From: Polyangiaceae bacterium
Lineage (GTDB): Bacteria > Myxococcota_A > Polyangia > Polyangiales > Polyangiaceae
Assembly: GCA_013214025.1 (NCBI GenBank)
Contig: JABSRN010000042.1
Coordinates: 1 to 64,000, forward strand
Length of the DNA stretch: 64,000 nt
Reading direction: 5' to 3'
The position numbers and the translations under genes are program-made. The number at the start of each line of letters is the position of its first letter. Positions within the stretch are counted from its first letter, which is position 1. Under the pieces are notes generated by a model that had not been told where the DNA came from, did no database searches, and worked only from the letters and a program-made list of their open reading frames with translations. Shown here one piece after another: positions 1 through 64,000 of this stretch.

Positions 1-303
1 AGGAGTGGCATCGATGCCGGCAGCATCCCACTCGATGGGTGCAATTTCAGCGTCCGGGTCCGCGTCCCGCTCGACGAACGCACCATCAGCAGCGGTGGGC
101 GGACCGCTATCGATAGCTGCATCTTCTTCCACCACGGTGGCATCCAGCGCGCCAGCCTCCGCCGGAGTGCCGCCTGTGTTATTGTTCCCCGCACCTGGCG
201 TAAGAGTCCCCTCTGGCGCCCCCAGAGTGTTGTCGTCAACTGCGCGACAGGAATAAACCAGCAGCGTGCTGCAGATGCACAATAAGGGCACTAGATTTCG
301 CAT
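1..303 (-). CDS. Asp/Ala-rich lipoprotein, N-terminal part (runs off the window)
   Basis: The reverse strand opens with ATG at 303 and stays open to base 1, giving about 100 residues of a longer protein. The N-terminus MRNLVPLLCICSTLLVYSC looks like a lipoprotein signal peptide with the modified Cys near residue 19. It is followed by a low-complexity linker rich in Gly, Asn, Asp and Ala with repeated D-A pairs, a style common in secreted Myxococcota lipoproteins. It starts only 11 bases after the stop of the giant lectin lipoprotein, on the same strand, so the two are probably co-transcribed and both exported. There is no strong ribosome binding site, which would fit translational coupling. 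The functional domain lies outside the window, so no role can be given. Confidence 0.7.
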   Translation of the reverse strand, partial: MRNLVPLLCICSTLLVYSCRAVDDNTLGAPEGTLTPGAGNNNTGGTPAEAGALDATVVEEDAAIDSGPPTAADGAFVERDADPDAEIAPIEWDAAGIDATP

Positions 304-314
304 AACAGAATCGC

Positions 315-3300
315 CTACTGGTCGAGCAGGCAGCTGTAGGTCGTTTCCCAATCGAAGACTACGGGAACCTCTCCGGAAGTACCAGGCGTCAGCTCAATCT
401 CAATTTCAATGAACTGGAACCGTTCCGCCGGGGCACCGAGCAACGCGGCAAGGTCGATGAGACAGGCCGCCGCGTCAGCACTACCGGGGCTGCAGACTTC
501 GTTGGCACTGGAAGCTTGAACGACCACCATTTCTTGATAGCTAACCGCTGCCAAATCCGCGCTGGTGAGTGCCGCCCGGAGCCGGAAGGTGATCATGGAA
601 TCTCCGGGTGTCTCGGAGTTGTAGCTCAAGAAGCCCCAGGTAACCGAACGGTTGGGATCGGTACAAATTCCTTCGTACTCCTCCGAGGTGGTGGTTTGGG
701 TCGGCGTTCCGCCACCGCCCTCGATGACACCGCCACCGCCACCGTCAGCTTCTATCACCACACCCGGGATGACCTCCGTCGGGTAACAACCGATCTCGAT
801 AGAAATACGCGCGCGACGGTCGAGTTTGACGTCGTCACAGGTGCGCGGACACATCTCGATTTCCGTGTCGTTCAGGTAGTACCACTCGTTAGCAGCACCG
901 GTACACGACCCAAGTGCTACCTGAGTCAGCAGAATCAAAGCGTTGTTGGCAGGAGGCGGCTGGGGGCCGACACACACAGCATCGAAGGTCGCGATGCCGC
1001 AGTTGACGGCAGACCAGGTGCCATCGGAGCCAATGGTCGCACAATCACCCGCTGTGCCGGGAACGCCTCCGCTCCAGTTGTTGTACTGGCCGGCGTAGGG
1101 ACTACCACCGGTTAAGCCGGACTCACACATGCCCTGCCGCGGGGTATCGCAGTCTTCGTCCGACCACTTTCCGTCGACCTGCATCACTGCGCAGTCCGCT
1201 TGATCACCGGGCGGCTTCGGGATTTCGCACAAGCCGATCTTAGACTCTGTGCAGATTTCGTCCGTCCAGGTGGTGCCGCCGCCGCCGGCCATCATGGCGC
1301 AGTCTTGGGTCGGGCCCGGGGGTCGCGGCAGACTACAGATACCGAAGTTGAGGTCGGCGCATTTCTGGTCTGACCAGGTGCCGTCCACCAGCATCGTCAC
1401 GCAGTCGGCGCCGCCGCTGTCCGGAAGATCTACTTCGCATAGGCCTCGTTTGGACTCGCTGCACAGCACATCCTGCCAGGTGCCCGAAGAGTCCATCATC
1501 GCGCAGTCTTGAGTGGCGCCTGCCGGCATCGCTACTTCGCACAGACCTACCTTTAGGTTGTCGCACTGTTCGTCGGTCCAATCGCCGGCGCCGTCCAACA
1601 TGACGCAGTCTTCCGAGGCCGGAGCGACCGGGAGTTCGCACAGCGCTACCTTTTGCTCGCTGCACTGTTCGTCGGTCCAATCGCCGTTGGCCGCTAACAT
1701 CACGCAGTCCTGGGTGGCGCCGGTCGCCTGAGGTACTTCGCAGAGTCCGACCTTCGCGTTGCCGCAGACTTCGTCCGTCCAGATCCCCGTGGCATCCATC
1801 ATGACGCAGTCTTCCGTGCCGGTGGCCGGCTTCGGCACTTCGCACAGCGCCACCTTTTGGTCGCTGCACTGCTCGTCAGTCCAAAAACCCGAAGCGTCCA
1901 TCATGGCGCAGTCCTGGGTGGCGCCGATACCGAGAGGTACCTCACACATCGCGTACTTCAGGTCGCCGCACACTTCGTCCGTCCAGGTGCCGTCAGCGGC
2001 CATCATGACGCAATCTTGGCTGGCGCCCGGGGGGCTGGGGATTTCACAGACGACGGCTTTGGTCAGGGCGCAGTCCACGACCGACCAAGTCTTGTCCGCC
2101 AACATGATGGCGCAGTCTTCGCCGCCGGAATCATCGGGGGCGACCGCCCAGTTGTTGTACTCGGTGCCCACAATCGCGCCATTGGCGGGAGAGCCCTCAC
2201 AGGCGCCGTACTTGTCGCTGTTGCAGTTGCTCGAGTCCTTCCAATCGCCGCTTGAGTCCTCGAAGTACGCGCAGTTGCTCCCGCTACCGGGCTCGCTACC
2301 GCCCCAATTGTCGTAGGTCAGCGCACCGCCCAAGCCATTCACCCAGGTGCCCGGGGACGCGGCATCGTTGACGCCGAACCACAACAACTCACCGCCGATG
2401 TCAGCCAGTCCCTGCAGGACGGCCTGCTCGTCGTCATTCTCGACAACGATCCAGTTCCAGTCGCCGCCGAAAGCCACACAGTCTGCGCCGGCAACCGACC
2501 AGTATTCGGTACTGCCAGTCAGTTTGTAGCAATGACCATCGTTCCGGACCTCACCGCCGGCACAGGGATTGCTCCAAATATTGCTGCCATCCGTCCGGTA
2601 CCAGTACCCCTCGCCTTCAGTAGACAGCGTGTCGTCGCTCAGGCCGATCCAGAAGTCCCCGCCGGTCAGCATACTGTGCACATCGTCGTTCTTGGACGTC
2701 GAATGGATGTTCGCCAAGTCGCCACCCAAGCCCACGCAGGCGGCTCGCGCGTCAACGAAGTTATTCGGCCCTGTAACCACCTGATAGCAAACGCCGTTGA
2801 TGTCGGTCGTGCCACCTGGACAGGCCTGAGTGAGATCGTCGTTAGGCTCGGCAGCGCTGACCCAGTTGTTGTACTCGCTGTTGTACTGCGAGCCAGTGCC
2901 GCTCGGCGGGCCTTCGCAGATGGCGCGCTCATCATCGCTACAACCGGCGTCCCACCAGGTGGCGCCGTTCATGTATAGGCAATCATCGCTCCCGCCGTTG
3001 GGCTGTCCGCCCTCCCAGTTTTCGTACGTCGAAGGTTCTGCGGTCGATCCGATTGAAAACTTGCTGCCATCGGGCCAGTACCAATTGTCGTTGGAGGTGG
3101 TGTCGAAGCCGCCGATCCAGGTCCACTCCGTGGTGAGTCCGTCGACAATGGTGTTTTCTCCGAGGCTGTCGATCTGAACCAGATCCCAATCGGTACCGAT
3201 TGCCTGACAGGTTGCCTGCGCCGCGCTCCAGCTGGTCTGAACGGTGCTGATGTACTGGTAACAACTGCCCTCGAAGAACGTCTGCCCGGCGTCGCAACTC

Positions 3301-6300
3301 GGCGTCCAAATCAGCGTGCTATCGGCAGTTCGAACGAAGCCACCCTCGTAGGACTCGGTGTCCTGGTCGCTGATACCGATCCAAATATCGGTCTCGCCGG
3401 AATTACCCGCCATCCAGGTGATCGCATCCGCATTCACACTCGGGGAATCCATTCCGATGAGGTCTCCGCCCAGGGCCATACATTCGTCTCGGGCATCATC
3501 GAAACTCTTCGCTGAGCCGGTGACGGAGAAACAGCGACCGCTATTCGAGTCGTAATCCGTGCCGGCCGGGCAGGCCACTGTCGCCGAGTCGTTGGGCTCG
3601 GTAGCGTTGATCCAGTTGGTGTACTCGCCGGGGATCGTCGCCGGAGCGCCGACTCCCGGACCTTCACACACGGCAGCCCTGTCGTCGCCGCACTTGTAGG
3701 CCGACCACTCGCCGTCCGTCTGCAATCCCATACAGTCGTAATCGCTACAGCACGGGTCGTCGGGCTCGCCGCTCTCCCAGTTCTGCCAGTAACCAGGACG
3801 CGCGACATTGTCGTCCGAGTACCACGAGCCGTCGCCCCAGACCCAATCGCTCTCGGTCGGGCTGTCCTTGCCATCGACCCAGACGGTGGAGCCCGCGATA
3901 AGCGTGAGAACGAAGTTATTTTCGTCTTCGTCCAAGATTCGGACCAGGTTCCAATCCGTCCCAATCGCCTCGCAGTTAGCCTGCTGCTCGCTCTGATTTT
4001 GGTTAGTTGCCGACAAGAACTGGTAACAGTTGCCGTTGTACAGAGTCTGACCGGCAGCACAGGTCGGCGCCCAGATCAGCGTGCCGTCAACGCGCTCGAA
4101 GCTACCCTCGTAAGACACGGAGTCCTGATCGGTAACGCCGATCCAGAGGTCGGTCGTGCTGGTGTTAGTCGCCATCCAAGTAACGACATCCGCGTTCACA
4201 CTCGCCGAATCGACATTCACAATGTCGCCGCCGAGGGTCATGCACGCGGTTCGGGCCTCGTCGAAGGTCATCGGATCGCCCTCGTCGGTGATGGCGAAAC
4301 AGCGACCGCTGTTCGGGTCCTCGGTGGTGCCACCCGGGCAGGCGATGGGGGCCGAGTCGTCGGGCTCACCGTTGCCGGTATCCCAGTTCGTGTATTCGCT
4401 ATTGATGGGGCCGACTACGCCGAGACCAGGGCCTTCGCAGACGGTGCGTCGGTCGTCGCTGCAACTTCCGTCCCACCAGGTCGCACCGTTTGTGTAAAGG
4501 CAGTCGTCGCTGCCATCATTGGGCTGGCCACTTTCCCAGAGGGTGTAGCTCGTTCCTTGCGCAGTCGAACCTATCGAGAACAGCGTGCCGTCAGGCCACG
4601 TCCAATTGTCGTTGGATGACGCGTCATTACCGCCAACCCATAGCTCTTCCGTACTGAGGCCATCGACCAGAGTGTTCTCCTCCAGGCTGTCGATCTGCAC
4701 CAGATTCCATCCGGTGCCGATCGCCTTGCAGGTTGTCTCCGCTGCCGACCAGCTAGTCTGAACGGTGGAAATATATTCGTAACAACTCCCGTTGAGCTCC
4801 GACTGACCAGCGGTGCATGCCGGGCCATAGATGAGCGTGCCGTCGACACGCGTGAATCCGCCCTCATAGGACTCCGTGTCCTGATCGGTCACACCGATCC
4901 AAATTTCCCCGGGAGTCTCGTTAGCCGCGATCCAAGTAAGGGCGTCCGCGTTGACGCTTCCCGAATCCATATTGATGAGGTCGCCGCCCAGCGCCATGCA
5001 CTCGGAGCGAGCCGCATCGAAACCCATCGCTCCCGTCGTAACGGCGAAACATCGGCCGCTATTGGGATCTTTAGTCGTGTTCGCGGGGCACGACACGACA
5101 GCTGAATCATTGGGCTCGCTCGTGGCCCAGTTGCTGTATTCCGAATTCACTGGAGCGGGGCTGCCGTCACCCGGGCCCTCGCATACGGCGGCCTTGTCAT
5201 CACCGCAGTCATAGGCCGCCCATTTTCCGGCATCCTTGACACCGACGCAGTCTTTTTCGCCGATGATGGGATCATCCGGCTCGCCGCCGTCCCAATCCGC
5301 GAAGAAGCCGGGCTGGACAGTAGTGCCGTCAGTGAATTTCTCACCGTTGTCCCAAATCCAATCATCTTCGTTCCCGAAATCGCCGCCGCTGATCCAGACC
5401 GTGCTGCTTCCGGTATTGACGGCCACCACGATGGCGTTCTCTGCCGCGCTATCAATCCGAACCAGATTCCAGTCCGTACCGAGGGCAACACAGTTGGCTT
5501 GCTGCTCGTTTCGGTTCTGGTTTGTCGCCGATAGATACGCGTAACAGCTACCGTTGTAGTAGGTCTGGCCAGCAGCACAGGTGGGTGCCCAGATCAGCGT
5601 ACCGTCGACACGTTCGAAGCTGCCCTCGGTGGACACCGAATCTTGATCCGTGACCCCAATCCAAATGTCGCTCGATGAAGTATTAGCCACCAGCCAAGTG
5701 AGCACGTCGTCGTTCAGACTCTGTGAGTCAACGCCCACGATGTCTCCGCCGAGCGCCTGGCAAGCTACCCGAGCGTTGTCGAAATTCAGCGGCGTACTCT
5801 CATCGGTGATCTCGAAACAGCGACCGCTATTTGGATCGAGCAAACTGCTGCCCGGGCAGGTCACCGGCGCAGAATCGTCAGGTTCACCGGCAGGCCAATT
5901 GCTGTACTCGCTGTTGACCGGGCCGACGCCGCCCAATCCGGGGCCTTCGCACATCGTGTAGAAATCGTCGGTACAGGTCGTGTCGTACCAGCCGCTTCCG
6001 TTCATAGAAACGCAGTCGTCAGACCCTGTGCCCGGCTGACTCGCCGCCCAGGCAGTAAAGTAGCCCGGCTCAGCGCTATCGCCGATGGAGAACAGATTGC
6101 CGTCGGGCCAGCGCCAGTTGTCGTTCGACGCACCGTCGACGGCGCCAATCCAGATTTCCGCGCTGGCGAGACCATCGACGAATGCATTTTCTTCAGCAGT
6201 ATCGATCTGGACGAGGTGCCAATCCGTATCCGTGCCGTCAATAGCTTCGCATGTCGTCTCCGCAGCACTCCAGCTGCCTTGCGTAACTTCCACGTATTGG

Positions 6301-9300
6301 TAGCAGCTACCTTCAAAGGCGCTCTGCCCCGCCGTGCAAGCCGGACCGTAAATTTGAGTACCGTCGACTCGCTCGAACATGCCTTCGAAGGTCTCGGTGT
6401 CCTGATCTGTCACGCCGATCCAGACATCCGACGTTGCCGTGTTGGCGCCCAGCCAGGTGACGACGTCAGCGTTGACACTACTGGAGTCGATATTGACCAG
6501 ATCGCCACCGAGCACTCCGCAGGCCGTGCGCGCGTCGTCAAAGCTCACGGGAGCGCCCTCATTGGTGATGGCAAAACAACGCCCGCTGTTCGGATCCAGA
6601 CTCGTGCCGCCAGGACAACCAGTCGGCTCCTGGTCGTTGGGCTCGTTCGTCGCCCAGTTTATGTGCTCCCCACTAATGGCCCCTACGGCGCCAAGGCCAG
6701 GGCCTTCGCACACAGTGCGCCGGTCGTCGCCGCAAGCACCGTCCCACCATGTTGGGCCGTTCGTGTAGACGCAGTCGTCGGAACCGTCGTTCGGCTGGGC
6801 ACCTTCCCAGTTGGTGTACACGCCGGTTTCGGCAGTGGAGCCCACTGAGAACTTCGAACCATCTGGCCAGAACCAGTTGTCGTTGGATGCGTTATCAACG
6901 CCGCCAATCCAAAGCTCTTCGGTCGAAAGGCCGTCAACCAGAATATTTTCCTCTTCGCTGTCAATCTGAACAAGATTCCAACCGGTACCGATATTCTTGC
7001 AGGTTGTCTCAGCTGCAGACCAGCTCGTCTGAACCGTTGAAATGTATTCGTAACAACTAGCTCCCAACGCTGACTGGCCGCCGGTACAGGCCGGACCGTA
7101 GTTCGCAATACCATCCGTGCGCACGAACGTGCCTTCACTCGACAGGTCATCCAGGCCGATCCAGAACTCGCCACCACCCATTGCGATCACCGCGTTAGTG
7201 TCTTTGGTGGCGCTATCGATGCTGACCAAGCCGGCGCCCGCCGCCAGGGTGCCGCACTCCGTCTGCGCCGCAGAGTAAGTCGAAGAGCCCGAAGTAAGGG
7301 CCCAACATTTACCGCTGTCGGCATCTAGAGTGAACCCACCTGGGCAAGCCGTCGGCACGCTGTCGTCGGGTTGGATACCGTTCCAATTGTTGTATTCGCT
7401 ACCGACTTGAGCGCCCGAGCCGATGCCAGGCCCTTCGCATACTGCCGCTCGGTCATCGCCGCAGTCGCCGGAGCTCCAGTCGCCCAGCGAGCTGACCCTT
7501 ACGCAGTCTTTCTCACCGATGATGGGATCGTCTGGTTCGCCGCCATCCCAGTTCTCCCAGTACGGCGCCTGAACGCTGCCTCCATCGGAAAACATCGAAC
7601 CGTCCGACCAGCGCCACTTGTCCTCGTTTGTCCGATCGTTGCCCGCTACCCAGACGGTGCCGGTGGAGATCGTGAGAATAAACGCGTTCTCGACGCTAGT
7701 TTCGATGTCAACGAGATCCCAGTTGGCTCCGATTGCCTGGCAGTTCGCCTTCTGTTCGGTCCAGTTTTGATTGGTCGCGCTCAAGAATTCGTAACACGAG
7801 CCGTCGTGATAGAACTGGCCGGCACCGCAGGGTGGCGCCCAGGTCGTCGTGCCATCCACGCGTACGAAGGCCCCTTCGGACCCTTGATCGCTCAGACCGA
7901 TCCAGAAGTCATCAGCGCCGGCGCCGCGTTCGGTGTCAGCCAGAGCATTCGCTCCGACCGTGTCAATGTTCGCCAGATCGGCGTCCGGGCCGAGCGCCTG
8001 GCATTCTAACCTAGCGTCGTCGAAGCTCTTGGCGCTCGAAGTCACGCCCCAACAGCTATCTGTCCCAGCGTCGTAAGTAGTGCCGCCTGGGCACGTTGAC
8101 GGACCGGAGTCGTTAGGCTCGCTTCCGTTGACCCAGTTGGTGTACGCGCCGTTGACGGGCGCGCTGCTGCCAGTTCCCGGGCCCTCACATACTGACGGGT
8201 TGTCGTCACTACACTCGTAGTCTCGCCACTCGCCGACGCTGTTGATTCCCTGGCAATCGGGGTCGTCCAAAAAGCCGCCGCCGTCTGGCTGCCCGGACAC
8301 CCAACTGGTGTATTCCGCAGGACTGCCCTGGGGATCGCCGCCGCCCTCGCCCTTCCAGAAAAACGTGCCGTCTGGGTAGTGCCAAGAGCCCTCATTCCCG
8401 GTGTCCGTGCCCCCGAGCCAAGTGGTCTCTGATACGAGTCCAGCAATGAACGCGTTTTCTGCGCCATCGTTGGGTCGAGCCAAGTCCCAGCCTGTGCCGA
8501 TATTCGTACACTGCGTCTGTCCACTGTTACGGCTCGGCTGCTGCGCCACAACGATGTAGCACTTGCCCATATACGCGGTCTGTCCTGCCGCGCAGGTCTG
8601 GGCATAGATGAGCGTGCCGTCCGTGCGGACCCAGGTTCCCTCAGAGGAATCCGTATCCGTATCGTTCACGCCAATCCAAAACTCGTCGCCACCGCTAATC
8701 TCACCGCGGGCGAAGGTATTGACGGCATCACTGTCGACACTGATCAAATCGCCGTTGGCTCCGAGCGCGGCACAAGCGAGTCGAACGTTCGCGTAGGTAT
8801 CCGCGGCCGCGGTCGCAAAACAACGACCCGTACTGCCGTATTCCGTCGTGCCCACAGGGCAGTCGATGGGTACCGAGTTGTCCGGCTCGTTCGTCTGCCA
8901 GTTATTAAATTCTCCCGTCACTGGCTGAACGCCGAGGATGGGTCCGCGACAGACGGCGGGGTTATCGTCGCCGCAGTCCACGTCGCGCCACTCGCCGTCG
9001 GACGCCAGCATGATCATACAGTCGTCGTTGCCGAAGGAGCCGCCGTTATCCGGGTAGTCAGGATCCCAGTTCTCGTACTCGGGCGGGCTACCTTGGGCAT
9101 CACCCCGTTCATCGCCCTCCCAGAAGTAGGTTCCGTCCGGCCAGTACCAATCTTCCTCGCTACCGCGGTCGTTACCGCCCAAGTAAGTCGATTCGCTGAT
9201 CAAGCCGAAGACAACCGAGTCTTCTACTTCGCTCTCGATGCGCGCTAAATCCCAGTCGGATCCTATTGCGCGGCAGCCCGTCTGAGCGTTAACCCAACTG

Positions 9301-12300
9301 CTGTACTCTCCAGTCAGCACGTAGCAATGGTCGCCGTAGGCGGTCTGGCCAGCAGCGCAGACAGGCTCGTAGATGACCGTTTCGTCGGAACGCCACCACT
9401 TACTCTCGTAGGACTCCGCGTCACTGTCGGTAATTCCGATCCAGCTGGGGGTGGCTCCAATGAGACTCGACATCTCGTCGTTCTTGGCTTGGCTATCAAC
9501 CGGTACTAAGTCCCCGCCGAGCGCCCAACAGGCAGCTCGCGCGTCGTCGAAATCCAAGGGGTCAGTGATCGCCGTACACAGGCCGGTCACCGCATTCAGG
9601 TCGGTCCCAACAGGGCAACCGAACACAGCAGAGAAGATGGGAGTGGAGCCATTCCGCTCCCAGATGTCGTCGGGCTCTTGGTCTGTGATGTACATCCAAG
9701 CGGGATCATCCCCCAGCTTAGCGGTGACGAACTCGTTCACTGCCTGGGAAGAGACGCCGGCCAAGTCCCACCCGGTGCCGTGCGCCTGACAAGCAGCCTG
9801 GGCTGTAGCCCAATCTGCGCCGACGCTGTCGACGTAGTAACAAAGCCCATCAGGGCCCGTGGATTCACCTAAGCCACAAGTTTCGATTGAGGCGCCCGCG
9901 AGCGGCCCCTCACAAAGCGCCGGGTTGTCGTCGGTGCATTTGTAGTCCGACCAGAATCCGCTGGTATTGAGAGCTAAGCAGTCCTGGCCGGAGCCTGCCG
10001 GCTGCCCGTCGGCCCACATGACATTGTTGGTGAAGAATTCTGTCCCGTCCTGCCAGTGCCAAGTGCCTTCCAGCGCGATGTCGTCGCCACCAATCCAAGT
10101 GGCCTCGCTGACCATCGTGGTCAAGAAATCGTTCTCGCCGCTGGTCTCGACCTTGGCGATATCCCAGCCGGCACCGATGGCGGAGCAACCACCCCCCGAA
10201 AAGAAATCCCAGTCGGTGTCCAGGTCGTTTAACAAGCGGTAACACTTGCCGCTGTACTCGGATTCTCCCTCCCGGCAGCTCGGAGTGAAAGACGCGGGCA
10301 AGGGACCCGGGATGTAAGCCACGCTGGACTTGTCTGGATCAAACTCGCCTTCGTTGACTAAGGGGAAGCTGCAATCTACGGCGCTAGCTAGAATCTCGTC
10401 GAGGGCTGTTTTCAGTTGTGCCGCTACATCGCCGCCGGCGCTGGATACAAAGAAGCCTTCGGTAGTTCCGCCCTTGCCCGCGATGGAGTCGATATCGCTT
10501 CGTTGAACCCCCTCAACGCCGATGACGAAGGTGCGGATGCCGGATTCTTGGTAGGCCTGCCCGGCGAGGTCGCCGATGTCGTCGTTGTCCGTGTTGCACT
10601 TGTAAGCATCACCGTCCGTGACCAGAACCGCCACGTACTCTTCAGTGGGGTTGAGTGCCTTGCCGGCGCCCGCTGCGAGCAACGCCCCTTGGAGAGCCGG
10701 ATAGATGGGGGTGCTGCAACCTTTCGGCGACGTATTATCGATAGCCTGAAAAAGCTGCTGCTCGACGCTGTCAACAGGCGCGATATCGTAGCCCAACACG
10801 CCACCGTACAGCATCTGGGAGCACGCCTCTTCGCTACAGGAATCGCCGTTACAACCCGATACCGGACTGTCATCGGGGAAGAACCGCAGTTCCACGTTGA
10901 TGCCCGCCATTTCCGGCGCAGAGAAAAAGCTCTTGAGCGACTCCGTGAGCGGATGCCATCGGGAGAAGTAACGGTCATTGTCGAAGGAGTCGCTGCAGCT
11001 GTCCGGGTCGGTAGCCATGGAGCCCGAGCGGTCGACCATGAAAATCATGTTGACGCCCTTGATGCTTGCCCGGCTGGCGTTACCGCTACAGATGGGCTCA
11101 CCACATTCAGCGTCTTGGAATACGGTCCAGTTATCGCGAGCATCACACTCGTTGCCGTCTTCGCTCCCGTCTTGGGGATTGATCATCACTTCGCGGTCGT
11201 TGGCGAGCCCCGAGCAATTGTCGACATTGATGCACCAGCCGGGCTCGATCTCCTCGGTGGTGGCACATGTAATTCCTCCCGTGGGGTCCGGGTTTATCTC
11301 CCCAAATTCGCCAGCCGGCAGGTTAATGATCTTCAGGCCGGCAGGCGCTATGCCCGTGCCATGGTTACAGGCGGTCAGGATCTGATTGGTGCCGTCGTCA
11401 CAGGTGGGGATGAGCGTGACGTCGTAGGTCAAACAACTGGGATCCGTATCGCCGGGATACCACGGGCGACAAATACCGTTGGACGGAGGCGGATCGCCCT
11501 CACCACACTCGGCGGAGCAAATGGTATCGACCATGTCGACACAATCGTCGCGCCAAGCCGGGGGCGACGAGCCTGCTGTGTTGGCCAGGGTTCGCGGGCC
11601 TTTGCAGAGGTAATCGTAGGTACTGCTACAGCTCGAATCCTCCCAGTGCAGAATTGAGTCCGCAGCGTTGTAGTGAAAACGCCCACAGTCCCGACTGCTG
11701 AAGAGACCGTCATCGTCGGGCTCGTCACCCGGGTTCCAGTCGTCCCAGAAGCCGCTCTGAACCGAACCGTTTTCGTCACCCGACCAGAAAGTGAGATCCC
11801 CTTCGCTGAGCTCCCACCGCCAGCTGTTCTCGCTGGAACGGTCATTGGCGCCCATCCAGGTGTATTCAGCCTGAACGATCGTCCTGACGAACTCGTTCTC
11901 AGCGTCGCTATTGATGTCGACCAGGTCCCAGCCAGCTCCGATGTCGCGGCAGGCGTCTCGGGACCCCGTCCAGCTGGTGTTCGTGGTTCGCAGTTCGTAG
12001 CAGGCGGAATCGTACAGCTCCTGGCCACCGGCGCAGCCGCAGCTCACGTTGATCGAGTCGCACTCCTCGTCTACGAGATCAACGCACTCTTGACTCCACG
12101 TATCGTCACAGCAATCTTCTTCCTCGTCGCAAACTCGCTGCGCGCAAGTGTCACAGCCGGCGTTCAGGGCCACGCCGATTTCACAGATGTCATGGGAACA
12201 GGTGCCCGCAGCGATCCAGACCGGGTCGTTACAGGTATTGTTCGCGACCGGCGTATCTGTCGGCGCAAGGCCGGCGTCCCAGCCCTTCGACTCACAGAAG

Positions 12301-13784
12301 AAGTTCTGGACGAGGTCTCCGATAGACGTTCCGTAGGTCGCGGTAGCGCCACCGATCAGGTACGCAAAATCTTCATCAACATCTACCCCACCGTCAACCG
12401 GGGGGAACTGCTCTGTGACCGTTCCCCAATCAAACCCTGATGCCAGCGTGTTCGGCGCCGGTTTGCCGAACCACAACCACTCCTCCGCGTTGAACGGCTC
12501 ATCGACGGCTTGGGTGGCACCCAGCCACATCACCGACTCGCCCTGGATGGGCTTAAACGTCAGAGAACCAGGACTGACCGCAACATAACCCGCCGTAAGA
12601 TCGGCGCCCGCTAGAAAGTCCGCCTCTGCGACCAGGGCGGATTCGTCGCCGTTGCCATCGACGGCGGCCAGGTACATGCCCAAGCTGGTACACACGGCAG
12701 CTGCGTCTTCAAAGTTTGCCGCACCGTCATCGCACGCGGGGTTGACCCCCGTCCCTGCAGCACCGCAGTGAAGATAACAGTGAGATTCATCGCTGGCGCT
12801 GGCGCAGGATCCCGCCGTGCCCGAGGGGTACATCCATTCGTACTCCGCGCACTCGACGCTGGTATCGCAGTCTTCACTTTCGCCCCGGCTGGGATCTCCC
12901 AGCCAAGGAGCGGTGGCACAATCGCAGCTCTCTTCAATGACATCACACTCCGTGGCCACCAGCGCCACACAAGCGTCGTCCCATTCATCTGAGCAGCAGC
13001 TCGGGTCGGCCGCGCAAATCAAGCCAATGCATGAACCACAGGTAGACGCCAGCTTCGCCCCCGCTGTGCAGGGTGTATGCGAGCAGGGCGAGGTCGGTAG
13101 CGAGTCGATATTGCAGCAGGTGTAGTCGAAGTCGCAAATCGCGGACACGCAGTCGTTGCAGCCGTAGTCTAAGGCACCACCCGCCGAACAAGCATGGTGG
13201 GAACACGCCCCCATCACCGGGTTCGTGCAGTACGTGCCCATCTGGCAATCCCCGGCGATACTGCAGGGCTCGTTCTGGGCGCCTTCGATAGTATCCGGGG
13301 GGTATTCGTTGAATGAACCTTGGGTCCAGTCGTAGTCAACGTAGGTCGCATCTCCTGTCGCGCCGTCAACGATGCCGCCGCCGTCAACGACCACGATCAC
13401 GCTACCGTCGCCGACCATGATGGGGCGCAGTCCACCATCGGGAATTTCGATGTAGGTTTGGCAGTCTGGGTTACAGGGGTTGGTGAGACAGTTTTGTGGC
13501 GTGCTCAGGGCTGTGAGGCGCTGGGACGCACCCGCGCTGAGATCGTGCTGGACGACTTTACCGTTACTGCACTCGCTCCACTTTCCGTGGTCGCAGGAGC
13601 GCGTGCCTTCGTAGCAAGTCAACGTGCGGCCCGTGTTGCTCCAGGTCTCCCCACAGGCCTGCACGGCGCCGTGCACTCGGCAGCTGGTGGACTCCAAATC
13701 GTCCGGAGCCGAGACACACCCGGAGGCGGCGGCGAGGACGACTAGAGCGAGCACAACTCGCCAGCGTTTATTCAACGCCCGCAT
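315..13784 (-). CDS. Giant vWA / nested C-type-lectin-domain lipoprotein
   Basis: This encodes about 4,489 residues. The open frame extends to a non-ATG codon at 13931, but ATG at 13784 is chosen because it begins a clear lipoprotein signal (MRALNKRWRVVLALVVLAA, lipobox ASGC, Cys23). Order of parts: Cys-rich modules (CSH..C, CC, WD..C) around residues 200-600 interleaved with two CTLDs; a vWA domain at about 906-1135 with MIDAS motif DRSGSM; one complete CTLD at about 1169-1293; 11 N-terminal half-CTLDs, ten of them each followed by a complete CTLD, at about 1301-3865; 11 tandem C-terminal half-CTLDs at 3890-4271; then a tail with WYYLND and CPRTC that resembles the segment usually following a vWA domain. 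Cys and Asp are very abundant, suggesting many disulfides and bound calcium. A surface adhesin or sugar/protein-binding role is inferred. The nesting is argued under findings. Confidence 0.93.
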   Translation of the reverse strand: MRALNKRWRVVLALVVLAAASGCVSAPDDLESTSCRVHGAVQACGETWSNTGRTLTCYEGTRSCDHGKWSECSNGKVVQHDLSAGASQRLTALSTPQNCLTNPCNPDCQTYIEIPDGGLRPIMVGDGSVIVVVDGGGIVDGATGDATYVDYDWTQGSFNEYPPDTIEGAQNEPCSIAGDCQMGTYCTNPVMGACSHHACSAGGALDYGCNDCVSAICDFDYTCCNIDSLPTSPCSHTPCTAGAKLASTCGSCIGLICAADPSCCSDEWDDACVALVATECDVIEESCDCATAPWLGDPSRGESEDCDTSVECAEYEWMYPSGTAGSCASASDESHCYLHCGAAGTGVNPACDDGAANFEDAAAVCTSLGMYLAAVDGNGDESALVAEADFLAGADLTAGYVAVSPGSLTFKPIQGESVMWLGATQAVDEPFNAEEWLWFGKPAPNTLASGFDWGTVTEQFPPVDGGVDVDEDFAYLIGGATATYGTSIGDLVQNFFCESKGWDAGLAPTDTPVANNTCNDPVWIAAGTCSHDICEIGVALNAGCDTCAQRVCDEEEDCCDDTWSQECVDLVDEECDSINVSCGCAGGQELYDSACYELRTTNTSWTGSRDACRDIGAGWDLVDINSDAENEFVRTIVQAEYTWMGANDRSSENSWRWELSEGDLTFWSGDENGSVQSGFWDDWNPGDEPDDDGLFSSRDCGRFHYNAADSILHWEDSSCSSTYDYLCKGPRTLANTAGSSPPAWRDDCVDMVDTICSAECGEGDPPPSNGICRPWYPGDTDPSCLTYDVTLIPTCDDGTNQILTACNHGTGIAPAGLKIINLPAGEFGEINPDPTGGITCATTEEIEPGWCINVDNCSGLANDREVMINPQDGSEDGNECDARDNWTVFQDAECGEPICSGNASRASIKGVNMIFMVDRSGSMATDPDSCSDSFDNDRYFSRWHPLTESLKSFFSAPEMAGINVELRFFPDDSPVSGCNGDSCSEEACSQMLYGGVLGYDIAPVDSVEQQLFQAIDNTSPKGCSTPIYPALQGALLAAGAGKALNPTEEYVAVLVTDGDAYKCNTDNDDIGDLAGQAYQESGIRTFVIGVEGVQRSDIDSIAGKGGTTEGFFVSSAGGDVAAQLKTALDEILASAVDCSFPLVNEGEFDPDKSSVAYIPGPLPASFTPSCREGESEYSGKCYRLLNDLDTDWDFFSGGGCSAIGAGWDIAKVETSGENDFLTTMVSEATWIGGDDIALEGTWHWQDGTEFFTNNVMWADGQPAGSGQDCLALNTSGFWSDYKCTDDNPALCEGPLAGASIETCGLGESTGPDGLCYYVDSVGADWATAQAACQAHGTGWDLAGVSSQAVNEFVTAKLGDDPAWMYITDQEPDDIWERNGSTPIFSAVFGCPVGTDLNAVTGLCTAITDPLDFDDARAACWALGGDLVPVDSQAKNDEMSSLIGATPSWIGITDSDAESYESKWWRSDETVIYEPVCAAGQTAYGDHCYVLTGEYSSWVNAQTGCRAIGSDWDLARIESEVEDSVVFGLISESTYLGGNDRGSEEDWYWPDGTYFWEGDERGDAQGSPPEYENWDPDYPDNGGSFGNDDCMIMLASDGEWRDVDCGDDNPAVCRGPILGVQPVTGEFNNWQTNEPDNSVPIDCPVGTTEYGSTGRCFATAAADTYANVRLACAALGANGDLISVDSDAVNTFARGEISGGDEFWIGVNDTDTDSSEGTWVRTDGTLIYAQTCAAGQTAYMGKCYIVVAQQPSRNSGQTQCTNIGTGWDLARPNDGAENAFIAGLVSETTWLGGTDTGNEGSWHYPDGTFFWKGEGGGDPQGSPAEYTSWVSGQPDGGGFLDDPDCQGINSVGEWRDYECSDDNPSVCEGPGTGSSAPVNGAYTNWVNGSEPNDSGPSTCPGGTTYDAGTDSCWGVTSSAKSFDDARLECQALGPDADLANIDTVGANALADTERGAGADDFWIGLSDQGSEGAFVRVDGTTTWAPPCGAGQFYHDGSCYEFLSATNQNWTEQKANCQAIGANWDLVDIETSVENAFILTISTGTVWVAGNDRTNEDKWRWSDGSMFSDGGSVQAPYWENWDGGEPDDPIIGEKDCVRVSSLGDWSSGDCGDDRAAVCEGPGIGSGAQVGSEYNNWNGIQPDDSVPTACPGGFTLDADSGKCWALTSGSSTYSAAQTECGTLAAGAGLVSIDSATKDTNAVIAMGGGEFWIGLDDLSSEGTFVRTDGIANYGPACTGGQSALGASCYEYISTVQTSWSAAETTCKNIGTGWNLVQIDSEEENILVDGLSTEELWIGGVDNASNDNWFWPDGSKFSVGSTAETGVYTNWEGAQPNDGSDDCVYTNGPTWWDGACGDDRRTVCEGPGLGAVGAISGEHINWATNEPNDQEPTGCPGGTSLDPNSGRCFAITNEGAPVSFDDARTACGVLGGDLVNIDSSSVNADVVTWLGANTATSDVWIGVTDQDTETFEGMFERVDGTQIYGPACTAGQSAFEGSCYQYVEVTQGSWSAAETTCEAIDGTDTDWHLVQIDTAEENAFVDGLASAEIWIGAVDGASNDNWRWPDGNLFSIGDSAEPGYFTAWAASQPGTGSDDCVSMNGSGWYDTTCTDDFYTMCEGPGLGGVGPVNSEYSNWPAGEPDDSAPVTCPGSSLLDPNSGRCFEITDESTPLNFDNARVACQALGGDIVGVDSQSLNDDVLTWLVANTSSSDIWIGVTDQDSVSTEGSFERVDGTLIWAPTCAAGQTYYNGSCYAYLSATNQNRNEQQANCVALGTDWNLVRIDSAAENAIVVAVNTGSSTVWISGGDFGNEDDWIWDNGEKFTDGTTVQPGFFADWDGGEPDDPIIGEKDCVGVKDAGKWAAYDCGDDKAAVCEGPGDGSPAPVNSEYSNWATSEPNDSAVVSCPANTTKDPNSGRCFAVTTGAMGFDAARSECMALGGDLINMDSGSVNADALTWIAANETPGEIWIGVTDQDTESYEGGFTRVDGTLIYGPACTAGQSELNGSCYEYISTVQTSWSAAETTCKAIGTGWNLVQIDSLEENTLVDGLSTEELWVGGNDASSNDNWTWPDGTLFSIGSTAQGTSYTLWESGQPNDGSDDCLYTNGATWWDGSCSDDRRTVCEGPGLGVVGPINSEYTNWDTGNGEPDDSAPIACPGGTTEDPNSGRCFAITDEGDPMTFDEARTACMTLGGDIVNVDSASVNADVVTWMATNTSTTDLWIGVTDQDSVSYEGSFERVDGTLIWAPTCAAGQTLYNGNCYQFLSATNQNQSEQQANCEAIGTDWNLVRILDEDENNFVLTLIAGSTVWVDGKDSPTESDWVWGDGSWYSDDNVARPGYWQNWESGEPDDPCCSDYDCMGLQTDGEWSAYKCGDDRAAVCEGPGVGAPATIPGEYTNWINATEPNDSATVACPAGTDYDSNSGRCFSVTGSAKSFDDARDECMALGGDLIGMDSPSVNADAITWMAGNSGETDIWIGISDQDTESYEGGFVRTADSTLIWTPSCDAGQTFFEGSCYQYISTVQTSWSAAQATCQAIGTDWDLVQIDSLGENTIVDGLTTEWTWIGGFDTTSNDNWYWPDGSKFSIGSTAEPSTYENWEGGQPNGGSDDCLYMNGATWWDAGCSDDERAICEGPPSGTGSQYNSEYNNWVSAAEPNDDLTQACPGGTTDINGVCYQVVTGPNNFVDARAACVGLGGDLANIHSTSKNDDVHSMLTGGDFWIGLSDDTLSTEGEGYWYRTDGSNIWSNPCAGGEVRNDGHCYKLTGSTEYWSVAGADCVAFGGDWNWIVVENDDEQAVLQGLADIGGELLWFGVNDAASPGTWVNGLGGALTYDNWGGSEPGSGSNCAYFEDSSGDWKDSSNCNSDKYGACEGSPANGAIVGTEYNNWAVAPDDSGGEDCAIMLADKTWSVVDCALTKAVVCEIPSPPGASQDCVMMAADGTWTDEVCGDLKYAMCEVPLGIGATQDCAMMDASGFWTDEQCSDQKVALCEVPKPATGTEDCVMMDATGIWTDEVCGNAKVGLCEVPQATGATQDCVMLAANGDWTDEQCSEQKVALCELPVAPASEDCVMLDGAGDWTDEQCDNLKVGLCEVAMPAGATQDCAMMDSSGTWQDVLCSESKRGLCEVDLPDSGGADCVTMLVDGTWSDQKCADLNFGICSLPRPPGPTQDCAMMAGGGGTTWTDEICTESKIGLCEIPKPPGDQADCAVMQVDGKWSDEDCDTPRQGMCESGLTGGSPYAGQYNNWSGGVPGTAGDCATIGSDGTWSAVNCGIATFDAVCVGPQPPPANNALILLTQVALGSCTGAANEWYYLNDTEIEMCPRTCDDVKLDRRARISIEIGCYPTEVIPGVVIEADGGGGGVIEGGGGTPTQTTTSEEYEGICTDPNRSVTWGFLSYNSETPGDSMITFRLRAALTSADLAAVSYQEMVVVQASSANEVCSPGSADAAACLIDLAALLGAPAERFQFIEIEIELTPGTSGEVPVVFDWETTYSCLLDQ
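963..2117 (-). repeat. Tandem array of 11 C-terminal half-CTLDs
   Basis: Residues 3890-4271 of the giant lipoprotein consist of 11 consecutive units of about 34 residues with the consensus DCvMMxxxGxWTDExC, then K.gLCEvP and a short Gly/Pro/Thr spacer. Each matches the last part of a C-type lectin domain: the Cys before the WND-like motif, the WND position itself (here WTDE), and the two closing Cys. None has the N-terminal half of the fold. Unit 11 alone has its own preceding strand (AGQYNNWSGGVPGT). The number of units equals the number of N-terminal half modules upstream. At DNA level the units form an imperfect tandem repeat of roughly 100 bp. Confidence 0.92.
2180..9882 (-). repeat. Alternating half-CTLD and full-CTLD repeat array inside the giant lipoprotein
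   Basis: Eleven short modules of about 85-92 residues share the pattern CPGG..D.NSGRCFAITDE, then DDARTAC..LGGDLV.ID, DIWIGVTDQ and EGSFERVDGTLIY, and end there, before the second half of a CTLD. Modules 2 to 11 are each followed by a complete CTLD (CAAGQ...CYxY, W.WPDG, QPNDGSDDC, C..D.R.VCEGPG) and then a strand such as SEYSNWATGEPND. The complete copies fall into two types. One has LSATNQN and EPDDPIIGEKDC (copies 4, 7 and 9). The other has ISTVQTSWSAAETTC (copies 5, 8 and 10, with copy 6 close). The mixed order A B B A B A B suggests expansion by duplication of one or more module pairs. Boundaries are approximate. Confidence 0.88.
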
Positions 13785-14553
13785 TCTTGCCCGAAATGGG
13801 CTGGCCGCCTTAACTATTGGAGGCACACCGGAATGCGACGACGCAAAAAGCGGTTCATTAGAGGACTGGCGGTATCGCGACATAAGGATGATCCAGTGGG
13901 GTCTGATGCATCGACCCCAGCAAATCGACATCGCGATTCGAGGGAGCCAACCACCAGTCCGGAAGACTGATGGCCCAAGCTCAGTAAGACTGACTGCTCA
14001 GCGGTATACACCTCTGAGCAGCGCATAAAATATCAGAGCCGGAATGCCGCAACAAGGCGATTCACCGACGTATCGGATAGGTCTGCCGGGAGTGTGCACT
14101 GGCGTCCGTGTCGTATGTTTCGGGACAGGCCCCCGAGTCACCCCAAAGCATGCTGGATGACGCACTGCACTCTACGCACTCCATAACCGACCAGCTAGCC
14201 TAGACGGCCCGGCTCTGGCTCGGGTCGGAAGTGCATAAGACCGGGATATATGTCAGCTCAGGGATCGAACATTAATTCTGGACCCATCCGTTCGAAGCGA
14301 GGCGCTCCCAAGCTGAAGTTCGCTGCCCTTCAACCAAACCTTCGCTCGCGGCCGAACGCCTGGGGTCGAACAATCGTTCCCATGAACACGGACGGAGATT
14401 CTCAGTACAAATCCCGCGCCAGTTTTTTCTCAACTGCCCTCCAAAACACCTCCACAAAATACGACCGCGCCGTCACATTCAGCGTCGAGTGGCATTTGGT
14501 AACGGTTCTGCGCCTGCGTCGTCCATGCAGCTCGGCTCCCAATCAGAGCGGTC
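13785..14553. other. Non-coding stretch upstream of the giant lipoprotein gene
   Basis: I see no convincing gene here. Short open frames on both strands lack domain-like sequence and sensible start sites. The segment must hold the promoter of the giant lipoprotein gene, which reads leftward. The most AT-rich patch, around 14024-14036, could supply a -10 element on the minus strand, but no good -35 partner was found. The stretch borders the receiver-domain fragment at 14554-14721, so part of it may be decayed former coding sequence. Confidence 0.4.
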
Positions 14554-14721
14554 CTAGCCGAATCGAAGCCGGCGGCTACGGGCCATCGCACTGGCGAGGG
14601 CCTGTTTACGAACGGGCTTCGTTAAAAAGTCATCCATGCCGGCATCCGCGCAACATTTCTTATCCTCTGCCTGAGCGTTGGCCGCCAGAGGGACGATGGG
14701 CAATCGCGGCAGTGCTGTGAT
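14554..14721 (-). pseudogene. Receiver (CheY-like) domain C-terminal fragment
   Basis: Reading the reverse strand from 14721 gives ITALPRLPIVPLAANAQA, then EDKKCCADAGMDDFLTKPVR and KQALASAMARSRRLRFG, ending at a stop at 14556-14554. This matches the last third of a response-regulator receiver domain: the LPIVALTANA strand, the AGMDDFLxKP segment with the conserved Lys-Pro, and the final helix. There is no start codon, no phosphoacceptor Asp and no N-terminal two thirds. The neighbouring TerB-like gene begins on the opposite strand just beyond. It is best read as debris of a lost hybrid kinase or response regulator. Confidence 0.72.
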
Positions 14722-14750
14722 CTGGCATCTAGGCCGTGTAAACTCGCCGC

Positions 14751-15107
14751 ATGTCCAACGATGACGCCCCGCTAAGCCAACCGCCGATGAGCCTGCAGCG
14801 AAATGAATTTCCGATGGAAATCGTGAAGTTGCTGCTCCAAATCGCCTGGGCGGATCTGGAGATCGAAGATTCCGAGCGCGAAAAACTCCTCGCCTTCGGC
14901 TCCCGCATCGGACTTCATCCGGAACACGTCGAGGAAATCAAAACCTACCTCTCCGGCGATGTTGCCCTACCACCTCCGAACCTGGGCCTGCTCCGGGAAC
15001 GCAAATACGGCGTACTCAAATCCATCGAGGATTTTCTCGGCGCCGATGGCGATATCTCGGAAGAGGACGCGGAAGTCCTCGACGAAATCCGCATGTTCCT
15101 GGGCTAA
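14751..15107 (+). CDS. TerB-like helical protein
   Basis: This 118-residue protein has a short disordered N-terminus followed by a helical domain starting EIVKLLLQIAWADLEIED and ending with a second acidic loop, GADGDISEEDAEVLDEI. The pattern of two helix pairs with acidic loops is typical of TerB/DjlA-N-type domains, which are linked to tellurite resistance and membrane stress, though their biochemical role is poorly defined. No signal peptide or membrane segment is visible, so it should be cytoplasmic. It stands alone, convergent with the glycosyltransferase gene that follows, and has no other ter genes nearby. The family assignment is by eye and moderate. Confidence 0.75.
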   Translation: MSNDDAPLSQPPMSLQRNEFPMEIVKLLLQIAWADLEIEDSEREKLLAFGSRIGLHPEHVEEIKTYLSGDVALPPPNLGLLRERKYGVLKSIEDFLGADGDISEEDAEVLDEIRMFLG

Positions 15108-15139
15108 GCGGCCCACCTCATTGGGCTGGCTCGATGGGC

Positions 15140-16126
15140 CTAAGCACTGCACGGGGCTCGATGGGCCTGCCAGTTGCGTCGCGCGGCCTCAATCGCTCGA
15201 TGCCAACCGTCGACAAACCGGCTCACCGAAAACTCGTCTAAGGCCGTTTCTCTAGCCCGCGCGCCCAGTTCTCTAGCCAGCGATTGATTGCTCAACAATT
15301 GCTTCAGTCGGGCGTGCAAGACCGCCGGGTCGTCGGAACAGTAGCCGTTTACCCCATCTTCAATCGGTGAACCGTCGCTCTCCGTGCTGACGACGGGCAT
15401 GCCAGAGGCCATGGCTTCCACGACAGCCATATTGTAGCCATCATCCAGTAGCGGTCCCGCCGTGTGCAACAGCACGCGATAGTCTCGGTAAGTTTGTTTG
15501 ACCTCCTCCCAGTCCCGAGAGGTGCGAGCTCCGGGCACCTCCGGGTTGTACCCCATCAGCCAACAGGGCAGTTCGCCAACGGCGGCCACATGCACAGGCC
15601 ACGCGAATCGGTCCGGACGGGCGATGACGCTATTGGCAACACGAAGCACGCTCGACGTGTGCCCTGTGTAGCCGCCGTATTCGCTTGCGTCTGCGGTTGG
15701 TCGGATCACATCGCAATCGAGCCCCCAGCTGCGCCGTTTCATCTCGCTCACCGCCACAGCTGAAGCGCCTATCATGTCGAGATAGCTGCCCAGTTGCGCT
15801 CGGAGGCGACTGGGTGGCGGAGCATTTTTTTCCTCTTTGATGCGAGCGTGCAAGCTGACGTGCAGGACGAGGATCTTCGGAATGTCCACGGACTTTAGCT
15901 CGACCAAGTCCGTAATGTTGTGACAGATCGCGACGTCGTAGCGGCTGTCTGCCTGGATCTCGTCACGACGAATCAGTCTCGCCTTGTCAGGCACCGGGCG
16001 CATGCGCGTGTCCCAGTTGGGCGTCGCTCGATTGGGCAAACCGTCGATGACGTCCATCTCGAAGCCCAACTTCCCCAATAGGTGCACGTACCCCTCATGG
16101 CAATTGTATGTCAGCAGTCGACTCAT
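15140..16126 (-). CDS. Glycosyltransferase, GT4-like
   Basis: This encodes about 328 residues. The open frame begins at a TTG (16156), but the ATG at 16126 gives the expected N-terminus MSRLLTYNCHEGYVHLLGKL. The C-terminal half has the GT-B signature: an acidic motif in VVEAMASGMPVVSTESDG followed by EDGVNGYCSDDPAVLHARL and helices of a nucleotide-sugar-binding Rossmann domain. The N-terminal half is less typical. It probably moves a sugar from a nucleotide donor to a polysaccharide, lipid or protein; donor and acceptor cannot be told. No glycan biosynthesis genes are adjacent. The downstream SDR gene lies on the same strand but 150 bp away and is probably separate. Confidence 0.82.
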   Translation of the reverse strand: MSRLLTYNCHEGYVHLLGKLGFEMDVIDGLPNRATPNWDTRMRPVPDKARLIRRDEIQADSRYDVAICHNITDLVELKSVDIPKILVLHVSLHARIKEEKNAPPPSRLRAQLGSYLDMIGASAVAVSEMKRRSWGLDCDVIRPTADASEYGGYTGHTSSVLRVANSVIARPDRFAWPVHVAAVGELPCWLMGYNPEVPGARTSRDWEEVKQTYRDYRVLLHTAGPLLDDGYNMAVVEAMASGMPVVSTESDGSPIEDGVNGYCSDDPAVLHARLKQLLSNQSLARELGARARETALDEFSVSRFVDGWHRAIEAARRNWQAHRAPCSA

Positions 16127-16311
16127 GACTTCGATGTGTAGGAACGGCACAATCAACCGGTCCTAAAGCGCATAGTGAGGCTGCCCGGCTCGATCCTCCG
16201 GCGAAGCCAACCGTTGACGCGCCGAGACACAGGTAAAGCCCGTAACCGTGCGTTTCTGTCGCCCCCTGGCGACTATGCCAGCGTCAATTTCCTGACGCCG
16301 AGTGGCTCTAG

Positions 16312-17016
16312 CTAGAGCACACCTTGGGGCGGCAAGATCCTCAGCTCGTCGATACGAATGCCGAGGCCCTTGCTCGCGACATCCGCGACAGTGTCGGCCA
16401 CATCCGCAGGCGATAACATGTCGCTGGCGTCAAACTCTTCCCGCCCTTCCCAGATGTGCGTGTAGGTCGCCCCCACGCTGATCAGCGTGCTACGTACGCC
16501 GTGCTCTTTACCATCCTCATTGATCACTCCGCTCAGACCCCGCAAGCCGAATTTGGAAGCGCCATAGGCAGCGCAGCCGCTCAAGTTGACGTGGTCCGCG
16601 ATGGATCCGATATGAATGATGCGGCCGCCCGCGGCTTTCATTTGGCGGAAGGCCGCCCGAGCACATAGAAACGCGCCGGTGAGATTCGTTCCGATTACCT
16701 GATTCCACTCGTCCAGGCTCAGCTCGATAGTCGGCTTGAACACTCCCACACCGGCATTGTTGACCAGCACGTCCAGCGGGCCCAACTTGGATTGCACCTC
16801 GGCGAATAGCGCATCGACGGCGGATTCCGAACAGACATCGAGGGTAACGGGGATCACACCTGGCACTCGGCGGTCCGCGAGCACACGGCCCTCTAGACTG
16901 CGCGCCGCGGCAATAACCGTCGCGCCCCGGGCCGCAAGCTGTTCGGCGATGGCTTGCCCGATGCCCTTAGAAGCGCCGGTGACCAGCGCTAATTTTCCGT
17001 CGAGGGGGGCCGCCAT
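16312..17016 (-). CDS. Short-chain dehydrogenase/reductase (SDR)
   Basis: A 234-residue classical SDR. It has the cofactor motif TGASKGIG at the N-terminus, the NNAG motif (LDVLVNNAGVGVFKP), a catalytic Ser in HIGSIADH, and YGASK supplying the Tyr and Lys. An Arg after the second strand (AAARSLEGR) favours NADP(H), which is an inference. Length and motifs are complete, so it should be an active oxidoreductase on a small alcohol or ketone; the substrate is unknown. A short CxxC protein gene lies only 7 bases upstream on the same strand, so these two are likely co-transcribed. Confidence 0.92.
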   Translation of the reverse strand: MAAPLDGKLALVTGASKGIGQAIAEQLAARGATVIAAARSLEGRVLADRRVPGVIPVTLDVCSESAVDALFAEVQSKLGPLDVLVNNAGVGVFKPTIELSLDEWNQVIGTNLTGAFLCARAAFRQMKAAGGRIIHIGSIADHVNLSGCAAYGASKFGLRGLSGVINEDGKEHGVRSTLISVGATYTHIWEGREEFDASDMLSPADVADTVADVASKGLGIRIDELRILPPQGVL

Positions 17017-17023
17017 ATCGTTT

Positions 17024-17314
17024 TCAGTGAAAGGCGGGAGCCGCGTTCACCTGCTGGCCAGTGCGCTCATGCTCGTCGATAAGAGCCTGGGAGCCTGCCA
17101 TGCAAGACGTGCAGGACGGGAAGCGCGAGCCGTGATCGCAAGTGATGTACTGAGCCTTGGGGATTGGCGCGCTGAACTCTGGCGCGTCGATGTGGCGCCC
17201 GCAGGAGATACAGTGGATGTGCTGGTGATCGTGACCAGCCGGCGGCTTGGGGCCAGGTTTGAGCGCCTTGCGCTCCCGCTTGGTGAGTTTCTTTTCGCGC
17301 TTCATGCGGCGCAT
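17024..17314 (-). CDS. Small CxxC zinc-ribbon-like protein
   Basis: A 96-residue protein with a strongly basic N-terminus (MRRMKREKKLTKRERKALK) and a compact Cys/His core: HDHQHIHCISCGRHIDAPEF followed by ITCDHGSRFPSCTSCM. Two CxxC pairs and nearby His residues suggest a structural zinc site. The basic tail could contact nucleic acid. An internal ATG at 17305 is an alternative start. It sits between prfC and the SDR gene on the same strand, 7 bases from the latter. I do not recognise a named family, so no function is assigned. Confidence 0.75.
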   Translation of the reverse strand: MRRMKREKKLTKRERKALKPGPKPPAGHDHQHIHCISCGRHIDAPEFSAPIPKAQYITCDHGSRFPSCTSCMAGSQALIDEHERTGQQVNAAPAFH

Positions 17315-17425
17315 GAAAGCTCAAAATCCGCGTCCCACCAAGCACAATCGGCATCTCGGCCCGCGAGATTTGTAGCCCTCGCCGTCTGCCAGCGCGAGGG
17401 AGCCACGGGCTGGGCGCCTCGGAAG

Positions 17426-19006
17426 CTAGGAGAGAATTTCCTTGGTTTTCTTGAAGCGCACGTTCGGAAAATCCTTTTGGGCGCGCTCCAAATGCCAATC
17501 GTTGCGCGCCAGAAACACCGGCGCCCCCGTGTGATCGTCCGCCAGCGCCCCCATATTCTCGGCCTGCATCGCGTCGATATCTTTGGCGTTGTCCGCCTCC
17601 AGCCAACGAGCGGTTATCAACGAGGTGCCTTCGAAAATAACCGGTACGCTGTATTCCGTACGGATGCGGTCCGCCAGCACGTCAAACTGCAGGGAGCCGA
17701 CGACGCCCACAATGAAGTCCGAACCGATGCGGGGCCGAAACACGCTCGCTGCCCCCTCCTCTGCCAACTGCTCGAGGGCCTTGCTCAAATGTTTGGCACG
17801 CATCGGATCCTCCGGCCTCACTCGCTGCAAGAGCTCAGGAGCGAAACTGGGGATGCCCGTAAAATGCAGAATCTCCCCCTCCGTCAGAGTGTCGCCCACG
17901 CGCAATTTTCCGTGGTTGGGCAGACCCATGATGTCCCCTGGCCACGCTTCTTCTGCGAGCTCACGGTCTTGGGCCAAAAACATCACGGGGCTGGCCACCT
18001 TGACCATGCCGCCGCTCGGCACATGCTTGAGCTTCATCCCGCGCTTGAAGTGACCCGAGCAAAGCCGCACAAAGGCGATTCGGTCCCGGTGTTTGGGATC
18101 CATATTCGCTTGGATCTTGAATACGAAGGCGCTGACCTTCTTTTCCTCTGGGAAGACTTCGCGTTCCACCGCCTGATGGGGCAACGGTGATGGCGCCGTG
18201 CTGGCGAGCCCATCGATCAATTCGCGAACCCCGAAATTATTGATCGCACTGCCGAAGAACACCGGCGACAAGTGGCCATCCAGGTAGCTCTGGCGGTCGA
18301 AGGGCTTGCACAGCTCCTTCGCCATCTCGACTTCTTCGCGCAAGGTTTCCAGCTCCATCTCCGGCACCAGTTCATCGAGCTTAGGGTCGTCCAAGCCGTC
18401 TACCGTGATGCCATCACTCAGCACGTCGCGCTGGGAGCGGTCCATCAGTACCAGCCGATCGTTCCAGATATCGTAGCACCCGGCAAAGCGCTGCCCCATA
18501 CCGATCGGCCAGGTCGCAGGAGTGGCGTCCAGGGCCAGCTTTTGTTCGATCTCATCCAACAATTCGAAGGGGTCCATGCCCTCCCGGTCGAGCTTGTTGA
18601 TGAAGGTCATCACCGGCATGTCTCGCAGTCGACACACCTCAAACAATTTTCTCGTCTGCCCCTCGATGCCGCGCGCCACATCGAGAACCATGACGGCCGA
18701 ATCCACCGCCGTCAGCGTCCGGTAGGTGTCTTCGCTGAAGTCCTGATGGCCTGGAGTGTCCAACAGATTGAAGGTACAATCCTTGTACTCGAAATTCATC
18801 GCCGCGGAACTGACCGAGATGCCCCGCTCGCGCTCCACTTTCATCCAGTCCGATGTGGCCCGACGCTGGTTACCGCGAGCCTTGACCGCCCCCGCCATTT
18901 GGATCGCGCCGCCGAAAAGCAGAAGCTTCTCCGTCAGCGTGGTTTTGCCGGCGTCCGGGTGAGAGATGATGGCGAAAGTTCGCCGGGAAGTGATGGGATC
19001 AGTCAT
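17426..19006 (-). CDS. prfC: Peptide chain release factor 3
   Basis: A 526-residue translational GTPase. G1 is SHPDAGKTTLTEKLLL, the switch region contains RGISVSSAAMNFEYKD, G3 is DTPGHQDFSEDTYRTL and G4 is NKLD. The length and the RF3-specific DTPGHQDFSEDTYRTL and ATWPIGMGQRF segments separate it from EF-G. RF3 uses GTP to recycle RF1 and RF2 from the ribosome after peptide release. The partial gene at the right edge of this window encodes RF2, so two termination factors lie within 45 kb. A structured inverted repeat lies upstream of the start. Confidence 0.97.
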   Translation of the reverse strand: MTDPITSRRTFAIISHPDAGKTTLTEKLLLFGGAIQMAGAVKARGNQRRATSDWMKVERERGISVSSAAMNFEYKDCTFNLLDTPGHQDFSEDTYRTLTAVDSAVMVLDVARGIEGQTRKLFEVCRLRDMPVMTFINKLDREGMDPFELLDEIEQKLALDATPATWPIGMGQRFAGCYDIWNDRLVLMDRSQRDVLSDGITVDGLDDPKLDELVPEMELETLREEVEMAKELCKPFDRQSYLDGHLSPVFFGSAINNFGVRELIDGLASTAPSPLPHQAVEREVFPEEKKVSAFVFKIQANMDPKHRDRIAFVRLCSGHFKRGMKLKHVPSGGMVKVASPVMFLAQDRELAEEAWPGDIMGLPNHGKLRVGDTLTEGEILHFTGIPSFAPELLQRVRPEDPMRAKHLSKALEQLAEEGAASVFRPRIGSDFIVGVVGSLQFDVLADRIRTEYSVPVIFEGTSLITARWLEADNAKDIDAMQAENMGALADDHTGAPVFLARNDWHLERAQKDFPNVRFKKTKEILS

Positions 19007-19075
19007 GGGGTCGGGGGCTCGGGCCTGTGCCCACCGGCGGTGTAGTCCCTACATCGCCCTAGGGAAAGCGCCATC

Positions 19076-19144
19076 GGGGGCCAAATTACGGCTCGCCGAG
19101 GATGTGTGGCGCGCGCGCCGGTCCACAAGCTAGATTTGGCCCCC
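19076..19144 (-). promoter_or_regulatory. 11-bp inverted repeat upstream of prfC
   Basis: GGGGGCCAAAT at 19076-19086 is the exact reverse complement of ATTTGGCCCCC at 19134-19144, with 47 bases between. The interior contains a second, self-complementary element, GGCGCGCGCGCC. The element lies after the stop of the metallo-beta-lactamase-fold gene (19167) and about 70 bases before prfC, both read leftward. It could be a terminator for the former, a leader structure for prfC, or a protein-binding site. No U-tract follows either arm, so a standard intrinsic terminator is not certain. Confidence 0.45.
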
Positions 19145-19166
19145 CGCGCCCGCGTTAAAGTTCGCG

Positions 19167-19991
19167 TCAGCCGAGCTGTACGGTCATGGATTCCCGCGCA
19201 ACAAAGACATTGGGCCAGATCGCCTGGGCGTCCTTTTCCAGCTGCTCCATGAAGGGGTCTTCATGATCGGGATCGTGATGAAAGATAGCCAGTCGCTTCA
19301 CATTGGCTGCCTGGCACAGGCGCACGCCTTCTTGCCAGGTAGAGTGACCCCAGCCGATTTTCGCGGGGAATTCATCGTCCGTGTAGGTGCTATCGTAAAT
19401 CACCAAATCAGCACCCTCGATCAACTTCAACACCGTCTCATCGGGCTTGCCGATGACGTGTTCGGTGTCCGTCACGTAGCAAAGGGACTTCCCTTGGTAC
19501 TCGATGCGGTAACCGGTGGCTCCACTCGGGTGGTTGAGGGGGGCAGTCACAACTTTCACGCCGGGATTTAGTTCAAATTCTTCCCCTGCACGAAAATCTT
19601 CGAATTCCAAGTTGCCACTCATCGCTTCGAGAGGAACAGGGAAAGTGGGTTGCGCCATTTGTCCGGCGAACACCGCCTCGACCCCGCCGTTGTCGCTTAG
19701 ATGGCCCGCCATGATCTTGAAGGTGCGGTCCTTGACGAAGGCGGGAGCGAAAAAAGGAAAGCCGTTGATGTGGTCCCAGTGCGTGTGCGTGAGGAGCAAA
19801 TGCGCAAAGTGAACGCCGTTCTTTTCGAACTCGTTGCCCAATCCGCGAATTCCCGTTCCGGCGTCGAGCACGATGTGCTGATCACCGACCACCACCTCGA
19901 TGCAGCTGGTGTTGCCACCGAATCCAACGTGACGCGCAGACGGGCAAGCAATGCTTCCCCTAACACCCCAAAATTTCACGTCGAATCTCAT
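19167..19991 (-). CDS. Metallo-beta-lactamase-fold hydrolase
   Basis: A 274-residue protein with the MBL-fold metal motif HTHWDHINGFPFF, an upstream LDAGTGIRGLG loop, a later GHSTW His, the Asp-bearing YVTDTEH, and a C-terminal HHDPDHED. The N-terminus MRFDVKFWGVRGSIACP is typical of phosphodiesterase-like MBL proteins often found next to sensory genes in deltaproteobacteria. It probably binds two metal ions and hydrolyses a phosphodiester; the natural substrate is unknown. It has no signal peptide, so it should be cytoplasmic. Confidence 0.88.
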   Translation of the reverse strand: MRFDVKFWGVRGSIACPSARHVGFGGNTSCIEVVVGDQHIVLDAGTGIRGLGNEFEKNGVHFAHLLLTHTHWDHINGFPFFAPAFVKDRTFKIMAGHLSDNGGVEAVFAGQMAQPTFPVPLEAMSGNLEFEDFRAGEEFELNPGVKVVTAPLNHPSGATGYRIEYQGKSLCYVTDTEHVIGKPDETVLKLIEGADLVIYDSTYTDDEFPAKIGWGHSTWQEGVRLCQAANVKRLAIFHHDPDHEDPFMEQLEKDAQAIWPNVFVARESMTVQLG

Positions 19992-20175
19992 GCTTACCTT
20001 GACTACTCAGCGCTTCGTCGATGCCGTTTGGCTCCGCATCGCTCCCGGCGATGCAGCACCCCTCAGCGCGTGACGCAGATATCACCTAGCTAATCGGATT
20101 CCGAATCTCGACGCAACCCGGATAGCCACCGTCCAGACGGCAATTCTGCCCGGCCCCCGAGCCTATCCTGGACTG

Positions 20176-20472
20176 CTATCGAATTTGGTCCCTGTTCTCG
20201 ATGGCTAATGTGGCTTCTTCGAAGAAGCCAACCACGGCCGAATCAGTGAGGTACAAACCGCGGAGGGCCTGGCCTGCCAGGGTGCTGTTCCCTTCGCCAC
20301 CAGCTGACGCCCTCGCTTGGCTCGCTAAATCGTCGGCCGAACAGACCACAGCCGCCAAGGGATGCGCTCGTCCGTTGATAACGAAATGGTGGTGATGCTC
20401 CAAAACCAGGGAGACATCCGGAGGGGAGGGGAGTCGAAACGGCGCGGGCGCCGAGCAGGATAAAGCCTGCAC
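20176..20472 (-). CDS. Possible small hypothetical protein
   Basis: A 98-residue frame from GTG at 20472 ends in protein-like sequence (LVLEHHHHFVINGRAHPLAA, then DSAVVGFFEEATLAIENRDQ). The N-terminal 20 residues look poor, so the real start may be internal or the gene may be a remnant. No family is recognised and there is no strong ribosome binding site. It lies in an otherwise gene-poor segment (19992-20545) between the MBL-fold and peroxidase genes, in which I see nothing else convincing. Confidence 0.3.
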   Translation of the reverse strand: MQALSCSAPAPFRLPSPPDVSLVLEHHHHFVINGRAHPLAAVVCSADDLASQARASAGGEGNSTLAGQALRGLYLTDSAVVGFFEEATLAIENRDQIR

Positions 20473-20545
20473 GAAGCCCCGCAGTCCCGGCTAGGCGAAA
20501 CGCGGGTCGCCCCAAGTCGGGCGTCACTCCAATTGAGAACTGCCG

Positions 20546-21694
20546 TCAGGGTTTGAGGCTTCCGGTACAGTCCAATGCACCAAGAAAACTAACCAGATTC
20601 TGCACTTCTTCATCAGACAACTTCTTGTCGTCTAGCTTCGAGTCCAGATTCTTGTTCTTGAAGCCGCCGCCGGCCATGAAGCGCACTGCCGCCTCCAGCG
20701 TGACGACCGAACCATCGTGAAAATACGGGGCAGTCTTCGACACATTTCGCAGGCTCGGGGTCTTGAATGCTGCCCACTCGGATGGGTTCTCGCTGACCTT
20801 CTCGCGGCCCGGATCGATATCGGCTGCTGCCAAGCCTTCGATGCCGATGCCTACATTGTGATACGCCCCGGCAGCCGCGCGAACCGCGTCAGAGAAAAAA
20901 GGCGGAGTGTGGCAATTCTTGCAGGCCGCCTTGTTTTGGAACAGATCCCAACCCCGTTTCTGAGATTCATTCAGGGCCGACTCGTCGCCAGCGTCAAAGC
21001 GATCGAAGGCAGTGTCGCCACACAATAGCGTGCGCTCAAATGCCGCGATGGCCTGGGTGATCGTCTCTGGGGTGGCACCATCACCAGGGAACACGGCGTC
21101 GAATTCCGCCTTGTATTCCGGCAGCGCTCCTATCTCGTCAGCCTTGGCCAGTAGGTTGTCTTTGCCTACCCCCATATTGCCGCCAGCCCAGGCTCCCTTA
21201 GCCTGCGCCTCCAGAGAGTCGGCTCGACCGTCCCAATAAAGGCGAGGCAGGTAAGCCACGTTCCACATGGACGGAGCGTGACGGCTCAGCTGTTTTTCTT
21301 TGGCACCGATGGCTTTCGGTAAGGCCCCACCGCTGCCACTTTTGTCTTCGTGGCAGCTGTAACAGGCGCGACTTCCATCGGCACTCAGCCGCTTGTCGAA
21401 GAACAGCTTCCGGCCCAATACTACTTTCGCCGGCGTCGTCGGATTGTTCTTCGGCGTGCTGAACCCTCCCAGACTCTTGGGCGGAGCCGGCAGCGACGCC
21501 GCTTCGGCTGGAGCCGTCGACGCCCCCGACCCGCTCGACGGCGCCGATGATGGCGCCGCTGCGGTCTTGGTTTCGGAATGGGCGGGCTTGTCTTTGGAAC
21601 ATGCCAAGGGGCCCAACAGGAGCGTCACGCTGAGAGCGGAAATGATTCGCGAGCCCGAGCCGGGAATCATTAATGAGTTGTTGAAGTACGACAT
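20546..21694 (-). CDS. Di-haem cytochrome c peroxidase-type lipoprotein
   Basis: A 382-residue exported protein. The N-terminus ends in LLLGPLACSKDK, a lipobox with Cys, followed by an Ala/Ser/Pro linker. Two haem c sites are present: CYSCHEDKSG and CKNCHTPPFFSD. LGRKLFFDKRLSADGSRACY and RHAPSMWNVAYLPRLYWDGR are hallmarks of the CcpA/MauG family, which reduces hydrogen peroxide or oxidises other partners with two c-type haems in the periplasm. The ATG at 21694 is preceded by AGGGAA, a good ribosome binding site. It is divergent from the PilT-type gene. Confidence 0.93.
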   Translation of the reverse strand: MSYFNNSLMIPGSGSRIISALSVTLLLGPLACSKDKPAHSETKTAAAPSSAPSSGSGASTAPAEAASLPAPPKSLGGFSTPKNNPTTPAKVVLGRKLFFDKRLSADGSRACYSCHEDKSGSGGALPKAIGAKEKQLSRHAPSMWNVAYLPRLYWDGRADSLEAQAKGAWAGGNMGVGKDNLLAKADEIGALPEYKAEFDAVFPGDGATPETITQAIAAFERTLLCGDTAFDRFDAGDESALNESQKRGWDLFQNKAACKNCHTPPFFSDAVRAAAGAYHNVGIGIEGLAAADIDPGREKVSENPSEWAAFKTPSLRNVSKTAPYFHDGSVVTLEAAVRFMAGGGFKNKNLDSKLDDKKLSDEEVQNLVSFLGALDCTGSLKP

Positions 21695-22122
21695 CGGAAT
21701 TCCCTGTTCGCTATCAGGCCGGAATGGGCGGGCTGCGGATCCACCTGGAGCCGCGCACTAGGCATATACTGATTCGCGCGCGATACAACTCGACTAGGCG
21801 TCCGGACTGACGGCCCAACCGCGAAGGCGTAGGGCGTCCCGGCCAAAAATATCGTCCCAGTCCCCGCATCGTCTGCAGGATGGCCGCGTGCCGAAAAGTC
21901 GTCGCGAGGCGTCATTGCTTCCGTAAAGCTCACCTCGTCCGTTCTAGTTCGTTCCGACCGCCGTCCGCTCAAACCGTCCGCTCAATAGGTGTCGCACCTT
22001 TCCGCATCGGTCCGGCGTGCACACACAGCGGAAGATCCCTTGGCGAGGTGCCAAAAAAATCCCCAGTCAGCTGCGAGAAATCCCTGGCCTGGGGCCCCCT
22101 GGGATGGTGACCTAAGGGGTCA
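21695..22122. other. Divergent intergenic region, peroxidase / PilT-type ATPase
   Basis: About 430 bases between two divergent genes, so both promoters must lie here. The ribosome binding site AAGGGG just before the ATG at 22123 is clear. I could not identify a convincing -35/-10 pair or a sigma-54 site. Short frames inside it do not resemble proteins. Confidence 0.5.
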
Positions 22123-24195
22123 ATGAGTACTCTCGGGAAATCCGCGCCCGTTCCACCAGCGGATCGATTGTTCGGGCAGATTGCCGTGCGCATGGGGCTC
22201 ATGACCGTTGCTCAGCTGAACGAGTGCGTCGCCCTGCAGCGGCGCGAGGAGACCCCTGCTCGCATTGGGGAAGTCGCTCAAGAACTTGGTTTCCTTGATG
22301 AAGAGCAGCTCACGAGCATTCTTGATCAACAGAAACGTGTGCACAACCAACGGCAAGCAACTGCCGTTCCCGGCCAAGATGCCGCGCCCCCCTCAAGCCT
22401 GGAAGCCCCCGCTGCCTTCGCTCGCATCGCGACGCAAAAACAAGTCGCCGCGGGCGGCTTGGTGGAGGAGGTAAATCTCAAGAGCGGTGGCCGCCAGATC
22501 CCCGATCGACAGATCCGCCAAAGCGAGCACCGTGCTCACGCCGTTCCCCCACCGAGCAACGGTCTGCCGCCGGTGGCCGAGGCACTCGAACTTGAACCAC
22601 CGACTTCAGGAGTCGCCAGCGCGCCCCATCCCGGCATCCAATTGCAGCCACCGACTGTGGGTGACCCCGACCCCTTTGCGCCGATTTCAGAAACCGGCGG
22701 CGGTGCACCGCCGGTCGCCAGGAGCCCCCGTGCGGGGGCCGCCACCCGCGTCGCCCCGGCAGAATTGGATACCATCGACCTCGTCGACGGTCCGCCCAGT
22801 GCCGGACTGCTAGAGCCAATACAGGAATCACCCAATCCGCCGACGTCTAGCGCCTTCACCAGTAACCAGGTAGCCGCCCCCGCGGCGGTCGCTCCAGCCG
22901 TGCCCGAAGCCCCGGACTTCGGCAATGTGAACTTGGAGTCCCCTCCAGCCCCGAGCGTTTCGGTGAACGCTCGCACCATTGCGGGCATGCCAGCTCCTCT
23001 CGTCGCGCAAATTCCGGCGGACGCACCGACCCGCACGTCGGCACCGCCGCCGGCACCCGCCCCGAAAAAGAATGAAGCGGCAGGTCACTCCGTCACGCTG
23101 CCCAATCGGGCGCAGACCGCCCGACTAGCTCTCGGTGACAAGCCCCTACTCGCCCGAGCGCTCGCCTTCTCCATGAAACACGGCGCCAGCGACGTTCACG
23201 TGCACTGTGGCGTTCCGATCATGGCTCGAATTCATGGCCGTCTCTTCCCCATGAAGGGAGGAAAGGTCGTGCATGCAAAAGATGCCATGCGCATGGTTGC
23301 GCAAATTTTAACGGACGAACAATGGGAAGTGCTGGGAACCAACGGGCAGCTCGACTTCGCCTACGCCCTCGATGGCTTGGGGCGCTTTCGAGTGAACGCC
23401 TTCCGCCAACTGCGGGGCATGGACATTGTGTTCCGCATCATTCCGCCGGGCACCCCCACCCTGGCGCGGCTCAATCTGCCCGCGTCACTCGAACAGCTAA
23501 CCGAGCACCGCACCGGGCTCGTACTGTGCACCGGCCCCGCCGGCTGCGGAAAGTCCGCCACTATGTCCGCGTTGATCAACGCGCTTCATGCCAGCCGCGC
23601 CGAACACATCCTCACGGTGGAGAACCCCATCGAAAACGTGTTCGGCAAGGGTCGTTGCATGATCAATCAGCGCGAAGTGGGCATGCATACCACGAGTTTT
23701 TCCCGAGCTCTGCGGGCAGCTCTACGCGAAGACCCCGACGTCATCGTCATCACCGAATTGAGAGATCGCGAGACCATTCAACTCGCGTTGACCGCAGCGG
23801 AAACCGGCCACCTGGTGCTCGGTACTCTCCACACTGGAAGTGCCGCCTCCACCATCAGTCGCCTGGTAAACACCTTCCCCGCCGAAGAGCAAGGACACAT
23901 TCGAACCATGGTGTCCGACTCACTACGCGCAGTGGTCAGTCAAGTACTGGTGCCCAAAGCGGACGGCAAGGGGCGCATTCCCGCCATCGAGCTACTTATC
24001 GTGACCAACGCAGTCTCCAACTTGATTCGGGATGACAAGCCTCACCAACTGCCAAGTCTGATGGTGACGGGTCGTTCCCTCGGCATGGTGACCTTGGACG
24101 ATTCCCTAGAGCGTCTCGTATCCGAGGGAGAGATCAGCAACGAAGATGCTCTGAAGGTTTGTACTCAAAAAGACCGATTCGGCGGAAAAGGCTAG
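22123..24195 (+). CDS. PilT/GspE-type ATPase with long linker
   Basis: A 690-residue protein. Residues 15-75 (LFGQIAVRMGLMTVAQLNEC then GEVAQELGFLDEEQLTSILD) form a helical N-domain like that of type II/IV secretion ATPases. Residues 80-320 are a Pro/Ala-rich linker. The C-terminal 370 residues are a PilT-type ATPase: SMKHGASDVHVHCG, Walker A GPAGCGKSAT, Walker B EDPDVIVITELRDRET, His box HLVLGTLHTGSA. Two signature positions differ from most PilT proteins: ENPIE where EDPVE is usual, and TELRD where GEMRD is usual. The next gene encodes an orthodox PilT 6 bases downstream, so they form an operon. It probably powers or regulates type IV pilus retraction or gliding. Confidence 0.9.
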   Translation: MSTLGKSAPVPPADRLFGQIAVRMGLMTVAQLNECVALQRREETPARIGEVAQELGFLDEEQLTSILDQQKRVHNQRQATAVPGQDAAPPSSLEAPAAFARIATQKQVAAGGLVEEVNLKSGGRQIPDRQIRQSEHRAHAVPPPSNGLPPVAEALELEPPTSGVASAPHPGIQLQPPTVGDPDPFAPISETGGGAPPVARSPRAGAATRVAPAELDTIDLVDGPPSAGLLEPIQESPNPPTSSAFTSNQVAAPAAVAPAVPEAPDFGNVNLESPPAPSVSVNARTIAGMPAPLVAQIPADAPTRTSAPPPAPAPKKNEAAGHSVTLPNRAQTARLALGDKPLLARALAFSMKHGASDVHVHCGVPIMARIHGRLFPMKGGKVVHAKDAMRMVAQILTDEQWEVLGTNGQLDFAYALDGLGRFRVNAFRQLRGMDIVFRIIPPGTPTLARLNLPASLEQLTEHRTGLVLCTGPAGCGKSATMSALINALHASRAEHILTVENPIENVFGKGRCMINQREVGMHTTSFSRALRAALREDPDVIVITELRDRETIQLALTAAETGHLVLGTLHTGSAASTISRLVNTFPAEEQGHIRTMVSDSLRAVVSQVLVPKADGKGRIPAIELLIVTNAVSNLIRDDKPHQLPSLMVTGRSLGMVTLDDSLERLVSEGEISNEDALKVCTQKDRFGGKG

Positions 24196-24201
24196 TCGGC
24201 A

Positions 24202-25269
24202 ATGATTGCGATGGAGCGCTACTTTCGGATGTTGGCGAAGCTCAATGCCTCGGACTTGCACCTAGCCGCAGGACGAGTCGCGTCCTATCGAGCGAGTGGC
24301 AAAGTCCAAGAAGTCGAGGGGGAAGCCCCGTTGGAAGATGCGACACTCAGAGAAATGCTCGCCGAGGTGGTGGACAAAAAAGACTGGAACGCCTTCTCTC
24401 ACGAGCATGACTTGGACTTTGCCTACCAACTCGAAGGGGTGGGTCGTTTTCGAGGTAACTACTACGAGCAAGGAAACGGCGTCGGGTGCGTGTTCCGACT
24501 GATCCCCGAAGAAATCATTCCTTACGAAAAATTGGGGCTGCCCGATATCGTCAGCACCCTCTCGGATTTGGACTCTGGACTGGTGCTCGTCACAGGCCCC
24601 ACGGGTAGTGGCAAGTCGACGACGCTCGCCTCCATCGTCGATCTGATCAACCGCAAACATGCGCGGCATATCGTCACCATCGAAGATCCAGTCGAGTTCG
24701 TTCACCAAAACAAGAAGAGCGTGCTGTCCCACCGCGAAGTCGGCAAACACACGGACTCATTCGCATCGGCGCTCAAGGCGGCTATCCGCGAGGACGCCGA
24801 TGTGGTTCTGGTCGGCGAGATGCGCGACCACGAAACCATTTCGCTAGCGATCGAAGCCGCGGGTATGGGCATCCTGGTCTTTGGCACCCTGCACACCAGC
24901 AGCGCGGCCAAAACCATCGATCGCATCATCGATGCCTTCCCTGCGGATCAACAGGACCAAGTGCGCGGCACCTTGAGTGAAAGCTTGTATGCAGTCGTCG
25001 CCCAGGTCCTCTGCCGGAGAATTGGCGGCGGAAGAATCGGCATTCACGAGATATTGATTCGAGAAAAGGGGCTCGCCGGGGCGATCCGAGAAGCGGCACC
25101 CGGCTCCATCGCCTCCATTATCGGTGCCGGCCGCGGCCGGGGAATGCAGACCCTGGATGACGCCCTGGGCGACGCCCTGAAGGCCGGCCACATCGAAGGC
25201 CGCGAGGCCTATATGAAAGCCAACGACAAAAAGCGCTTCCAGGAGTTCGCTGAGGCTGATTCCGACTAA
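24202..25269 (+). CDS. pilT: Type IV pilus retraction ATPase PilT
   Basis: A 355-residue PilT of normal length. Motifs: LAKLNASDLHLAAG, Walker A GPTGSGKSTT, Asp box TIEDPVEFVHQNKKS, Walker B REDADVVLVGEMRDHET and His box LVFGTLHTSSAAKTIDRI. It disassembles pilin from the base of the type IV pilus, driving retraction in the cytoplasm. A second in-frame ATG (24211) could be the start, but the first has GGAAAAGG upstream. It directly follows the linker-bearing paralogue, and the two may form mixed hexamers or act at different machines; this is inference. Confidence 0.94.
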   Translation: MIAMERYFRMLAKLNASDLHLAAGRVASYRASGKVQEVEGEAPLEDATLREMLAEVVDKKDWNAFSHEHDLDFAYQLEGVGRFRGNYYEQGNGVGCVFRLIPEEIIPYEKLGLPDIVSTLSDLDSGLVLVTGPTGSGKSTTLASIVDLINRKHARHIVTIEDPVEFVHQNKKSVLSHREVGKHTDSFASALKAAIREDADVVLVGEMRDHETISLAIEAAGMGILVFGTLHTSSAAKTIDRIIDAFPADQQDQVRGTLSESLYAVVAQVLCRRIGGGRIGIHEILIREKGLAGAIREAAPGSIASIIGAGRGRGMQTLDDALGDALKAGHIEGREAYMKANDKKRFQEFAEADSD

Positions 25270-25361
25270 TTTTCGAACCGGATTTATCAGCCCCCACTCG
25301 ACTTTCCCCTCGGTTCTCAGCATCATGCGGTGGCTCCCGCCTGGGGGGCCGGGATAAGCGC

Positions 25362-27233
25362 GTGAGCAATCAGGACGGTCCTTGGCGCTACGCCGCAGAA
25401 GACGGCGTTGAATACGCAGTGGAAGAGTACGTGCTGCTCTCTTTGCTCGCTGAAGCCCAACTCCCCCCCTACACCCTGGTGTGGACCGTCGGCTGGGGAG
25501 AATGGCTGCCGGCGATGCAGGTCGCGGAGCTTGAGGGAGCCCTCGCGCCTCAGCAGCGAGACAGACCCGTCACACCACGGCCCGGCAGCGGTGGTAACCC
25601 GCCCTCTCCTCCCCTGTACCGCTACCCCGTGTTCAAGCGTCGGGCTTCGATGATCGAACGCGGGCTCAAGCCGACTGACGACAGCGATCCGCTCTCGAGC
25701 GCACAGATCCCCCGGTCAGACCCTACCGCTTCCGGGCAAACGTTCTCCAGAGATGCGACTCCCGCCACCGACACGGGCCCGCCAGCAGATGCCTATGAGT
25801 CGGGCGCATTTGACCGGCTCGCCTACAACGATGGCGACGACGACCAGACCATCGTCGACCCGCCCAGCCTCGACCCATCCACGTCGGACGATCCCGAAGC
25901 CGGCTACACAACTGACGGCTCGGGCAACGGCCGACCGCCGACGCCCTCTGTGCCGCCACCGATGGACCGCCGCACATCAGACAAGCTCGTGGCAGCCCGC
26001 CAGTCCGTGTCGCCGGGTCTCCCCCATATCCCTGCGCCTCCGCCACCTCCGCCAGAAGATCTCACTCGCCTGCTCAAACCCGGCGAGCGTAGCTCCGACC
26101 GAAAATACTGGCTGATAGCTGCCGCTCTGGTCGCTCTCATCAGCGTCATGCTCATCGCCATCACTTGGAGTCAGCCGAGTGGCGGAGAATTAGCCGCGCC
26201 CGCCGTCGACGAAAATTTGAGCGCGACCGCAGTACCCGTCCCGGCATCCAACGGGGTGCCCCAGTGCCGGGTTTCACAATCCGCGAAACGCATCGGGGAG
26301 TGGGCCCATCAGCGCGTCGCACCCGTGGCCGTGCAAATCCCGAGCTCCAATCGAATCGCCCTCGGCTTCGCTCAAACTCCTGAATACGCCATCGGGCTCG
26401 CCGTCGACGTCCCGCGACTGACGGTCGACAGCGTGTTTCAGGCCTACAAGAAATCTCACGTCACCAGCGTGGTTCCCACAGCGGCCTCGGGTTCTCTAAG
26501 GTTCGCGGTGGCGCGCGGCGCCACCCTGAAGAACGAGCGCTACATTGATGCGACCCCGAAATACTCCATCGGACTCGGGGAGGCGGGGTACATCACATCG
26601 GTCGCGGCCGCAGGGACTCGACGGCAGTTGTGGAAGGCTGACGCGCCAATCACCACGCCTCGTGTCGTGACGTTGGCCGACGGACGCTCCGCGGTCACCT
26701 ATCGTCAGGGGGGAAAGACCGGAAAGATCGTCGCCGCCTGGCTCAATGCTGACGGCTCACCCGCCGGCAATCCTCAAAATATCGGCGACGGCAGTCTCCA
26801 CCTCGGAACCCCGAGCATTGCCGGCAGCGACACCCACGTGCTTGTCGGCTTTGCCGCCAAGTCTAGTTCGAGCGACGGTTGGGGGGTCCGACTCGCCACG
26901 GCACCGCACGGCACCCTCCCGGTCACCAGCCGAGCCTTCCAGACACCACCCGGGGGTCCCGGGGAGCGCTCCATGTCTCCGGTAGCGACCCCCTTGAGCA
27001 TTGGCTACTGGTTGCTGCAATGGACCGAAGGCCGCGGCACTCACGTAGTTCGCGCCCAGGTGCTCTCCCCCGATCTTCAAGCCAGCGGGCCCCCGTTACA
27101 ACTATCGGCAGGCGACAGCAACGCGGGACAGGGCTCGATCTGGTCCAGCGGCTCGACCGTGCTCTCCGTGTTTTTCGTGAAGCTAGAAGACCACAGCGAA
27201 CTGTGGGCTACCTCCGTCAGCTGCCAACCCTGA
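25362..27233 (+). CDS. GYF-domain single-pass membrane protein
   Basis: A 623-residue protein starting at GTG 25362. Residues 4-60 match a GYF_2 domain (DGPWRYAAEDGVEYAVEEY, TLVWTVGWGEWLPA), which typically binds Pro-rich partners in the cytoplasm. A Pro/Ser-rich linker follows, then a membrane helix around residue 250 (YWLIAAALVALISVMLIAIT). The 350-residue C-terminal part would be periplasmic and has repeated beta-rich segments that may form a propeller; no catalytic motif is visible. It lies 90 bases after pilT on the same strand. A link to the pilus motor, whose upstream ATPase has a Pro-rich linker, is speculative. Confidence 0.78.
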   Translation: MSNQDGPWRYAAEDGVEYAVEEYVLLSLLAEAQLPPYTLVWTVGWGEWLPAMQVAELEGALAPQQRDRPVTPRPGSGGNPPSPPLYRYPVFKRRASMIERGLKPTDDSDPLSSAQIPRSDPTASGQTFSRDATPATDTGPPADAYESGAFDRLAYNDGDDDQTIVDPPSLDPSTSDDPEAGYTTDGSGNGRPPTPSVPPPMDRRTSDKLVAARQSVSPGLPHIPAPPPPPPEDLTRLLKPGERSSDRKYWLIAAALVALISVMLIAITWSQPSGGELAAPAVDENLSATAVPVPASNGVPQCRVSQSAKRIGEWAHQRVAPVAVQIPSSNRIALGFAQTPEYAIGLAVDVPRLTVDSVFQAYKKSHVTSVVPTAASGSLRFAVARGATLKNERYIDATPKYSIGLGEAGYITSVAAAGTRRQLWKADAPITTPRVVTLADGRSAVTYRQGGKTGKIVAAWLNADGSPAGNPQNIGDGSLHLGTPSIAGSDTHVLVGFAAKSSSSDGWGVRLATAPHGTLPVTSRAFQTPPGGPGERSMSPVATPLSIGYWLLQWTEGRGTHVVRAQVLSPDLQASGPPLQLSAGDSNAGQGSIWSSGSTVLSVFFVKLEDHSELWATSVSCQP

Positions 27234-27259
27234 TTTCTCAGCGCATCCGACGGACGACC

Positions 27260-27787
27260 TCAGCCAGCTTCTAGACTCACGTCGAGGTTTTCGTCGTCGC
27301 AGTAGTCCTGCAAAGCCCGCCTCAGAGTGCCGAGGGCGATCTGCGAGGGCAGCTGCAACTCGGCTTTCAAACTGAACATCGGAGTGCCACTGTGCGGGGC
27401 GCAGACCACTCGCGATTCGAGGGCAGCAACGTTGATCTCCCGGGCCGCCAGGACCGCGGTGACCCCAGAAACGATGCCGGGTCGGTCCACACCGTCCACC
27501 CGTAACTGGTACGGCAAGAATTCCTTCGATACCGCGCTCTGGGTGGGACGAAGAGTCATCGTCAGCCCGAGGGGGTCTCCGCTGCCTTCCACTTCCTTTT
27601 GGACTGCTGCAATCGCCGTGTCATCACCGGAGAAAAGCAGGATCAGCGCAAACTCGCCGCCGAGGATCGCCATCCGGCTGTCCTCAAGATTGCCTCCCCC
27701 TTGTTGGATCAGCGCGCTGATCTTCTGGACTAGCCCGGGCCGGTCCGCGCCCACCGCACTCAACACCATATATTTTCGAGCAGTCAT
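27260..27787 (-). CDS. Double ACT-domain regulator (GcvR-like)
   Basis: A 175-residue protein with two ACT domains: MVLSAVGADRPGLVQKISAL and LRVDGVDRPGIVSGVTAVLA, each with the xDRPGxV loop for amino-acid binding. This arrangement matches GcvR-type proteins, which in other bacteria modulate expression of the glycine cleavage system. ATG at 27787 follows GGGGAGCG, an excellent ribosome binding site, and is preferred to the upstream non-ATG start. No gcv genes are nearby. It is convergent with the GYF-domain gene. Confidence 0.85.
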   Translation of the reverse strand: MTARKYMVLSAVGADRPGLVQKISALIQQGGGNLEDSRMAILGGEFALILLFSGDDTAIAAVQKEVEGSGDPLGLTMTLRPTQSAVSKEFLPYQLRVDGVDRPGIVSGVTAVLAAREINVAALESRVVCAPHSGTPMFSLKAELQLPSQIALGTLRRALQDYCDDENLDVSLEAG

Positions 27788-28024
27788 CGCTCCCCAGCCT
27801 AGCAAACCCTTCCGCTCTCGGCGTCCGAGCTTGTCGTGCTGGCGCCGCCCCAAGCCATCCCGAGCTCAAATCGGTCCCTGGATAGCCCCCACACGCAAGC
27901 AGCTGACCGAATTGGCTTCGGTCAGCTGGTCAAAATCGATGATTTGACCCAATAATTCATCCCAGCGCACGCTGGCGGGCCAGTTGGCGCCACGCCCCCC
28001 TAGATTGCGGGCTAATATTGCAGC

Positions 28025-28090
28025 ATGTCATTTGGCGGGAACCAACCGGACTGGCCGGACTCCCTGCCCTACCCCGAGTCCTGTGGATAA
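28025..28090 (+). CDS. Possible 21-residue leader peptide overlapping the kinase start
   Basis: ATG at 28025 begins MSFGGNQPDWPDSLPYPESC followed by one Gly and TAA at 28088-28090. The stop overlaps the GTG at 28083-28085, the most likely start of the downstream histidine kinase, in another frame. Such an overlap could couple translation. Proline is frequent (four of 21 residues). There is no clear ribosome binding site, so this may be chance. Confidence 0.25.
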   Translation: MSFGGNQPDWPDSLPYPESCG

Positions 28091-29861
28091 GCCCAACACC
28101 AATAGCCACCTCGATGCGCTCAACGCAGCCCTCCGCCGTGCCTTGGACGGCGATCTCAGCTGTCGCATTGGCGTACCCGACTCAAGACATCAAGCCGCAA
28201 TCACGATCGACTTGTTCAATGATCTGATCAGCAAGCTGTCAACAAGCGTTGACGAGGTGGGAGCCCAGCAGCGCAAGTTCAAGGACTTGCACATCCGGCT
28301 GCAAAATTCTGAGATCCGCTACCGCGCGCTGGTCGAGGCATCGACGGATGCGATCTTAATTTCCGACCACGATACGGGCGCCTTCCTGGACGCCAACCGC
28401 ACCGCCTGCCAGCTCTTCGGCTACCGCCCGTCCGACCTGCGGCGGATGAGCTTCGACGATCTATTTACAGATCCAGCGAGTCCCGAAATTCAAAATCTCA
28501 AAGGCGAACTAAAACGCGACGGCCTGGGCGTCGGCCAAGTGTCCTTGAACCGACAAGGCGGACAGCCCTTTCTTGGAGAAATCCGCGTGATGATTTACGG
28601 CCCGCCCGGGCGGGAGCTGCGCGCCGCAACCGTGCGGGATTTAACCGAACGGGTCGAACGCGAGCAGGAGATTCAAAACTCCTACGACGCGGTCCAGGAA
28701 ACTCAAACCGAGCTCGAACGCTCCGAAGAAAAGTACCGCACTCTGGTCGAAGCGGCCGGCGATGCCATCGTGATCCTGGACAAGTCCACGGCACGCATCG
28801 CAGAGGCGAACGGTGCCGCCTGTCAGCTGCTCGGGCACAATGTGCAGGAGCTGCGGAAGCTCACCATTGAAGACTTTTACCTAGAGCCAGACCTCGGGGA
28901 GCCGGACGAATTTCTAACGGAGGCTGTCGGGGCCGGAAGAGCTTGGAAGCCGAATGTGCAGATGCGCAGAGCTAACGGCTCCTCCTTCTGGGCTGAAGTG
29001 AGAACCGGCGATTTTATCACCAACGAGGGGACCCGATCGATCGGCGTGATTCGCGACGTGACGTGGCGCATAGAACGCGAACAGGAGGTGGCGGACTCCT
29101 ACCGTCAGCTCGAAGAGACCCAAGCCAAGCTGGTGCAAGCCAGTAAATTGAGCGCCATGGGCGAACTCGGAGCGGGCATCGCCCATGAACTGAATCAGCC
29201 CATCACGATCATTCAAGGCTTCGCCCAGAGGGTGAGGCGGGACGAATCGGGGCGAGTCGAGGAACATATCGACGAGCTGGACATCATCGTCGACGAGACC
29301 GTTCGCATGGCGCGAATCGTCGACAACATCCGCACCTTCGCGCGGCAGAGCGACTATCGGCCGGAGCCCACGAACCCCATCACACCTGTCGAAAACGCAC
29401 TATTGCTGCTGCACGCCCAGCTCCGGGTCCGCGGAATTCAGATCATTCGTGATGTCAGCGAAAACTTGCCCCAGATTAATGCCGACACCGCGCGTATGCA
29501 GCAGGTGTTTCTCAACCTGATCGTCAATGCGCGGGATGCCCTGAGCGAGCTGCCGGCAGGCACCGCCCGACAGATTCGCGTCGCCATCAGAGCCGAGGAC
29601 GACCACGTTCTGTACGAAATCGAGGACAACGGGCCGGGCATCTCTCCCGCCCTTGAGCAACGCATCTTTGAACCTTTCTTCACGAGCAAACCGCCAGGCG
29701 AAGGCACCGGCCTGGGTCTCTCCATCGCCTACGGCATCATCCAAGATCACGGCGGCGACATTCGATTGGAACGACCCCAGACCACTGGGGCCCGATTTGT
29801 CGTCTCTCTGCCCGTGCTTCAGGGCAACCCGGAGCCGCTGTTCGAGGGGACCCCCTTATGA
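28083..29861 (+). CDS. Soluble PAS-PAS sensor histidine kinase
   Basis: About 592 residues from GTG 28083; the frame can be extended to a TTG at 27984, so the start is uncertain. Two PAS domains lie near residues 80-200 (YRALVEASTDAILISDHDTG) and 210-340 (YRTLVEAAGDAIVILDKSTA). A HisKA domain follows with AHELNQPI carrying the phospho-His, then an HATPase with NARDAL, DNGPGISP and GTGLGLSIAYG. No membrane segment is seen, so it senses a cytoplasmic signal. Its stop overlaps the next start by four bases (ATGA), so kinase and partner are co-translated. Confidence 0.9.
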   Translation: MDKPNTNSHLDALNAALRRALDGDLSCRIGVPDSRHQAAITIDLFNDLISKLSTSVDEVGAQQRKFKDLHIRLQNSEIRYRALVEASTDAILISDHDTGAFLDANRTACQLFGYRPSDLRRMSFDDLFTDPASPEIQNLKGELKRDGLGVGQVSLNRQGGQPFLGEIRVMIYGPPGRELRAATVRDLTERVEREQEIQNSYDAVQETQTELERSEEKYRTLVEAAGDAIVILDKSTARIAEANGAACQLLGHNVQELRKLTIEDFYLEPDLGEPDEFLTEAVGAGRAWKPNVQMRRANGSSFWAEVRTGDFITNEGTRSIGVIRDVTWRIEREQEVADSYRQLEETQAKLVQASKLSAMGELGAGIAHELNQPITIIQGFAQRVRRDESGRVEEHIDELDIIVDETVRMARIVDNIRTFARQSDYRPEPTNPITPVENALLLLHAQLRVRGIQIIRDVSENLPQINADTARMQQVFLNLIVNARDALSELPAGTARQIRVAIRAEDDHVLYEIEDNGPGISPALEQRIFEPFFTSKPPGEGTGLGLSIAYGIIQDHGGDIRLERPQTTGARFVVSLPVLQGNPEPLFEGTPL

Positions 29862-31489
29862 GCGGAGACGGCATCGCTCGGAAGGTACTCGTCATTGACG
29901 ACGAACCCAGCGTCCGTCTGTTGCTCGAGCGAGAGCTAACAGAACGAGGATACATCGTCACCGCCAGCGGTGATCCGGAGAAAGCGACGGAGATTGCAGC
30001 CCGCGAAGGCTTCGACGTGGTGATCACGGACATTCGAATGCCCGGCATTGATGGCCTCGAAGTCACGCGCCGCATCAAAGCGTCGAATCCGCGCACAGAG
30101 ATCATCCTGATGACCGGCTACGCATCTCTCGAAACTGCGGCGGAGGGCATGCACCTCGGAGCCTACGACTATATTGCCAAGCCCTTTGGCAACCTCGACC
30201 TAGTCGTGGCGAGCCTGGAACGAGCCTTGGAGCGCAGTCAGCTCTCTAGCCTGGCGACCGAACTGCAGCGACAACTCGCCCACTCCGACCGGCTCGCCGC
30301 CATCGGGCAGCTGGCTGCGGGCGTCGCCCACGAGATCAACAATCCCGCCGGTTTCGTGATGGCGAACCTGACAGTCATGAAACAGAGCATCAAAGAGCTC
30401 GGCGCGTTGATGACCCAACTGCGAAGCGCTGGCGAGGCGCCCCCCACGCCCGAGAAGGTCGCCGCCTTACAGCGTTGGCTGGAGGAGAACGACGCCGAGA
30501 ACCTCACACGCGACTTCGAGGAGATGATCGAAGACAATCTCGAAGGTGTGCGTCGCGTCAGTTCCATAGTCAAAGACCTGCGAACTTTTGCTCGGATTGA
30601 CCGCGAAGAGGTTGAGCTCGTTCGCCTCGGCGACATTGCCGATGTGGCGGTGCGCATCGTGCGGAATGAGGTACGCCATCGAGCGCGATTGATTCGGGAA
30701 ATCGGTGACGTCCGGCCCATTCCCGTCCACCGCGGCAAGCTGGCACAGGTGGTGGTCAACCTATTGGTCAATGCCTCCCACGCGATGCCGGACCAACATG
30801 AAACCGAAAACATCATCACGCTGACCGTCGCCCAAGAGGCTAAGGGGGTAGCGCTGACGGTTCGCGACACCGGCTGCGGTATGCCAGACGACGTGAAGGC
30901 ACGTATCTTTGAGCCCTTCTTCACCACGAAGCCCCGAGGCACCGGAACGGGCCTCGGTCTCTCCTTGTCAGCTGAAATCGTGCGCCAACATCGAGGCGAG
31001 ATCAGCGTCGAGAGCGAAATCGGCGTCGGCACCTCTTTTCACATCCGAATTCCATTCGATACCGGTCTCAGTCCAGGCTCGGCGACTCAACCGCCCCCCA
31101 AGCGCGCCCCGCGAAAACGGGGGCGAATTCTCATTGTCGACGACGAACCGCTGTTGCTCTCGGCATGTCGGCGGATGCTAGAGCCTCACCACGACGTTCA
31201 TCTCGCCCACGACGGCAAAGAAGCCCTCGCACTGCTGCAGCGAGACCAAAATTTCGACGTGATTATCTGCGACCTCATGATGCCAGGCGTCGATGGCGCC
31301 CGCGTGCACAACGAGCTAAAGTCCACTGCCCCCAAACTAGCCGAACGCCTGCTTTTCACGAGTGGGGGCGCGGTCACCCCTAGAATCACCGCCTTTGCGG
31401 CATCCCTCGGACAAGCACTGCTCGAAAAACCCTTCACCGCCGAACAGCTCATGGCCGCTGTAGACCGCACCCTCGCTTACGCCGCCTAG
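29858..31489 (+). CDS. REC-HisKA-HATPase-REC hybrid kinase
   Basis: A 543-residue protein. Residues 8-125 are a receiver domain (VLVIDDEPS, acceptor Asp in DVVITDIRMPG, AKPFG). A HisKA domain follows with AHEINNPAG, then an HATPase with NASHAM, DTGCGMPDD and GTGLGLSLSAE. A second receiver is C-terminal (ILIVDDEPLLL, DVIICDLMMPG, LEKPF). It starts within the stop of the PAS kinase, so the two probably form one phosphorelay: the PAS kinase may phosphorylate the first receiver, which then controls this kinase. No DNA-binding output domain is present. Confidence 0.9.
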   Translation: MSGDGIARKVLVIDDEPSVRLLLERELTERGYIVTASGDPEKATEIAAREGFDVVITDIRMPGIDGLEVTRRIKASNPRTEIILMTGYASLETAAEGMHLGAYDYIAKPFGNLDLVVASLERALERSQLSSLATELQRQLAHSDRLAAIGQLAAGVAHEINNPAGFVMANLTVMKQSIKELGALMTQLRSAGEAPPTPEKVAALQRWLEENDAENLTRDFEEMIEDNLEGVRRVSSIVKDLRTFARIDREEVELVRLGDIADVAVRIVRNEVRHRARLIREIGDVRPIPVHRGKLAQVVVNLLVNASHAMPDQHETENIITLTVAQEAKGVALTVRDTGCGMPDDVKARIFEPFFTTKPRGTGTGLGLSLSAEIVRQHRGEISVESEIGVGTSFHIRIPFDTGLSPGSATQPPPKRAPRKRGRILIVDDEPLLLSACRRMLEPHHDVHLAHDGKEALALLQRDQNFDVIICDLMMPGVDGARVHNELKSTAPKLAERLLFTSGGAVTPRITAFAASLGQALLEKPFTAEQLMAAVDRTLAYAA

Positions 31490-31626
31490 ATCTACTCCGA
31501 CCTCCCGTCTGGCCTCGACGAAGCCGGCCCCCCTCGCGGAGCCCCCAGGCCCCCTCGACGCGCGTGGCGTGCGCTGAACAGGCCATCCCCCCTGTCCTTC
31601 AGGTCTACAAGTACTAGAGTCACCCC

Positions 31627-32787
31627 ATGCTCAACAGCAACGCTCGTCGGATCTACGAATTTTTCGCCCTGGCTGCTGTTTGTTGCAGCTGCCGGACAGC
31701 CGGGGACGCCGCGGGAATGGACGTACGTTCTCAAAGCCCGGTCACCACCGCGACTCCACCGCCCGCGCCGCCACCCGTGCCACCACCGCTCATCGCGCCT
31801 TTGACGACCCAGGGGCTTCTGGAGAACGAGAGCAACACCATCTCCATCTTCCAGAGCGCCGCTGCCTCAACCGCCTTCGTGACTCAAAAACGCGTGGTCG
31901 TCGACTACCTCCGTGGGCGGGTGCTCGAGGTGCCCGCAGGATCTGGCTCCGGATTCGTGTGGGATCAGCAAGGACACATCGTGACGAACTATCACGTGAT
32001 CCAGGGAGCTCAGTCGCTGACCGTGACCCTGCTCGGACAGGAGAGTTTCGACGCCGCAATCGTCGGAGTCGATCCCCGCAAAGACATTGCCGTTCTGAAG
32101 ATCCAGCCGAAGGGCAATGCGCTCGTGCCGATCCGAGTTCGGCAACCCTCGGCCCGCTTGGAGGTCGGGAGGAAGACGGTCGCCATCGGCAATCCCTTCG
32201 GTCTCGATCATACGTTGACCACAGGCGTGGTCAGCGCCCTGGGACGCCAAGTAAAGGGCATTGGTGGCGTCACTATCCGCGACATGGTTCAGACGGACGC
32301 CGCCATCAATCCGGGCAACTCCGGCGGCCCATTGCTGGACTCGGAGGGATTCCTCATCGGCATGAACACCATGATATTCAGCCGGAGCGGTGCCTCGGCG
32401 GGCATTGGTTTCGCAGTACCGGTGAAAACGATTTCCCGAATCGTCCCGCAGATTATTCGTAACGGACACGCCGAACAGGTCGGTCTGGGGATCCAAATCG
32501 ATCCAGAACAACGACTCGAACGACAAGCGCGTATCCTCGGCGTTGCAGTGCTGGAAGTTGTTCCTGACAGCCCCGCAGCCACCGCAGGCTTGCGCGGTAT
32601 CCGACAGACTCGACGGAGCATCACGCTCGGCGACATCATCGTGAAACTCGATAACGAATCAGTCGAGAACTACGACGATTTGTACAACGCCTTGGACGGA
32701 AAACGCCCCGGTCACAACGCGCAAGTGACCGTGCTCCGCGGCGACAAGCGGCTCCAGCTCACGATCCCACTCGTTGTGGTCCACTAG
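31627..32787 (+). CDS. HtrA/DegP-like serine protease with PDZ domain
   Basis: A 386-residue exported protease. A hydrophobic N-terminus with clustered Cys (FFALAAVCCSC) suggests a signal peptide, possibly of a lipoprotein. A trypsin-like domain carries the triad: His in VTNYHVIQGA, Asp in DPRKDIAVLKI, Ser in NPGNSGGPLLD. It is followed by one PDZ domain (VVPDSPAATAGLRG, LGDIIVKLDN). This architecture matches DegS/HtrA proteases that handle envelope stress. A Pro-rich linker precedes the catalytic domain. About 137 bases separate it from the hybrid kinase, so co-transcription is possible but unproven. Confidence 0.93.
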   Translation: MLNSNARRIYEFFALAAVCCSCRTAGDAAGMDVRSQSPVTTATPPPAPPPVPPPLIAPLTTQGLLENESNTISIFQSAAASTAFVTQKRVVVDYLRGRVLEVPAGSGSGFVWDQQGHIVTNYHVIQGAQSLTVTLLGQESFDAAIVGVDPRKDIAVLKIQPKGNALVPIRVRQPSARLEVGRKTVAIGNPFGLDHTLTTGVVSALGRQVKGIGGVTIRDMVQTDAAINPGNSGGPLLDSEGFLIGMNTMIFSRSGASAGIGFAVPVKTISRIVPQIIRNGHAEQVGLGIQIDPEQRLERQARILGVAVLEVVPDSPAATAGLRGIRQTRRSITLGDIIVKLDNESVENYDDLYNALDGKRPGHNAQVTVLRGDKRLQLTIPLVVVH

Positions 32788-34132
32788 GGCTTCCACCAGA
32801 GCTAGCGGCGGGTCACTGCCGTCCCGCGCTCCGTGCCACAGCGGGGCAATCGCGGCACTCCTCGCAGTTGAATAGTCGATATACGTCGCCGATCTTCCCC
32901 GTTGATCTCGCCGATCGACTTGAAAGGCTCGGCTTTGACCCGGGCCTTTCGCTTATGTGACGCAGGCGAGATCGTGCGCTCCAACTCTCGGCTTGGCCCA
33001 GTAATCCGCGATCGCCACGATATCGAGCGGTAGCCCAGATCCCCGGATAGACGCGCTTTTAGACGATCGCCGACACGAGCTGTTGGTCGACGTAGCGAAG
33101 CGCGTTGTCGTAACGGTTTTTGGCTACCAGCGAGTTGCGATCATCATAGGAAAAATAGTTGTACTCACCCTGAAGCGGGCCGGTGGGTTGATAGGGCCGC
33201 TCGACTCCCGGGGGCACCTTGTACGGGAAATGCGTCGCCTGCAGATTGACATACAATCCCCAAGCGTCATCCCCCTGCTGGTCGATCCACTGCGTCGCCA
33301 GTGCCGCTGTATGAGCGTCAGGCACGACATATTCGGCGCCGGTGTCGACATGTTCCCCCTCGTAGTCCAGAGCATGAAAGTAGTGGGTCGGAGTGCCCGT
33401 TTGCTGGAAGCGCAGCATACCTTGCCAGGTTTCATCCTGGCTTGAAATCGTGGCGGTTCGATAGCCGATGGTGGACAACATGTCGTGCCACAGAAAGCGC
33501 GGGTAGCTCAGACCGGTGTACATATCTGTCCCCGTGCCACGGTACGGAAACAGAGAGGACAGCAAGGCCATCTGCGAGTAGTTCGAATGCGCCGCGGTGG
33601 TCCACACTCGCCGAAATCTTACGGACCGAGCGGCGATGCTGTCAAGCTCTGGGGTAGCCCCGGTGGTTCCGCCCTCGTATCCCAATCGGTCGCGGCGTAT
33701 CGACACCAAGGTGACCAACAGCACGTTCGGCATCTCGCTCGCCACAGCACCCATGCGCCACAATCGTTCGGCGACGAACTTCGGCCCCGCCTCGATCAAT
33801 TTCGTCTTCGGTTCCGGCCCCAGCCATACATCATCCGGCAGCATCGACGCCGCCATGGCGAGCTCCGGAGTGGTGGGCCACAGGTGACGCCAACCGTTCA
33901 CGAAAAACTCGACGCTGCCGCGATTCACATAGCTGCCCGCGCTCACTCGTAACCAGAGGCTCTCCCCATGGCATGCCAACAGCACACCCGCGGCCACGGA
34001 AGGCAAGGCGCTCGCCCGGCCGGTGCGCTCGGCGTTGCCTCGACTTCGGGCCGCGGGCAGCGCGGCGATGCCGAGCAGTAGGCCATAGACACTGGCGGTC
34101 ATCACCGAGCCCACCAGACTGTCACGGAGGCT

Positions 34133-34143
34133 GGGGGGGGGGG
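34133..34143. repeat. 11-base G/C homopolymer tract
   Basis: A run of 11 G on the plus strand, within the N-terminal coding region of the sulfatase-family gene. Losing one base would restore a single reading frame from the coupled ATG at 34256. Runs of this length are prone to slippage during replication and to sequencing error. Confidence 0.9.
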
Positions 34144-34221
34144 CTCAGAACACTCGCTCGAAACACCAGTTGATCGACGGAACTTGCGAGCGCTCCCAAC
34201 AACAGTCCCGCCCGAGCGTGA

Positions 34222-34253
34222 GCGCCCACCACAGCTGTGGCTGTGGTGGGCGC
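34222..34253 (-). promoter_or_regulatory. Perfect 14-bp hairpin right after a start codon
   Basis: GCGCCCACCACAGC and GCTGTGGTGGGCGC are exact reverse complements separated by TGTG. On the minus-strand transcript the hairpin begins at the base after the ATG at 34256-34254 and just after the thioesterase stop. It may end thioesterase transcription, although no U-tract follows, or it may limit translation of the downstream frame. It also encodes residues of that frame (APTTATAVVGA). Confidence 0.6.
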
Positions 34254-34255
34254 CA

Positions 34256-34705
34256 TCACGACGGAGACGCCGTCTCGGGACCCAACATGTGTTCGAGCAA
34301 CTCATCGGGGATACGGCACGGCCGGTGCTCCGCATTCACACACGCCAGCAGCGTGTGGCCTTCAACGAGCGTGGTGATGCCTTCAACGTCAGCCCGACAA
34401 ACCTCGTAATCGAAGCGAGTCGTCACGCGGGTCAGCTTGGCGATCCGAACCGTAATATTGAGATCGTCATTGAAGCGAGCGGGTTTCTTGAAGCGACTGG
34501 TCGCCTCAATCACCGGCATATGGAATCCCTTCGCATTGAGTTCCCGGTAGTTCAGCCCTCGCCGCATCAGGTACTCGATGCGGGCCGCCTCGACGTACTG
34601 GAGGTAGCGCGAGTGGTGCACAATCCCCATGGCGTCCGTCTCACAAAAACGCACACGTAACCTGAGCGTGGTGTGGCAAGGCTCAAGGTCGGCTTCGGAA
34701 GTCAC
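34256..34705 (-). CDS. Hot-dog acyl-CoA thioesterase, YbgC type
   Basis: A 149-residue 4HBT-fold protein. The family motif is clear: RFCETDAMGIVHHSRYLQYV, with the catalytic Asp in ETDAMG, then EAARIEYLMRRGL and FKKPARFNDDL. YbgC proteins hydrolyse acyl-CoA thioesters in the cytoplasm and are often linked to envelope genes. The stop TGA overlaps the ATG of the damaged sulfatase-family gene, showing that the two once formed an operon. The length is normal and nothing essential is missing. Confidence 0.92.
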   Translation of the reverse strand: MTSEADLEPCHTTLRLRVRFCETDAMGIVHHSRYLQYVEAARIEYLMRRGLNYRELNAKGFHMPVIEATSRFKKPARFNDDLNITVRIAKLTRVTTRFDYEVCRADVEGITTLVEGHTLLACVNAEHRPCRIPDELLEHMLGPETASPS

Positions 34706-34745
34706 AGGTGCTCAGGAGGGGTACGGGCAAAAGCGCGGATTGCCC

Positions 34746-35213
34746 TTAGATTCGACCGAGCGCAAGACCCAAGGCGAGGCATGCGAAGCCCAAGCCGTTC
34801 TGCAGCATCAAGCCGCCAAAGGCCGCCAACGTACGGCCGTCGTTAAAGAGCTCTGTGGATTCAAAGACGTAGGTCGAAAATGTCGTAAATGACCCGAGAA
34901 ACCCGGTAAAAACTGCCAACCGGAGCTCTGGGCCCAGCCGGACCTTCTGTTCCCCCAGCGCCCAGATGAGTCCGAACAGAAAACATCCCAGAATGTTTAC
35001 GCTGGCCGTGCCTAGGGGCCACGCCGACGCCAACTGGGAACGAGACACCCAGCTACTCAGCAGAAAGCGCCCGCTCGCCCCACACATGCCCCCAAGGGCC
35101 ACACAGAGTAGTTTGAGTAACACAGCGAGCCACCGTACTGGATCCGCTCGCCCCGGGACAATTCTCGAGCTCTCCGGCACGCTCTCCGGAGCTATCCAGG
35201 GGAGAATATTCAC
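34746..35213 (-). CDS. crcB: Fluoride channel CrcB (Fluc)
   Basis: This encodes 155 residues as read from GTG 35213. A better start may be GTG 35180, which has GGAGAG upstream. The CrcB core has four membrane helices: VALGGMCGASGRFLL, LGTASVNILGCFLFGLIWAL with the key Asn, VFTGFLGSFTTFSTYVFEST with the Phe/Thr-rich pore motif, and a final helix. It exports fluoride across the inner membrane as a dual-topology dimer. I looked for a fluoride riboswitch in the leader and did not find one. It is divergent from the Omp85-type gene. Confidence 0.92.
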   Translation of the reverse strand: MNILPWIAPESVPESSRIVPGRADPVRWLAVLLKLLCVALGGMCGASGRFLLSSWVSRSQLASAWPLGTASVNILGCFLFGLIWALGEQKVRLGPELRLAVFTGFLGSFTTFSTYVFESTELFNDGRTLAAFGGLMLQNGLGFACLALGLALGRI

Positions 35214-35351
35214 CGAAGTCCGGCGTAGCCGCAGCCCCGGTCCGTGAACCTGGGGAGCCGCCAGATTGCGGTGGTGTGCCCGCGGCGTTACGCTGCTCGC
35301 GGGTCAGCGCGAACAATGAATCCCTTTTGCCCCCGGGCCGTCGCACTCAGC

Positions 35352-37064
35352 ATGGTCAGCCGCCGATCTTGCGCCTGGTCTCTAGCGGGAGCCCTCCATC
35401 TGTTGCTTAGCCCGATCCCTGCGGCGGTCGCTCAGCCCGAGCCGCCAGAAAGCGCGCCACCTGAGCCGGCTGCGACCTCCAGCCCGACGCCGCCGTCTCC
35501 GTCGCCTCCCGATCCAGCTGCCCCCCCAACGGCTCCGGTCCCTGCGCCCCCTCCTGTGCAAGGCCCCAGCTCGTCCTCCGCGCCCACCTCCCCAGGAGCG
35601 TCAGCAGCGGTCGAGGCGTCTCCCGCAGACCGGGCACTTCCGAAACCTCCCGGCCAGAGCCGTAGCGCAGCCAACCAGAGCCCCCTGAGATACACACTGG
35701 AGAGTATCGAGGTCCGAGGCAATGCCAAGACACGTTCTCGAGTTGTGCTTCGCTACGTTCCCTTTCACCCCGGCGACATCATCGACGTCGATGAGCCCGC
35801 GATCGCGCTGACCCGTTATCGCCTACTCGGCACGGGCTTCTTCCGTGATGTGCAATTCAATCTGCGGAAAGGAAGTAGCCGAGGACGGGTCGTGCTCGTG
35901 ATCGAAGTGGTCGAGAGAAATACCCTGGTGGTCAGTGATGTACTGATGGGAATCGCCGAGGGGGCCTCCATCCATAGCGACAGCCGCGACCTCACTCCCT
36001 ACGCCGGTTTCGACATCGCCGAAACGAACTTAGGGGGCACCGGAATCACGCTCGGAGCCGCACTGGCATTGGACCGCTCGCAGCTCGCCCTGCGCCTGCG
36101 GTTCCTTGACCCCGCCTTCCTCGGTGGGGATTTCATGACCCATGGCGAATTGATCTACAGCGATGCTGTCGACTTCGCCGGCAACACCGACGTCGTGTGG
36201 GACGACCCCAGTCAAGTGTCCGGGGTGCCGCGGCTCGCCCCCATCACATACAATCGCTTCGGCGGATCGCTCGGAGCCGGAACCGATCTATCGGTTTCCA
36301 CTCAGCTCTGGTTCAACTACCGACTCGAAACGATCGAAACTCATCTCCCGCGATTCGCCTCCCACCGGCGAGGGCTGGATCGCGAGCCAGTCCCTTTCGA
36401 CATACTGCCTGACCACAGCGTACTGTCCACCGTCCGGGCGAGCCTCCAACAGGACACTCGAGACAAACCCTTTCTTCCGACCACTGGCTGGCTGACCACC
36501 CTCACCGGGGAGGTCAGCCTTTCGCCAACCGGCAGCGACTACGCCTATCAACGGCTAGATCTGAGCATCTCACGCTGGTGGAAGCTACCTTCGGATCATG
36601 TGATTCGTTTAGACGCCTTTGCAGGCGCGATCACGGGCACGGCGCCGTTCTTCGAGCAGTATTACGTCGGCGACTTCAGCGATTTCCTGCCCGCCCGTTT
36701 CCTCGGCTTGAGCTTCGATACTCGACCGTCGCCGAACTTCCTTGGCACAGACATCATCGAAATCCGCTACGCGCGGTACGCGGGAAAACTCAGCGGGGAA
36801 TATCGCATCCCCCTCTACCGCGGCACCCGCTCCGTATACGGCATCGACTTTTTCTCGAACCTCGGCGTCTTCGGTATCGCCAACCCTCGGGACATCGAGC
36901 GCCCGCCCTCCGGCTACAGCGGGGCGAGCCGATTGCCTGTGGATCTCACCGCGAATCTGGGCTTCCGAATGGACACCAGCGCAGGCGGTTTCTCCTTCGC
37001 CTTCGCCAACGTACTGGGCTTTCTGCCCCTAGAGCGAGATAGCCGACCGGAGCCAGTACAGTGA
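35352..37064 (+). CDS. Omp85/BamA-TamA family outer-membrane protein
   Basis: About 570 residues from ATG 35352, giving a clean signal peptide (CAWSLAGALHLLLSPIPAAV, then AQ); ATG 35316 is an alternative. A very Pro/Ser-rich linker occupies residues 30-110. A single POTRA domain follows (YTLESIEVRGNAKTRSRVVL, FHPGDIIDVDEPA), then a C-terminal beta-barrel with alternating aromatic and polar strands. It has one POTRA only, fewer than BamA, so it is more like a TamA/TpsB-type or specialised Omp85. It probably inserts or exports outer-membrane material. The next gene overlaps its stop. Confidence 0.85.
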   Translation: MVSRRSCAWSLAGALHLLLSPIPAAVAQPEPPESAPPEPAATSSPTPPSPSPPDPAAPPTAPVPAPPPVQGPSSSSAPTSPGASAAVEASPADRALPKPPGQSRSAANQSPLRYTLESIEVRGNAKTRSRVVLRYVPFHPGDIIDVDEPAIALTRYRLLGTGFFRDVQFNLRKGSSRGRVVLVIEVVERNTLVVSDVLMGIAEGASIHSDSRDLTPYAGFDIAETNLGGTGITLGAALALDRSQLALRLRFLDPAFLGGDFMTHGELIYSDAVDFAGNTDVVWDDPSQVSGVPRLAPITYNRFGGSLGAGTDLSVSTQLWFNYRLETIETHLPRFASHRRGLDREPVPFDILPDHSVLSTVRASLQQDTRDKPFLPTTGWLTTLTGEVSLSPTGSDYAYQRLDLSISRWWKLPSDHVIRLDAFAGAITGTAPFFEQYYVGDFSDFLPARFLGLSFDTRPSPNFLGTDIIEIRYARYAGKLSGEYRIPLYRGTRSVYGIDFFSNLGVFGIANPRDIERPPSGYSGASRLPVDLTANLGFRMDTSAGGFSFAFANVLGFLPLERDSRPEPVQ

Positions 37065-37771
37065 TGCTCTCGGGGAAGACACGGCGGGCGGGCAGCGCCC
37101 ATGTCATCGCCTTACTGCTGATCGGCGTTTTCGTTCAACTGATGCGACCCTCCCCCGCCCGCGCCCAAGAATCGGCGCACATCATCAAGGGGGCCCCGCG
37201 GAAGGCGCGCTTTGCGTGGAACTCAGACCGAAGCCGCTTGCTCGTGAACGTCGGCTTCTACGACGTCGTGAGTGGCAAAGTGCGGCGCAAGCTCACCCGT
37301 GGGCTGCCGACAACCATCGTTTTGACGGCCATGCTCTACGCCGATAAAAACCCGAAACCCATTTCCACAACAGTCCAGAGCTGCCGAGTCACGTGGCACG
37401 TCTGGGACGAATTGTATCGAATCGTTCTTCATCGTCTCGGGCAGAAACGTACGCGCTGGACGCCCACAATCGACGGCGTGCTCCGCACCTGCGCACGCGC
37501 ACATAAACTCGAGGTAGCGACGGCTCGTCAGGCGGCCAGCGCCAAATCGCTCTATCTGCGTGCCCGTGTTCAAGTCAACCCGATCGACCCGGCCGTGCTG
37601 CAGAAAATCAAACGTTGGGTCAGCCGACCGCTGCGGACGGGTGTCCCCGCTCCCGGCGATGCTTTGTTCAGCACATTTACGGGCCTGTTCATGAAACGCT
37701 TCGACGCGGCGGAACGGACCCTTGAGTTTCGTACAACCCCCGCTGCCCCTCACAGCCGAGCGGAATCCTAG
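37064..37771 (+). CDS. Secreted protein of unknown function, partner of the Omp85 gene
   Basis: A 235-residue protein whose ATG overlaps the Omp85 stop (TGATG), so they are translationally coupled. A signal peptide is visible (HVIALLLIGVFVQLM, cleavage near SPARAQ). The mature part has strand-like segments (SRLLVNVGFYDVV, RGLPTTIVLTAML, CRVTWHVWDELYRIVL) reminiscent of the DUF4390-type periplasmic fold, but the match is by impression only. It may assist the barrel, for example as a substrate or chaperone. Confidence 0.7.
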   Translation: MLSGKTRRAGSAHVIALLLIGVFVQLMRPSPARAQESAHIIKGAPRKARFAWNSDRSRLLVNVGFYDVVSGKVRRKLTRGLPTTIVLTAMLYADKNPKPISTTVQSCRVTWHVWDELYRIVLHRLGQKRTRWTPTIDGVLRTCARAHKLEVATARQAASAKSLYLRARVQVNPIDPAVLQKIKRWVSRPLRTGVPAPGDALFSTFTGLFMKRFDAAERTLEFRTTPAAPHSRAES

Positions 37772-37784
37772 AGACCAGCTCTCC

Positions 37785-38447
37785 CTATTCGAAAACGGGA
37801 AAACCGTCGCCCAGCTCCGGCGCCGGGTAGCTCGCCATGCGTGCGATCAAGTAATACCGATACTGATGCGGCGTTGACGACCAACGTATCGGGCCGACGC
37901 TGCGAGCAACGCATGCAGCAGCGCGTTTGGCCTGCGGTCCTTTCCAGTCGCCACTCCGGCCGGGAAACACCTTGTAGCGCTGCCGCGAAAAATCGAGTTC
38001 TAGGACGTAATTTAACGTCCCCGCCTTGCCGGTATTGGGAGCGCACTCGGTGGTGGCAGCGATGGCCTTTGCCAAGCCCTCTTCAAGGCTAGCTAAGGCG
38101 TCGCACAGGCCGCCCTCGTTGCCCCGCGACTTTTTAGACGCGCTGCATTTGACTCGCTGCACCGGCCCGATCTTCACACGACTCTTGCCGCTCAAGCCTG
38201 CGTCGACTTTGGAGCGAAGCAAGCCACCGTGATCCATCGCACCGCTAGCTCGCTCGCCATCCCCGGAAGGCGGAGCGGGGGAGGGTCGGCGCAGGAGATA
38301 CAGCGGAATCGCCAACATCGCCAATACCACGCTCACAGTGACAATCACCTGAGCGCGCAACGGTCGGTCGTTGCCGGCTCCTCCCAAGCCCAGGCGCCGA
38401 CGCGACATCTCCTTGAGAGGTCCTGAGGGGCGGCGTCCGGAGTTCAT
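37785..38447 (-). CDS. Membrane-anchored protein with Cys-containing C-terminal domain
   Basis: A 220-residue protein with a cytoplasmic basic N-terminus, one membrane helix around residues 33-52 (VIVTVSVVLAMLAIPLYLL) and a periplasmic domain. That domain has CAPNTGKAGTLNYVLELDFS and YKVFPGRSGDWKGPQAKRAA, a pattern I associate with conserved unnamed Myxococcota proteins. It is convergent with the DUF4390-like gene, 13 bases away. No enzymatic motif is visible. Confidence 0.72.
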   Translation of the reverse strand: MNSGRRPSGPLKEMSRRRLGLGGAGNDRPLRAQVIVTVSVVLAMLAIPLYLLRRPSPAPPSGDGERASGAMDHGGLLRSKVDAGLSGKSRVKIGPVQRVKCSASKKSRGNEGGLCDALASLEEGLAKAIAATTECAPNTGKAGTLNYVLELDFSRQRYKVFPGRSGDWKGPQAKRAAACVARSVGPIRWSSTPHQYRYYLIARMASYPAPELGDGFPVFE

Positions 38448-38556
38448 GGGAGCAGAGCTAAGACTAGACGGGGCAACGAGTCGGCGTCATCGCGCGCTTG
38501 GGGGCTAAGTCTGCCGGGGCCAAGCGCCAGGCTCTCAGACGGGCAGGGCAAGAGCG

Positions 38557-40254
38557 CTAGGGGTCGATCAGGGAATCGACAGCCTGGTTGGGCTCGGCCT
38601 GTTCCAGAGTCGCCTCAAGCTCAAGGGTTTCGGGCATAAGGCCTTTCACCTGAGACACAACCTGCTCCACGATGTTCTGCGCTTCCTCGATACGCGGCCC
38701 CGTCATCACCAAAGCGAACTTCAGCGGCGCCGTGCGGCCGGCAATCACCGGAACCATCGATAGTACGAGAATCTCAGTGAGCTCGATAACTCGTTGAGCG
38801 GCGCGACGCAGAGCCAGCATTTCCAAAATGGTCGGACGATCGCTAACCAAGCGGTTGGGACTCTTGATGTGATAGTGGGCAACGGACAGCGGGACACCAT
38901 CCCACTCGGAGAATTTCAGTTCGTCCTGTAGATTGGCGCGGAACTGGTCGCGGTGCAGTAGCCCGGTCAACCCGTCACACTGCTCCAAGTAGGTGCGCGC
39001 ACGTTTTAGATTGGGTGACTCGTTGTTGAAGCTCACCAACTTGACGCGGCACTCGCCGAACTGAGCCTCGCCGCCGTGCAGCAAGGTCATGTTCTGCTTT
39101 CGGTCGTAGCTGTGATCGGCATAGGTACCGTTGGTACTGCCCAAATCCTCGATGACCCAGCTCCCCGCCTGCCAACGAAGCTGAGCATGACTGCCACTCA
39201 CCGTAGCTTCGGGAATGCAAATGTCCTGGCTACTTCGACGACCGATCTTCATCGTGACCTTGTCGAGCGGGAACAATTTGCCCGCGACTTTTTTTGCGTT
39301 CGTCGCGAAGGTCACCAATAGCGACTGGGCGCCTGGCGTAAACGACTGAGCCACGTTCCGCCCAAGGGGGGGGCCCGGTGAAATACGCTCCCTGGGAATT
39401 TGCGCCTGACTGGTCGTGTAAGAAGCCGGGTTAAAAAAACGCAACCGTTTCGCCTGCGGACGAAGCTCGGGGTTCTCCCCCAAACAACGGAAGATCTGTT
39501 TGACCTCATCGATCGATAGCCCCGCCGGCACGTCAAACATGATTTGCGATCGCATGGGTTTGGAGCGAGGACGCGCCCCGGGCTCGGGGACGCGGCAAGT
39601 CCACATCTCCCAGAGCGTCAGGCCCAATGCGTAAATGTCATCCTCCGGGCTGGCTCCCCCCGAACGCAAACGTTCCGGCGCCATGTAGTTAGGCGTGCCA
39701 CCGTCCGGCGGCGCTCCGGGTCGACGTTTACTGAGTCGGGCTCTTTCTTGAGCGAAGCCAAAGTCCAAGATGACCGCGCGATCCGCGGTGACCATGACAT
39801 TGCCCGGTTTTAGATCGCCATGAACCAAACCCTGCTCGTGGATCGCCGCGAGCCCTGCGGAGGCTTCGCTCGCGATCTTGCGAAACTCATCTGCCGTGTA
39901 GCCACCCTTGGCTTTTCTTCGACGTATGTGGCTATGAAGGGTCTTGCCCGCTATGTGTTCCATTACGAGCACCGGACCGAAAGAGCTCGGCGCCAAGTCG
40001 TGCACCCGACACACATTCGGATGACTAATGGAACGCGCTAGCAGTAGCTCCTGCCGCAGCGCCTCATCGTCGCCGGGCATCCGCGACTCCTCGCGAACAA
40101 TCTTGACGGCGATAGCCTCCAGCGTGCTCCGATCGTAAGCACTGAATACCTCGCCCATCCCGCCCTTGCCGAGGCTCTCGCGGATCTCGTACCGGTCATT
40201 GAGTACGTCCCCTGTCTTGAGCGGGGTTTTGGCGGCTCTACGAGGCTCGGACAT
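38557..40254 (-). CDS. Ser/Thr kinase - FHA - degenerate GGDEF-like protein
   Basis: A 565-residue protein. The kinase domain has a Gly loop (LGKGGMGEVF), Lys in AVKIV, a catalytic loop HGDLKPGNV (non-RD because Gly replaces Arg), and DFGFAQ and MAPERL motifs. An FHA domain follows (IGRRSSQDICIPEATVSGSH, LGSTNGTY), which binds phospho-Thr peptides. The last 150 residues start QCDGLTGLLHRDQF, as in GGDEF domains (DGLTGLxNR), and keep the fold pattern, but the catalytic GGDEF loop is absent. A signalling scaffold that recognises phosphorylated partners is likely. There is no membrane segment. Confidence 0.9.
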   Translation of the reverse strand: MSEPRRAAKTPLKTGDVLNDRYEIRESLGKGGMGEVFSAYDRSTLEAIAVKIVREESRMPGDDEALRQELLLARSISHPNVCRVHDLAPSSFGPVLVMEHIAGKTLHSHIRRRKAKGGYTADEFRKIASEASAGLAAIHEQGLVHGDLKPGNVMVTADRAVILDFGFAQERARLSKRRPGAPPDGGTPNYMAPERLRSGGASPEDDIYALGLTLWEMWTCRVPEPGARPRSKPMRSQIMFDVPAGLSIDEVKQIFRCLGENPELRPQAKRLRFFNPASYTTSQAQIPRERISPGPPLGRNVAQSFTPGAQSLLVTFATNAKKVAGKLFPLDKVTMKIGRRSSQDICIPEATVSGSHAQLRWQAGSWVIEDLGSTNGTYADHSYDRKQNMTLLHGGEAQFGECRVKLVSFNNESPNLKRARTYLEQCDGLTGLLHRDQFRANLQDELKFSEWDGVPLSVAHYHIKSPNRLVSDRPTILEMLALRRAAQRVIELTEILVLSMVPVIAGRTAPLKFALVMTGPRIEEAQNIVEQVVSQVKGLMPETLELEATLEQAEPNQAVDSLIDP

Positions 40255-40346
40255 AGCGGTGGTCGCGACGGATCGCGGATAGCTAGGTTCCCCGATTTAG
40301 CGCCGCGTTGCAATCTCGACCCCGGTTGTGGAGCACAAGATAGCGC

Positions 40347-41861
40347 TCAGGCCTGCACTTCCAGGCCAGCTGGCCCACCCGAGGCTTCAAAGTCGTCTTT
40401 TGACTCTTGGTCGACTCGGGGACCAAAGGGCTCCGGCTGACCCGCCGCGCCCCATACGAGTAGCTCCCCAGAGGGTTCCCCATCGACATTTTCCAGTACA
40501 AAATGGGTTCGGGTGGCAGGAAACTGCTGAATTTTGTCAGGTACCGTCTCTTCTTCCGCCCAGGCGCCGAGATTCACATATGTAATTCCATCGTGATCCG
40601 ACAGTTCAGGCAGGTGAGTGTGACCCATCACCACGAACGCGGCTGGAAATAGGCTCCCGATGGCGCGGGTTTGGCGCCGTAATTGATCACTCGGATCGAT
40701 CGCGACGCGGGAACTATTCCAGGCCGCAGCCAGAGCGACGAGCACGACGCACAGACCCCCACCCGCAATCAGCTGATAGTGCCACTGATCGAATACCACG
40801 AAAAACGTGAGCAACAGCAGTGCGCCTAGTGCCCCCAGAACAACCCGCTCCAAGAAAAAACAGGAGAGGATGTGAGAAACGCTACGAGTCGCAGGCGGCA
40901 CCTGAAGTCTCTCAAGACGACGCAAGCGATTGATTCCCAAACGTCGTCGACGGCCAAGGAGCGACATGCGCCGCTCTTGCTCAAGCCGAATCTTCGCTGT
41001 GGCGTCCGAAAAATGCGCTCGCCAAACGGTCAGCAAACGATGTACGGCCAACATAAATCGTACAATAAGTTTCCAAGCCCCAGAAAGACCGAGGCGCTTG
41101 GCAAAGCGGATGTAGTGCAGCGGCCCGGCACCGTCATGACCCGACTCCGACATGCCCAGCGGGCGCACCACATAGCGGAGCATGATGTCCGCGACTGACC
41201 GCGAAGAGCGACGCGGATCCAGCGGAGATACAGGATTGAGTACATGATCGACGGAGCACCAGCCATCGTACTGGTGCCCGTGCTCAATGTAGACTCGATC
41301 CTTTTCATAATAGAACCAAGGCCGAAATTCGATCTTATCCCGGGAGAAGTCCGCAAATTGGTGGAGCTGGGACCGAAATTCGTCCTTCACCGATTCCCAA
41401 TGAAAGTCCACGTCATGATTGCCGCGGACCACCACGAGGCTGTTGCCCGCGGCTAGGAACTCCGCCAATGCACGAAACACATCGGCGTGATGCTCGACAA
41501 CACATCGTAGCTTGATCAATGTGTGTTCTTCAGCACTGCCAAGCCCGTTCTGTACCTCTTCTTTGCTGAGACTCAGGCGAAGCTCATTCTCGTCAGCTTC
41601 TATGCTCATGCCGGCAAAGTCGACGAAGTCTCCTGCAATCACAAGACGCCAGCACTTGCCACCTCGTCGGTGCGTTGCGTACCAACGGAGTAAGTTGGCG
41701 AGCTCACGGTCTCGACGCAGACTGTGCTCTGGATAGAGAGGGGCGTCGGGTTGGGCGAACTGAATGAGGTCGCTACCGAGATGAACGTCAGAGAAGATCA
41801 GGAGGTTGTGAGAGTGCACGGCTGAGGGGGGAGACGAGTGAGAAAGTTCACCTTTCAACAT
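40347..41861 (-). CDS. Calcineurin-like metallophosphoesterase with inserted membrane hairpin
   Basis: A 504-residue protein. All metal motifs are present: FSDVHLGSD (Asp25, His27), GDFVDFAG, VVRGNHDVDFHW, IEHGHQYDGW and VVMGHTHLPEL. Between the last two sits an insertion with two hydrophobic helices at about residues 335-380 (LGALGALLLLTFFVVFDQWH, then GGGLCVVLVALAAAW). The catalytic domain therefore straddles a membrane hairpin and should act at the inner face of the membrane. Relatives include UDP-diacylglucosamine hydrolase-like and Icc-like enzymes; the substrate is unknown. Confidence 0.88.
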   Translation of the reverse strand: MLKGELSHSSPPSAVHSHNLLIFSDVHLGSDLIQFAQPDAPLYPEHSLRRDRELANLLRWYATHRRGGKCWRLVIAGDFVDFAGMSIEADENELRLSLSKEEVQNGLGSAEEHTLIKLRCVVEHHADVFRALAEFLAAGNSLVVVRGNHDVDFHWESVKDEFRSQLHQFADFSRDKIEFRPWFYYEKDRVYIEHGHQYDGWCSVDHVLNPVSPLDPRRSSRSVADIMLRYVVRPLGMSESGHDGAGPLHYIRFAKRLGLSGAWKLIVRFMLAVHRLLTVWRAHFSDATAKIRLEQERRMSLLGRRRRLGINRLRRLERLQVPPATRSVSHILSCFFLERVVLGALGALLLLTFFVVFDQWHYQLIAGGGLCVVLVALAAAWNSSRVAIDPSDQLRRQTRAIGSLFPAAFVVMGHTHLPELSDHDGITYVNLGAWAEEETVPDKIQQFPATRTHFVLENVDGEPSGELLVWGAAGQPEPFGPRVDQESKDDFEASGGPAGLEVQA

Positions 41862-42078
41862 AGCTCACGGGGACAGGTCGCGCACGCGCGCCCCCAAAGG
41901 AAACCTCCCAGACGTTGGCGACGCAGCGCGTCCGAAACGCCGCTTGCTGCCGATGGTGGAACTGAGGTCCCCGGCCGGACTCAATCCACGCATCACGCCC
42001 TGCGTCATCGAAAGCTGCCCGATGACTGCTTCCTGCAGCTGGGAATAACGCCCGGCCGTAGTGCAGCGCCAACATCGA

Positions 42079-43128
42079 CTATTTCAGGGCTGCTTCTAGT
42101 CGCGTCAATCCGATCGTTACCAAAATGTCACCGCTGCTAACGGGTGTGTCTTTCGGGGGATTGAGCTCGGTCTTTCCAGCCCGCTGAAGACCGATCAGGT
42201 GATGGCCTTCGTTCTGGCAACTAGTGCACATGGCGGCGTAATCGCGTGTCTCTCCTTGGTGAGCCGCGAGAAACACCTGCTGCCCGCCTTGATTGCTCGT
42301 GAGAGCTTCAATCACCTCCTGGACGCCGGGATTGATCAGCTCATGGGTGATGAAGTGCGCGTCAAAACGTGACGTACAGACGATGCGATCACAACCCGCC
42401 TTCCTCACCAGTTCCTCGGTCGCGTAATCAACACACTCGACTACGGTGAACACCTGTCTCGACCGTGCCTCCACTGCCAATGTCACGGCTACATTGCGAT
42501 CGTCGGAACTCGGATCGCCCGGGCGCTTCGACAAGATAACGGCGTGGGTCGCGTAATCGATGCTCGCTCGGGTCAGCGTTTCATCCCGCGTCGGGTTGCC
42601 GCGCACAAAGTGGAGGTTTCGTTGCACCAACTCCGGGGGGAGTTCTTCGAGATCCTCGTCGACAATTACTATTTCTTTGTGGGCACCGAAGGCCGGGTCG
42701 CCACTGAGTTCGTTGAGCACCCGCCGGACTTTCGCCAGGTTTGGAAAATTGACGATTACGAGGTGATCTTTGAGGTTGAACGAGCTCATACCGTGGGCTT
42801 CTTTCGTTTGGGCTGCGACGAGGGCACTCGCCGCGAGGCTCAATACATATCCGAGTAGGCCGATGCCTAGGAACATCAATGGCAGCGCCACTAACATCCG
42901 GCCGCCAGCCGATATCGGGTAAAAGTCTCCGTACCCAACCGTGGTTATAGTGACGACCGCATACCAAAAACCATCAATCCATCTCAGCTGCGGGTTCGCC
43001 GGAAGCTCGAAGTACATGAAACCCGAGGTCCCGTAGAGCAGCACAGACAGGCTCAGCGCAATCGCCCGCACCCAGGCAGAAGGACGCCGCAAAATTCGTC
43101 GATACCAAAACCGGAGAAAGAGGCTCAC
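42079..43128 (-). CDS. Two-TM potassium channel with RCK (TrkA-type) domains
   Basis: About 349 residues from GTG 43128, which overlaps the SNase stop as GTGA; GTG 43146 is an alternative. The first helix is AIALSLSVLLYGTSGFMYF. The pore has VVTITTVGYGDFYPIS, the K+ selectivity filter, and the second helix is MLVALPLMFLGIGLLGYVLS. A TrkA-N-like domain follows (HLVIVNFPNLAKVRRVLNEL) although the first Gly of GxGxxG is replaced, and a TrkA-C domain ends the protein (PKDTPVSSGDILVTIG). This matches MthK/Kch-type ligand-gated K+ channels. The altered nucleotide loop suggests a changed or absent NAD/ATP ligand. Confidence 0.9.
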   Translation of the reverse strand: MSLFLRFWYRRILRRPSAWVRAIALSLSVLLYGTSGFMYFELPANPQLRWIDGFWYAVVTITTVGYGDFYPISAGGRMLVALPLMFLGIGLLGYVLSLAASALVAAQTKEAHGMSSFNLKDHLVIVNFPNLAKVRRVLNELSGDPAFGAHKEIVIVDEDLEELPPELVQRNLHFVRGNPTRDETLTRASIDYATHAVILSKRPGDPSSDDRNVAVTLAVEARSRQVFTVVECVDYATEELVRKAGCDRIVCTSRFDAHFITHELINPGVQEVIEALTSNQGGQQVFLAAHQGETRDYAAMCTSCQNEGHHLIGLQRAGKTELNPPKDTPVSSGDILVTIGLTRLEAALK

Positions 43129-43703
43129 TTCGCGTCTTGCTCCCACCGCTCAAAACGCAATCCAGCGATCTTCGAGACTTCTTCGTCTCTCCAGAGCCCC
43201 AGTCGCTCGGCGCGAGCTGACGCCTGGGCCGCCAAATACGCCGGACGTCCTTCAAAGGGGTGCACGGGGTAAGCTATCAGGAGCCCACGAGCCACCAAGT
43301 TCAGAGCCACGTCGTTTTCGCCCACGAACAGCTTCGCTAGGATCCGGCGGTGGCGATCGAGCGGTGGGTCGTTCAGCCGAACCTCAATCGGGACATCAGT
43401 CAGGCGATGCTTCAGTTCGGCCGCTGCGGCGGCACCAAAACTCGCCCCCATCCCCCGCTCGGCGCTCGCCGCCAGTGCCTTGACGCCGATAAGCCGAATC
43501 GAAACGCGTTGGCCGCTCCGATTGCGGACCATGACGCTATCGCCGTCCACAACGTGTAGGAGAGAAACCACTTCTCGGTCGGTGAGCGTACCCTGGCTCT
43601 GCTGAGCTTGGCGGCGCCGAGATTCCGCTCCGATTCCAAAGTAGACCGACGCCGCCAACAGCGTCGTGATGAGCATCCAAAACAGCCGCGTCCCCGATTC
43701 CAC
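43125..43703 (-). CDS. Membrane-anchored SNase-like nuclease domain protein
   Basis: About 192 residues from GTG 43703, which has AGGG upstream; further starts exist to 43817, so the start is uncertain. A hydrophobic anchor (FWMLITTLLAASVYFGIG) precedes an SNase domain: LLHVVDGDSVMVRNRSGQ, VSIRLIGVKA, DRHRRILAKLF and ALNLVARGLLIAYP, then ARAERLGLW. The active site is incomplete: the usual RLIGIDAPE reads RLIGVKALA, losing the catalytic Asp and Glu, while Asp in VVDGDS and Arg in RRILAKL remain. It may bind nucleic acid or be weakly active at the cell envelope. It is coupled to the K+ channel gene. Confidence 0.78.
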   Translation of the reverse strand: MESGTRLFWMLITTLLAASVYFGIGAESRRRQAQQSQGTLTDREVVSLLHVVDGDSVMVRNRSGQRVSIRLIGVKALAASAERGMGASFGAAAAAELKHRLTDVPIEVRLNDPPLDRHRRILAKLFVGENDVALNLVARGLLIAYPVHPFEGRPAYLAAQASARAERLGLWRDEEVSKIAGLRFERWEQDAK

Positions 43704-43810
43704 AACCGACACCCTATCTTTGGAGGCAGGTGCTTGCCCAGATCGAAAGAAGCTGAGTTCGCACGTCGATAAGCGACCCTGATGTGGACGCTTCCTGACG
43801 CGTCGCGACG

Positions 43811-43839
43811 TGCACAATCGAGAATTCGCTCTACATTAT
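43811..43839 (+). promoter_or_regulatory. Possible promoter giving a near-leaderless mRNA
   Basis: TGCACA (43811-43816) and CATTAT (43834-43839) each match four of six consensus -35 and -10 positions and are 17 bases apart. The start ATG of the small lipoprotein lies at 43844, with no ribosome binding site, so transcription would begin at or beside the start codon. Confidence 0.35.
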
Positions 43840-43843
43840 AGAT

Positions 43844-44074
43844 ATGCAACGTATCGCCAAAATAGTCATGGCCATGGGTGTTGCGTCTCTCCTCCTCGCC
43901 TGCGGATCTCCCGCGAAAACTATGGTCCCGAAGCTTGCGCCCCAACCCAAGGCGCAGCGAACCCCCACGGACCAACAAGTTGGACCCCGCATGCCCGAGC
44001 CGTTGATGGCGCCGCCGCCCGCTTATGGAAATAAAATAGTTACGGCGCAGACCGATTCACCAGCGCAGGGCTGA
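43844..44074 (+). CDS. Small lipoprotein
   Basis: A 76-residue protein with a lipoprotein signal peptide (IVMAMGVASLLLAC), lipobox LLAC, Cys20. The mature peptide of about 56 residues is rich in Pro, Gln and Ala (APQPKAQRTPTDQQVGPRMP) and probably unstructured. Such proteins may tether or cover the outer membrane. It is divergent from the SNase gene and convergent with a larger lipoprotein gene. No family is recognised. Confidence 0.7.
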   Translation: MQRIAKIVMAMGVASLLLACGSPAKTMVPKLAPQPKAQRTPTDQQVGPRMPEPLMAPPPAYGNKIVTAQTDSPAQG

Positions 44075-44090
44075 CCCCCCGCCGAATCAC

Positions 44091-45281
44091 CTAGCGTACG
44101 TAAACTCGTATCCGCGCCCAGTCGGTCCCCCCGCGACTGTCGTGACTGATCGCCCAAATGTTGACCCAGCCGGGCTCCGCGGGAGCGGTGAATTGGTCAC
44201 CATGGTCTTCGTTCCACCCGCGCTGGGCGTCGCTAAGAAGTCGCGTCCCGGATTCGAACTCGCCTCCGTCAGCGTAATAATTCACCCACATCTGTTCGCT
44301 CAGCTGCTGCCCGAGTTGCGCTGCGAGCACCGAATCGGTTTGTGCCTGCGAACTATCCACCAACGCGAGTACCGGGATCTGTTCACAATCGTCAGACTCA
44401 CATCGATCGATACAAACCACGCCCGGGTCACTGCACGGATCCTCCGGCAGCGCCGGTGCGTTTTGTTCCGCATCGGGCACGCAACTGGCCCCCAAACAAA
44501 GCGTCCCCTGGCCCCATTCGGCGGGCAGGTACGAGATGTCTCCAAACTCAACGCCATCCACCCGCGGGTTCGTGTTCAGCACGATGGGTTCGTCGTAAGA
44601 ATAAACGGCAGAGTAGCCGGCGACAAAATCGTCTGAACCCAAGAGCTTCCCAGATGAGGCATCTCGGCAGCGCAGAGGAAATGATTCTCCGCTTGTATCG
44701 AGCTCAAGCTCGCCGGCACAGATCGCGAAGAACACGTAGGACAAGCCCCACGGGGGCAGGGTGGGATCATTCGGCGGCGGTCGGACTGCGATAATCTCAG
44801 CGGGGATCTGAAAATCAAAGGAGGACGGACCTGCCGGTGCCGGCGCGAAGAAACCTAGACTCGGACATCCCCCACCTGAGGTTGACGAACATTGTAGCTT
44901 CGGAAAACCTAGCGGTGTCGGAAAGCCCAGCGGTGCACCCGAGGGCGGTGCGGTTCCTGCGTCTGCCCCGGTCGCGGTCTGAGCCAACATCGCCAGCTGA
45001 GCGAAACAAAGCGCGTACAACTCCGAAGCTGGGTTGTGGCAACCAGAAACCCACGCGATCTGCACATCCCGAGCTGGAGCCTCATTGTTGCGACGCCCAT
45101 CGTTCCACAAGATCTGCAGTGAGACGGAATCGCCCGGCCGTGCATAGGGGCGATCCTTTTGGACCGCCATCACGCGCAGAGAATCCAGCAAGCTCGCGAC
45201 CTCTCGCTCCGGCTCACAACTGAGCGCCGAGCAGAGGAGACCGCCCCACAGCCAGAACGGGGAACGCAGTATGCGGCTCAT
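44091..45281 (-). CDS. Lipoprotein coupled to a TonB-dependent receptor
   Basis: A 396-residue protein from ATG 45281, which overlaps the receptor stop (TGATG). The open frame extends upstream but would add non-protein-like sequence. The signal peptide (FWLWGGLLCSALSC) ends in lipobox ALSC. The mature domain is extracytoplasmic and Cys/Pro-rich (EDPCSDPGVVCIDRCESD, CIDRC), ending DWARIRVYVR. No family is recognised. Its position after the receptor suggests a surface partner, such as a SusD-like or substrate-binding lipoprotein. This is inference. Confidence 0.8.
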   Translation of the reverse strand: MSRILRSPFWLWGGLLCSALSCEPEREVASLLDSLRVMAVQKDRPYARPGDSVSLQILWNDGRRNNEAPARDVQIAWVSGCHNPASELYALCFAQLAMLAQTATGADAGTAPPSGAPLGFPTPLGFPKLQCSSTSGGGCPSLGFFAPAPAGPSSFDFQIPAEIIAVRPPPNDPTLPPWGLSYVFFAICAGELELDTSGESFPLRCRDASSGKLLGSDDFVAGYSAVYSYDEPIVLNTNPRVDGVEFGDISYLPAEWGQGTLCLGASCVPDAEQNAPALPEDPCSDPGVVCIDRCESDDCEQIPVLALVDSSQAQTDSVLAAQLGQQLSEQMWVNYYADGGEFESGTRLLSDAQRGWNEDHGDQFTAPAEPGWVNIWAISHDSRGGTDWARIRVYVR

Positions 45282-48106
45282 CAAAACTCTCCTCTTAGGC
45301 CGAAACTCGGGATGAGCGGCAGACCCGTCTGGTAGCGCTCTTTGGTGAAGTTGTAGTTGTAGAGCAGCTGTTCGGTCGCCGGATTGTTGTAGGCGTTCTG
45401 CACGTCCATATAGGCCGAGAGACGCCAAGACTTGTACTGCCATGCCTTGTCGATTCTGACGTCGACCGCGTGAAAATTCGGCAGGCGCCGACTGAAGGGG
45501 TCGCCTCTCAACGGGGTATAGGCAGCGGCATCAGCCGCATAGAGGGCGGGAAGACTGCTCTGTACCGGGGAGGTGAGCGGACCAGATACGTAACGCCATC
45601 GCGCGCCCACCTCCCAGCCATGGCCGAGGCGATAGTTCCCGAGAATCGTGAACACGTGGGTCTGGTCGAACTGCATGAGGTACTCGTCGTCGTCCGGACC
45701 GTTCTGACGAATGCTTCGCGACAGCGTGTAGGCGAGCCAACCAAAGAAGCGCTTGTCGGGCTTGTACTTGAACAGCGTCTCCAGGCCGATCACGTAGCCG
45801 CTGCCTTCGTTGTTGTACTCGTAGTCCCCGGTCGCTGACACTCCTCGGGAAACGAGATTTTGCATGTCTTTGTAGTAACCCTCGACCCCCAGTTCGAGGT
45901 GCTCCGTGATCTCTTGTTCGACGCCGACCGAATAATGAATGGAGCGATTCGAATCCACTCCGGGAGTCCCGAATACAGGATCAGTTTCTTGGTACTCCGG
46001 CGGCTGACGAAACACGCCGGCACCGCCCTTGAGCGTGGTGCGACGTGTGCCCGCATCGGAAGCTTCCGCGTTGCCGCCCTGAGTGGTCCAGGTCCCGCGG
46101 TCGCCGCTTCCCCCGAAAAGATCGTAGCGAGACATCAAACGGGGACTGAACTCTCCTTGCCCGGAATCGCGGGCGTAGTCAGCGCGCAACCCCGGAACCA
46201 AAAGCCACTTGGGTACGGGCCGAACTTCGGCCTCCGCGTACCAACTGGGTCGAAAGCCAAGCCCGCTCTCGTGACTTTCGGACACGGGTCGCAGGGTGAA
46301 TGGCCCCGGCGCGGGTTCTCCTGGACGCGGCGGCGGCGGGGCCCGGACGTACACGTCATAGGGCGCGATCTGAAAGTCCAGCCCCGTGTTCAGACGGATG
46401 CCGTCCGCGATCTTAAACCCGAACTCACTCCGAGCATGAACCGGCATCGCTTCGACCTGGAATTGCACCGACGCAATCGAGAAGTCGATGATATCGGAGC
46501 CGACGGATACCATCGTGTCTAAATCTACCGATTTGGACAAAGCGTTCCGGTACAAGATCTGGGCGCGCGTGAACGACGTCGCGAAGCGGAGGTTTCCGCC
46601 GAAACCGGGTTCCTGATCCGGCGGGTTCTTGATCAAGAGCTCCAGCTCGTCGTCGGACGCGATAAAGCGCAGGCTCAGCCGAGAACGGGGCGTCGGCTTC
46701 GTCTCCGCGATGATCTGATAGTCGTGATAAACCGGCGCGCTCGTGACCCCTGCATCCGCCGCTTCCAGCGCAGGCGTCAACCAGACGTCAATCCAGCTGC
46801 GTCGCGCAGCAGCCGCGAAGGTCCAGTCCCCCGCGATGGGACCTTGCAACATGACTCGCATGTCGATGAGATCGAACTGCGCCATGCCATGGAAGCAGCC
46901 GTAAGTGTCGAGGGGGTCACCAAAGTCCCCATGGCACTGGGTGTCGGGCTCCCGTAGCTCGACGTCGATGATCCCGCCCATCAGTCGTCCGTACTTGGCG
47001 CTGAAGTTGCCCGGATAGAAATCTATTCTGTCCAGCAGCTCCGTAGGAATCACGCTGCTGAGGCCACCAAAGTGATAGACGAGCGGAAACTCAGCACCGG
47101 AGATGAAGGCGCGTGTATCTTGAGGCGCCGAGCCGCGAACCACCAGAAAGCCGATCAGGCCTGGTGGGCGTGCGACCCCCGGCAAGCTCTGTAGCGACCG
47201 CAGCGCGTCTCCCGACGTTCCTGGAATTCGGGACATCTGGCGACGGTCGATGGTCCGACGAGTCACCTCCCGCGGAGGCCGATCGGCGACCACGGTCACC
47301 TCAAGCTCCTCGGTCGTCGCCGCAACGCGGTATGTCACGTCGGTTTCTTCGCCGGCGACGACTGTCTCAGTCAAATCTACCGGCTCAAATCCCGCCGCCT
47401 GAACCTGTAACTGATAGGCGCCTGCCAGGACCGCGCTGAAGACGAACTTGCCGTCAGCCCCGGTGAGGGTCGTCTGCGTCGTCCCACCCGACTTAACGAG
47501 AATGACTTCAGCCCCGGCGAGGGGTTGCTCAGCCCCTGCCACCAAGATAGTACCGATCAAGTTGCCGACCGTAGGAGGAGGCTCCGGCTCCGCCGCTTCG
47601 GGCTCGGCAAGGGTGAAGCGGTACGGGAAGAGAATCTTCACCGGTACCGGTTTTCCGCCCACCGTGGCCGGCGACCATTGGAACTTGAGCGCCGCATCTC
47701 GGGCCGCCTCGTCCAGACCATAGCCAAGACCCTGGTGGATCTTTGCCTCCGTGACCGCACCCGTAGGATCGATGGCGAGGGAGAGCACCACCACACCAGA
47801 TACCGCCGCATCGATCGCGGCCTGGGGATAATCCGCGTTCTCAAAGTGGACGATCTTCGGCTTCACGAGAGGAGCTTTTTCTGGCTCGACGTCCTTCTTC
47901 TTAGGTCGCAGGATGCCCCCGCCCTGACCCGAAGGCACGGCGCCCCGACGTGGGGACGAGTTGGGCGCTTCCCCACGCTGGCCGTCGTCATCGTCAGACG
48001 CGTCCGAAGGCGGAGCCGTCTGAGCCAACGCTATGGCGGGAGCCAGTGCAAAAGAAAGCGCGATTGCGCTGAGAAAGCCTCGATTCTTGAGCGCGTCCAT
48101 TGTCAT
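45281..48106 (-). CDS. TonB-dependent receptor with its own TonB C-terminal domain
   Basis: About 941 residues from ATG 48106, seven bases after GGAG; the frame extends to 48136. The signal peptide (FLSAIALSFALAPAIALAQ) is followed by an acidic linker. Residues 75-170 look like the C-terminal domain of TonB-type energy transducers (VKPKIVHFENADYPQAAID, GVVVLSLAIDPTGAVTEAKI, LKFQWSPATVGGKPV). A carboxypeptidase-regulatory-like domain follows (AEVILVKSGGTTQTTLTGAD), then a plug (IPGTSGDALRSLQSLPGVAR, FLVVRGSAPQDT, YPGNFSAKYGRLMGGIIDVE) and a long C-terminal beta-barrel. It takes up a substrate across the outer membrane. The substrate is unknown. Confidence 0.92.
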   Translation of the reverse strand: MTMDALKNRGFLSAIALSFALAPAIALAQTAPPSDASDDDDGQRGEAPNSSPRRGAVPSGQGGGILRPKKKDVEPEKAPLVKPKIVHFENADYPQAAIDAAVSGVVVLSLAIDPTGAVTEAKIHQGLGYGLDEAARDAALKFQWSPATVGGKPVPVKILFPYRFTLAEPEAAEPEPPPTVGNLIGTILVAGAEQPLAGAEVILVKSGGTTQTTLTGADGKFVFSAVLAGAYQLQVQAAGFEPVDLTETVVAGEETDVTYRVAATTEELEVTVVADRPPREVTRRTIDRRQMSRIPGTSGDALRSLQSLPGVARPPGLIGFLVVRGSAPQDTRAFISGAEFPLVYHFGGLSSVIPTELLDRIDFYPGNFSAKYGRLMGGIIDVELREPDTQCHGDFGDPLDTYGCFHGMAQFDLIDMRVMLQGPIAGDWTFAAAARRSWIDVWLTPALEAADAGVTSAPVYHDYQIIAETKPTPRSRLSLRFIASDDELELLIKNPPDQEPGFGGNLRFATSFTRAQILYRNALSKSVDLDTMVSVGSDIIDFSIASVQFQVEAMPVHARSEFGFKIADGIRLNTGLDFQIAPYDVYVRAPPPPRPGEPAPGPFTLRPVSESHESGLGFRPSWYAEAEVRPVPKWLLVPGLRADYARDSGQGEFSPRLMSRYDLFGGSGDRGTWTTQGGNAEASDAGTRRTTLKGGAGVFRQPPEYQETDPVFGTPGVDSNRSIHYSVGVEQEITEHLELGVEGYYKDMQNLVSRGVSATGDYEYNNEGSGYVIGLETLFKYKPDKRFFGWLAYTLSRSIRQNGPDDDEYLMQFDQTHVFTILGNYRLGHGWEVGARWRYVSGPLTSPVQSSLPALYAADAAAYTPLRGDPFSRRLPNFHAVDVRIDKAWQYKSWRLSAYMDVQNAYNNPATEQLLYNYNFTKERYQTGLPLIPSFGLRGEF

Positions 48107-48241
48107 TTCGGTACTCCACCCCCCCGGCGAGGACAAGCTGCCCGGCTCCCGGTGTCGGCTGCAGCTCTAGGCGCGGCGGCCGAATTGTCGACCTGCCCGA
48201 ACGGCCTTGAGGCAGCCCGGCGGGCCAGCTACGCGTGAAGC

Positions 48242-49009
48242 GTGAAAATCGCGACCTGGAACGTGAACTCTCTGCGGGCCCGTGAAGGCCTCGTGCTTGA
48301 CTGGCTCAAACGGGTCGAGCCCGACGTGCTGCTGATGCAAGAAACAAAAGTCGTTGATGACGACTTCCCCAGCGATGGTTTCCAGCGCCTCGGCTACTCC
48401 GTCGTGATGGCCGGTCAGAAAACGTACAACGGTGTCGCCATCGCTTCGCGCGGCTACATGCGCGACATCAAGATCGGGCTGGACGGAGATCCACCGGACG
48501 CGGACAAGCGCCTGATCTCAGCGGTGGTGAAGGGAATTCGCGTATTTAGCGCGTACATTCCCAACGGCAAAGCCATCGACAACCCGTCCTTTCCCGAAAA
48601 ACTCGACTGGCTCAAGCGCTTACGAAGCACCATCGAAAAATACGGCGACGAACGACCCATCGCACTGGGCGGCGACTTCAACGTAGCGATGGACTCACGA
48701 GACGTCGTTAACGTAGAAGCCATGGAAGGCCTGACCCATTTTCATCCGGACGAGCACGCCCGAATGAAAGAGCTACTGGAGCTCGGTTTAACGGATGCCT
48801 TTCGCCTCAAGGAAGAAGCCGGCGGGCTGTTCAGCTGGTGGGACTACCGCGGTGGTGGCTTCGAACGCAATCAGGGCATGCGAATCGACTACATGTTCCT
48901 GACCCGAAGCCTGACCGACGCCTGTGACAAGGCCTGGATGGACGTGGAGGAACGCCGCCATGACAAGCCCTCGGATCACATTCCTGTCGTCGTTGAACTG
49001 AAACTCTGA
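48242..49009 (+). CDS. xthA: Exodeoxyribonuclease III (AP endonuclease)
   Basis: A 255-residue enzyme of the EEP superfamily from GTG 48242. N-terminal MKIATWNVNSLRA, the metal-binding Glu in LLMQETKV, GGDFNVAMDSRDV, SWWDYRGGGFERNQGMRIDY and the catalytic SDHIPVV are all present. It cleaves at abasic sites in DNA and degrades from 3' ends during base-excision repair. All motifs are intact and the length is normal. It begins about 130 bases from the divergent TonB receptor gene. Confidence 0.96.
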   Translation: MKIATWNVNSLRAREGLVLDWLKRVEPDVLLMQETKVVDDDFPSDGFQRLGYSVVMAGQKTYNGVAIASRGYMRDIKIGLDGDPPDADKRLISAVVKGIRVFSAYIPNGKAIDNPSFPEKLDWLKRLRSTIEKYGDERPIALGGDFNVAMDSRDVVNVEAMEGLTHFHPDEHARMKELLELGLTDAFRLKEEAGGLFSWWDYRGGGFERNQGMRIDYMFLTRSLTDACDKAWMDVEERRHDKPSDHIPVVVELKL

Positions 49010-49050
49010 TTCAAGCAGCCGGGCTCATGGGGCGGCGACAGCAACACATC

Positions 49051-49686
49051 TTACTTCAGCCGAACGTCGTAATCGGCCAACAGCGTAGCCATTTGTCTGG
49101 CCGGATCTCCGTGGGGATCGATGGTTTCAGCCTGCCAACCCGCGATTTTCGCAGCTTCGATATTGGCGGGCAGGTCGTCAAAAAAAAGCAACTCGCTCCC
49201 GGTCGCTTCGACGCCCTGCCTGAAGGCTCGATAAATCGAGGCGTCCGGCTTGGCGCAGCCGAACAAGTGGGATGCACAAGGATGATCCGCCTGCGCCGGC
49301 GCCTCAAAATCTCTCAGGAGTCTTGCCCAATGAGGCGCGTTCGTATTGGACAACAGTCCCGTCAACATTCCAGCTGCGCGCAGCTGCCGTAGCAGTTCCC
49401 CTGTTCCCGGATAAGCTTCGATTAGATAGGCCGCGTGGATCCGCTCCACCTCCGCTGGCGAATATCGGGCCTCGAAGAGATCTGACATTTGCGCATAGTA
49501 CTTAGCTGAGTCGATCTCGTTGACTTCAAATCGTTTGACTAGTGCGTACCAATCAGTCCGGCGCGCCTCGAAATCTTCGGCGCTATGCCGGAGGCCGACC
49601 CCCGACCGCTCACAAGCTTCTCCGAAGCTCCGGCAAATTCGCACCAGTACTCCGCCGAGATCAAACACCACCATTCGAATCGGCAA
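49051..49686 (-). CDS. HAD-superfamily hydrolase
   Basis: A 211-residue HAD-IA protein. The nucleophile motif is RMVVFDLGGVLVRIC; motif II is LTGLLSNTNAPHWARLL; the Lys is in FGCAKPDASIYR; the Asp pair is in LLFFDDLPANIEAAK. The start is taken as TTG at 49686, giving MPIRMVVFDLGGVL, the usual N-terminus of this family; the ATG at 49674 is the alternative. It probably dephosphorylates a small metabolite, as YihX-type phosphatases do. Confidence 0.88.
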   Translation of the reverse strand: MPIRMVVFDLGGVLVRICRSFGEACERSGVGLRHSAEDFEARRTDWYALVKRFEVNEIDSAKYYAQMSDLFEARYSPAEVERIHAAYLIEAYPGTGELLRQLRAAGMLTGLLSNTNAPHWARLLRDFEAPAQADHPCASHLFGCAKPDASIYRAFRQGVEATGSELLFFDDLPANIEAAKIAGWQAETIDPHGDPARQMATLLADYDVRLK

Positions 49687-49747
49687 GACCCGCTCACCGT
49701 AGATCTCAAAGATGGTTCACGCAAGCACGAGGGCGTCGCGCCGAAGC

Positions 49748-50884
49748 TCAATCGCCCGAACAACTGCCACCCCGACACCAATCCAACACTTGCTGCCAGC
49801 TGACACCGGGGGCATCCGGAGGCAGAGGCGAGCCATTCTCGAAAGTGTTCAACTGCCTGGCACCCTCGATACTCACACGACCCGCCTCGAACCAGCGCTC
49901 CAGCTCGGGCGCGAGGGCGAAGGCATCGCGCACCTCCAAGAATCCCCGAAGGTAGATCACCTCGCGGGCCAGGCCACCGCCACGAAAGCAGCGCGTGGCG
50001 ATGCCGACCCCTTCGGTGACAGTCGCGCCGCTCTCTATGAGGTCCCGAACGACAGCGACGAAATCGGCTCCCTTCAATACGGAAGTCGCCGCTTGGTGGC
50101 GCACGGCCAGCTCCCAGCGTCGATCGGCGTCGAGCCAGGAGGCACGTTCCTCAATGAATACCGCTCGACCTTCTTCCCCCTGAGAAGCGCCGGCGGTGCC
50201 CACTCGCAGGATACCCAATGGGGCGCTCTCAGCCGCGATCCGGGGCAGGATATGCGCCGCGATTTCATGTAAAATTAGCCGATCCCGATGGCGATTCGTC
50301 AATTGATGCCCTTCACGAATCATCACCACGCCATCGCCGATGGCCGCGATCGACGGCAGGCCGCGGCGAATCTCCACCCGAAGAGGCAATTTAAACTGGT
50401 GGCAGGCCGCACGAAATCGGCTCAGCAAGCTCCTCGGATCGAGCCCGTCGTCACAATCGATCAGAGGACTCGACGGACTGAATCGGTCTGCGCTCCAAAG
50501 CTTTGCCAATTGGTTGGCTGGGGCGGCGTCCGACGCGGGCAGCCGGTATCGCGATTGCGCCAGTGAGAGAAACGAAGACCCTCCGACGGCAGCTGCGAGC
50601 TCCGCCTCCAACATGAGCTCGCGAACACGGGCACGGTACAGCCCCGCCAAGGTTCCCGGTCCCTCGAGTTCACAAGCGATCGCTCCCAGCGCCTCCCGCA
50701 GCGATTCCCCATCCGGGAGGGCGGCGTAGCTCCAAATCGGAACGCGTGGCTGCCCTCGGCTCCAGTGGGCGACCGTCTGCCGTAGCTCTTCTTGGGCGTT
50801 TTTCGGCTGCGAGCGGTCCAAAAGCGCGATCCGCCGTTCCGCTTCAATAATCGCGCGGTCGAATCGATCCCATTGCGTAGCCAT
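49748..50884 (-). CDS. DUF1704-type zinc peptidase (MATCAP-like)
   Basis: A 378-residue protein. The metal-binding site is LILHEIAAHILPRIAAESAP (HExxH) with a distal Glu in QGEEGRAVFIEERASWLD, close to the QEGLA motif that names the bacterial family, though here it reads GEEGRA. The N-terminal 150 residues are helical. The same fold occurs in eukaryotic tubulin tyrosine carboxypeptidases (MATCAP); the bacterial substrate is unknown. No signal peptide is visible, so it should be cytoplasmic. Confidence is higher for a zinc peptidase than for the exact family. Confidence 0.8.
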   Translation of the reverse strand: MATQWDRFDRAIIEAERRIALLDRSQPKNAQEELRQTVAHWSRGQPRVPIWSYAALPDGESLREALGAIACELEGPGTLAGLYRARVRELMLEAELAAAVGGSSFLSLAQSRYRLPASDAAPANQLAKLWSADRFSPSSPLIDCDDGLDPRSLLSRFRAACHQFKLPLRVEIRRGLPSIAAIGDGVVMIREGHQLTNRHRDRLILHEIAAHILPRIAAESAPLGILRVGTAGASQGEEGRAVFIEERASWLDADRRWELAVRHQAATSVLKGADFVAVVRDLIESGATVTEGVGIATRCFRGGGLAREVIYLRGFLEVRDAFALAPELERWFEAGRVSIEGARQLNTFENGSPLPPDAPGVSWQQVLDWCRGGSCSGD

Positions 50885-50937
50885 CTAACAATCCAAAAGG
50901 AGCAGATCGGCGGCGATTTCGCTACTGTGATCGTGAC

Positions 50938-53292
50938 ATGCCGCAAGGTTCACGTTCATTTTGGCTCGCCACCCTGGTGATCCTCTACGTGTGCTTCGCT
51001 TCGCTGCAGAGTCGCGGAGTCGGAACGGCCCGCTTGCTGTGCGTTGCGCTCACACCCCTGCTGCTATTCGAGCTGTGGCGCAGAACCAGCGACTACGATC
51101 CTAAGAAGCAACGACAAGCCCAGCTGCACTCCCGGGCGATCCGTGCCCTCGCCTGGGGCTCGTTGCTTTGGTTGGCCGCCCGCACCGGCCCCCCCGGTCG
51201 CGCCGCCTTTGATGCCGCAGCCAATCTGGGAGTCGGAGTCGCCTGCGTCGCCGCCTTGATCTGCCTGGCCCGCATCCCGTCGAGCACCGGCATCATGAAG
51301 GCACACCCCCGGACGCAGTCCCTCGACGCTGCGTTTTTCGTGAGTTTCTTGTGGGGCGTGGCCGTGGCGCTGCCGGCAACCCGGGCGCTATTCGGCTCCC
51401 AGCGCTTGCTGATGGATCCGCTCGCCGTAGACTACGCAACGACCGCGGCAGCTCTCGGCACTTTGCTCGTACTGATCGCAACCTCGTGGAGACTGCGTGC
51501 TCAGCGTCGGCTTGAACTCGGCATCGGGGACCGTGCTGCGGCCGCGCTCGCGCTCACGACCAGTTTCCTGCTGATCGCCATACCGGGCGTAATGGCGAAG
51601 GTAGCGCCCCCGGACCGTCTGCTTCCCCTAGCTGCGCTCTGTGCCTCGACGGCCTGCATGTGGTGCGCTCTCACTCCGGAGCCAACTCGGGTCAGTAGCG
51701 CGCTCCGCGGAAGCCTCGCACTCATGATATTGGGCACACCGGTTGTGCTCACAACCGGTGTGCTCGCCCGAAACATGCCCGATCGGGCCGGACCCATTGC
51801 GCTGGCCGGCGGAGTGCTCGCCATCTTGGTCGGACTCGCCGGTCGCGCCGCCGCCAAACCCTTGGGGCCGGAACAATCACGCTGGCTCGACGCCTTTCAG
51901 CGAGCCTCCAACTGCGCGTTGGAGCCAGAACCTGAAGCCGCTATCCGTGCTGCGCTCGAAGCGCTCGGACGTGCCACTACCACTCCGGACAATCGCCCCC
52001 AGCTTTGGCGAAACGACCCTCCCGAGGTGATGAGTGTCGACGTGGCGGGCTACCTTCATACGGAACGAGCTGCCGCTCCGGCGAGCCTCTACGAGTTGGC
52101 AATGGCCGAGCCTGAGCGCACGCTGCGTGTAGACGCCCTGGCTGCTCAACAAGTTCGACGACCCGACGTGCGACCCCTGCTCGACTGGTTCGAAACGCGG
52201 GATGCCTTCTCCGCCACCCTCGTACTGGACGCCGACGGCATATCCGGATTCATCCTACTGCCTCGGGGACTTCGTAAGAGTGCGATGACCCTCGAGGAAG
52301 CCCGAGCTATCCGCTCGCTCGCTGACCGGTTGAGCGCGCTGCTCAGCGTTTCATCGGCACTAGCGGGCGCCCGCGACCGAGTGCTTCAAGCCACCGGTCT
52401 CGCCGAAGAACTCGGCGCAGATCGGGACCGACTGGCCCGTATCGTGGATTCAGGGGCCGACCGAAATCGGGCAGTGGCCGAGCATCTCGCCTCCCCCGTG
52501 CGGCGTTCGGCCTACTCCGCAGCCGCCAGTCTTGTGGTCGCCGAACTGGAGCGCTGCGGACGCCTCAATGCGCCGACGGCCTTGCTCACGCCCCCCGGCG
52601 TCGACGCTACCGGCTGGGCCGCAATCTGTCATCTGGCCAGCCCCCGAGCGGACGGTCCCTTCGTCGTCGCGCAAGGAGCGAGCAGCCGAACCCGGGCGCT
52701 CAGCTATTGGGAAGACGATTCCACATCGCCGATCGTTCTGGCTGATGGCGGTACCCTCTTGGTGTTGGATGCCGCGGCCCTGCCTCAGGAGGTACAGAGC
52801 TTCGTTACGAGAACCATCGCGCGATTGGACGCCGAACGCAGCGACTCCACCGTCCCGGCCGCGCGCGTGCTCATCAGCCTGCGGCGCCCAACCAGCATGC
52901 TGGTAAACGACGGGCAGTTAGATCCCGGCCTCGCCAGCCAAATGCTGGAGAACGAATCCAGTTTGCCTCAGTTGTCTGACCGCCCCGAAGACATGCGAGC
53001 TCTGATCCTAGACGCTATCGCGCAAACGGGCGCCCGACACCGCGGCGAACCGATCGGTATCGAAGCCGAAGCACTCAAGCTGTTGATGGACCACCCGTGG
53101 CCTGGCAACGACTTGGAACTGTCGAGTGTGGTCAGCCGCACGGTGGCATTGAACGATGGCCCGCTCCTACAGGCCCATCAGCTGACGACCATCGGTTTCC
53201 ATCCGATCTCCATAACGCCGCCGATTGTGACGCCGCTACCAGACGCGCCACTTAGACGGCGCCGCCGTGCACGCCGCCCTCCCAGACGCTGA
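50938..53292 (+). CDS. Membrane protein with a relic sigma-54-type AAA+ domain
   Basis: A 784-residue protein. Residues 5-310 hold about eight membrane helices (FWLATLVILYVCFASLQS, IRALAWGSLLWLAA, FFVSFLWGVAVALPA, AALALTTSFLLIAIPGVMA). Residues 320-500 are GAF-like. The C-terminal 200 residues align by eye with the AAA+ core of NtrC-type activators: DGGTLLVLDAAALPQEVQ (Walker B region), SLPQLSDRPEDMRALI (sensor I region) and HPWPGNDLELSSVVSRTVAL (sensor II helix). Walker A and the GAFTGA loop are missing, so ATP hydrolysis and sigma-54 contact are unlikely. It ends in a basic tail (PLRRRRRARRPPRR). It lies before the giant kinase gene on the same strand. Confidence 0.8.
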   Translation: MPQGSRSFWLATLVILYVCFASLQSRGVGTARLLCVALTPLLLFELWRRTSDYDPKKQRQAQLHSRAIRALAWGSLLWLAARTGPPGRAAFDAAANLGVGVACVAALICLARIPSSTGIMKAHPRTQSLDAAFFVSFLWGVAVALPATRALFGSQRLLMDPLAVDYATTAAALGTLLVLIATSWRLRAQRRLELGIGDRAAAALALTTSFLLIAIPGVMAKVAPPDRLLPLAALCASTACMWCALTPEPTRVSSALRGSLALMILGTPVVLTTGVLARNMPDRAGPIALAGGVLAILVGLAGRAAAKPLGPEQSRWLDAFQRASNCALEPEPEAAIRAALEALGRATTTPDNRPQLWRNDPPEVMSVDVAGYLHTERAAAPASLYELAMAEPERTLRVDALAAQQVRRPDVRPLLDWFETRDAFSATLVLDADGISGFILLPRGLRKSAMTLEEARAIRSLADRLSALLSVSSALAGARDRVLQATGLAEELGADRDRLARIVDSGADRNRAVAEHLASPVRRSAYSAAASLVVAELERCGRLNAPTALLTPPGVDATGWAAICHLASPRADGPFVVAQGASSRTRALSYWEDDSTSPIVLADGGTLLVLDAAALPQEVQSFVTRTIARLDAERSDSTVPAARVLISLRRPTSMLVNDGQLDPGLASQMLENESSLPQLSDRPEDMRALILDAIAQTGARHRGEPIGIEAEALKLLMDHPWPGNDLELSSVVSRTVALNDGPLLQAHQLTTIGFHPISITPPIVTPLPDAPLRRRRRARRPPRR

Positions 53293-53438
53293 GCCGGCCA
53301 CGAGGCCCTGTCGGGGGCGCTGCCATCGGCGGAAAAGCCCTGGCGATTGCGCGCCCGAAGCTCGAGGCAGCGCGCTCCGCGCTAGACGTTTGTCACACCT
53401 CCCCCCGCGGGCTACTCTGAATTCGGAGGGATAGGGCG

Positions 53439-56400
53439 CTGTTCGAACGAGGGGAAATAATCGCTGGTCGCTTCACCATCGAGGCCGAGGTGGGGCGCGG
53501 CGCGGTCGGCATCGTGTACCGTGCCGTCGACTCGGAAACAGGCGAGTTGGTGGCGCTCAAGATCGTGGGAGGCGAAGCCGGTTGCTCGCTCGACGACGAG
53601 AGGCGCTTAGAATCGGAAGGTCGCATCCTCAGTGAGTTGGCGCACCCGGGCATCGTTCGGCTGATCGCCACTGGCCAGTTGGAGTCGTCCGCCCGCCCCT
53701 ACGTCGCCATCGAATGGCTCGACGGCGAAGACTTAGAACGTCACCAGCTGCGGGCGCCGTTGGACGTGCAGACCAGCTTGAGGCTGATTTCTCAGCTTTG
53801 TGAGGCCCTGGCCGCGGCACACCGGTCGGGCATCATCCATCGAGACATCAAGCCCAGCAATATCTTCATTTGCCCCTCCGACGACGAACACGTGCTCAAC
53901 GTCAAACTGATCGATTTTGGAGTAGCGGGAAATCTCCAGCTACCGAACGTCGGAGAGGTAGTCGGTACTCCAGATTACATGTCGCCCGAACAAGCGCAGG
54001 GGCACCAAACCATCGCCCCACAGTCGGATATCTATTCCGTGGGAGCCACCTTGTTCGAATTGCTCACCGGTAGGCCCCCTCATGTGGGCCCGACCCCCAT
54101 CGCTACGCTAGCGCGACTGGTCGCCACCCCCGCCCCTCGCCTGCGAGAGCTGCACCCGCACCTCCCGGCATCGCTGGACGAACTGGTGTTCGCCATGTTG
54201 TCTACCGACGCCAAGGACCGCCCAAGCAACGCCCAGCAAGTGGCCGATACGCTGAACGCCATCGCACGGGCCTCCACGAATCTACCGGCGGCGATCAGTG
54301 ATTCTCCTCCCTCGGGGCGCCTCGGCTCCAGCGCCTCGCGACTCATCACCTCCATCGTCGCGCTCCACCTGGAAAGCAGCTCGGCGAGAGAAAGAGCGCT
54401 TGAGCACCTACGACAACGCGGAGCCGACGCCGTCCCCCTCGGGCCCGATGCCCTCGTCGCTCACTTGGGAGCGCGCCGTGCCGTAGGAACAGAAGCGGTG
54501 GTCGCCCTAGAGCTCGGTCGTCGCCTAACGCGATCCGGGGCAGCTGTGGGCATAGCCACGGGACGCAGCAGAATCAGCTTGAACCGTAGCGATGGGGCGG
54601 TTCGTGCCGTCGGTGAAGTGGTCGACCGAGCCTCGGCCCTCGCTCGAGACATGTCAGAGCCAGGCGTCCTGGCGGATGCCACGACGGCCGAGCTCGGTCG
54701 GGGCCGCTACGAATTTCGAACCCGCGGAGACGGCTCCGCCATCGTCGGCGAGCCAGTACGAGGGGCCCCTTCGCGAACCGCGGGCGGCGCCCCCTTTGTT
54801 GGCCGCGAAAGCGAACTTCAACACGTTCTCAGTGCGGCCGAGCGCTCCGTCCTCAACCGCGAAGGCGTCTTGGTCACCCTCACCGGGTCCCCGGGTATCG
54901 GCAAGAGCCGGCTGATTCGGGAAGCTCTGGCGCGCATCACCGCCGGAGCCGACGCGCCAGTGGTCATCGTGACCCGAAGCGAAGCCTACGGAAGAAGCCA
55001 GGCCCTGGGCGCAGCCGCCGACATCTTGCGCGGCATCTTAGGATTGCCGAAGGGTGTCTCCGTAACGGAGTCGAAGGCGGCGTTGGTCGAGTGCTTGGGC
55101 GCCGAGACCACAATTGATGAAACCACCGCCAGCCACGAATTGATCGCGCGCCTCTTGTCCAACGTGCCGCTGCCGGACGGCATCGACCCCCGCGGTGCTC
55201 GCGACGTGCTCTGGCTGGGCATGACGGATCTTGTACTTCAAGTCTCGAGTGAAGGAGCCCTCGCGATTATCACGGAAGATCTGCAATGGGCCGACGAAGA
55301 GAGCATCGACTGGCTCGACCACTTGGTAGGCCGTTCACAGAACCAGGCGCTGCTCATCGTCGCCGCGATGCGCCCGGGATTCTGGTCGGGCACATCCAGG
55401 CGATTCTCCAGTCGTGAACACGTTCGCCTCGATCTGCGGCCCGTTACCAAACGCGCCATTCGAATGATCGCTCGATCCCTGCTAGGCGATTCCAGCACTC
55501 CTGAAACCCTTGAGCAGATCGTACAGCAAGCCGGTGGGCTGCCGCTTTTTGCTGAAGAACTGTCTCGCCTGAGCGCCGCCGGCGGCGATACCTCCAACGC
55601 GCCAACAATCGAAACGGCCATCCAGGCCAGCCTCGACGGCCTCGACGAAGAATGCCGTGATGCTGTGGGGCGACTCAGCGTTTTCGGTCTGACCTGCTGG
55701 GACGGCGGCCTGGAGGCGTTGGGCATGGTCGAGGCCGAGGGCCTATTGCGGGAGCTCGCCCGACGCGAATTACTGCTGGAACTGCAGGCTTCTCGATTCT
55801 CCGGGTCCAGCGAATGGGTGTTCAAGCATGCCTTGGTTCGTGAGGTGGCCTACAGCAGCCTGGGCAAAAAAGAATCGGTTGAACTGCACGCCCTCGCCGG
55901 CAAGTGGCTTGCCGGCGTAGGCGAGGACTCCGCCATCGTTGCAGGACACTTCGACCTCGGCGACTGCGAAGAGCAGGCAGCGGACCACTGGGCCCAAGCT
56001 GCCCAGCGAGCCCTGGCAACGAACGCACTGAGCGACGCGCTGCGGATGGCCGAGCGAGCCCTCGCGTTCGCGGACGACAAACAAACGGGGTTTCTGCGGG
56101 CCGGTTATCTCGACGAGGCCTGGAGCCGTCTTGACCCCCGAGCCAGCGACCGCGAGAACGCCATCTGGGCCCTCGAAGAGAACGTATACGACGACCTGAG
56201 TTCGGTGCGGGCTCGCGGCGCCCGCGCGCGATACGAAGTGGCTCGAGGCGGAGGGGCGAATCTCAGCGATAGCCTCGCCGACATTCGAAACGAGGCCTCG
56301 AAGCTCGAACTCTATGACGAGGAATCTCGCTGCTCTGCCGCCCTGGCGACCCAACTGGCATTTGCCGGCGATTTTCCGGAAGCCGAAAGCGAAGCGCACC

Positions 56401-57317
56401 GCCTATTGGGTCTAGCCCAGATCCATGGCGTGCGGACCGCAGCCGTAGACGGTTGGCAGACCCTCGCTATCATTCATCAAACCCACGGCGCTCTCAGCTC
56501 AGCGTTGGACGCCCGCAGGAACGCCGTCGGGGCCGCCCACAATGCCGGTCTTAGGGAGCGAGAGAGCATCCTCACCACCAACCTCGGCTTCGCGCTCACG
56601 ACCATCGGCGCCCGTCAGGAGTCACTCCGTTTGCTTGAAGCGGGTTACCTGCTCGCCGATGCCATCGGCAGCCAGGGAGCCCTGCGCCACGCCAGGATGA
56701 TCCTCATGGGCTGGGCCGGTGCCTTCGGTAATGACAAACGAATCGATCAGATGGTCGGTGATTCCCGCTTGGATGCGGACGCCTCAGTGACTGGTACCTG
56801 GACATCACCTGACCGCGAGAACCTCGGTATGCTGTACTACCGGGGCTGCGAACTGTTACGCAGCAGCTCGGATACCGCCAGAAAACGCGCCCTGTCTTTG
56901 TTGCGGACGGCGGCCAACGCCTATCGGAACACCAATAATCACGATGTTTTACCCGTAGCGCTGGGGATGTGGGCGACCGCCGAGCTCCAACACGGAGACA
57001 GCGAGCGCGCTCTTGAGATCGCCCTGGAAGCAGCCGAGTTACTCGAAGCGGACTCCGCCAGTTTGCTCAATGAGTCCCCGGTGTATCTCGCCTTGCATGA
57101 TGCCCTGGTGCACGCCGACCGGGAAGACGAGGCGCGAGAAGCCGTCGCCACAGCCATCCCGCCCTTGCTACGCCGGGTGCACGGCCTCGCGAGCACGCCC
57201 TACGCACGATTGTTTCTCACGGAACTGCAGCCCAACGCGCGGCTAGTTAGCGCCGCAGACGACTACGGTATCTTGCCAGCAAAAATCCGAGACCTCATCG
57301 AGAGCGGCAGCGCGTGA
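53439..57317 (+). CDS. Ser/Thr kinase - degenerate cyclase - AAA ATPase - TPR protein
   Basis: About 1,292 residues. No ATG or GTG is available early enough: the first GTG (53490) would remove the start of the Gly loop. CTG at 53439 gives FERGEIIAGRFTIEAEVGRG, the expected kinase N-terminus, and is 8 bases after GGAGGG. The kinase has VALKIVGG, a catalytic HRDIKPSN, DFGVAG and MSPEQAQ. Residues 310-440 resemble a class III cyclase lacking metal-binding Asp (ITSIVALHLESS). An STAND-like ATPase follows with FVGRESELQHVL and Walker A GSPGIGKSRL, then about 400 residues of TPR-type helices. It resembles the large HsdR-independent signalling kinases of Myxococcota; the target is unknown. Confidence 0.88.
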   Translation: MFERGEIIAGRFTIEAEVGRGAVGIVYRAVDSETGELVALKIVGGEAGCSLDDERRLESEGRILSELAHPGIVRLIATGQLESSARPYVAIEWLDGEDLERHQLRAPLDVQTSLRLISQLCEALAAAHRSGIIHRDIKPSNIFICPSDDEHVLNVKLIDFGVAGNLQLPNVGEVVGTPDYMSPEQAQGHQTIAPQSDIYSVGATLFELLTGRPPHVGPTPIATLARLVATPAPRLRELHPHLPASLDELVFAMLSTDAKDRPSNAQQVADTLNAIARASTNLPAAISDSPPSGRLGSSASRLITSIVALHLESSSARERALEHLRQRGADAVPLGPDALVAHLGARRAVGTEAVVALELGRRLTRSGAAVGIATGRSRISLNRSDGAVRAVGEVVDRASALARDMSEPGVLADATTAELGRGRYEFRTRGDGSAIVGEPVRGAPSRTAGGAPFVGRESELQHVLSAAERSVLNREGVLVTLTGSPGIGKSRLIREALARITAGADAPVVIVTRSEAYGRSQALGAAADILRGILGLPKGVSVTESKAALVECLGAETTIDETTASHELIARLLSNVPLPDGIDPRGARDVLWLGMTDLVLQVSSEGALAIITEDLQWADEESIDWLDHLVGRSQNQALLIVAAMRPGFWSGTSRRFSSREHVRLDLRPVTKRAIRMIARSLLGDSSTPETLEQIVQQAGGLPLFAEELSRLSAAGGDTSNAPTIETAIQASLDGLDEECRDAVGRLSVFGLTCWDGGLEALGMVEAEGLLRELARRELLLELQASRFSGSSEWVFKHALVREVAYSSLGKKESVELHALAGKWLAGVGEDSAIVAGHFDLGDCEEQAADHWAQAAQRALATNALSDALRMAERALAFADDKQTGFLRAGYLDEAWSRLDPRASDRENAIWALEENVYDDLSSVRARGARARYEVARGGGANLSDSLADIRNEASKLELYDEESRCSAALATQLAFAGDFPEAESEAHRLLGLAQIHGVRTAAVDGWQTLAIIHQTHGALSSALDARRNAVGAAHNAGLRERESILTTNLGFALTTIGARQESLRLLEAGYLLADAIGSQGALRHARMILMGWAGAFGNDKRIDQMVGDSRLDADASVTGTWTSPDRENLGMLYYRGCELLRSSSDTARKRALSLLRTAANAYRNTNNHDVLPVALGMWATAELQHGDSERALEIALEAAELLEADSASLLNESPVYLALHDALVHADREDEAREAVATAIPPLLRRVHGLASTPYARLFLTELQPNARLVSAADDYGILPAKIRDLIESGSA

Positions 57318-57352
57318 ACTCGGCACCGACCCTCCGAGGGCGCTCGTATTAA

Positions 57353-58192
57353 CTACCAGCGCTTTTCTGTTCTAGACCGTGTCTCGGCTACGGTGCTCTG
57401 ATCTTGCTCTTTCTTGAGCAAGACACCTGCGAACGGCAGCTCCGTACGAATCCGCTCCGTCGCGACCCCGGCGTGAGTGATGACCGTGATCCAATCCACT
57501 AGCTCGCTAGTGCTGGGCCGTTTGCGGACGCGCGGCACGCCCCGCAAATCGTAAAAGGCCGCAATCGCCTGGTCAACGACCGCATCGTCGACATCCGGAT
57601 GATGAACGCGAACAATTTTCTTCATCAATGACGGCTCCGGAAAATCGATGAAGTGAAAAACGCAGCGACGCAAGAATGCATCCGGAAGCTCTTTCTCGTT
57701 GTTGCTAGTTATGATGATGATAGGGCGATGCTTAGCGGTGAACTCATCGCCGGTCTCGTCCACTCGGAAGCTCATGCGGTCCAGCTCATGCAGCAGATCG
57801 TTGGGAAACTCGAGATCGGCTTTGTCCACTTCATCGATCAGAAGCACAACGCGCTTCTCCGACTTGAACGCCAAGCCCATCGGGCCAAACTTGATGTACT
57901 TGCGAATATCGTTCGTTCCGCTGTCTTCGTCGAACCGGGCGTCGTAAAGGCGCTGAACAGTGTCGTAGACGTAGAGGCCGTTGGCCGCACGTGTCGTCGA
58001 TTTCACTGGCCAGTGAATGAGCTCCAGATCCAAAGCTTTGGCGATGGCTTCTGCCAATAAGGTCTTGCCGGTACCCGGCTCGCCCTTCACAAGCAGCGGT
58101 CGCTCCAAGGCCAGTGCGGCATTAACAGCCGACTCTAATGCGGGGTCCGTTAGATAGGATTCAGTACCGGTGAATCGAATAAAGTCAGTCAC
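57353..58192 (-). CDS. MoxR-type AAA ATPase
   Basis: A 279-residue AAA protein from GTG 58192. Walker A is VKGEPGTGKTLLAEAIA; Walker B VVLLIDEVDKADLEFPNDLL; sensor 1 IIITSNNEKELPDAFLRRC. Such ATPases usually assist folding or assembly of vWA-domain proteins. No vWA gene follows here, so its client is unknown; the giant vWA lipoprotein in this window is exported and not an obvious client. It is convergent with the kinase/ATPase gene and divergent from astA. Confidence 0.9.
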   Translation of the reverse strand: MTDFIRFTGTESYLTDPALESAVNAALALERPLLVKGEPGTGKTLLAEAIAKALDLELIHWPVKSTTRAANGLYVYDTVQRLYDARFDEDSGTNDIRKYIKFGPMGLAFKSEKRVVLLIDEVDKADLEFPNDLLHELDRMSFRVDETGDEFTAKHRPIIIITSNNEKELPDAFLRRCVFHFIDFPEPSLMKKIVRVHHPDVDDAVVDQAIAAFYDLRGVPRVRKRPSTSELVDWITVITHAGVATERIRTELPFAGVLLKKEQDQSTVAETRSRTEKRW

Positions 58193-58319
58193 GGCGCCGA
58201 CCTAGCACGATCTCCGGTCGCGGGCCCGTCAAAGCGTTCGGAGCTCGATCCCCCAGGAAAACGCCGTCCACGGCCCCGAGGCTCAGAGCGCGCTACACTT
58301 GGAGAACCGCCCCCATTTG

Positions 58320-59387
58320 ATGTCTGCCCCCCCCACCTTCACCATTCGCGCCGCACGCCCCAAGGATTTGGCATCTCTGCACCAGCTGTCTACACACCTC
58401 AACAGTGTGAACTTGCCGAACAACCGCGACTACCTGGCAAGGCTATTGGATGTTTCGAATCAGAGCTTCGGGGGGCTCTTGCCCGCCGAAGAGCGGCGCT
58501 ACATATTCGTCGCCGTCGAGGGGTCCTCCGGAGAAATCGTCGGCTCGTCGAGCATCATAGGCAAGCTCGGCACCAGCGACTCGCCGTACATATTCCTGGA
58601 CGTGATCGAGGAAGAAAAATACTCCAGTAGTTTGGATCAGCACTTTCGTCACCTGGCCTTGCGAATCGGCTTCTCATTCGATGGCCCCAGCGAACTTGGC
58701 GGACTGGTACTGGATCCCAAATATCGTCGCCATCCGGCCCGGCTGGGGCGCATCCTCTCGTGGGTCCGGTTCTTGTTCATTGCCTGTCGGCGCGAGCTCT
58801 TCCAAGCGAAGCTGCTCGCTGAACTGCTGCCCCCATTGGAGCCCGACGGTACCAGTCACATGTGGGAGGCCTACGGTCGGCGTTTCTGCAATATGAGTTA
58901 CGCCGAGGCGGATTCTCGCTCCGCCCAGGACAAGTCGTTCATTCGAGACCTGTTCCCCAGCGGGCTCGTTTACGCCAGCTTGATGAACGAACAAGCACAA
59001 GCTGTCATCGGTCAGGTCGGTCCCCAGACCATAGGCGTGGAGCGAATGCTCCGGGAGCTAGGTTTCCGTTACGCCAAACGCATCGACCCCTTCGACGGCG
59101 GGCCCCACTATGTCGCGAATACGGACGACGTACCCGCCGTCGCAGACACCCGCGCCCTACGAGCGCGCATAGCCACGCCAGCCGGAACTGGCAGCTATGG
59201 GCTCGTCGGTCGAATCCGTGCGGACGATTCCGACTTCACCGCACATCCCGCTTGCTTGTCGGCTGAAGGAAACAGCCTCGCAATTCCTCCAGCTCTCGCC
59301 GAACGGCTAGACATCGACGAGGGCGACGAGCTTTGGTGGTTACCGCGGCTGCAATATCCGGATGCCTCCCTGCGACCTTCCAAATAG
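58320..59387 (+). CDS. astA: Arginine N-succinyltransferase (AstA)
   Basis: A 355-residue protein from ATG 58320 (a TTG at 58299 is possible). It begins FTIRAARPKDLASLHQLSTH, and contains LPNNRDYLARLLDVS, EIVGSSSIIGKLGTSDSPYI, SELGGLVLDPKYRRHPARLG and EADSRSAQDKSFIRDLFPSG, all typical of AstA. The enzyme transfers succinyl from succinyl-CoA to arginine, the first step of the AST catabolic pathway. No other ast genes are adjacent. The substrate could be ornithine, as in AruF/AruG enzymes. Confidence 0.9.
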   Translation: MSAPPTFTIRAARPKDLASLHQLSTHLNSVNLPNNRDYLARLLDVSNQSFGGLLPAEERRYIFVAVEGSSGEIVGSSSIIGKLGTSDSPYIFLDVIEEEKYSSSLDQHFRHLALRIGFSFDGPSELGGLVLDPKYRRHPARLGRILSWVRFLFIACRRELFQAKLLAELLPPLEPDGTSHMWEAYGRRFCNMSYAEADSRSAQDKSFIRDLFPSGLVYASLMNEQAQAVIGQVGPQTIGVERMLRELGFRYAKRIDPFDGGPHYVANTDDVPAVADTRALRARIATPAGTGSYGLVGRIRADDSDFTAHPACLSAEGNSLAIPPALAERLDIDEGDELWWLPRLQYPDASLRPSK

Positions 59388-59418
59388 CCTTGCGAGCCCG
59401 AATAGAGACGAGCTTCGC

Positions 59419-60240
59419 CTAATCCGTCGCCTCGGCGTTCGCGGGGGCCCTGAAAGCGTCGTTGTCGCTTCGGTCATCCTGAATCACCCGGCCGTCACGC
59501 ATGGTCACTACCCGAGGCATGCTCTTCGCGAAAGCGATATTATGAGTGACGACCACAATCGTGGTGCCATGCTCTCGGTTGATGTCGAAGAACAGCTGAT
59601 GGATGGCTTCGCTCGTGGCGGTGTCCAAGTTGCCGGTGGGTTCGTCCGCTAACAACAACTTGGGCCCGAGTACCACTGAGCGGGCAATCGCGACGCGCTG
59701 TTGCTCGCCGCCGGAGAGTTCGCCCGGGCGGTGAGAGCCTCGATGAGACATACCGACTTCGTCCAGAAGCGCTTTGGCCCGCTTTTCCATCTCCGCTTTG
59801 GGGCGTCCTTGGATCAGTCCCGGCATCATGACGTTTTCGACAGCCGTGAACTCAGGCAACAGATGATGGAACTGGAATACAAATCCGATGTGTCGATTGC
59901 GCACCTTCGCGAGCCGGGCATTTCCCATGCTGGTCAGATCTTCGCCAGCCAGGCGGATCTTGCCGGTAGTGGGCAAATCTAAGGTACCCAAGCAATGCAT
60001 GAGCGTGCTCTTGCCCGCGCCGGACGCGCCGACGATGCTCAGCACTTCACCGCCATAGATATTGAGATCGATGCCACGCAAGACCTCAAGGGTCTCTCCC
60101 ATATGCTGGAAGGATTTAGTCAGACCCTCCACCAGGACGAGAGCTTCGCCAGTGCGATCAATAACCGAGCGATCGATAGCGGTGCGTTCGACAGCCGTGC
60201 CGCCGGCTGAATCAGTCGTAGTCGTTGCAACGTCGGACAT
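59419..60240 (-). CDS. lolD: Lipoprotein-release ABC transporter ATPase LolD
   Basis: A 273-residue ATP-binding protein from ATG 60240, which overlaps the permease stop (TAATG). Walker A is [15 protein letters not shown], the signature [20 protein letters not shown], and Walker [18 protein letters not shown]. The N-terminal 40 residues are a Thr/Ala-rich extension. With the preceding permease it should drive release of lipoproteins from the inner membrane for delivery to the outer membrane. The window encodes several lipoproteins that would need this system. Confidence 0.94.
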
Positions 60241-62033
60241 TACTCGTGACGAATCCCATCTACCGGGCGTAGCCGGCTCGCTGCAAGCGCCGGATATACG
60301 GTCGCTAGAACGGTAATTCCCAATGCGGCAACTGCCACCATGGCGTAGTCCCACTTGTTGACCTCAATGGGCAATCGATCGACGTAGTACACCTCCGGAT
60401 CGAGGCGCACGCCAAACTGCTCCAAGCCTTTGCAGAGTACCAGCGCGGTGATCACGCCAAAGAAGGTCCCGATGGCCCCGATCATGGTCCCCTCGACCAT
60501 AAATATCTCGAGCACATTTCGGTTCGACGCACCGAGGCTCTTGAGCACGGCGATCTCTTTGCTTTTCTCAGTGACCATCAAGAGAAGGGTACAGATGATG
60601 CAAAAGCTCGCGACCGCGATCGCCACGGATAAGATCAGGAAGGTAACAATCTTCTCTAGCTTGAGAGCCGCGAAGAGGCTCTTGTTCAGCTCTTTCCAGT
60701 CCCGAACTCGCAATGGTTTCGCGACGGCGGCGCTCAATCCAACACGCGCCTCCTCCAAATCCGCATCCGATACGATCTTCACGTCGATCTTGCTGACGTA
60801 GCCTTCCATATCGAGGAACTTCTGGGCCTCATCCAGCAACATATAGGCGTGGCTGGCATCGTATTCGTACATGCCGCTGTAGAAGATGCCCGCCACGCGA
60901 TAGCGGCTGGTACGCGGCAACACCCCTATGGGGCTCAGTTCGCCAAGGGGCGATACGAGCTTCACATCGTCGCCAACATAGACATGCAGCGATTTCGCAA
61001 GCTCGCGACCCAACACCACTCCAGGCAAAACGTCCTCGGGCATCATCGCGGCGCTCACGGCGTCATCGATGGGATCATGGCCGAACCAGCGCTTCGATGA
61101 CGGCCCTTTGAGATAGCGCTCGCCGCCGGGGCCCAGGCCGATCACGTCGTCTTCCTTGAGCTGCGTGAGCTTAATCGGATCCGTGAGGTATTCGAACTTG
61201 CCCACCTCGATGTTGGACACCAACTCGATGACCGATCCGATGGAGGTGGTCTCGATGCCCCGCACAAGTACACCGGCGGTATTGGAGTGACTCGAAGCCA
61301 TCGCTTCGCCTCCGACTACCGGCGTCGCAGCGAACACCTCGGGACGAGCTCGCAGCTTGATGAGCAGATCTTCCCAGTCCAAAAAGCCTAGCACTTCCGG
61401 AGTATCGATGGTGATGTGCGCGCTGTTACCTAGAATCTTGCGCTTCAGGTCGGCACCGAAGCCGCCCATGATCGAAACCACTGCGCACAGGGCGAAAGCG
61501 CTGACGCCCACCCCAGAGATGCTCAACAAGGAAATCACCGTCAGAAAGCCGCTCTTGGAGGCTCTCACGTGACGTCCAGCAACAAATCCGACGAAGCCCC
61601 AACGCTCCACCAGATTGAGAATCCGAGGTAGCAGGAGCGCCATGGATCCGAGAACGAGAACCGTGGCAGAAGCCGCCGCTCCGACTCGAACCACCTGATG
61701 CCAAAGCACGAAATAAGTGCCCTGGGGTTCGGGAAGGATCTTGGACCAATAGCCAAGGCCTAGCAGCCCAGCGAAGGACAACGAGGTAAAGGCGACAAGC
61801 AAGGTGTGTCGCCCCGCTTTCCCGAGCCGTCGCAGCCCACGATACACGCCGTAACCAAGCAACAGCACCACCGAGGCGATGACGCCAAGGCGGCCGCCAA
61901 CGCCTAGGTCAGTCCACATGACCGCCCAGCGAGACACGTCTTCTGTCCCGAGCTTTTTCGCGGCCTGAAACGCCAGTAACGTCCCAGGTGACGCACCGAC
62001 ACCCAACCAATTCGGCGAGTCGAGTAGGTTCAC
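60240..62033 (-). CDS. LolC/LolE-type permease with extra N-terminal membrane helices
   Basis: A 597-residue protein from GTG 62033, overlapping the lysS stop as GTGA. The FtsX-like core starts near residue 150 (AGRHVRASKSGFLTVISLLS, SIMGGFGADLKRKILGNSAH) and ends with LKSLGASNRNVLEIFMVEGT and three helices. Ahead of it are about 140 extra residues with helices such as RLGVIASVVLLLGYGVYRGL, absent from E. coli LolC/LolE. Only one permease is encoded, so a homodimer is likely. It transfers lipoproteins to the periplasmic carrier. Confidence 0.92.
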   Translation of the reverse strand: MNLLDSPNWLGVGASPGTLLAFQAAKKLGTEDVSRWAVMWTDLGVGGRLGVIASVVLLLGYGVYRGLRRLGKAGRHTLLVAFTSLSFAGLLGLGYWSKILPEPQGTYFVLWHQVVRVGAAASATVLVLGSMALLLPRILNLVERWGFVGFVAGRHVRASKSGFLTVISLLSISGVGVSAFALCAVVSIMGGFGADLKRKILGNSAHITIDTPEVLGFLDWEDLLIKLRARPEVFAATPVVGGEAMASSHSNTAGVLVRGIETTSIGSVIELVSNIEVGKFEYLTDPIKLTQLKEDDVIGLGPGGERYLKGPSSKRWFGHDPIDDAVSAAMMPEDVLPGVVLGRELAKSLHVYVGDDVKLVSPLGELSPIGVLPRTSRYRVAGIFYSGMYEYDASHAYMLLDEAQKFLDMEGYVSKIDVKIVSDADLEEARVGLSAAVAKPLRVRDWKELNKSLFAALKLEKIVTFLILSVAIAVASFCIICTLLLMVTEKSKEIAVLKSLGASNRNVLEIFMVEGTMIGAIGTFFGVITALVLCKGLEQFGVRLDPEVYYVDRLPIEVNKWDYAMVAVAALGITVLATVYPALAASRLRPVDGIRHE

Positions 62034-63775
62034 TTTTCACTTTCGGGGCGAAGCAGCGGAAAGGCTATCACATCGCGAATCGACGGCTGCCCCGTGAGAG
62101 TCATCGCCAAACGATCGATGCCCATGCCGAATCCTGCGGCCGGAGGCATACCGTGCTGGAGCGCGCGAACGTAGTCTTCGTCGTAGTCCATAGTTTCATC
62201 CGCGCCCTGGGCCTTGCGAGCGACCTGATCCTGGAATCGAGCGGCCTGGTCGTCGGGGTCGTTGAGTTCGCTGAAGGCGTTGCACAGCTCCCGCGTCTCG
62301 ACAAATAGCTCGAAGCGATCCGTTAGGCTGGGATCGGAGTCTTTACGACGGGCCAGAGGAGAAACCTCAGCCGGGTAGTCGATGACAAAGACCGGCACGC
62401 TCTTGGACCCATCCGCCGAACGATAGTCTTCCGCCAAGAAGGGCTCCGCTAGGTACTCGTAGGCAGCGAACACTCGATCGCCATCCCGGCCGCAGCCCGC
62501 TAGGCCCCGCCGGAAGTTGGTCCAGTCGATGGCACCGGAGCGCTCGTTGTGCTTCGCCCACTGCTTCACCAGAGCGTCCCCCGCTTCACGGTTTGGCGTC
62601 TCCCCGGCGGAAGCCGGCGATATTTTTATGGTGTCGAGCTGCGCCAACACGTCTTCGGGCAAGCCGGCTTTGACCGCTGCCCGAGCGATCGCCTCGTGCA
62701 TGGGCACCCGCGCGAAGGGCTCGTCGATAGTGAACTCTCTGGCCGCGACCCAGCCATCGTAGACATGTGCGAGGCCATCTTCTGTGAACCGAGCCTTCAA
62801 GAACTGGTCCGCGTGGCGGAACAGCTCTTCGGTCATCGGCATCAACGTCTCGTAGGTCGCGTAGGCTTGATAGAACTCAAGCATCGTAAACTCGGGATTG
62901 TGCCGAGTACTGATGCCTTCGTTGCGATAGCAACGGCCCACCTCGTACACCCGCTCGAAGCCGCCCACTAATAGACGCTTGAGATACAGCTCGGGCGCGA
63001 TGCGCAAGAACAGATTCAAGTCGAGGGCGTTGTGGTGCGTGTTGAACGGCTTGGCCGATGCTCCGCCTACCACCGAATGCAAAGTGGGGGTTTCGACCTC
63101 GAGGAACTGCCGGCGGTCTAAGTAATCGCGAACGCCCTGAATCAAGATCGAACGGGCGCGCAGGGCGAAAGCAACCTCAGGGTTGGCGACCAAATCGACG
63201 TAGCGACGCCGGTAGCGTAGTTCGACATCCGTTAGACCGTGCCATTTGTCAGGCAAGGGACGGATCGCCTTGCTCAACAAACGCAGCTGAGTCACCTGCA
63301 CACTCAACTCGCCGGTGCGTGTCACCATCACCGTGCCGCGGGCCTCGATGTGGTCCGCCATGTCGAGGGTCTCCAATACGGGGAAGTCATCGGCCAAGAT
63401 GTCCTTCTTGGCGAATAGCTGGATTTCCCCGCTGCCGTCCCGCAACTTCAGGAACGCCGCCTTGCCGAAACCGCGACGAGACATCATGCGCCCCAGTACG
63501 TGTACCGAATCGTCGCCAGCGAGACTCTGTACCTTGTCAGCGTCGTAACGCTCGCCCTCTTCTTCAGTCGCTTCGAGCTTGGCGCCCGCGAAACGCCTCC
63601 GCAGATCGATGATCCAAGAACGGTCAGCGGTGTCGACGTCGTTGGCAAAGGGGTTGTTGCCAGCGTCTAGAGACTTCTTCGCCTTCGCCCTTCGCGCGTC
63701 CATCAACCCCGCCTCGGTGGATTGGCTGTCTGAGTTGGCCTCGACGCCGCCCTGCTTGTTCTTTTTTGCGCTCAT
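62030..63775 (-). CDS. lysS: Lysyl-tRNA synthetase, class II
   Basis: A 581-residue enzyme. An OB-fold anticodon-binding domain lies N-terminal (VHVLGRMMSRRGFGKAAFLK). Class II motif 1 is near QFLEVETPTLHSVVGGA; motif 2 is YEVGRCYRNEGISTRHNPEF, then TMLEFYQAY; motif 3 is PPAAGFGMGIDRLAM. It charges tRNA-Lys. The N-terminus is longer and more charged than in E. coli. It is followed by the lol genes with overlapping stops and starts and is preceded by prfB, as in many Proteobacteria. Confidence 0.97.
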   Translation of the reverse strand: MSAKKNKQGGVEANSDSQSTEAGLMDARRAKAKKSLDAGNNPFANDVDTADRSWIIDLRRRFAGAKLEATEEEGERYDADKVQSLAGDDSVHVLGRMMSRRGFGKAAFLKLRDGSGEIQLFAKKDILADDFPVLETLDMADHIEARGTVMVTRTGELSVQVTQLRLLSKAIRPLPDKWHGLTDVELRYRRRYVDLVANPEVAFALRARSILIQGVRDYLDRRQFLEVETPTLHSVVGGASAKPFNTHHNALDLNLFLRIAPELYLKRLLVGGFERVYEVGRCYRNEGISTRHNPEFTMLEFYQAYATYETLMPMTEELFRHADQFLKARFTEDGLAHVYDGWVAAREFTIDEPFARVPMHEAIARAAVKAGLPEDVLAQLDTIKISPASAGETPNREAGDALVKQWAKHNERSGAIDWTNFRRGLAGCGRDGDRVFAAYEYLAEPFLAEDYRSADGSKSVPVFVIDYPAEVSPLARRKDSDPSLTDRFELFVETRELCNAFSELNDPDDQAARFQDQVARKAQGADETMDYDEDYVRALQHGMPPAAGFGMGIDRLAMTLTGQPSIRDVIAFPLLRPESEK

Positions 63776-63860
63776 GACACTCTTGTTGCGCGGTGTAACC
63801 TACGGGCCCAGGGCCGTCTACGCGGGGGCGAGACGGTGGAGCTGAAGCCTAGGGCCGCGG

Positions 63861-64000
63861 CTAATCTTGCTGCGTTTTCTCGCTATTCTTCATCAAAAAG
63901 GCTTCGATGAAGGCGTCCAAATCCCCGTCCAAAACAGCGTCGACCGCTCCGGTTTCATGCTCGGTTCGTAGGTCCTTGACGAGCTGGTAGGGGGCCAACA
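63861..64000 (-). CDS. prfB: Peptide chain release factor 2, C-terminal end (runs off the window)
   Basis: The last 45 codons of a gene that runs off the right edge: [20 protein letters not shown], then [18 protein letters not shown] and a charged tail, stop TAG at 63863-63861. HPYQxVKDLRTxxETGxxxx and VLDGDLDxFIEA are the C-terminal signature of RF2. The catalytic GGQ region and any programmed frameshift site lie outside the window. It is followed by lysS, 85 bases downstream. Confidence 0.92.

Follow-up and report, generated by a model that had tools for sequence, protein, structure and literature searches.

Organization of the locus

The window, i.e. the complete 64-kb stretch of DNA that was analysed, contains a gene for a 4HBT thioesterase (34256-34705, identified by its Pfam match). 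Downstream of it on the coding strand, two open reading frames on the minus strand make up the locus described here. The first has 44 codons (34122..34256) and encodes a first membrane helix; its ATG (34256-34254) shares one base with the stop codon of the thioesterase gene in the arrangement TGATG. This frame reads through a run of eleven C residues (34133..34143, minus strand) and stops at 34122. The second open reading frame, the body of the disrupted gene, comprises 351 codons (33059..34114, minus strand), lies in a different frame and matches the Pfam family Sulfatase (PF00884). The C11 tract falls between the first two membrane helices, in a variable loop. Read as G11 on the plus strand, it is the longest homopolymer of the window, followed by three runs of 8, and a first-order Markov estimate derived from the window predicts about 0.06 G or C runs of at least 11 per 64 kb.

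A perfect 14-bp inverted repeat with a 4-base loop (34222-34253) is situated right after the ATG of the disrupted gene, just past the stop of the thioesterase gene. The surrounding 76 bases have a predicted fold of -48.7 kcal/mol (z -4.8). The inverted repeat occurs only once in the window and could represent the terminator-like end of the CrcB-thioesterase genes, and no T run is present behind it. Known RNA families were not detected at gathering scores between 32000 and 35500, nor was any tRNA found in the 64-kb window.

Orthologs and family assignment

The window protein was used to search 108 genomes of the same family, namely the window's own and 107 others. This yielded 24 strong matches, consisting of the window copy and 23 orthologs (L010-L032) with 44-56% identity over up to ~290 residues and E values of 4e-63 or better. 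Each ortholog resides in a stop-free open frame of 594-797 amino acids, some of them cut by contig ends. After a gap, a paralog with 35% identity (E 3e-29), encoded in the genome from which the window stems, came next, ahead of generic sulfatases. In a second search, genome contigs were screened with the window protein aligned to 22 of the 23 orthologs (the contig-cut L023 was omitted). It returned 22 loci, all of them duplicates of known orthologs, such that 22 of the 23 are also present under records L077-L098. The records are all metagenome-assembled genomes (MAGs) with names such as Polyangiaceae bacterium, Polyangia bacterium, Myxococcales bacterium and Deltaproteobacteria bacterium, from which we take the clade to be Polyangiaceae-like with 23 distinct orthologs. 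No second genome of the window's genus was found among the 108 family genomes, and the window protein alone did not reveal close relatives in the genome contigs. A conserved order with thioesterase, CrcB, trypsin or Omp85 neighbours was not found in the short flanks searched around the orthologs.

The body of the disrupted gene scored 64.1 bits against PF00884 (cut-off 25) and covered only profile positions 1-218 of 301, while three intact orthologs tested reached 147-150 bits against the same cut-off. The window copy and its orthologs share predicted N-terminal membrane helices and a set of invariant motifs (the THSNYAQ region, SQDExWQGM, HFPY and NRYDNA). Two intact orthologs were compared with NCBIfam models and stayed far under every cut-off, with weak matches to arylsulfatases, choline sulfatase, phosphoethanolamine transferases, YejM and LtaS. 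When L012 was compared with solved structures, arylsulfatases ranked on top and Mcr-1 and EptA-like transferases lower. The membrane-anchored alkaline-phosphatase-superfamily architecture predicted here is that of EptA/CptA, LtaS and YejM, to which the NCBIfam likeness is weak and far below cut-off. Judged by these profile matches, the lost enzyme is a membrane-anchored (sulfatase-like) member of the alkaline-phosphatase superfamily, and because the NCBIfam scores of the two tested orthologs are so far below the cut-offs the assignment is made to the superfamily level only.

Lesions in the window copy

The relation between the two open reading frames was assessed with a profile of the 23 orthologs. 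The downstream piece matched model positions 65-148 and then 217-492 (E 3e-129), and homology to the orthologs 3' of the C11 tract continues in the next frame relative to the 44-codon frame. The N-terminal piece matched model positions 26-55, corresponding to the first membrane helix, with a weak E value of 0.027. Although this match is weak when taken alone, it is backed by its place and order, and both pieces were assigned to one gene; by this profile evidence they are colinear parts of it in different frames. All 23 orthologs hold a single frame across the position of the tract. The first-pass annotation had described a sulfatase-family gene in which an 11-C run separates a coupled N-terminus from the rest of the protein, and this description is borne out by the overlap with the thioesterase gene, the PF00884 body, the colinear profile match over both frames and the unbroken orthologs. 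None of the 23 ortholog genes contains a G or C run of seven or more anywhere in its length, indicating that the tract does not represent a long-conserved switch.

A second lesion, which the first-pass annotation did not mention, is an in-frame deletion of about 71 residues between residues 77 and 78 of the body (33883..33884, minus strand; the exact point shifts by a few codons with the alignment). Compared with each of the 23 orthologs, 63-85 residues are missing here (median 71). By a plain hydropathy count, the lost part contains two membrane helices in 14 orthologs and one in the other 9.

The third lesion affects the active site. An acidic metal ligand follows the first strand, as Asp in classical sulfatases and as Glu in the transferase branch, and we take residue 137 of the body to occupy this superfamily position. 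The window copy contains the motif TLVSIRRDR and has a GTG codon for Val at residue 137 (33704..33706, minus strand), whereas all 23 orthologs have Glu, so that the acidic ligand is absent. It had been proposed that the metal-binding Asp is missing at TLVSIRRDR; the loss of the ligand holds, but the residue that was lost is Glu rather than Asp. The exchange is one of four breaks (E to V, T to A, R to Y and L to T) in the 46 columns that are invariant among the orthologs, whereas in a leave-one-out control each ortholog broke 0-2 of 46-48 such columns.

The fourth lesion is a truncation (junction 33059..33077, minus strand). Homology ends at 33077, after which the frame continues for only a few unrelated codons before its stop. 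In all 23 alignments the end falls at residue 345-347, i.e. at 33077 or one codon off, and the 22 complete orthologs (L023, cut by a contig end, was left out) continue for another 192-231 residues. The last third of the protein is therefore lost, with the domain cut at Pfam position 218 of 301. As had been pointed out, the frame ends before the DHGE motif; the DHG motif is carried by all 23 orthologs. Homology to the ortholog C-terminus was not found in any downstream frame of the window, and a search with a full-length ortholog revealed no orphan C-terminal fragment elsewhere in the assembly, which is given as 97% complete. The other matches to this query belong to open frames of 375-1049 amino acids on 11 other contigs. 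A homologue combining the same Val with the same C-terminus was also sought, and none of the 23 orthologs has Val or ends at this point. The missing metal ligand and the missing C-terminus are particular to the window copy, and the argument of the first-pass annotation that these two lesions favour decay is strengthened by the internal deletion.

A dispersed repeat at the truncation

The truncation abuts the remnant of a dispersed repeat (32861..33080, minus strand), the edge of which lies within a few bases of the end of homology at 33077. Beyond the break, the sequence matches four other contigs at 76-93% identity over 80-177 bases; the match to a fifth spans 39 bases. The segment 32900-33075 matches contigs C92 and C31 at 81-82%, with C28 (93% over 80 bases) and C127 (76%) matching within part of this segment. 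C28 also contains an exact copy of 32861-32901, and the 39 bases from 33080 downwards match a partial copy on C12 (97%). Four of 106 family genomes contained matches, the window's own and three with weak matches of 44-62 bases. The repeat is thus short and, apart from these three, specific to the genome.

The other copies are found at 2133-2366 of L049, 1-230 of L050, 1-183 of L051, 1152-1261 of L052 and 1406-1444 of L053. At several sites the repeat has a broken or partial gene as its neighbour, and two contig ends also carry it. The copy on C92 abuts a partial protein-kinase match (Pkinase positions 41-117 of 263, E 0.0017, below the Pfam cut-off), and the copy on C28 is adjoined by the start of a frame with TPR repeats. 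These arrangements hint, short of proof, that breaks in further genes are likewise marked by the repeat. On contig C127, transposase-like frames (L052, 1178-2614), one of them with HTH_21 and rve domains, adjoin a shortened repeat copy.

Age of the probable decay

The body contains 346 codons free of stops and frameshifts, and none of 2000 shuffles was stop-free. Its GC content by codon position (0.62/0.49/0.74) resembles that of the neighbouring genes, and no such pattern is apparent in the tail (32788-33076). Moreover, 42 of the 46 invariant columns are retained. Taken together, these features argue for selection until recently, and the decay looks recent, or else the body remained of some use for a time. 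With ~3.9% of random substitutions creating stops, the probability of a stop-free body falls to 0.05 at ~7% neutral divergence, a limit that drops to ~2% on the assumption of one indel for every ten substitutions. Even the nearest orthologs share only ~50% identity with the window copy; the excess of changes in invariant columns (4 of 46 versus at most 2 of 48) points towards relaxed selection.

Discussion

Very probably, this Polyangiaceae-group genome carries here an ordinary pseudogene of recent origin, derived from a gene for a membrane-anchored sulfatase-like enzyme. Set against 23 intact orthologs, which possess the metal-binding Glu and the DHG motif, the window copy carries four independent inactivating lesions, i.e. 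the frameshift, the internal loss, the Glu to Val exchange and the C-terminal loss. The C-terminus may have been removed by the arrival of the repeat or by a deletion at the repeat edge, and the C tract would have expanded freely after selection on the frame had gone; we infer these steps and their order. Pseudogenes associated with insertion sequences or repeats are a known general kind in bacteria. The window copy resembles them in its truncation a few bases from a dispersed repeat combined with point and frameshift lesions, and differs in that the repeat is short and no transposase of its own was detected.

Part of this picture may stem from errors in sequencing or assembly, in the form of a wrong tract length, a poly-G read artefact and/or a mis-join at the repeat. 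Several contigs of the assembly begin or end in G or C runs; on C101, C155, C92, C12, C16 and C148 these runs measure 13 to ~62 bases and are likely poly-G read artefacts. Because they look like such artefacts, the exact length of the C11 tract should not be trusted from the assembly alone, and the position of the repeat at the junction would allow a mis-join in a short-read assembly. However, a mistaken tract length explains neither the Glu-to-Val codon nor the internal deletion, and an orphan C-terminus is not found in the assembly. A tract-length error is possible, yet it would not rescue the gene. That some such error is involved strikes us as unlikely, albeit well worth bearing in mind, and this estimate refers to an error as part of the picture and not to an intact gene.

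Alternatively, the copy could have been retained as a shortened, membrane-anchored and non-catalytic pseudoenzyme, with translation of the downstream frame starting internally at the GTG at 34114 or at an ATG soon after. The stop-free 351-codon frame, its typical codon composition and the 42 retained invariant residues accord with this idea, and a product of some use from the body is possible. On the other hand, none of the 23 other family members has such a shape, the changes in invariant columns exceed those of every ortholog, and the fold is cut in the middle of the domain. We regard a retained pseudoenzyme as very unlikely.

It had also been suggested that slippage in the tract could switch the gene on and off. 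Phase variation of a functional sulfatase-like transferase would be in keeping with the length of the tract, its early position in the frame and the relation between the two frames. There is precedent in the same superfamily: lipid A transferases of Neisseria meningitidis and Neisseria gonorrhoeae are reported as phase variable in a review (PMC10525099), and pptA appears in the title of a work cited there. Such reports concern some of the Neisseria phosphoethanolamine and phosphocholine transferases. In contingency genes, the tract toggles an otherwise intact frame. Here, essential parts of the enzyme are absent in either state; even when in frame, the product would lack the Glu ligand, ~71 internal residues with one or two helices, and the C-terminal third with the DHG motif. 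Thus, the features of the tract that prompted the idea stand, but the switch itself does not. Given these predicted losses, the product cannot act as a metalloenzyme whichever state the tract is in, and slippage at C11 would have nothing to switch. Together with the lack of a comparable tract in all 23 orthologs, this makes phase variation of a functional enzyme slightly less probable still than a retained pseudoenzyme. Least likely of all is the combination of the two ideas, in which the cell would continue to produce a truncated, catalytically inactive membrane pseudoenzyme and slippage of the tract would add or remove its N-terminal membrane helix.

Runs of eleven G were also surveyed in the genome as a whole. 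There were 23 forward and 193 reverse placements of the pattern, counting overlaps and including many from long runs at contig ends. Among the ~100 placements listed, at least 12 distinct runs including that of the window are located well inside contigs; the Markov estimate from the window amounts to ~5.5 per genome. A genome-wide family of contingency tracts was considered and rejected, since inspection of the frames around these 12 internal and three contig-end runs revealed no consistent pattern of tract-toggled genes.

A literature search for sulfatase pseudogenes in Polyangiaceae returned no paper that combines these subjects. Under the pseudogene interpretation, the locus most likely does nothing and represents a decaying copy of a membrane-anchored enzyme. 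It also provides a caution, in that a homopolymer near the beginning of a gene can resemble a phase-variation switch until the remainder of the gene is compared with its orthologs. The gene is broken at the edge of a small, genome-specific repeat, and it is this repeat, rather than the C tract, that merits a further look.

Follow-up and report, generated by a model that had tools for sequence, protein, structure and literature searches.

A membrane-embedded offshoot of the sigma-54 activator family in Polyangiales, predicted to be ATPase-dead

The enhancer-binding proteins (EBPs) with a GAF sensor, such as NifA, NorR, FhlA, and DhaR, have the domain order GAF-AAA+-HTH. This is also the order in those orthologues of the protein described here that bear an HTH, and the AAA+ fold and the lid motifs are common to both. 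A genome-wide classification divides activators into types Ia, Ib, Ic, and II, and it lists proteins without a signal domain, without a DNA-binding domain, or without both (PMC3162934). Its text never uses the word "transmembrane". Type Ic (FlgR, CtcC, FleT), in which the DNA-binding domain is missing, is listed there among the functional sigma-54 activators (PMC3162934). There are also proteins with an activator-type AAA+ domain that do without the GAFTGA loop, such as VpsR and the NtrC of Rhodobacter capsulatus and Caulobacter, all of them soluble receiver-AAA+-HTH DNA binders. The two NtrC proteins have an L1 deletion, and some GAFTGA-lacking activators are reported to regulate sigma-70 promoters without hydrolyzing ATP, so that an ATP-independent role has a precedent (PMC10274813).

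The window that we have analyzed, a stretch of 64,000 nucleotides, encodes a protein that departs from all of these. Compared to NifA, NorR, FhlA, and DhaR, it adds ten membrane helices and is without Walker A, Walker B, and GAFTGA, and its clade is without the HTH. It shares the absence of GAFTGA with VpsR and the sigma-70-type NtrC, but it is membrane-embedded, its whole ATP site is gone, and a Pfam search finds neither a receiver domain nor an HTH in it. With type Ic its clade shares the missing DNA-binding domain, but the protein appears to be ATPase-dead and it is membrane-embedded. A search of the open-access literature found no description of a membrane-embedded or Walker-less enhancer-binding protein; since the search covers open-access papers only, this is weak evidence of novelty. 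Other relatives in design are CadC and ToxR, which are membrane-tethered one-component regulators. In them, a membrane sensor is fused to a cytosolic regulatory output, as it is here (an HTH in the sister families), and by its predicted topology the window protein too carries a membrane part and a cytosolic output end on one chain. It differs from CadC and ToxR in having ten helices, a GAF-like and a pseudo-AAA+ domain, and no HTH as a DNA-binding output.

The gene is a single open reading frame with an ATG start. An AlphaFold2 model of the whole chain, built with 44 aligned orthologues, has a mean pLDDT of 91.4 and a pTM of 0.68. The features of the gene are the following, with the evidence for each.

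50938..53292, + strand: whole gene, membrane pseudo-AAA+ protein of 784 aa (ORF, model, single-copy orthologues)
50938..51867, + strand: ten-helix membrane domain, residues 1-310, both termini predicted cytoplasmic (model helices, loop charge)
51931..52263, + strand: GAF-like domain, residues 332-442 (model secondary structure, Pfam GAF in 2/44 orthologues, near-invariant columns)
52291..52506, + strand: long helix, residues 452-523, with heptad periodicity, likely a parallel coiled-coil dimer (model, hydropathy period)
52519..53190, + strand: pseudo-AAA+ domain, residues 528-751, core and lid of sigma-54-activator type (Pfam, NCBIfam, PDB, fold matches)
52588..52611, + strand: TPPGVDAT, residues 551-558, aligned to Walker A GESGTGKE but without its Lys (alignment to activators)
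52708..52731, + strand: WEDDSTSP, residues 591-598, W-x5-SP motif at the deleted GAFTGA loop (alignment, conservation)
52750..52773, + strand: GTLLVLDA, residues 605-612, aligned to Walker B GTLLLDEI (alignment to activators)
52978..53187, + strand: AAA+ lid, residues 681-750, keeps R-x-ED and WPGN-x2-EL (Pfam AAA_lid_14 E 1.4e-10)
53191..53289, + strand: disordered Pro/Arg-rich tail PLRRRRRARRPPRR, residues 752-784, at the place of the Fis-type HTH (model, alignment, downstream-frame scan)

An earlier note on this DNA, made from the letters alone, had read the gene as a membrane-tethered AAA+ relic of a sigma-54 activator with an eight-helix sensor. The number of helices has to be corrected. 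The model has ten long membrane helices (residues 3-26, 30-51, 59-82, 89-111, 130-152, 161-189, 196-219, 225-245, 249-279, and 281-309), the least hydrophobic being 59-82, with a best 19-residue mean of 0.87. Family-wide, the predicted inner loops carry on average 2.5, 2.3, 3.1, 4.2, 1.2, and 3.7 Lys plus Arg, and the predicted outer loops 0.85-1.19, a positive-inside pattern consistent with ten crossings and with both ends inside. The domain that follows has conserved VRRPD(V/L)RP and PRG motifs and near-invariant columns, and calling it GAF-like is a weak family assignment, with Pfam GAF found in two of the 44 orthologues. The 72-residue helix after it has a hydropathy period of 3.48 (shuffle p 0.0005) and thus resembles a coiled coil; together with homology, the heptads suggest that it likely forms a parallel dimer.

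The kinship of the next domain to the sigma-54 activators is far above chance. Residues 681-750 match Pfam AAA_lid_14 with the E-value given above, Sigma54_activ_2 matches below threshold, and the NCBIfam models for DhaR (2e-16) and NtrX (2e-11) match far below their assignment cut-offs. The best PDB sequence matches are FlrC (1.5e-11), NifA (1e-10), and NtrC1 (4e-10). When residues ~518-759 of the model are compared to known structures, every top Foldseek match is the AAA+ domain of a sigma-54 activator (E 1e-10), and VIA-align gives Z scores of 22.5 for LuxO and FlrC, 22.3 for NtrC1, and 21.5 for VpsR. For LuxO, FlrC, NtrC1, and PspF, Z is 20-22.5 over about 225-266 residues, which makes this an NtrC/PspF-type fold with its lid. 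Three late motifs of the NtrC AAA+ type that the earlier note had quoted are indeed present and in the order claimed, and the structure prediction that it proposed as a check, which a model other than AAA+ would have contradicted, returned an AAA+ domain in a model with a pLDDT of ~91. Model, fold matches, and sequence thus all back a membrane-tethered AAA+ protein derived from a sigma-54 activator.

What the domain has lost can be read from an alignment of the window protein to five canonical activators of the same genome, and then to the 44 orthologues. In the window protein, Walker A has gone from GESGTGKE to TPPGVDAT, and Walker B from LLLDEI to LLVLDA, with "LD" where the activators have "DE". 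The Walker A Lys is present in none of the 44 orthologues, which have A, P, V, L, I, or G instead. The first acid of Walker B (D) is lost in all 44, two of which have Glu there, and the second (E) is replaced, by D in 39. Sensor I keeps its Asn in a single orthologue, and sensor II its Arg in seven. In the FREDLYYRL element, the first Arg survives in 0/44 and the second in 24/44; the window protein has Gln at the second. The GAFTGA loop is deleted in all orthologues. The absence of Walker A and GAFTGA, already claimed in the earlier note, therefore extends to the family, and neither a P-loop elsewhere, which would have spoken against that reading, nor a GAFTGA-like string was found anywhere in the window protein or the 44 orthologues.

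Every element for ATP hydrolysis and for remodeling sigma-54 is lost, and by sequence the protein is ATPase-dead. Since it has neither the ATPase motifs nor GAFTGA nor a DNA-binding domain, we place it outside the sigma-54 activators, as a membrane-embedded and ATPase-dead side branch of their family. Other positions are retained nearly family-wide: G554, H565, G605, L615, P677, L679, R682, D685, G707, and E727. In the window's clade, a W-x5-SP motif replaces the sigma-54 loop, with W591, S597, and P598 conserved in 97-100% of the Polyangiaceae rows, and this conservation suggests a surface under selection.

Full-length orthologues are found in most relatives. The homologue search that the earlier note had proposed, run with a profile limited to the membrane domain and the GAF-like domain, found exactly one copy in 27 of the 31 Polyangiales genomes sampled, and none in 156 genomes taken from elsewhere in the phylum. 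Only so many candidates are scored in each genome, so that a few copies may have been missed in these counts. The window's own genome has one copy, and holders with a species name include Sorangium cellulosum, Minicystis rosea, and Polyangium fumosum, which puts the window in Polyangiaceae. A different profile identifies an orthologue in a 28th Polyangiales genome (G184). The nearest relatives of the window protein have at most 56% identity, which is too distant for dN/dS, and selection was measured in seven close pairs within the family. Overall dN/dS is 0.09-0.38, and 0.18-0.26 for the pseudo-AAA+ domain, values low enough to indicate a protein maintained by purifying selection.

The orthologues also tell how the protein came to be. 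A C-terminal, Fis-type HTH_8 is present in 11 of the 44, all outside Polyangiaceae and covering most sister families, and in these HTH-bearing orthologues the AAA+ domain is less worn (GExGT remnants, LRERxEDL, some GNxREL). The orthologue at L043 matches NCBIfam activator models at 1e-45, and that at L056 (130-3714), with a total of 1195-1229 aa, has an HTH and is much extended at its N-terminus. In a tree of AAA+ domains, the no-HTH Polyangiaceae together with a family that we call f8 form one starred branch (100/100), and the canonical activators join the HTH-bearing group; the tree resolves the no-HTH branch, not the order inside the HTH-bearing group. Because the canonical activators are placed with the HTH-bearing group, the loss of the HTH is the derived state. 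L057 lacks the HTH separately from the no-HTH branch. The simplest history suggested by the sequences would be a membrane GAF-AAA+-HTH ancestor that lost the ATPase and the sigma-54 contact first, and the HTH later. The fold, and a history that places the loss of ATPase and sigma-54 contact in the common ancestor, are well supported. The earlier note had also offered a sensor that borrowed the fold. This comes close, except that no single domain was borrowed, as the HTH-bearing orthologues show descent of the whole GAF-AAA+-HTH chain.

No HTH was found in the window protein or in the frames downstream of it, and the possibility that the HTH had shifted to another frame was rejected, with no remnant after the Polyangiaceae genes. 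In its place, the Arg/Pro-rich tail is conserved in most members near the window, and also in Sorangium and Polyangium. It is weak, missing, or acidic in several Polyangiaceae that retain the remainder of the protein, so that it cannot be the universal output, and it is less constrained, with a dN/dS near 1 in two of the seven pairs.

The neighborhoods of 68 loci differ between subclades, and context therefore names no partner. There is no universal neighbor through the 68 loci, and a conserved operon partner was rejected on that basis. At the window, a divergent gene upstream (49748-50884, - strand, 53 bp gap) belongs to the MATCAP/QEGLA family (PF08014, E 2.5e-35), which takes in microtubule-associated tyrosine carboxypeptidases. 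Downstream, 53439-57317 (+ strand) encodes a protein that joins a Ser/Thr kinase to an AAA_16 ATPase; the GTG at 53490 that is listed as its start cuts the Gly-rich loop, and a CTG at 53439 restores the kinase N-terminus (IIAGRFTIEAEVGRGAVG). A divergent ABC-transporter cassette is found in about 8 of the 68 loci; at L039, L040, L041, L054, and L074-L077, in one Polyangiaceae subclade, an ABC ATPase and two small membrane proteins lie upstream and divergent. In 14 loci (L074 and 13 more, many Polyangiaceae including Sorangium), a convergent gene pair lies downstream, one member of which has fvmX7/bpX2 domains of MoxR/FtsH ternary systems. The pair is not at the window, and for that reason a connection to MoxR-vWA ternary systems was dropped. 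At three f8 loci (L042, L045, L047), a stand-alone response-regulator-like protein is encoded directly downstream, followed in two of the three by a SecA-like protein. A scan of the window for the sigma-54 promoter consensus shows no excess over chance.

What could such a protein do? Our best explanation, to which we would give a little short of an even chance, is that the protein descends from a GAF-AAA+-HTH regulator, is membrane-embedded and ATPase-dead, and has a pseudo-AAA+ dimer that acts as a signal-controlled docking platform. The mechanism as a whole is inferred. A membrane or small-molecule signal would be detected by the membrane domain, perhaps together with a ligand that the GAF-like domain binds, and would travel down the parallel coiled-coil dimer and rearrange the two pseudo-AAA+ domains. 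In the HTH-bearing orthologues, the signal would set the DNA binding of a membrane-tethered dimer, without ATP and without sigma-54, and they may act much as VpsR-type or Rhodobacter-type NtrC do at sigma-70 promoters. In the window's clade, specific DNA binding would no longer be the output; the pseudo-AAA+ pair would dock a partner protein, and in many members the Arg-rich tail may help by binding nucleic acid or acidic lipid through its charge. A more specific form of this proposal, a Polyangiales-specific receptor whose pseudo-AAA+ dimer captures sigma-54 activators or another partner from the transcription machinery at the membrane, signal-dependently and without ATP or a DNA-binding domain, so that a catalytically dead transcription-factor domain would have become a docking platform there, is doubtful.

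The earlier note had itself offered, as one of two possibilities, a dominant partner that joins hexamers of true activators. On this reading, the pseudo-AAA+ domain would insert into the hexamers and hold them inactive at the membrane. The genome encodes rpoN (sigma-54) and more than 10 other activator AAA+ domains, the AAA+ shape is preserved, and the known hetero-oligomers VnfA1/VnfA3, HrpR/HrpS, and FleQ/FleT (PMC9542535) are a precedent for the idea. But the Walker A Lys, the Walker B D, the first Arg of FREDLYYRL, and (in 37/44) the sensor II Arg are lost, and these losses remove most of the nucleotide-bridged interface between subunits; the loop that contacts sigma-54 is deleted as well. 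A coiled-coil dimer on ten helices fits a ring poorly, the dimer being the better supported assembly, and the HTH-bearing orthologues suggest an independent regulator. We consider hexamer insertion quite unlikely. It is also unlikely that the window's clade is still a membrane-tethered DNA-binding regulator with the tail as a less specific substitute for the HTH: the HTH of the sister families and the conservation of the tail nearest the window speak for it, but the tail is absent or acidic in several Polyangiaceae, is nearly unconstrained in the two pairs mentioned, and a short Arg tail can just as well bind lipid or RNA.

Signaling in a local pathway through the downstream Ser/Thr kinase-ATPase seems improbable. 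The kinase domain is clear (Pfam, E 6e-44), and a kinase-family gene is next downstream on the same strand in nine of the 68 loci, mostly close to the window. Most orthologues, however, have other neighbors (the divergent transporter, the convergent ternary-system-like pair, or no shared neighbor), and at the window the two genes lie roughly 150-200 bp apart. Finally, a decaying relic or pseudogene, as the degradation of all catalytic motifs might suggest and as the word "relic" in the earlier note implied, is rejected, and we give it next to no credence: the open reading frames are intact and single-copy across Polyangiales (27/31), dN/dS stays at 0.09-0.38, and new conserved motifs stand at the old catalytic sites.

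For annotation, the family is a warning that genes can receive the wrong label, "sigma-54-dependent Fis family regulators", from a match to the lid alone. Among the regulators of Polyangiales that are still unstudied, the protein is probably one of the most widespread, in an order rich in natural products and multicellular development. If the docking-platform explanation is true, the family would offer a clear bacterial example of a pseudo-AAA+ domain retained for signaling. Within one order, the family traces the loss of ATP use, of sigma-54 contact, and then of DNA binding, in a protein that stays in the membrane and under selection.
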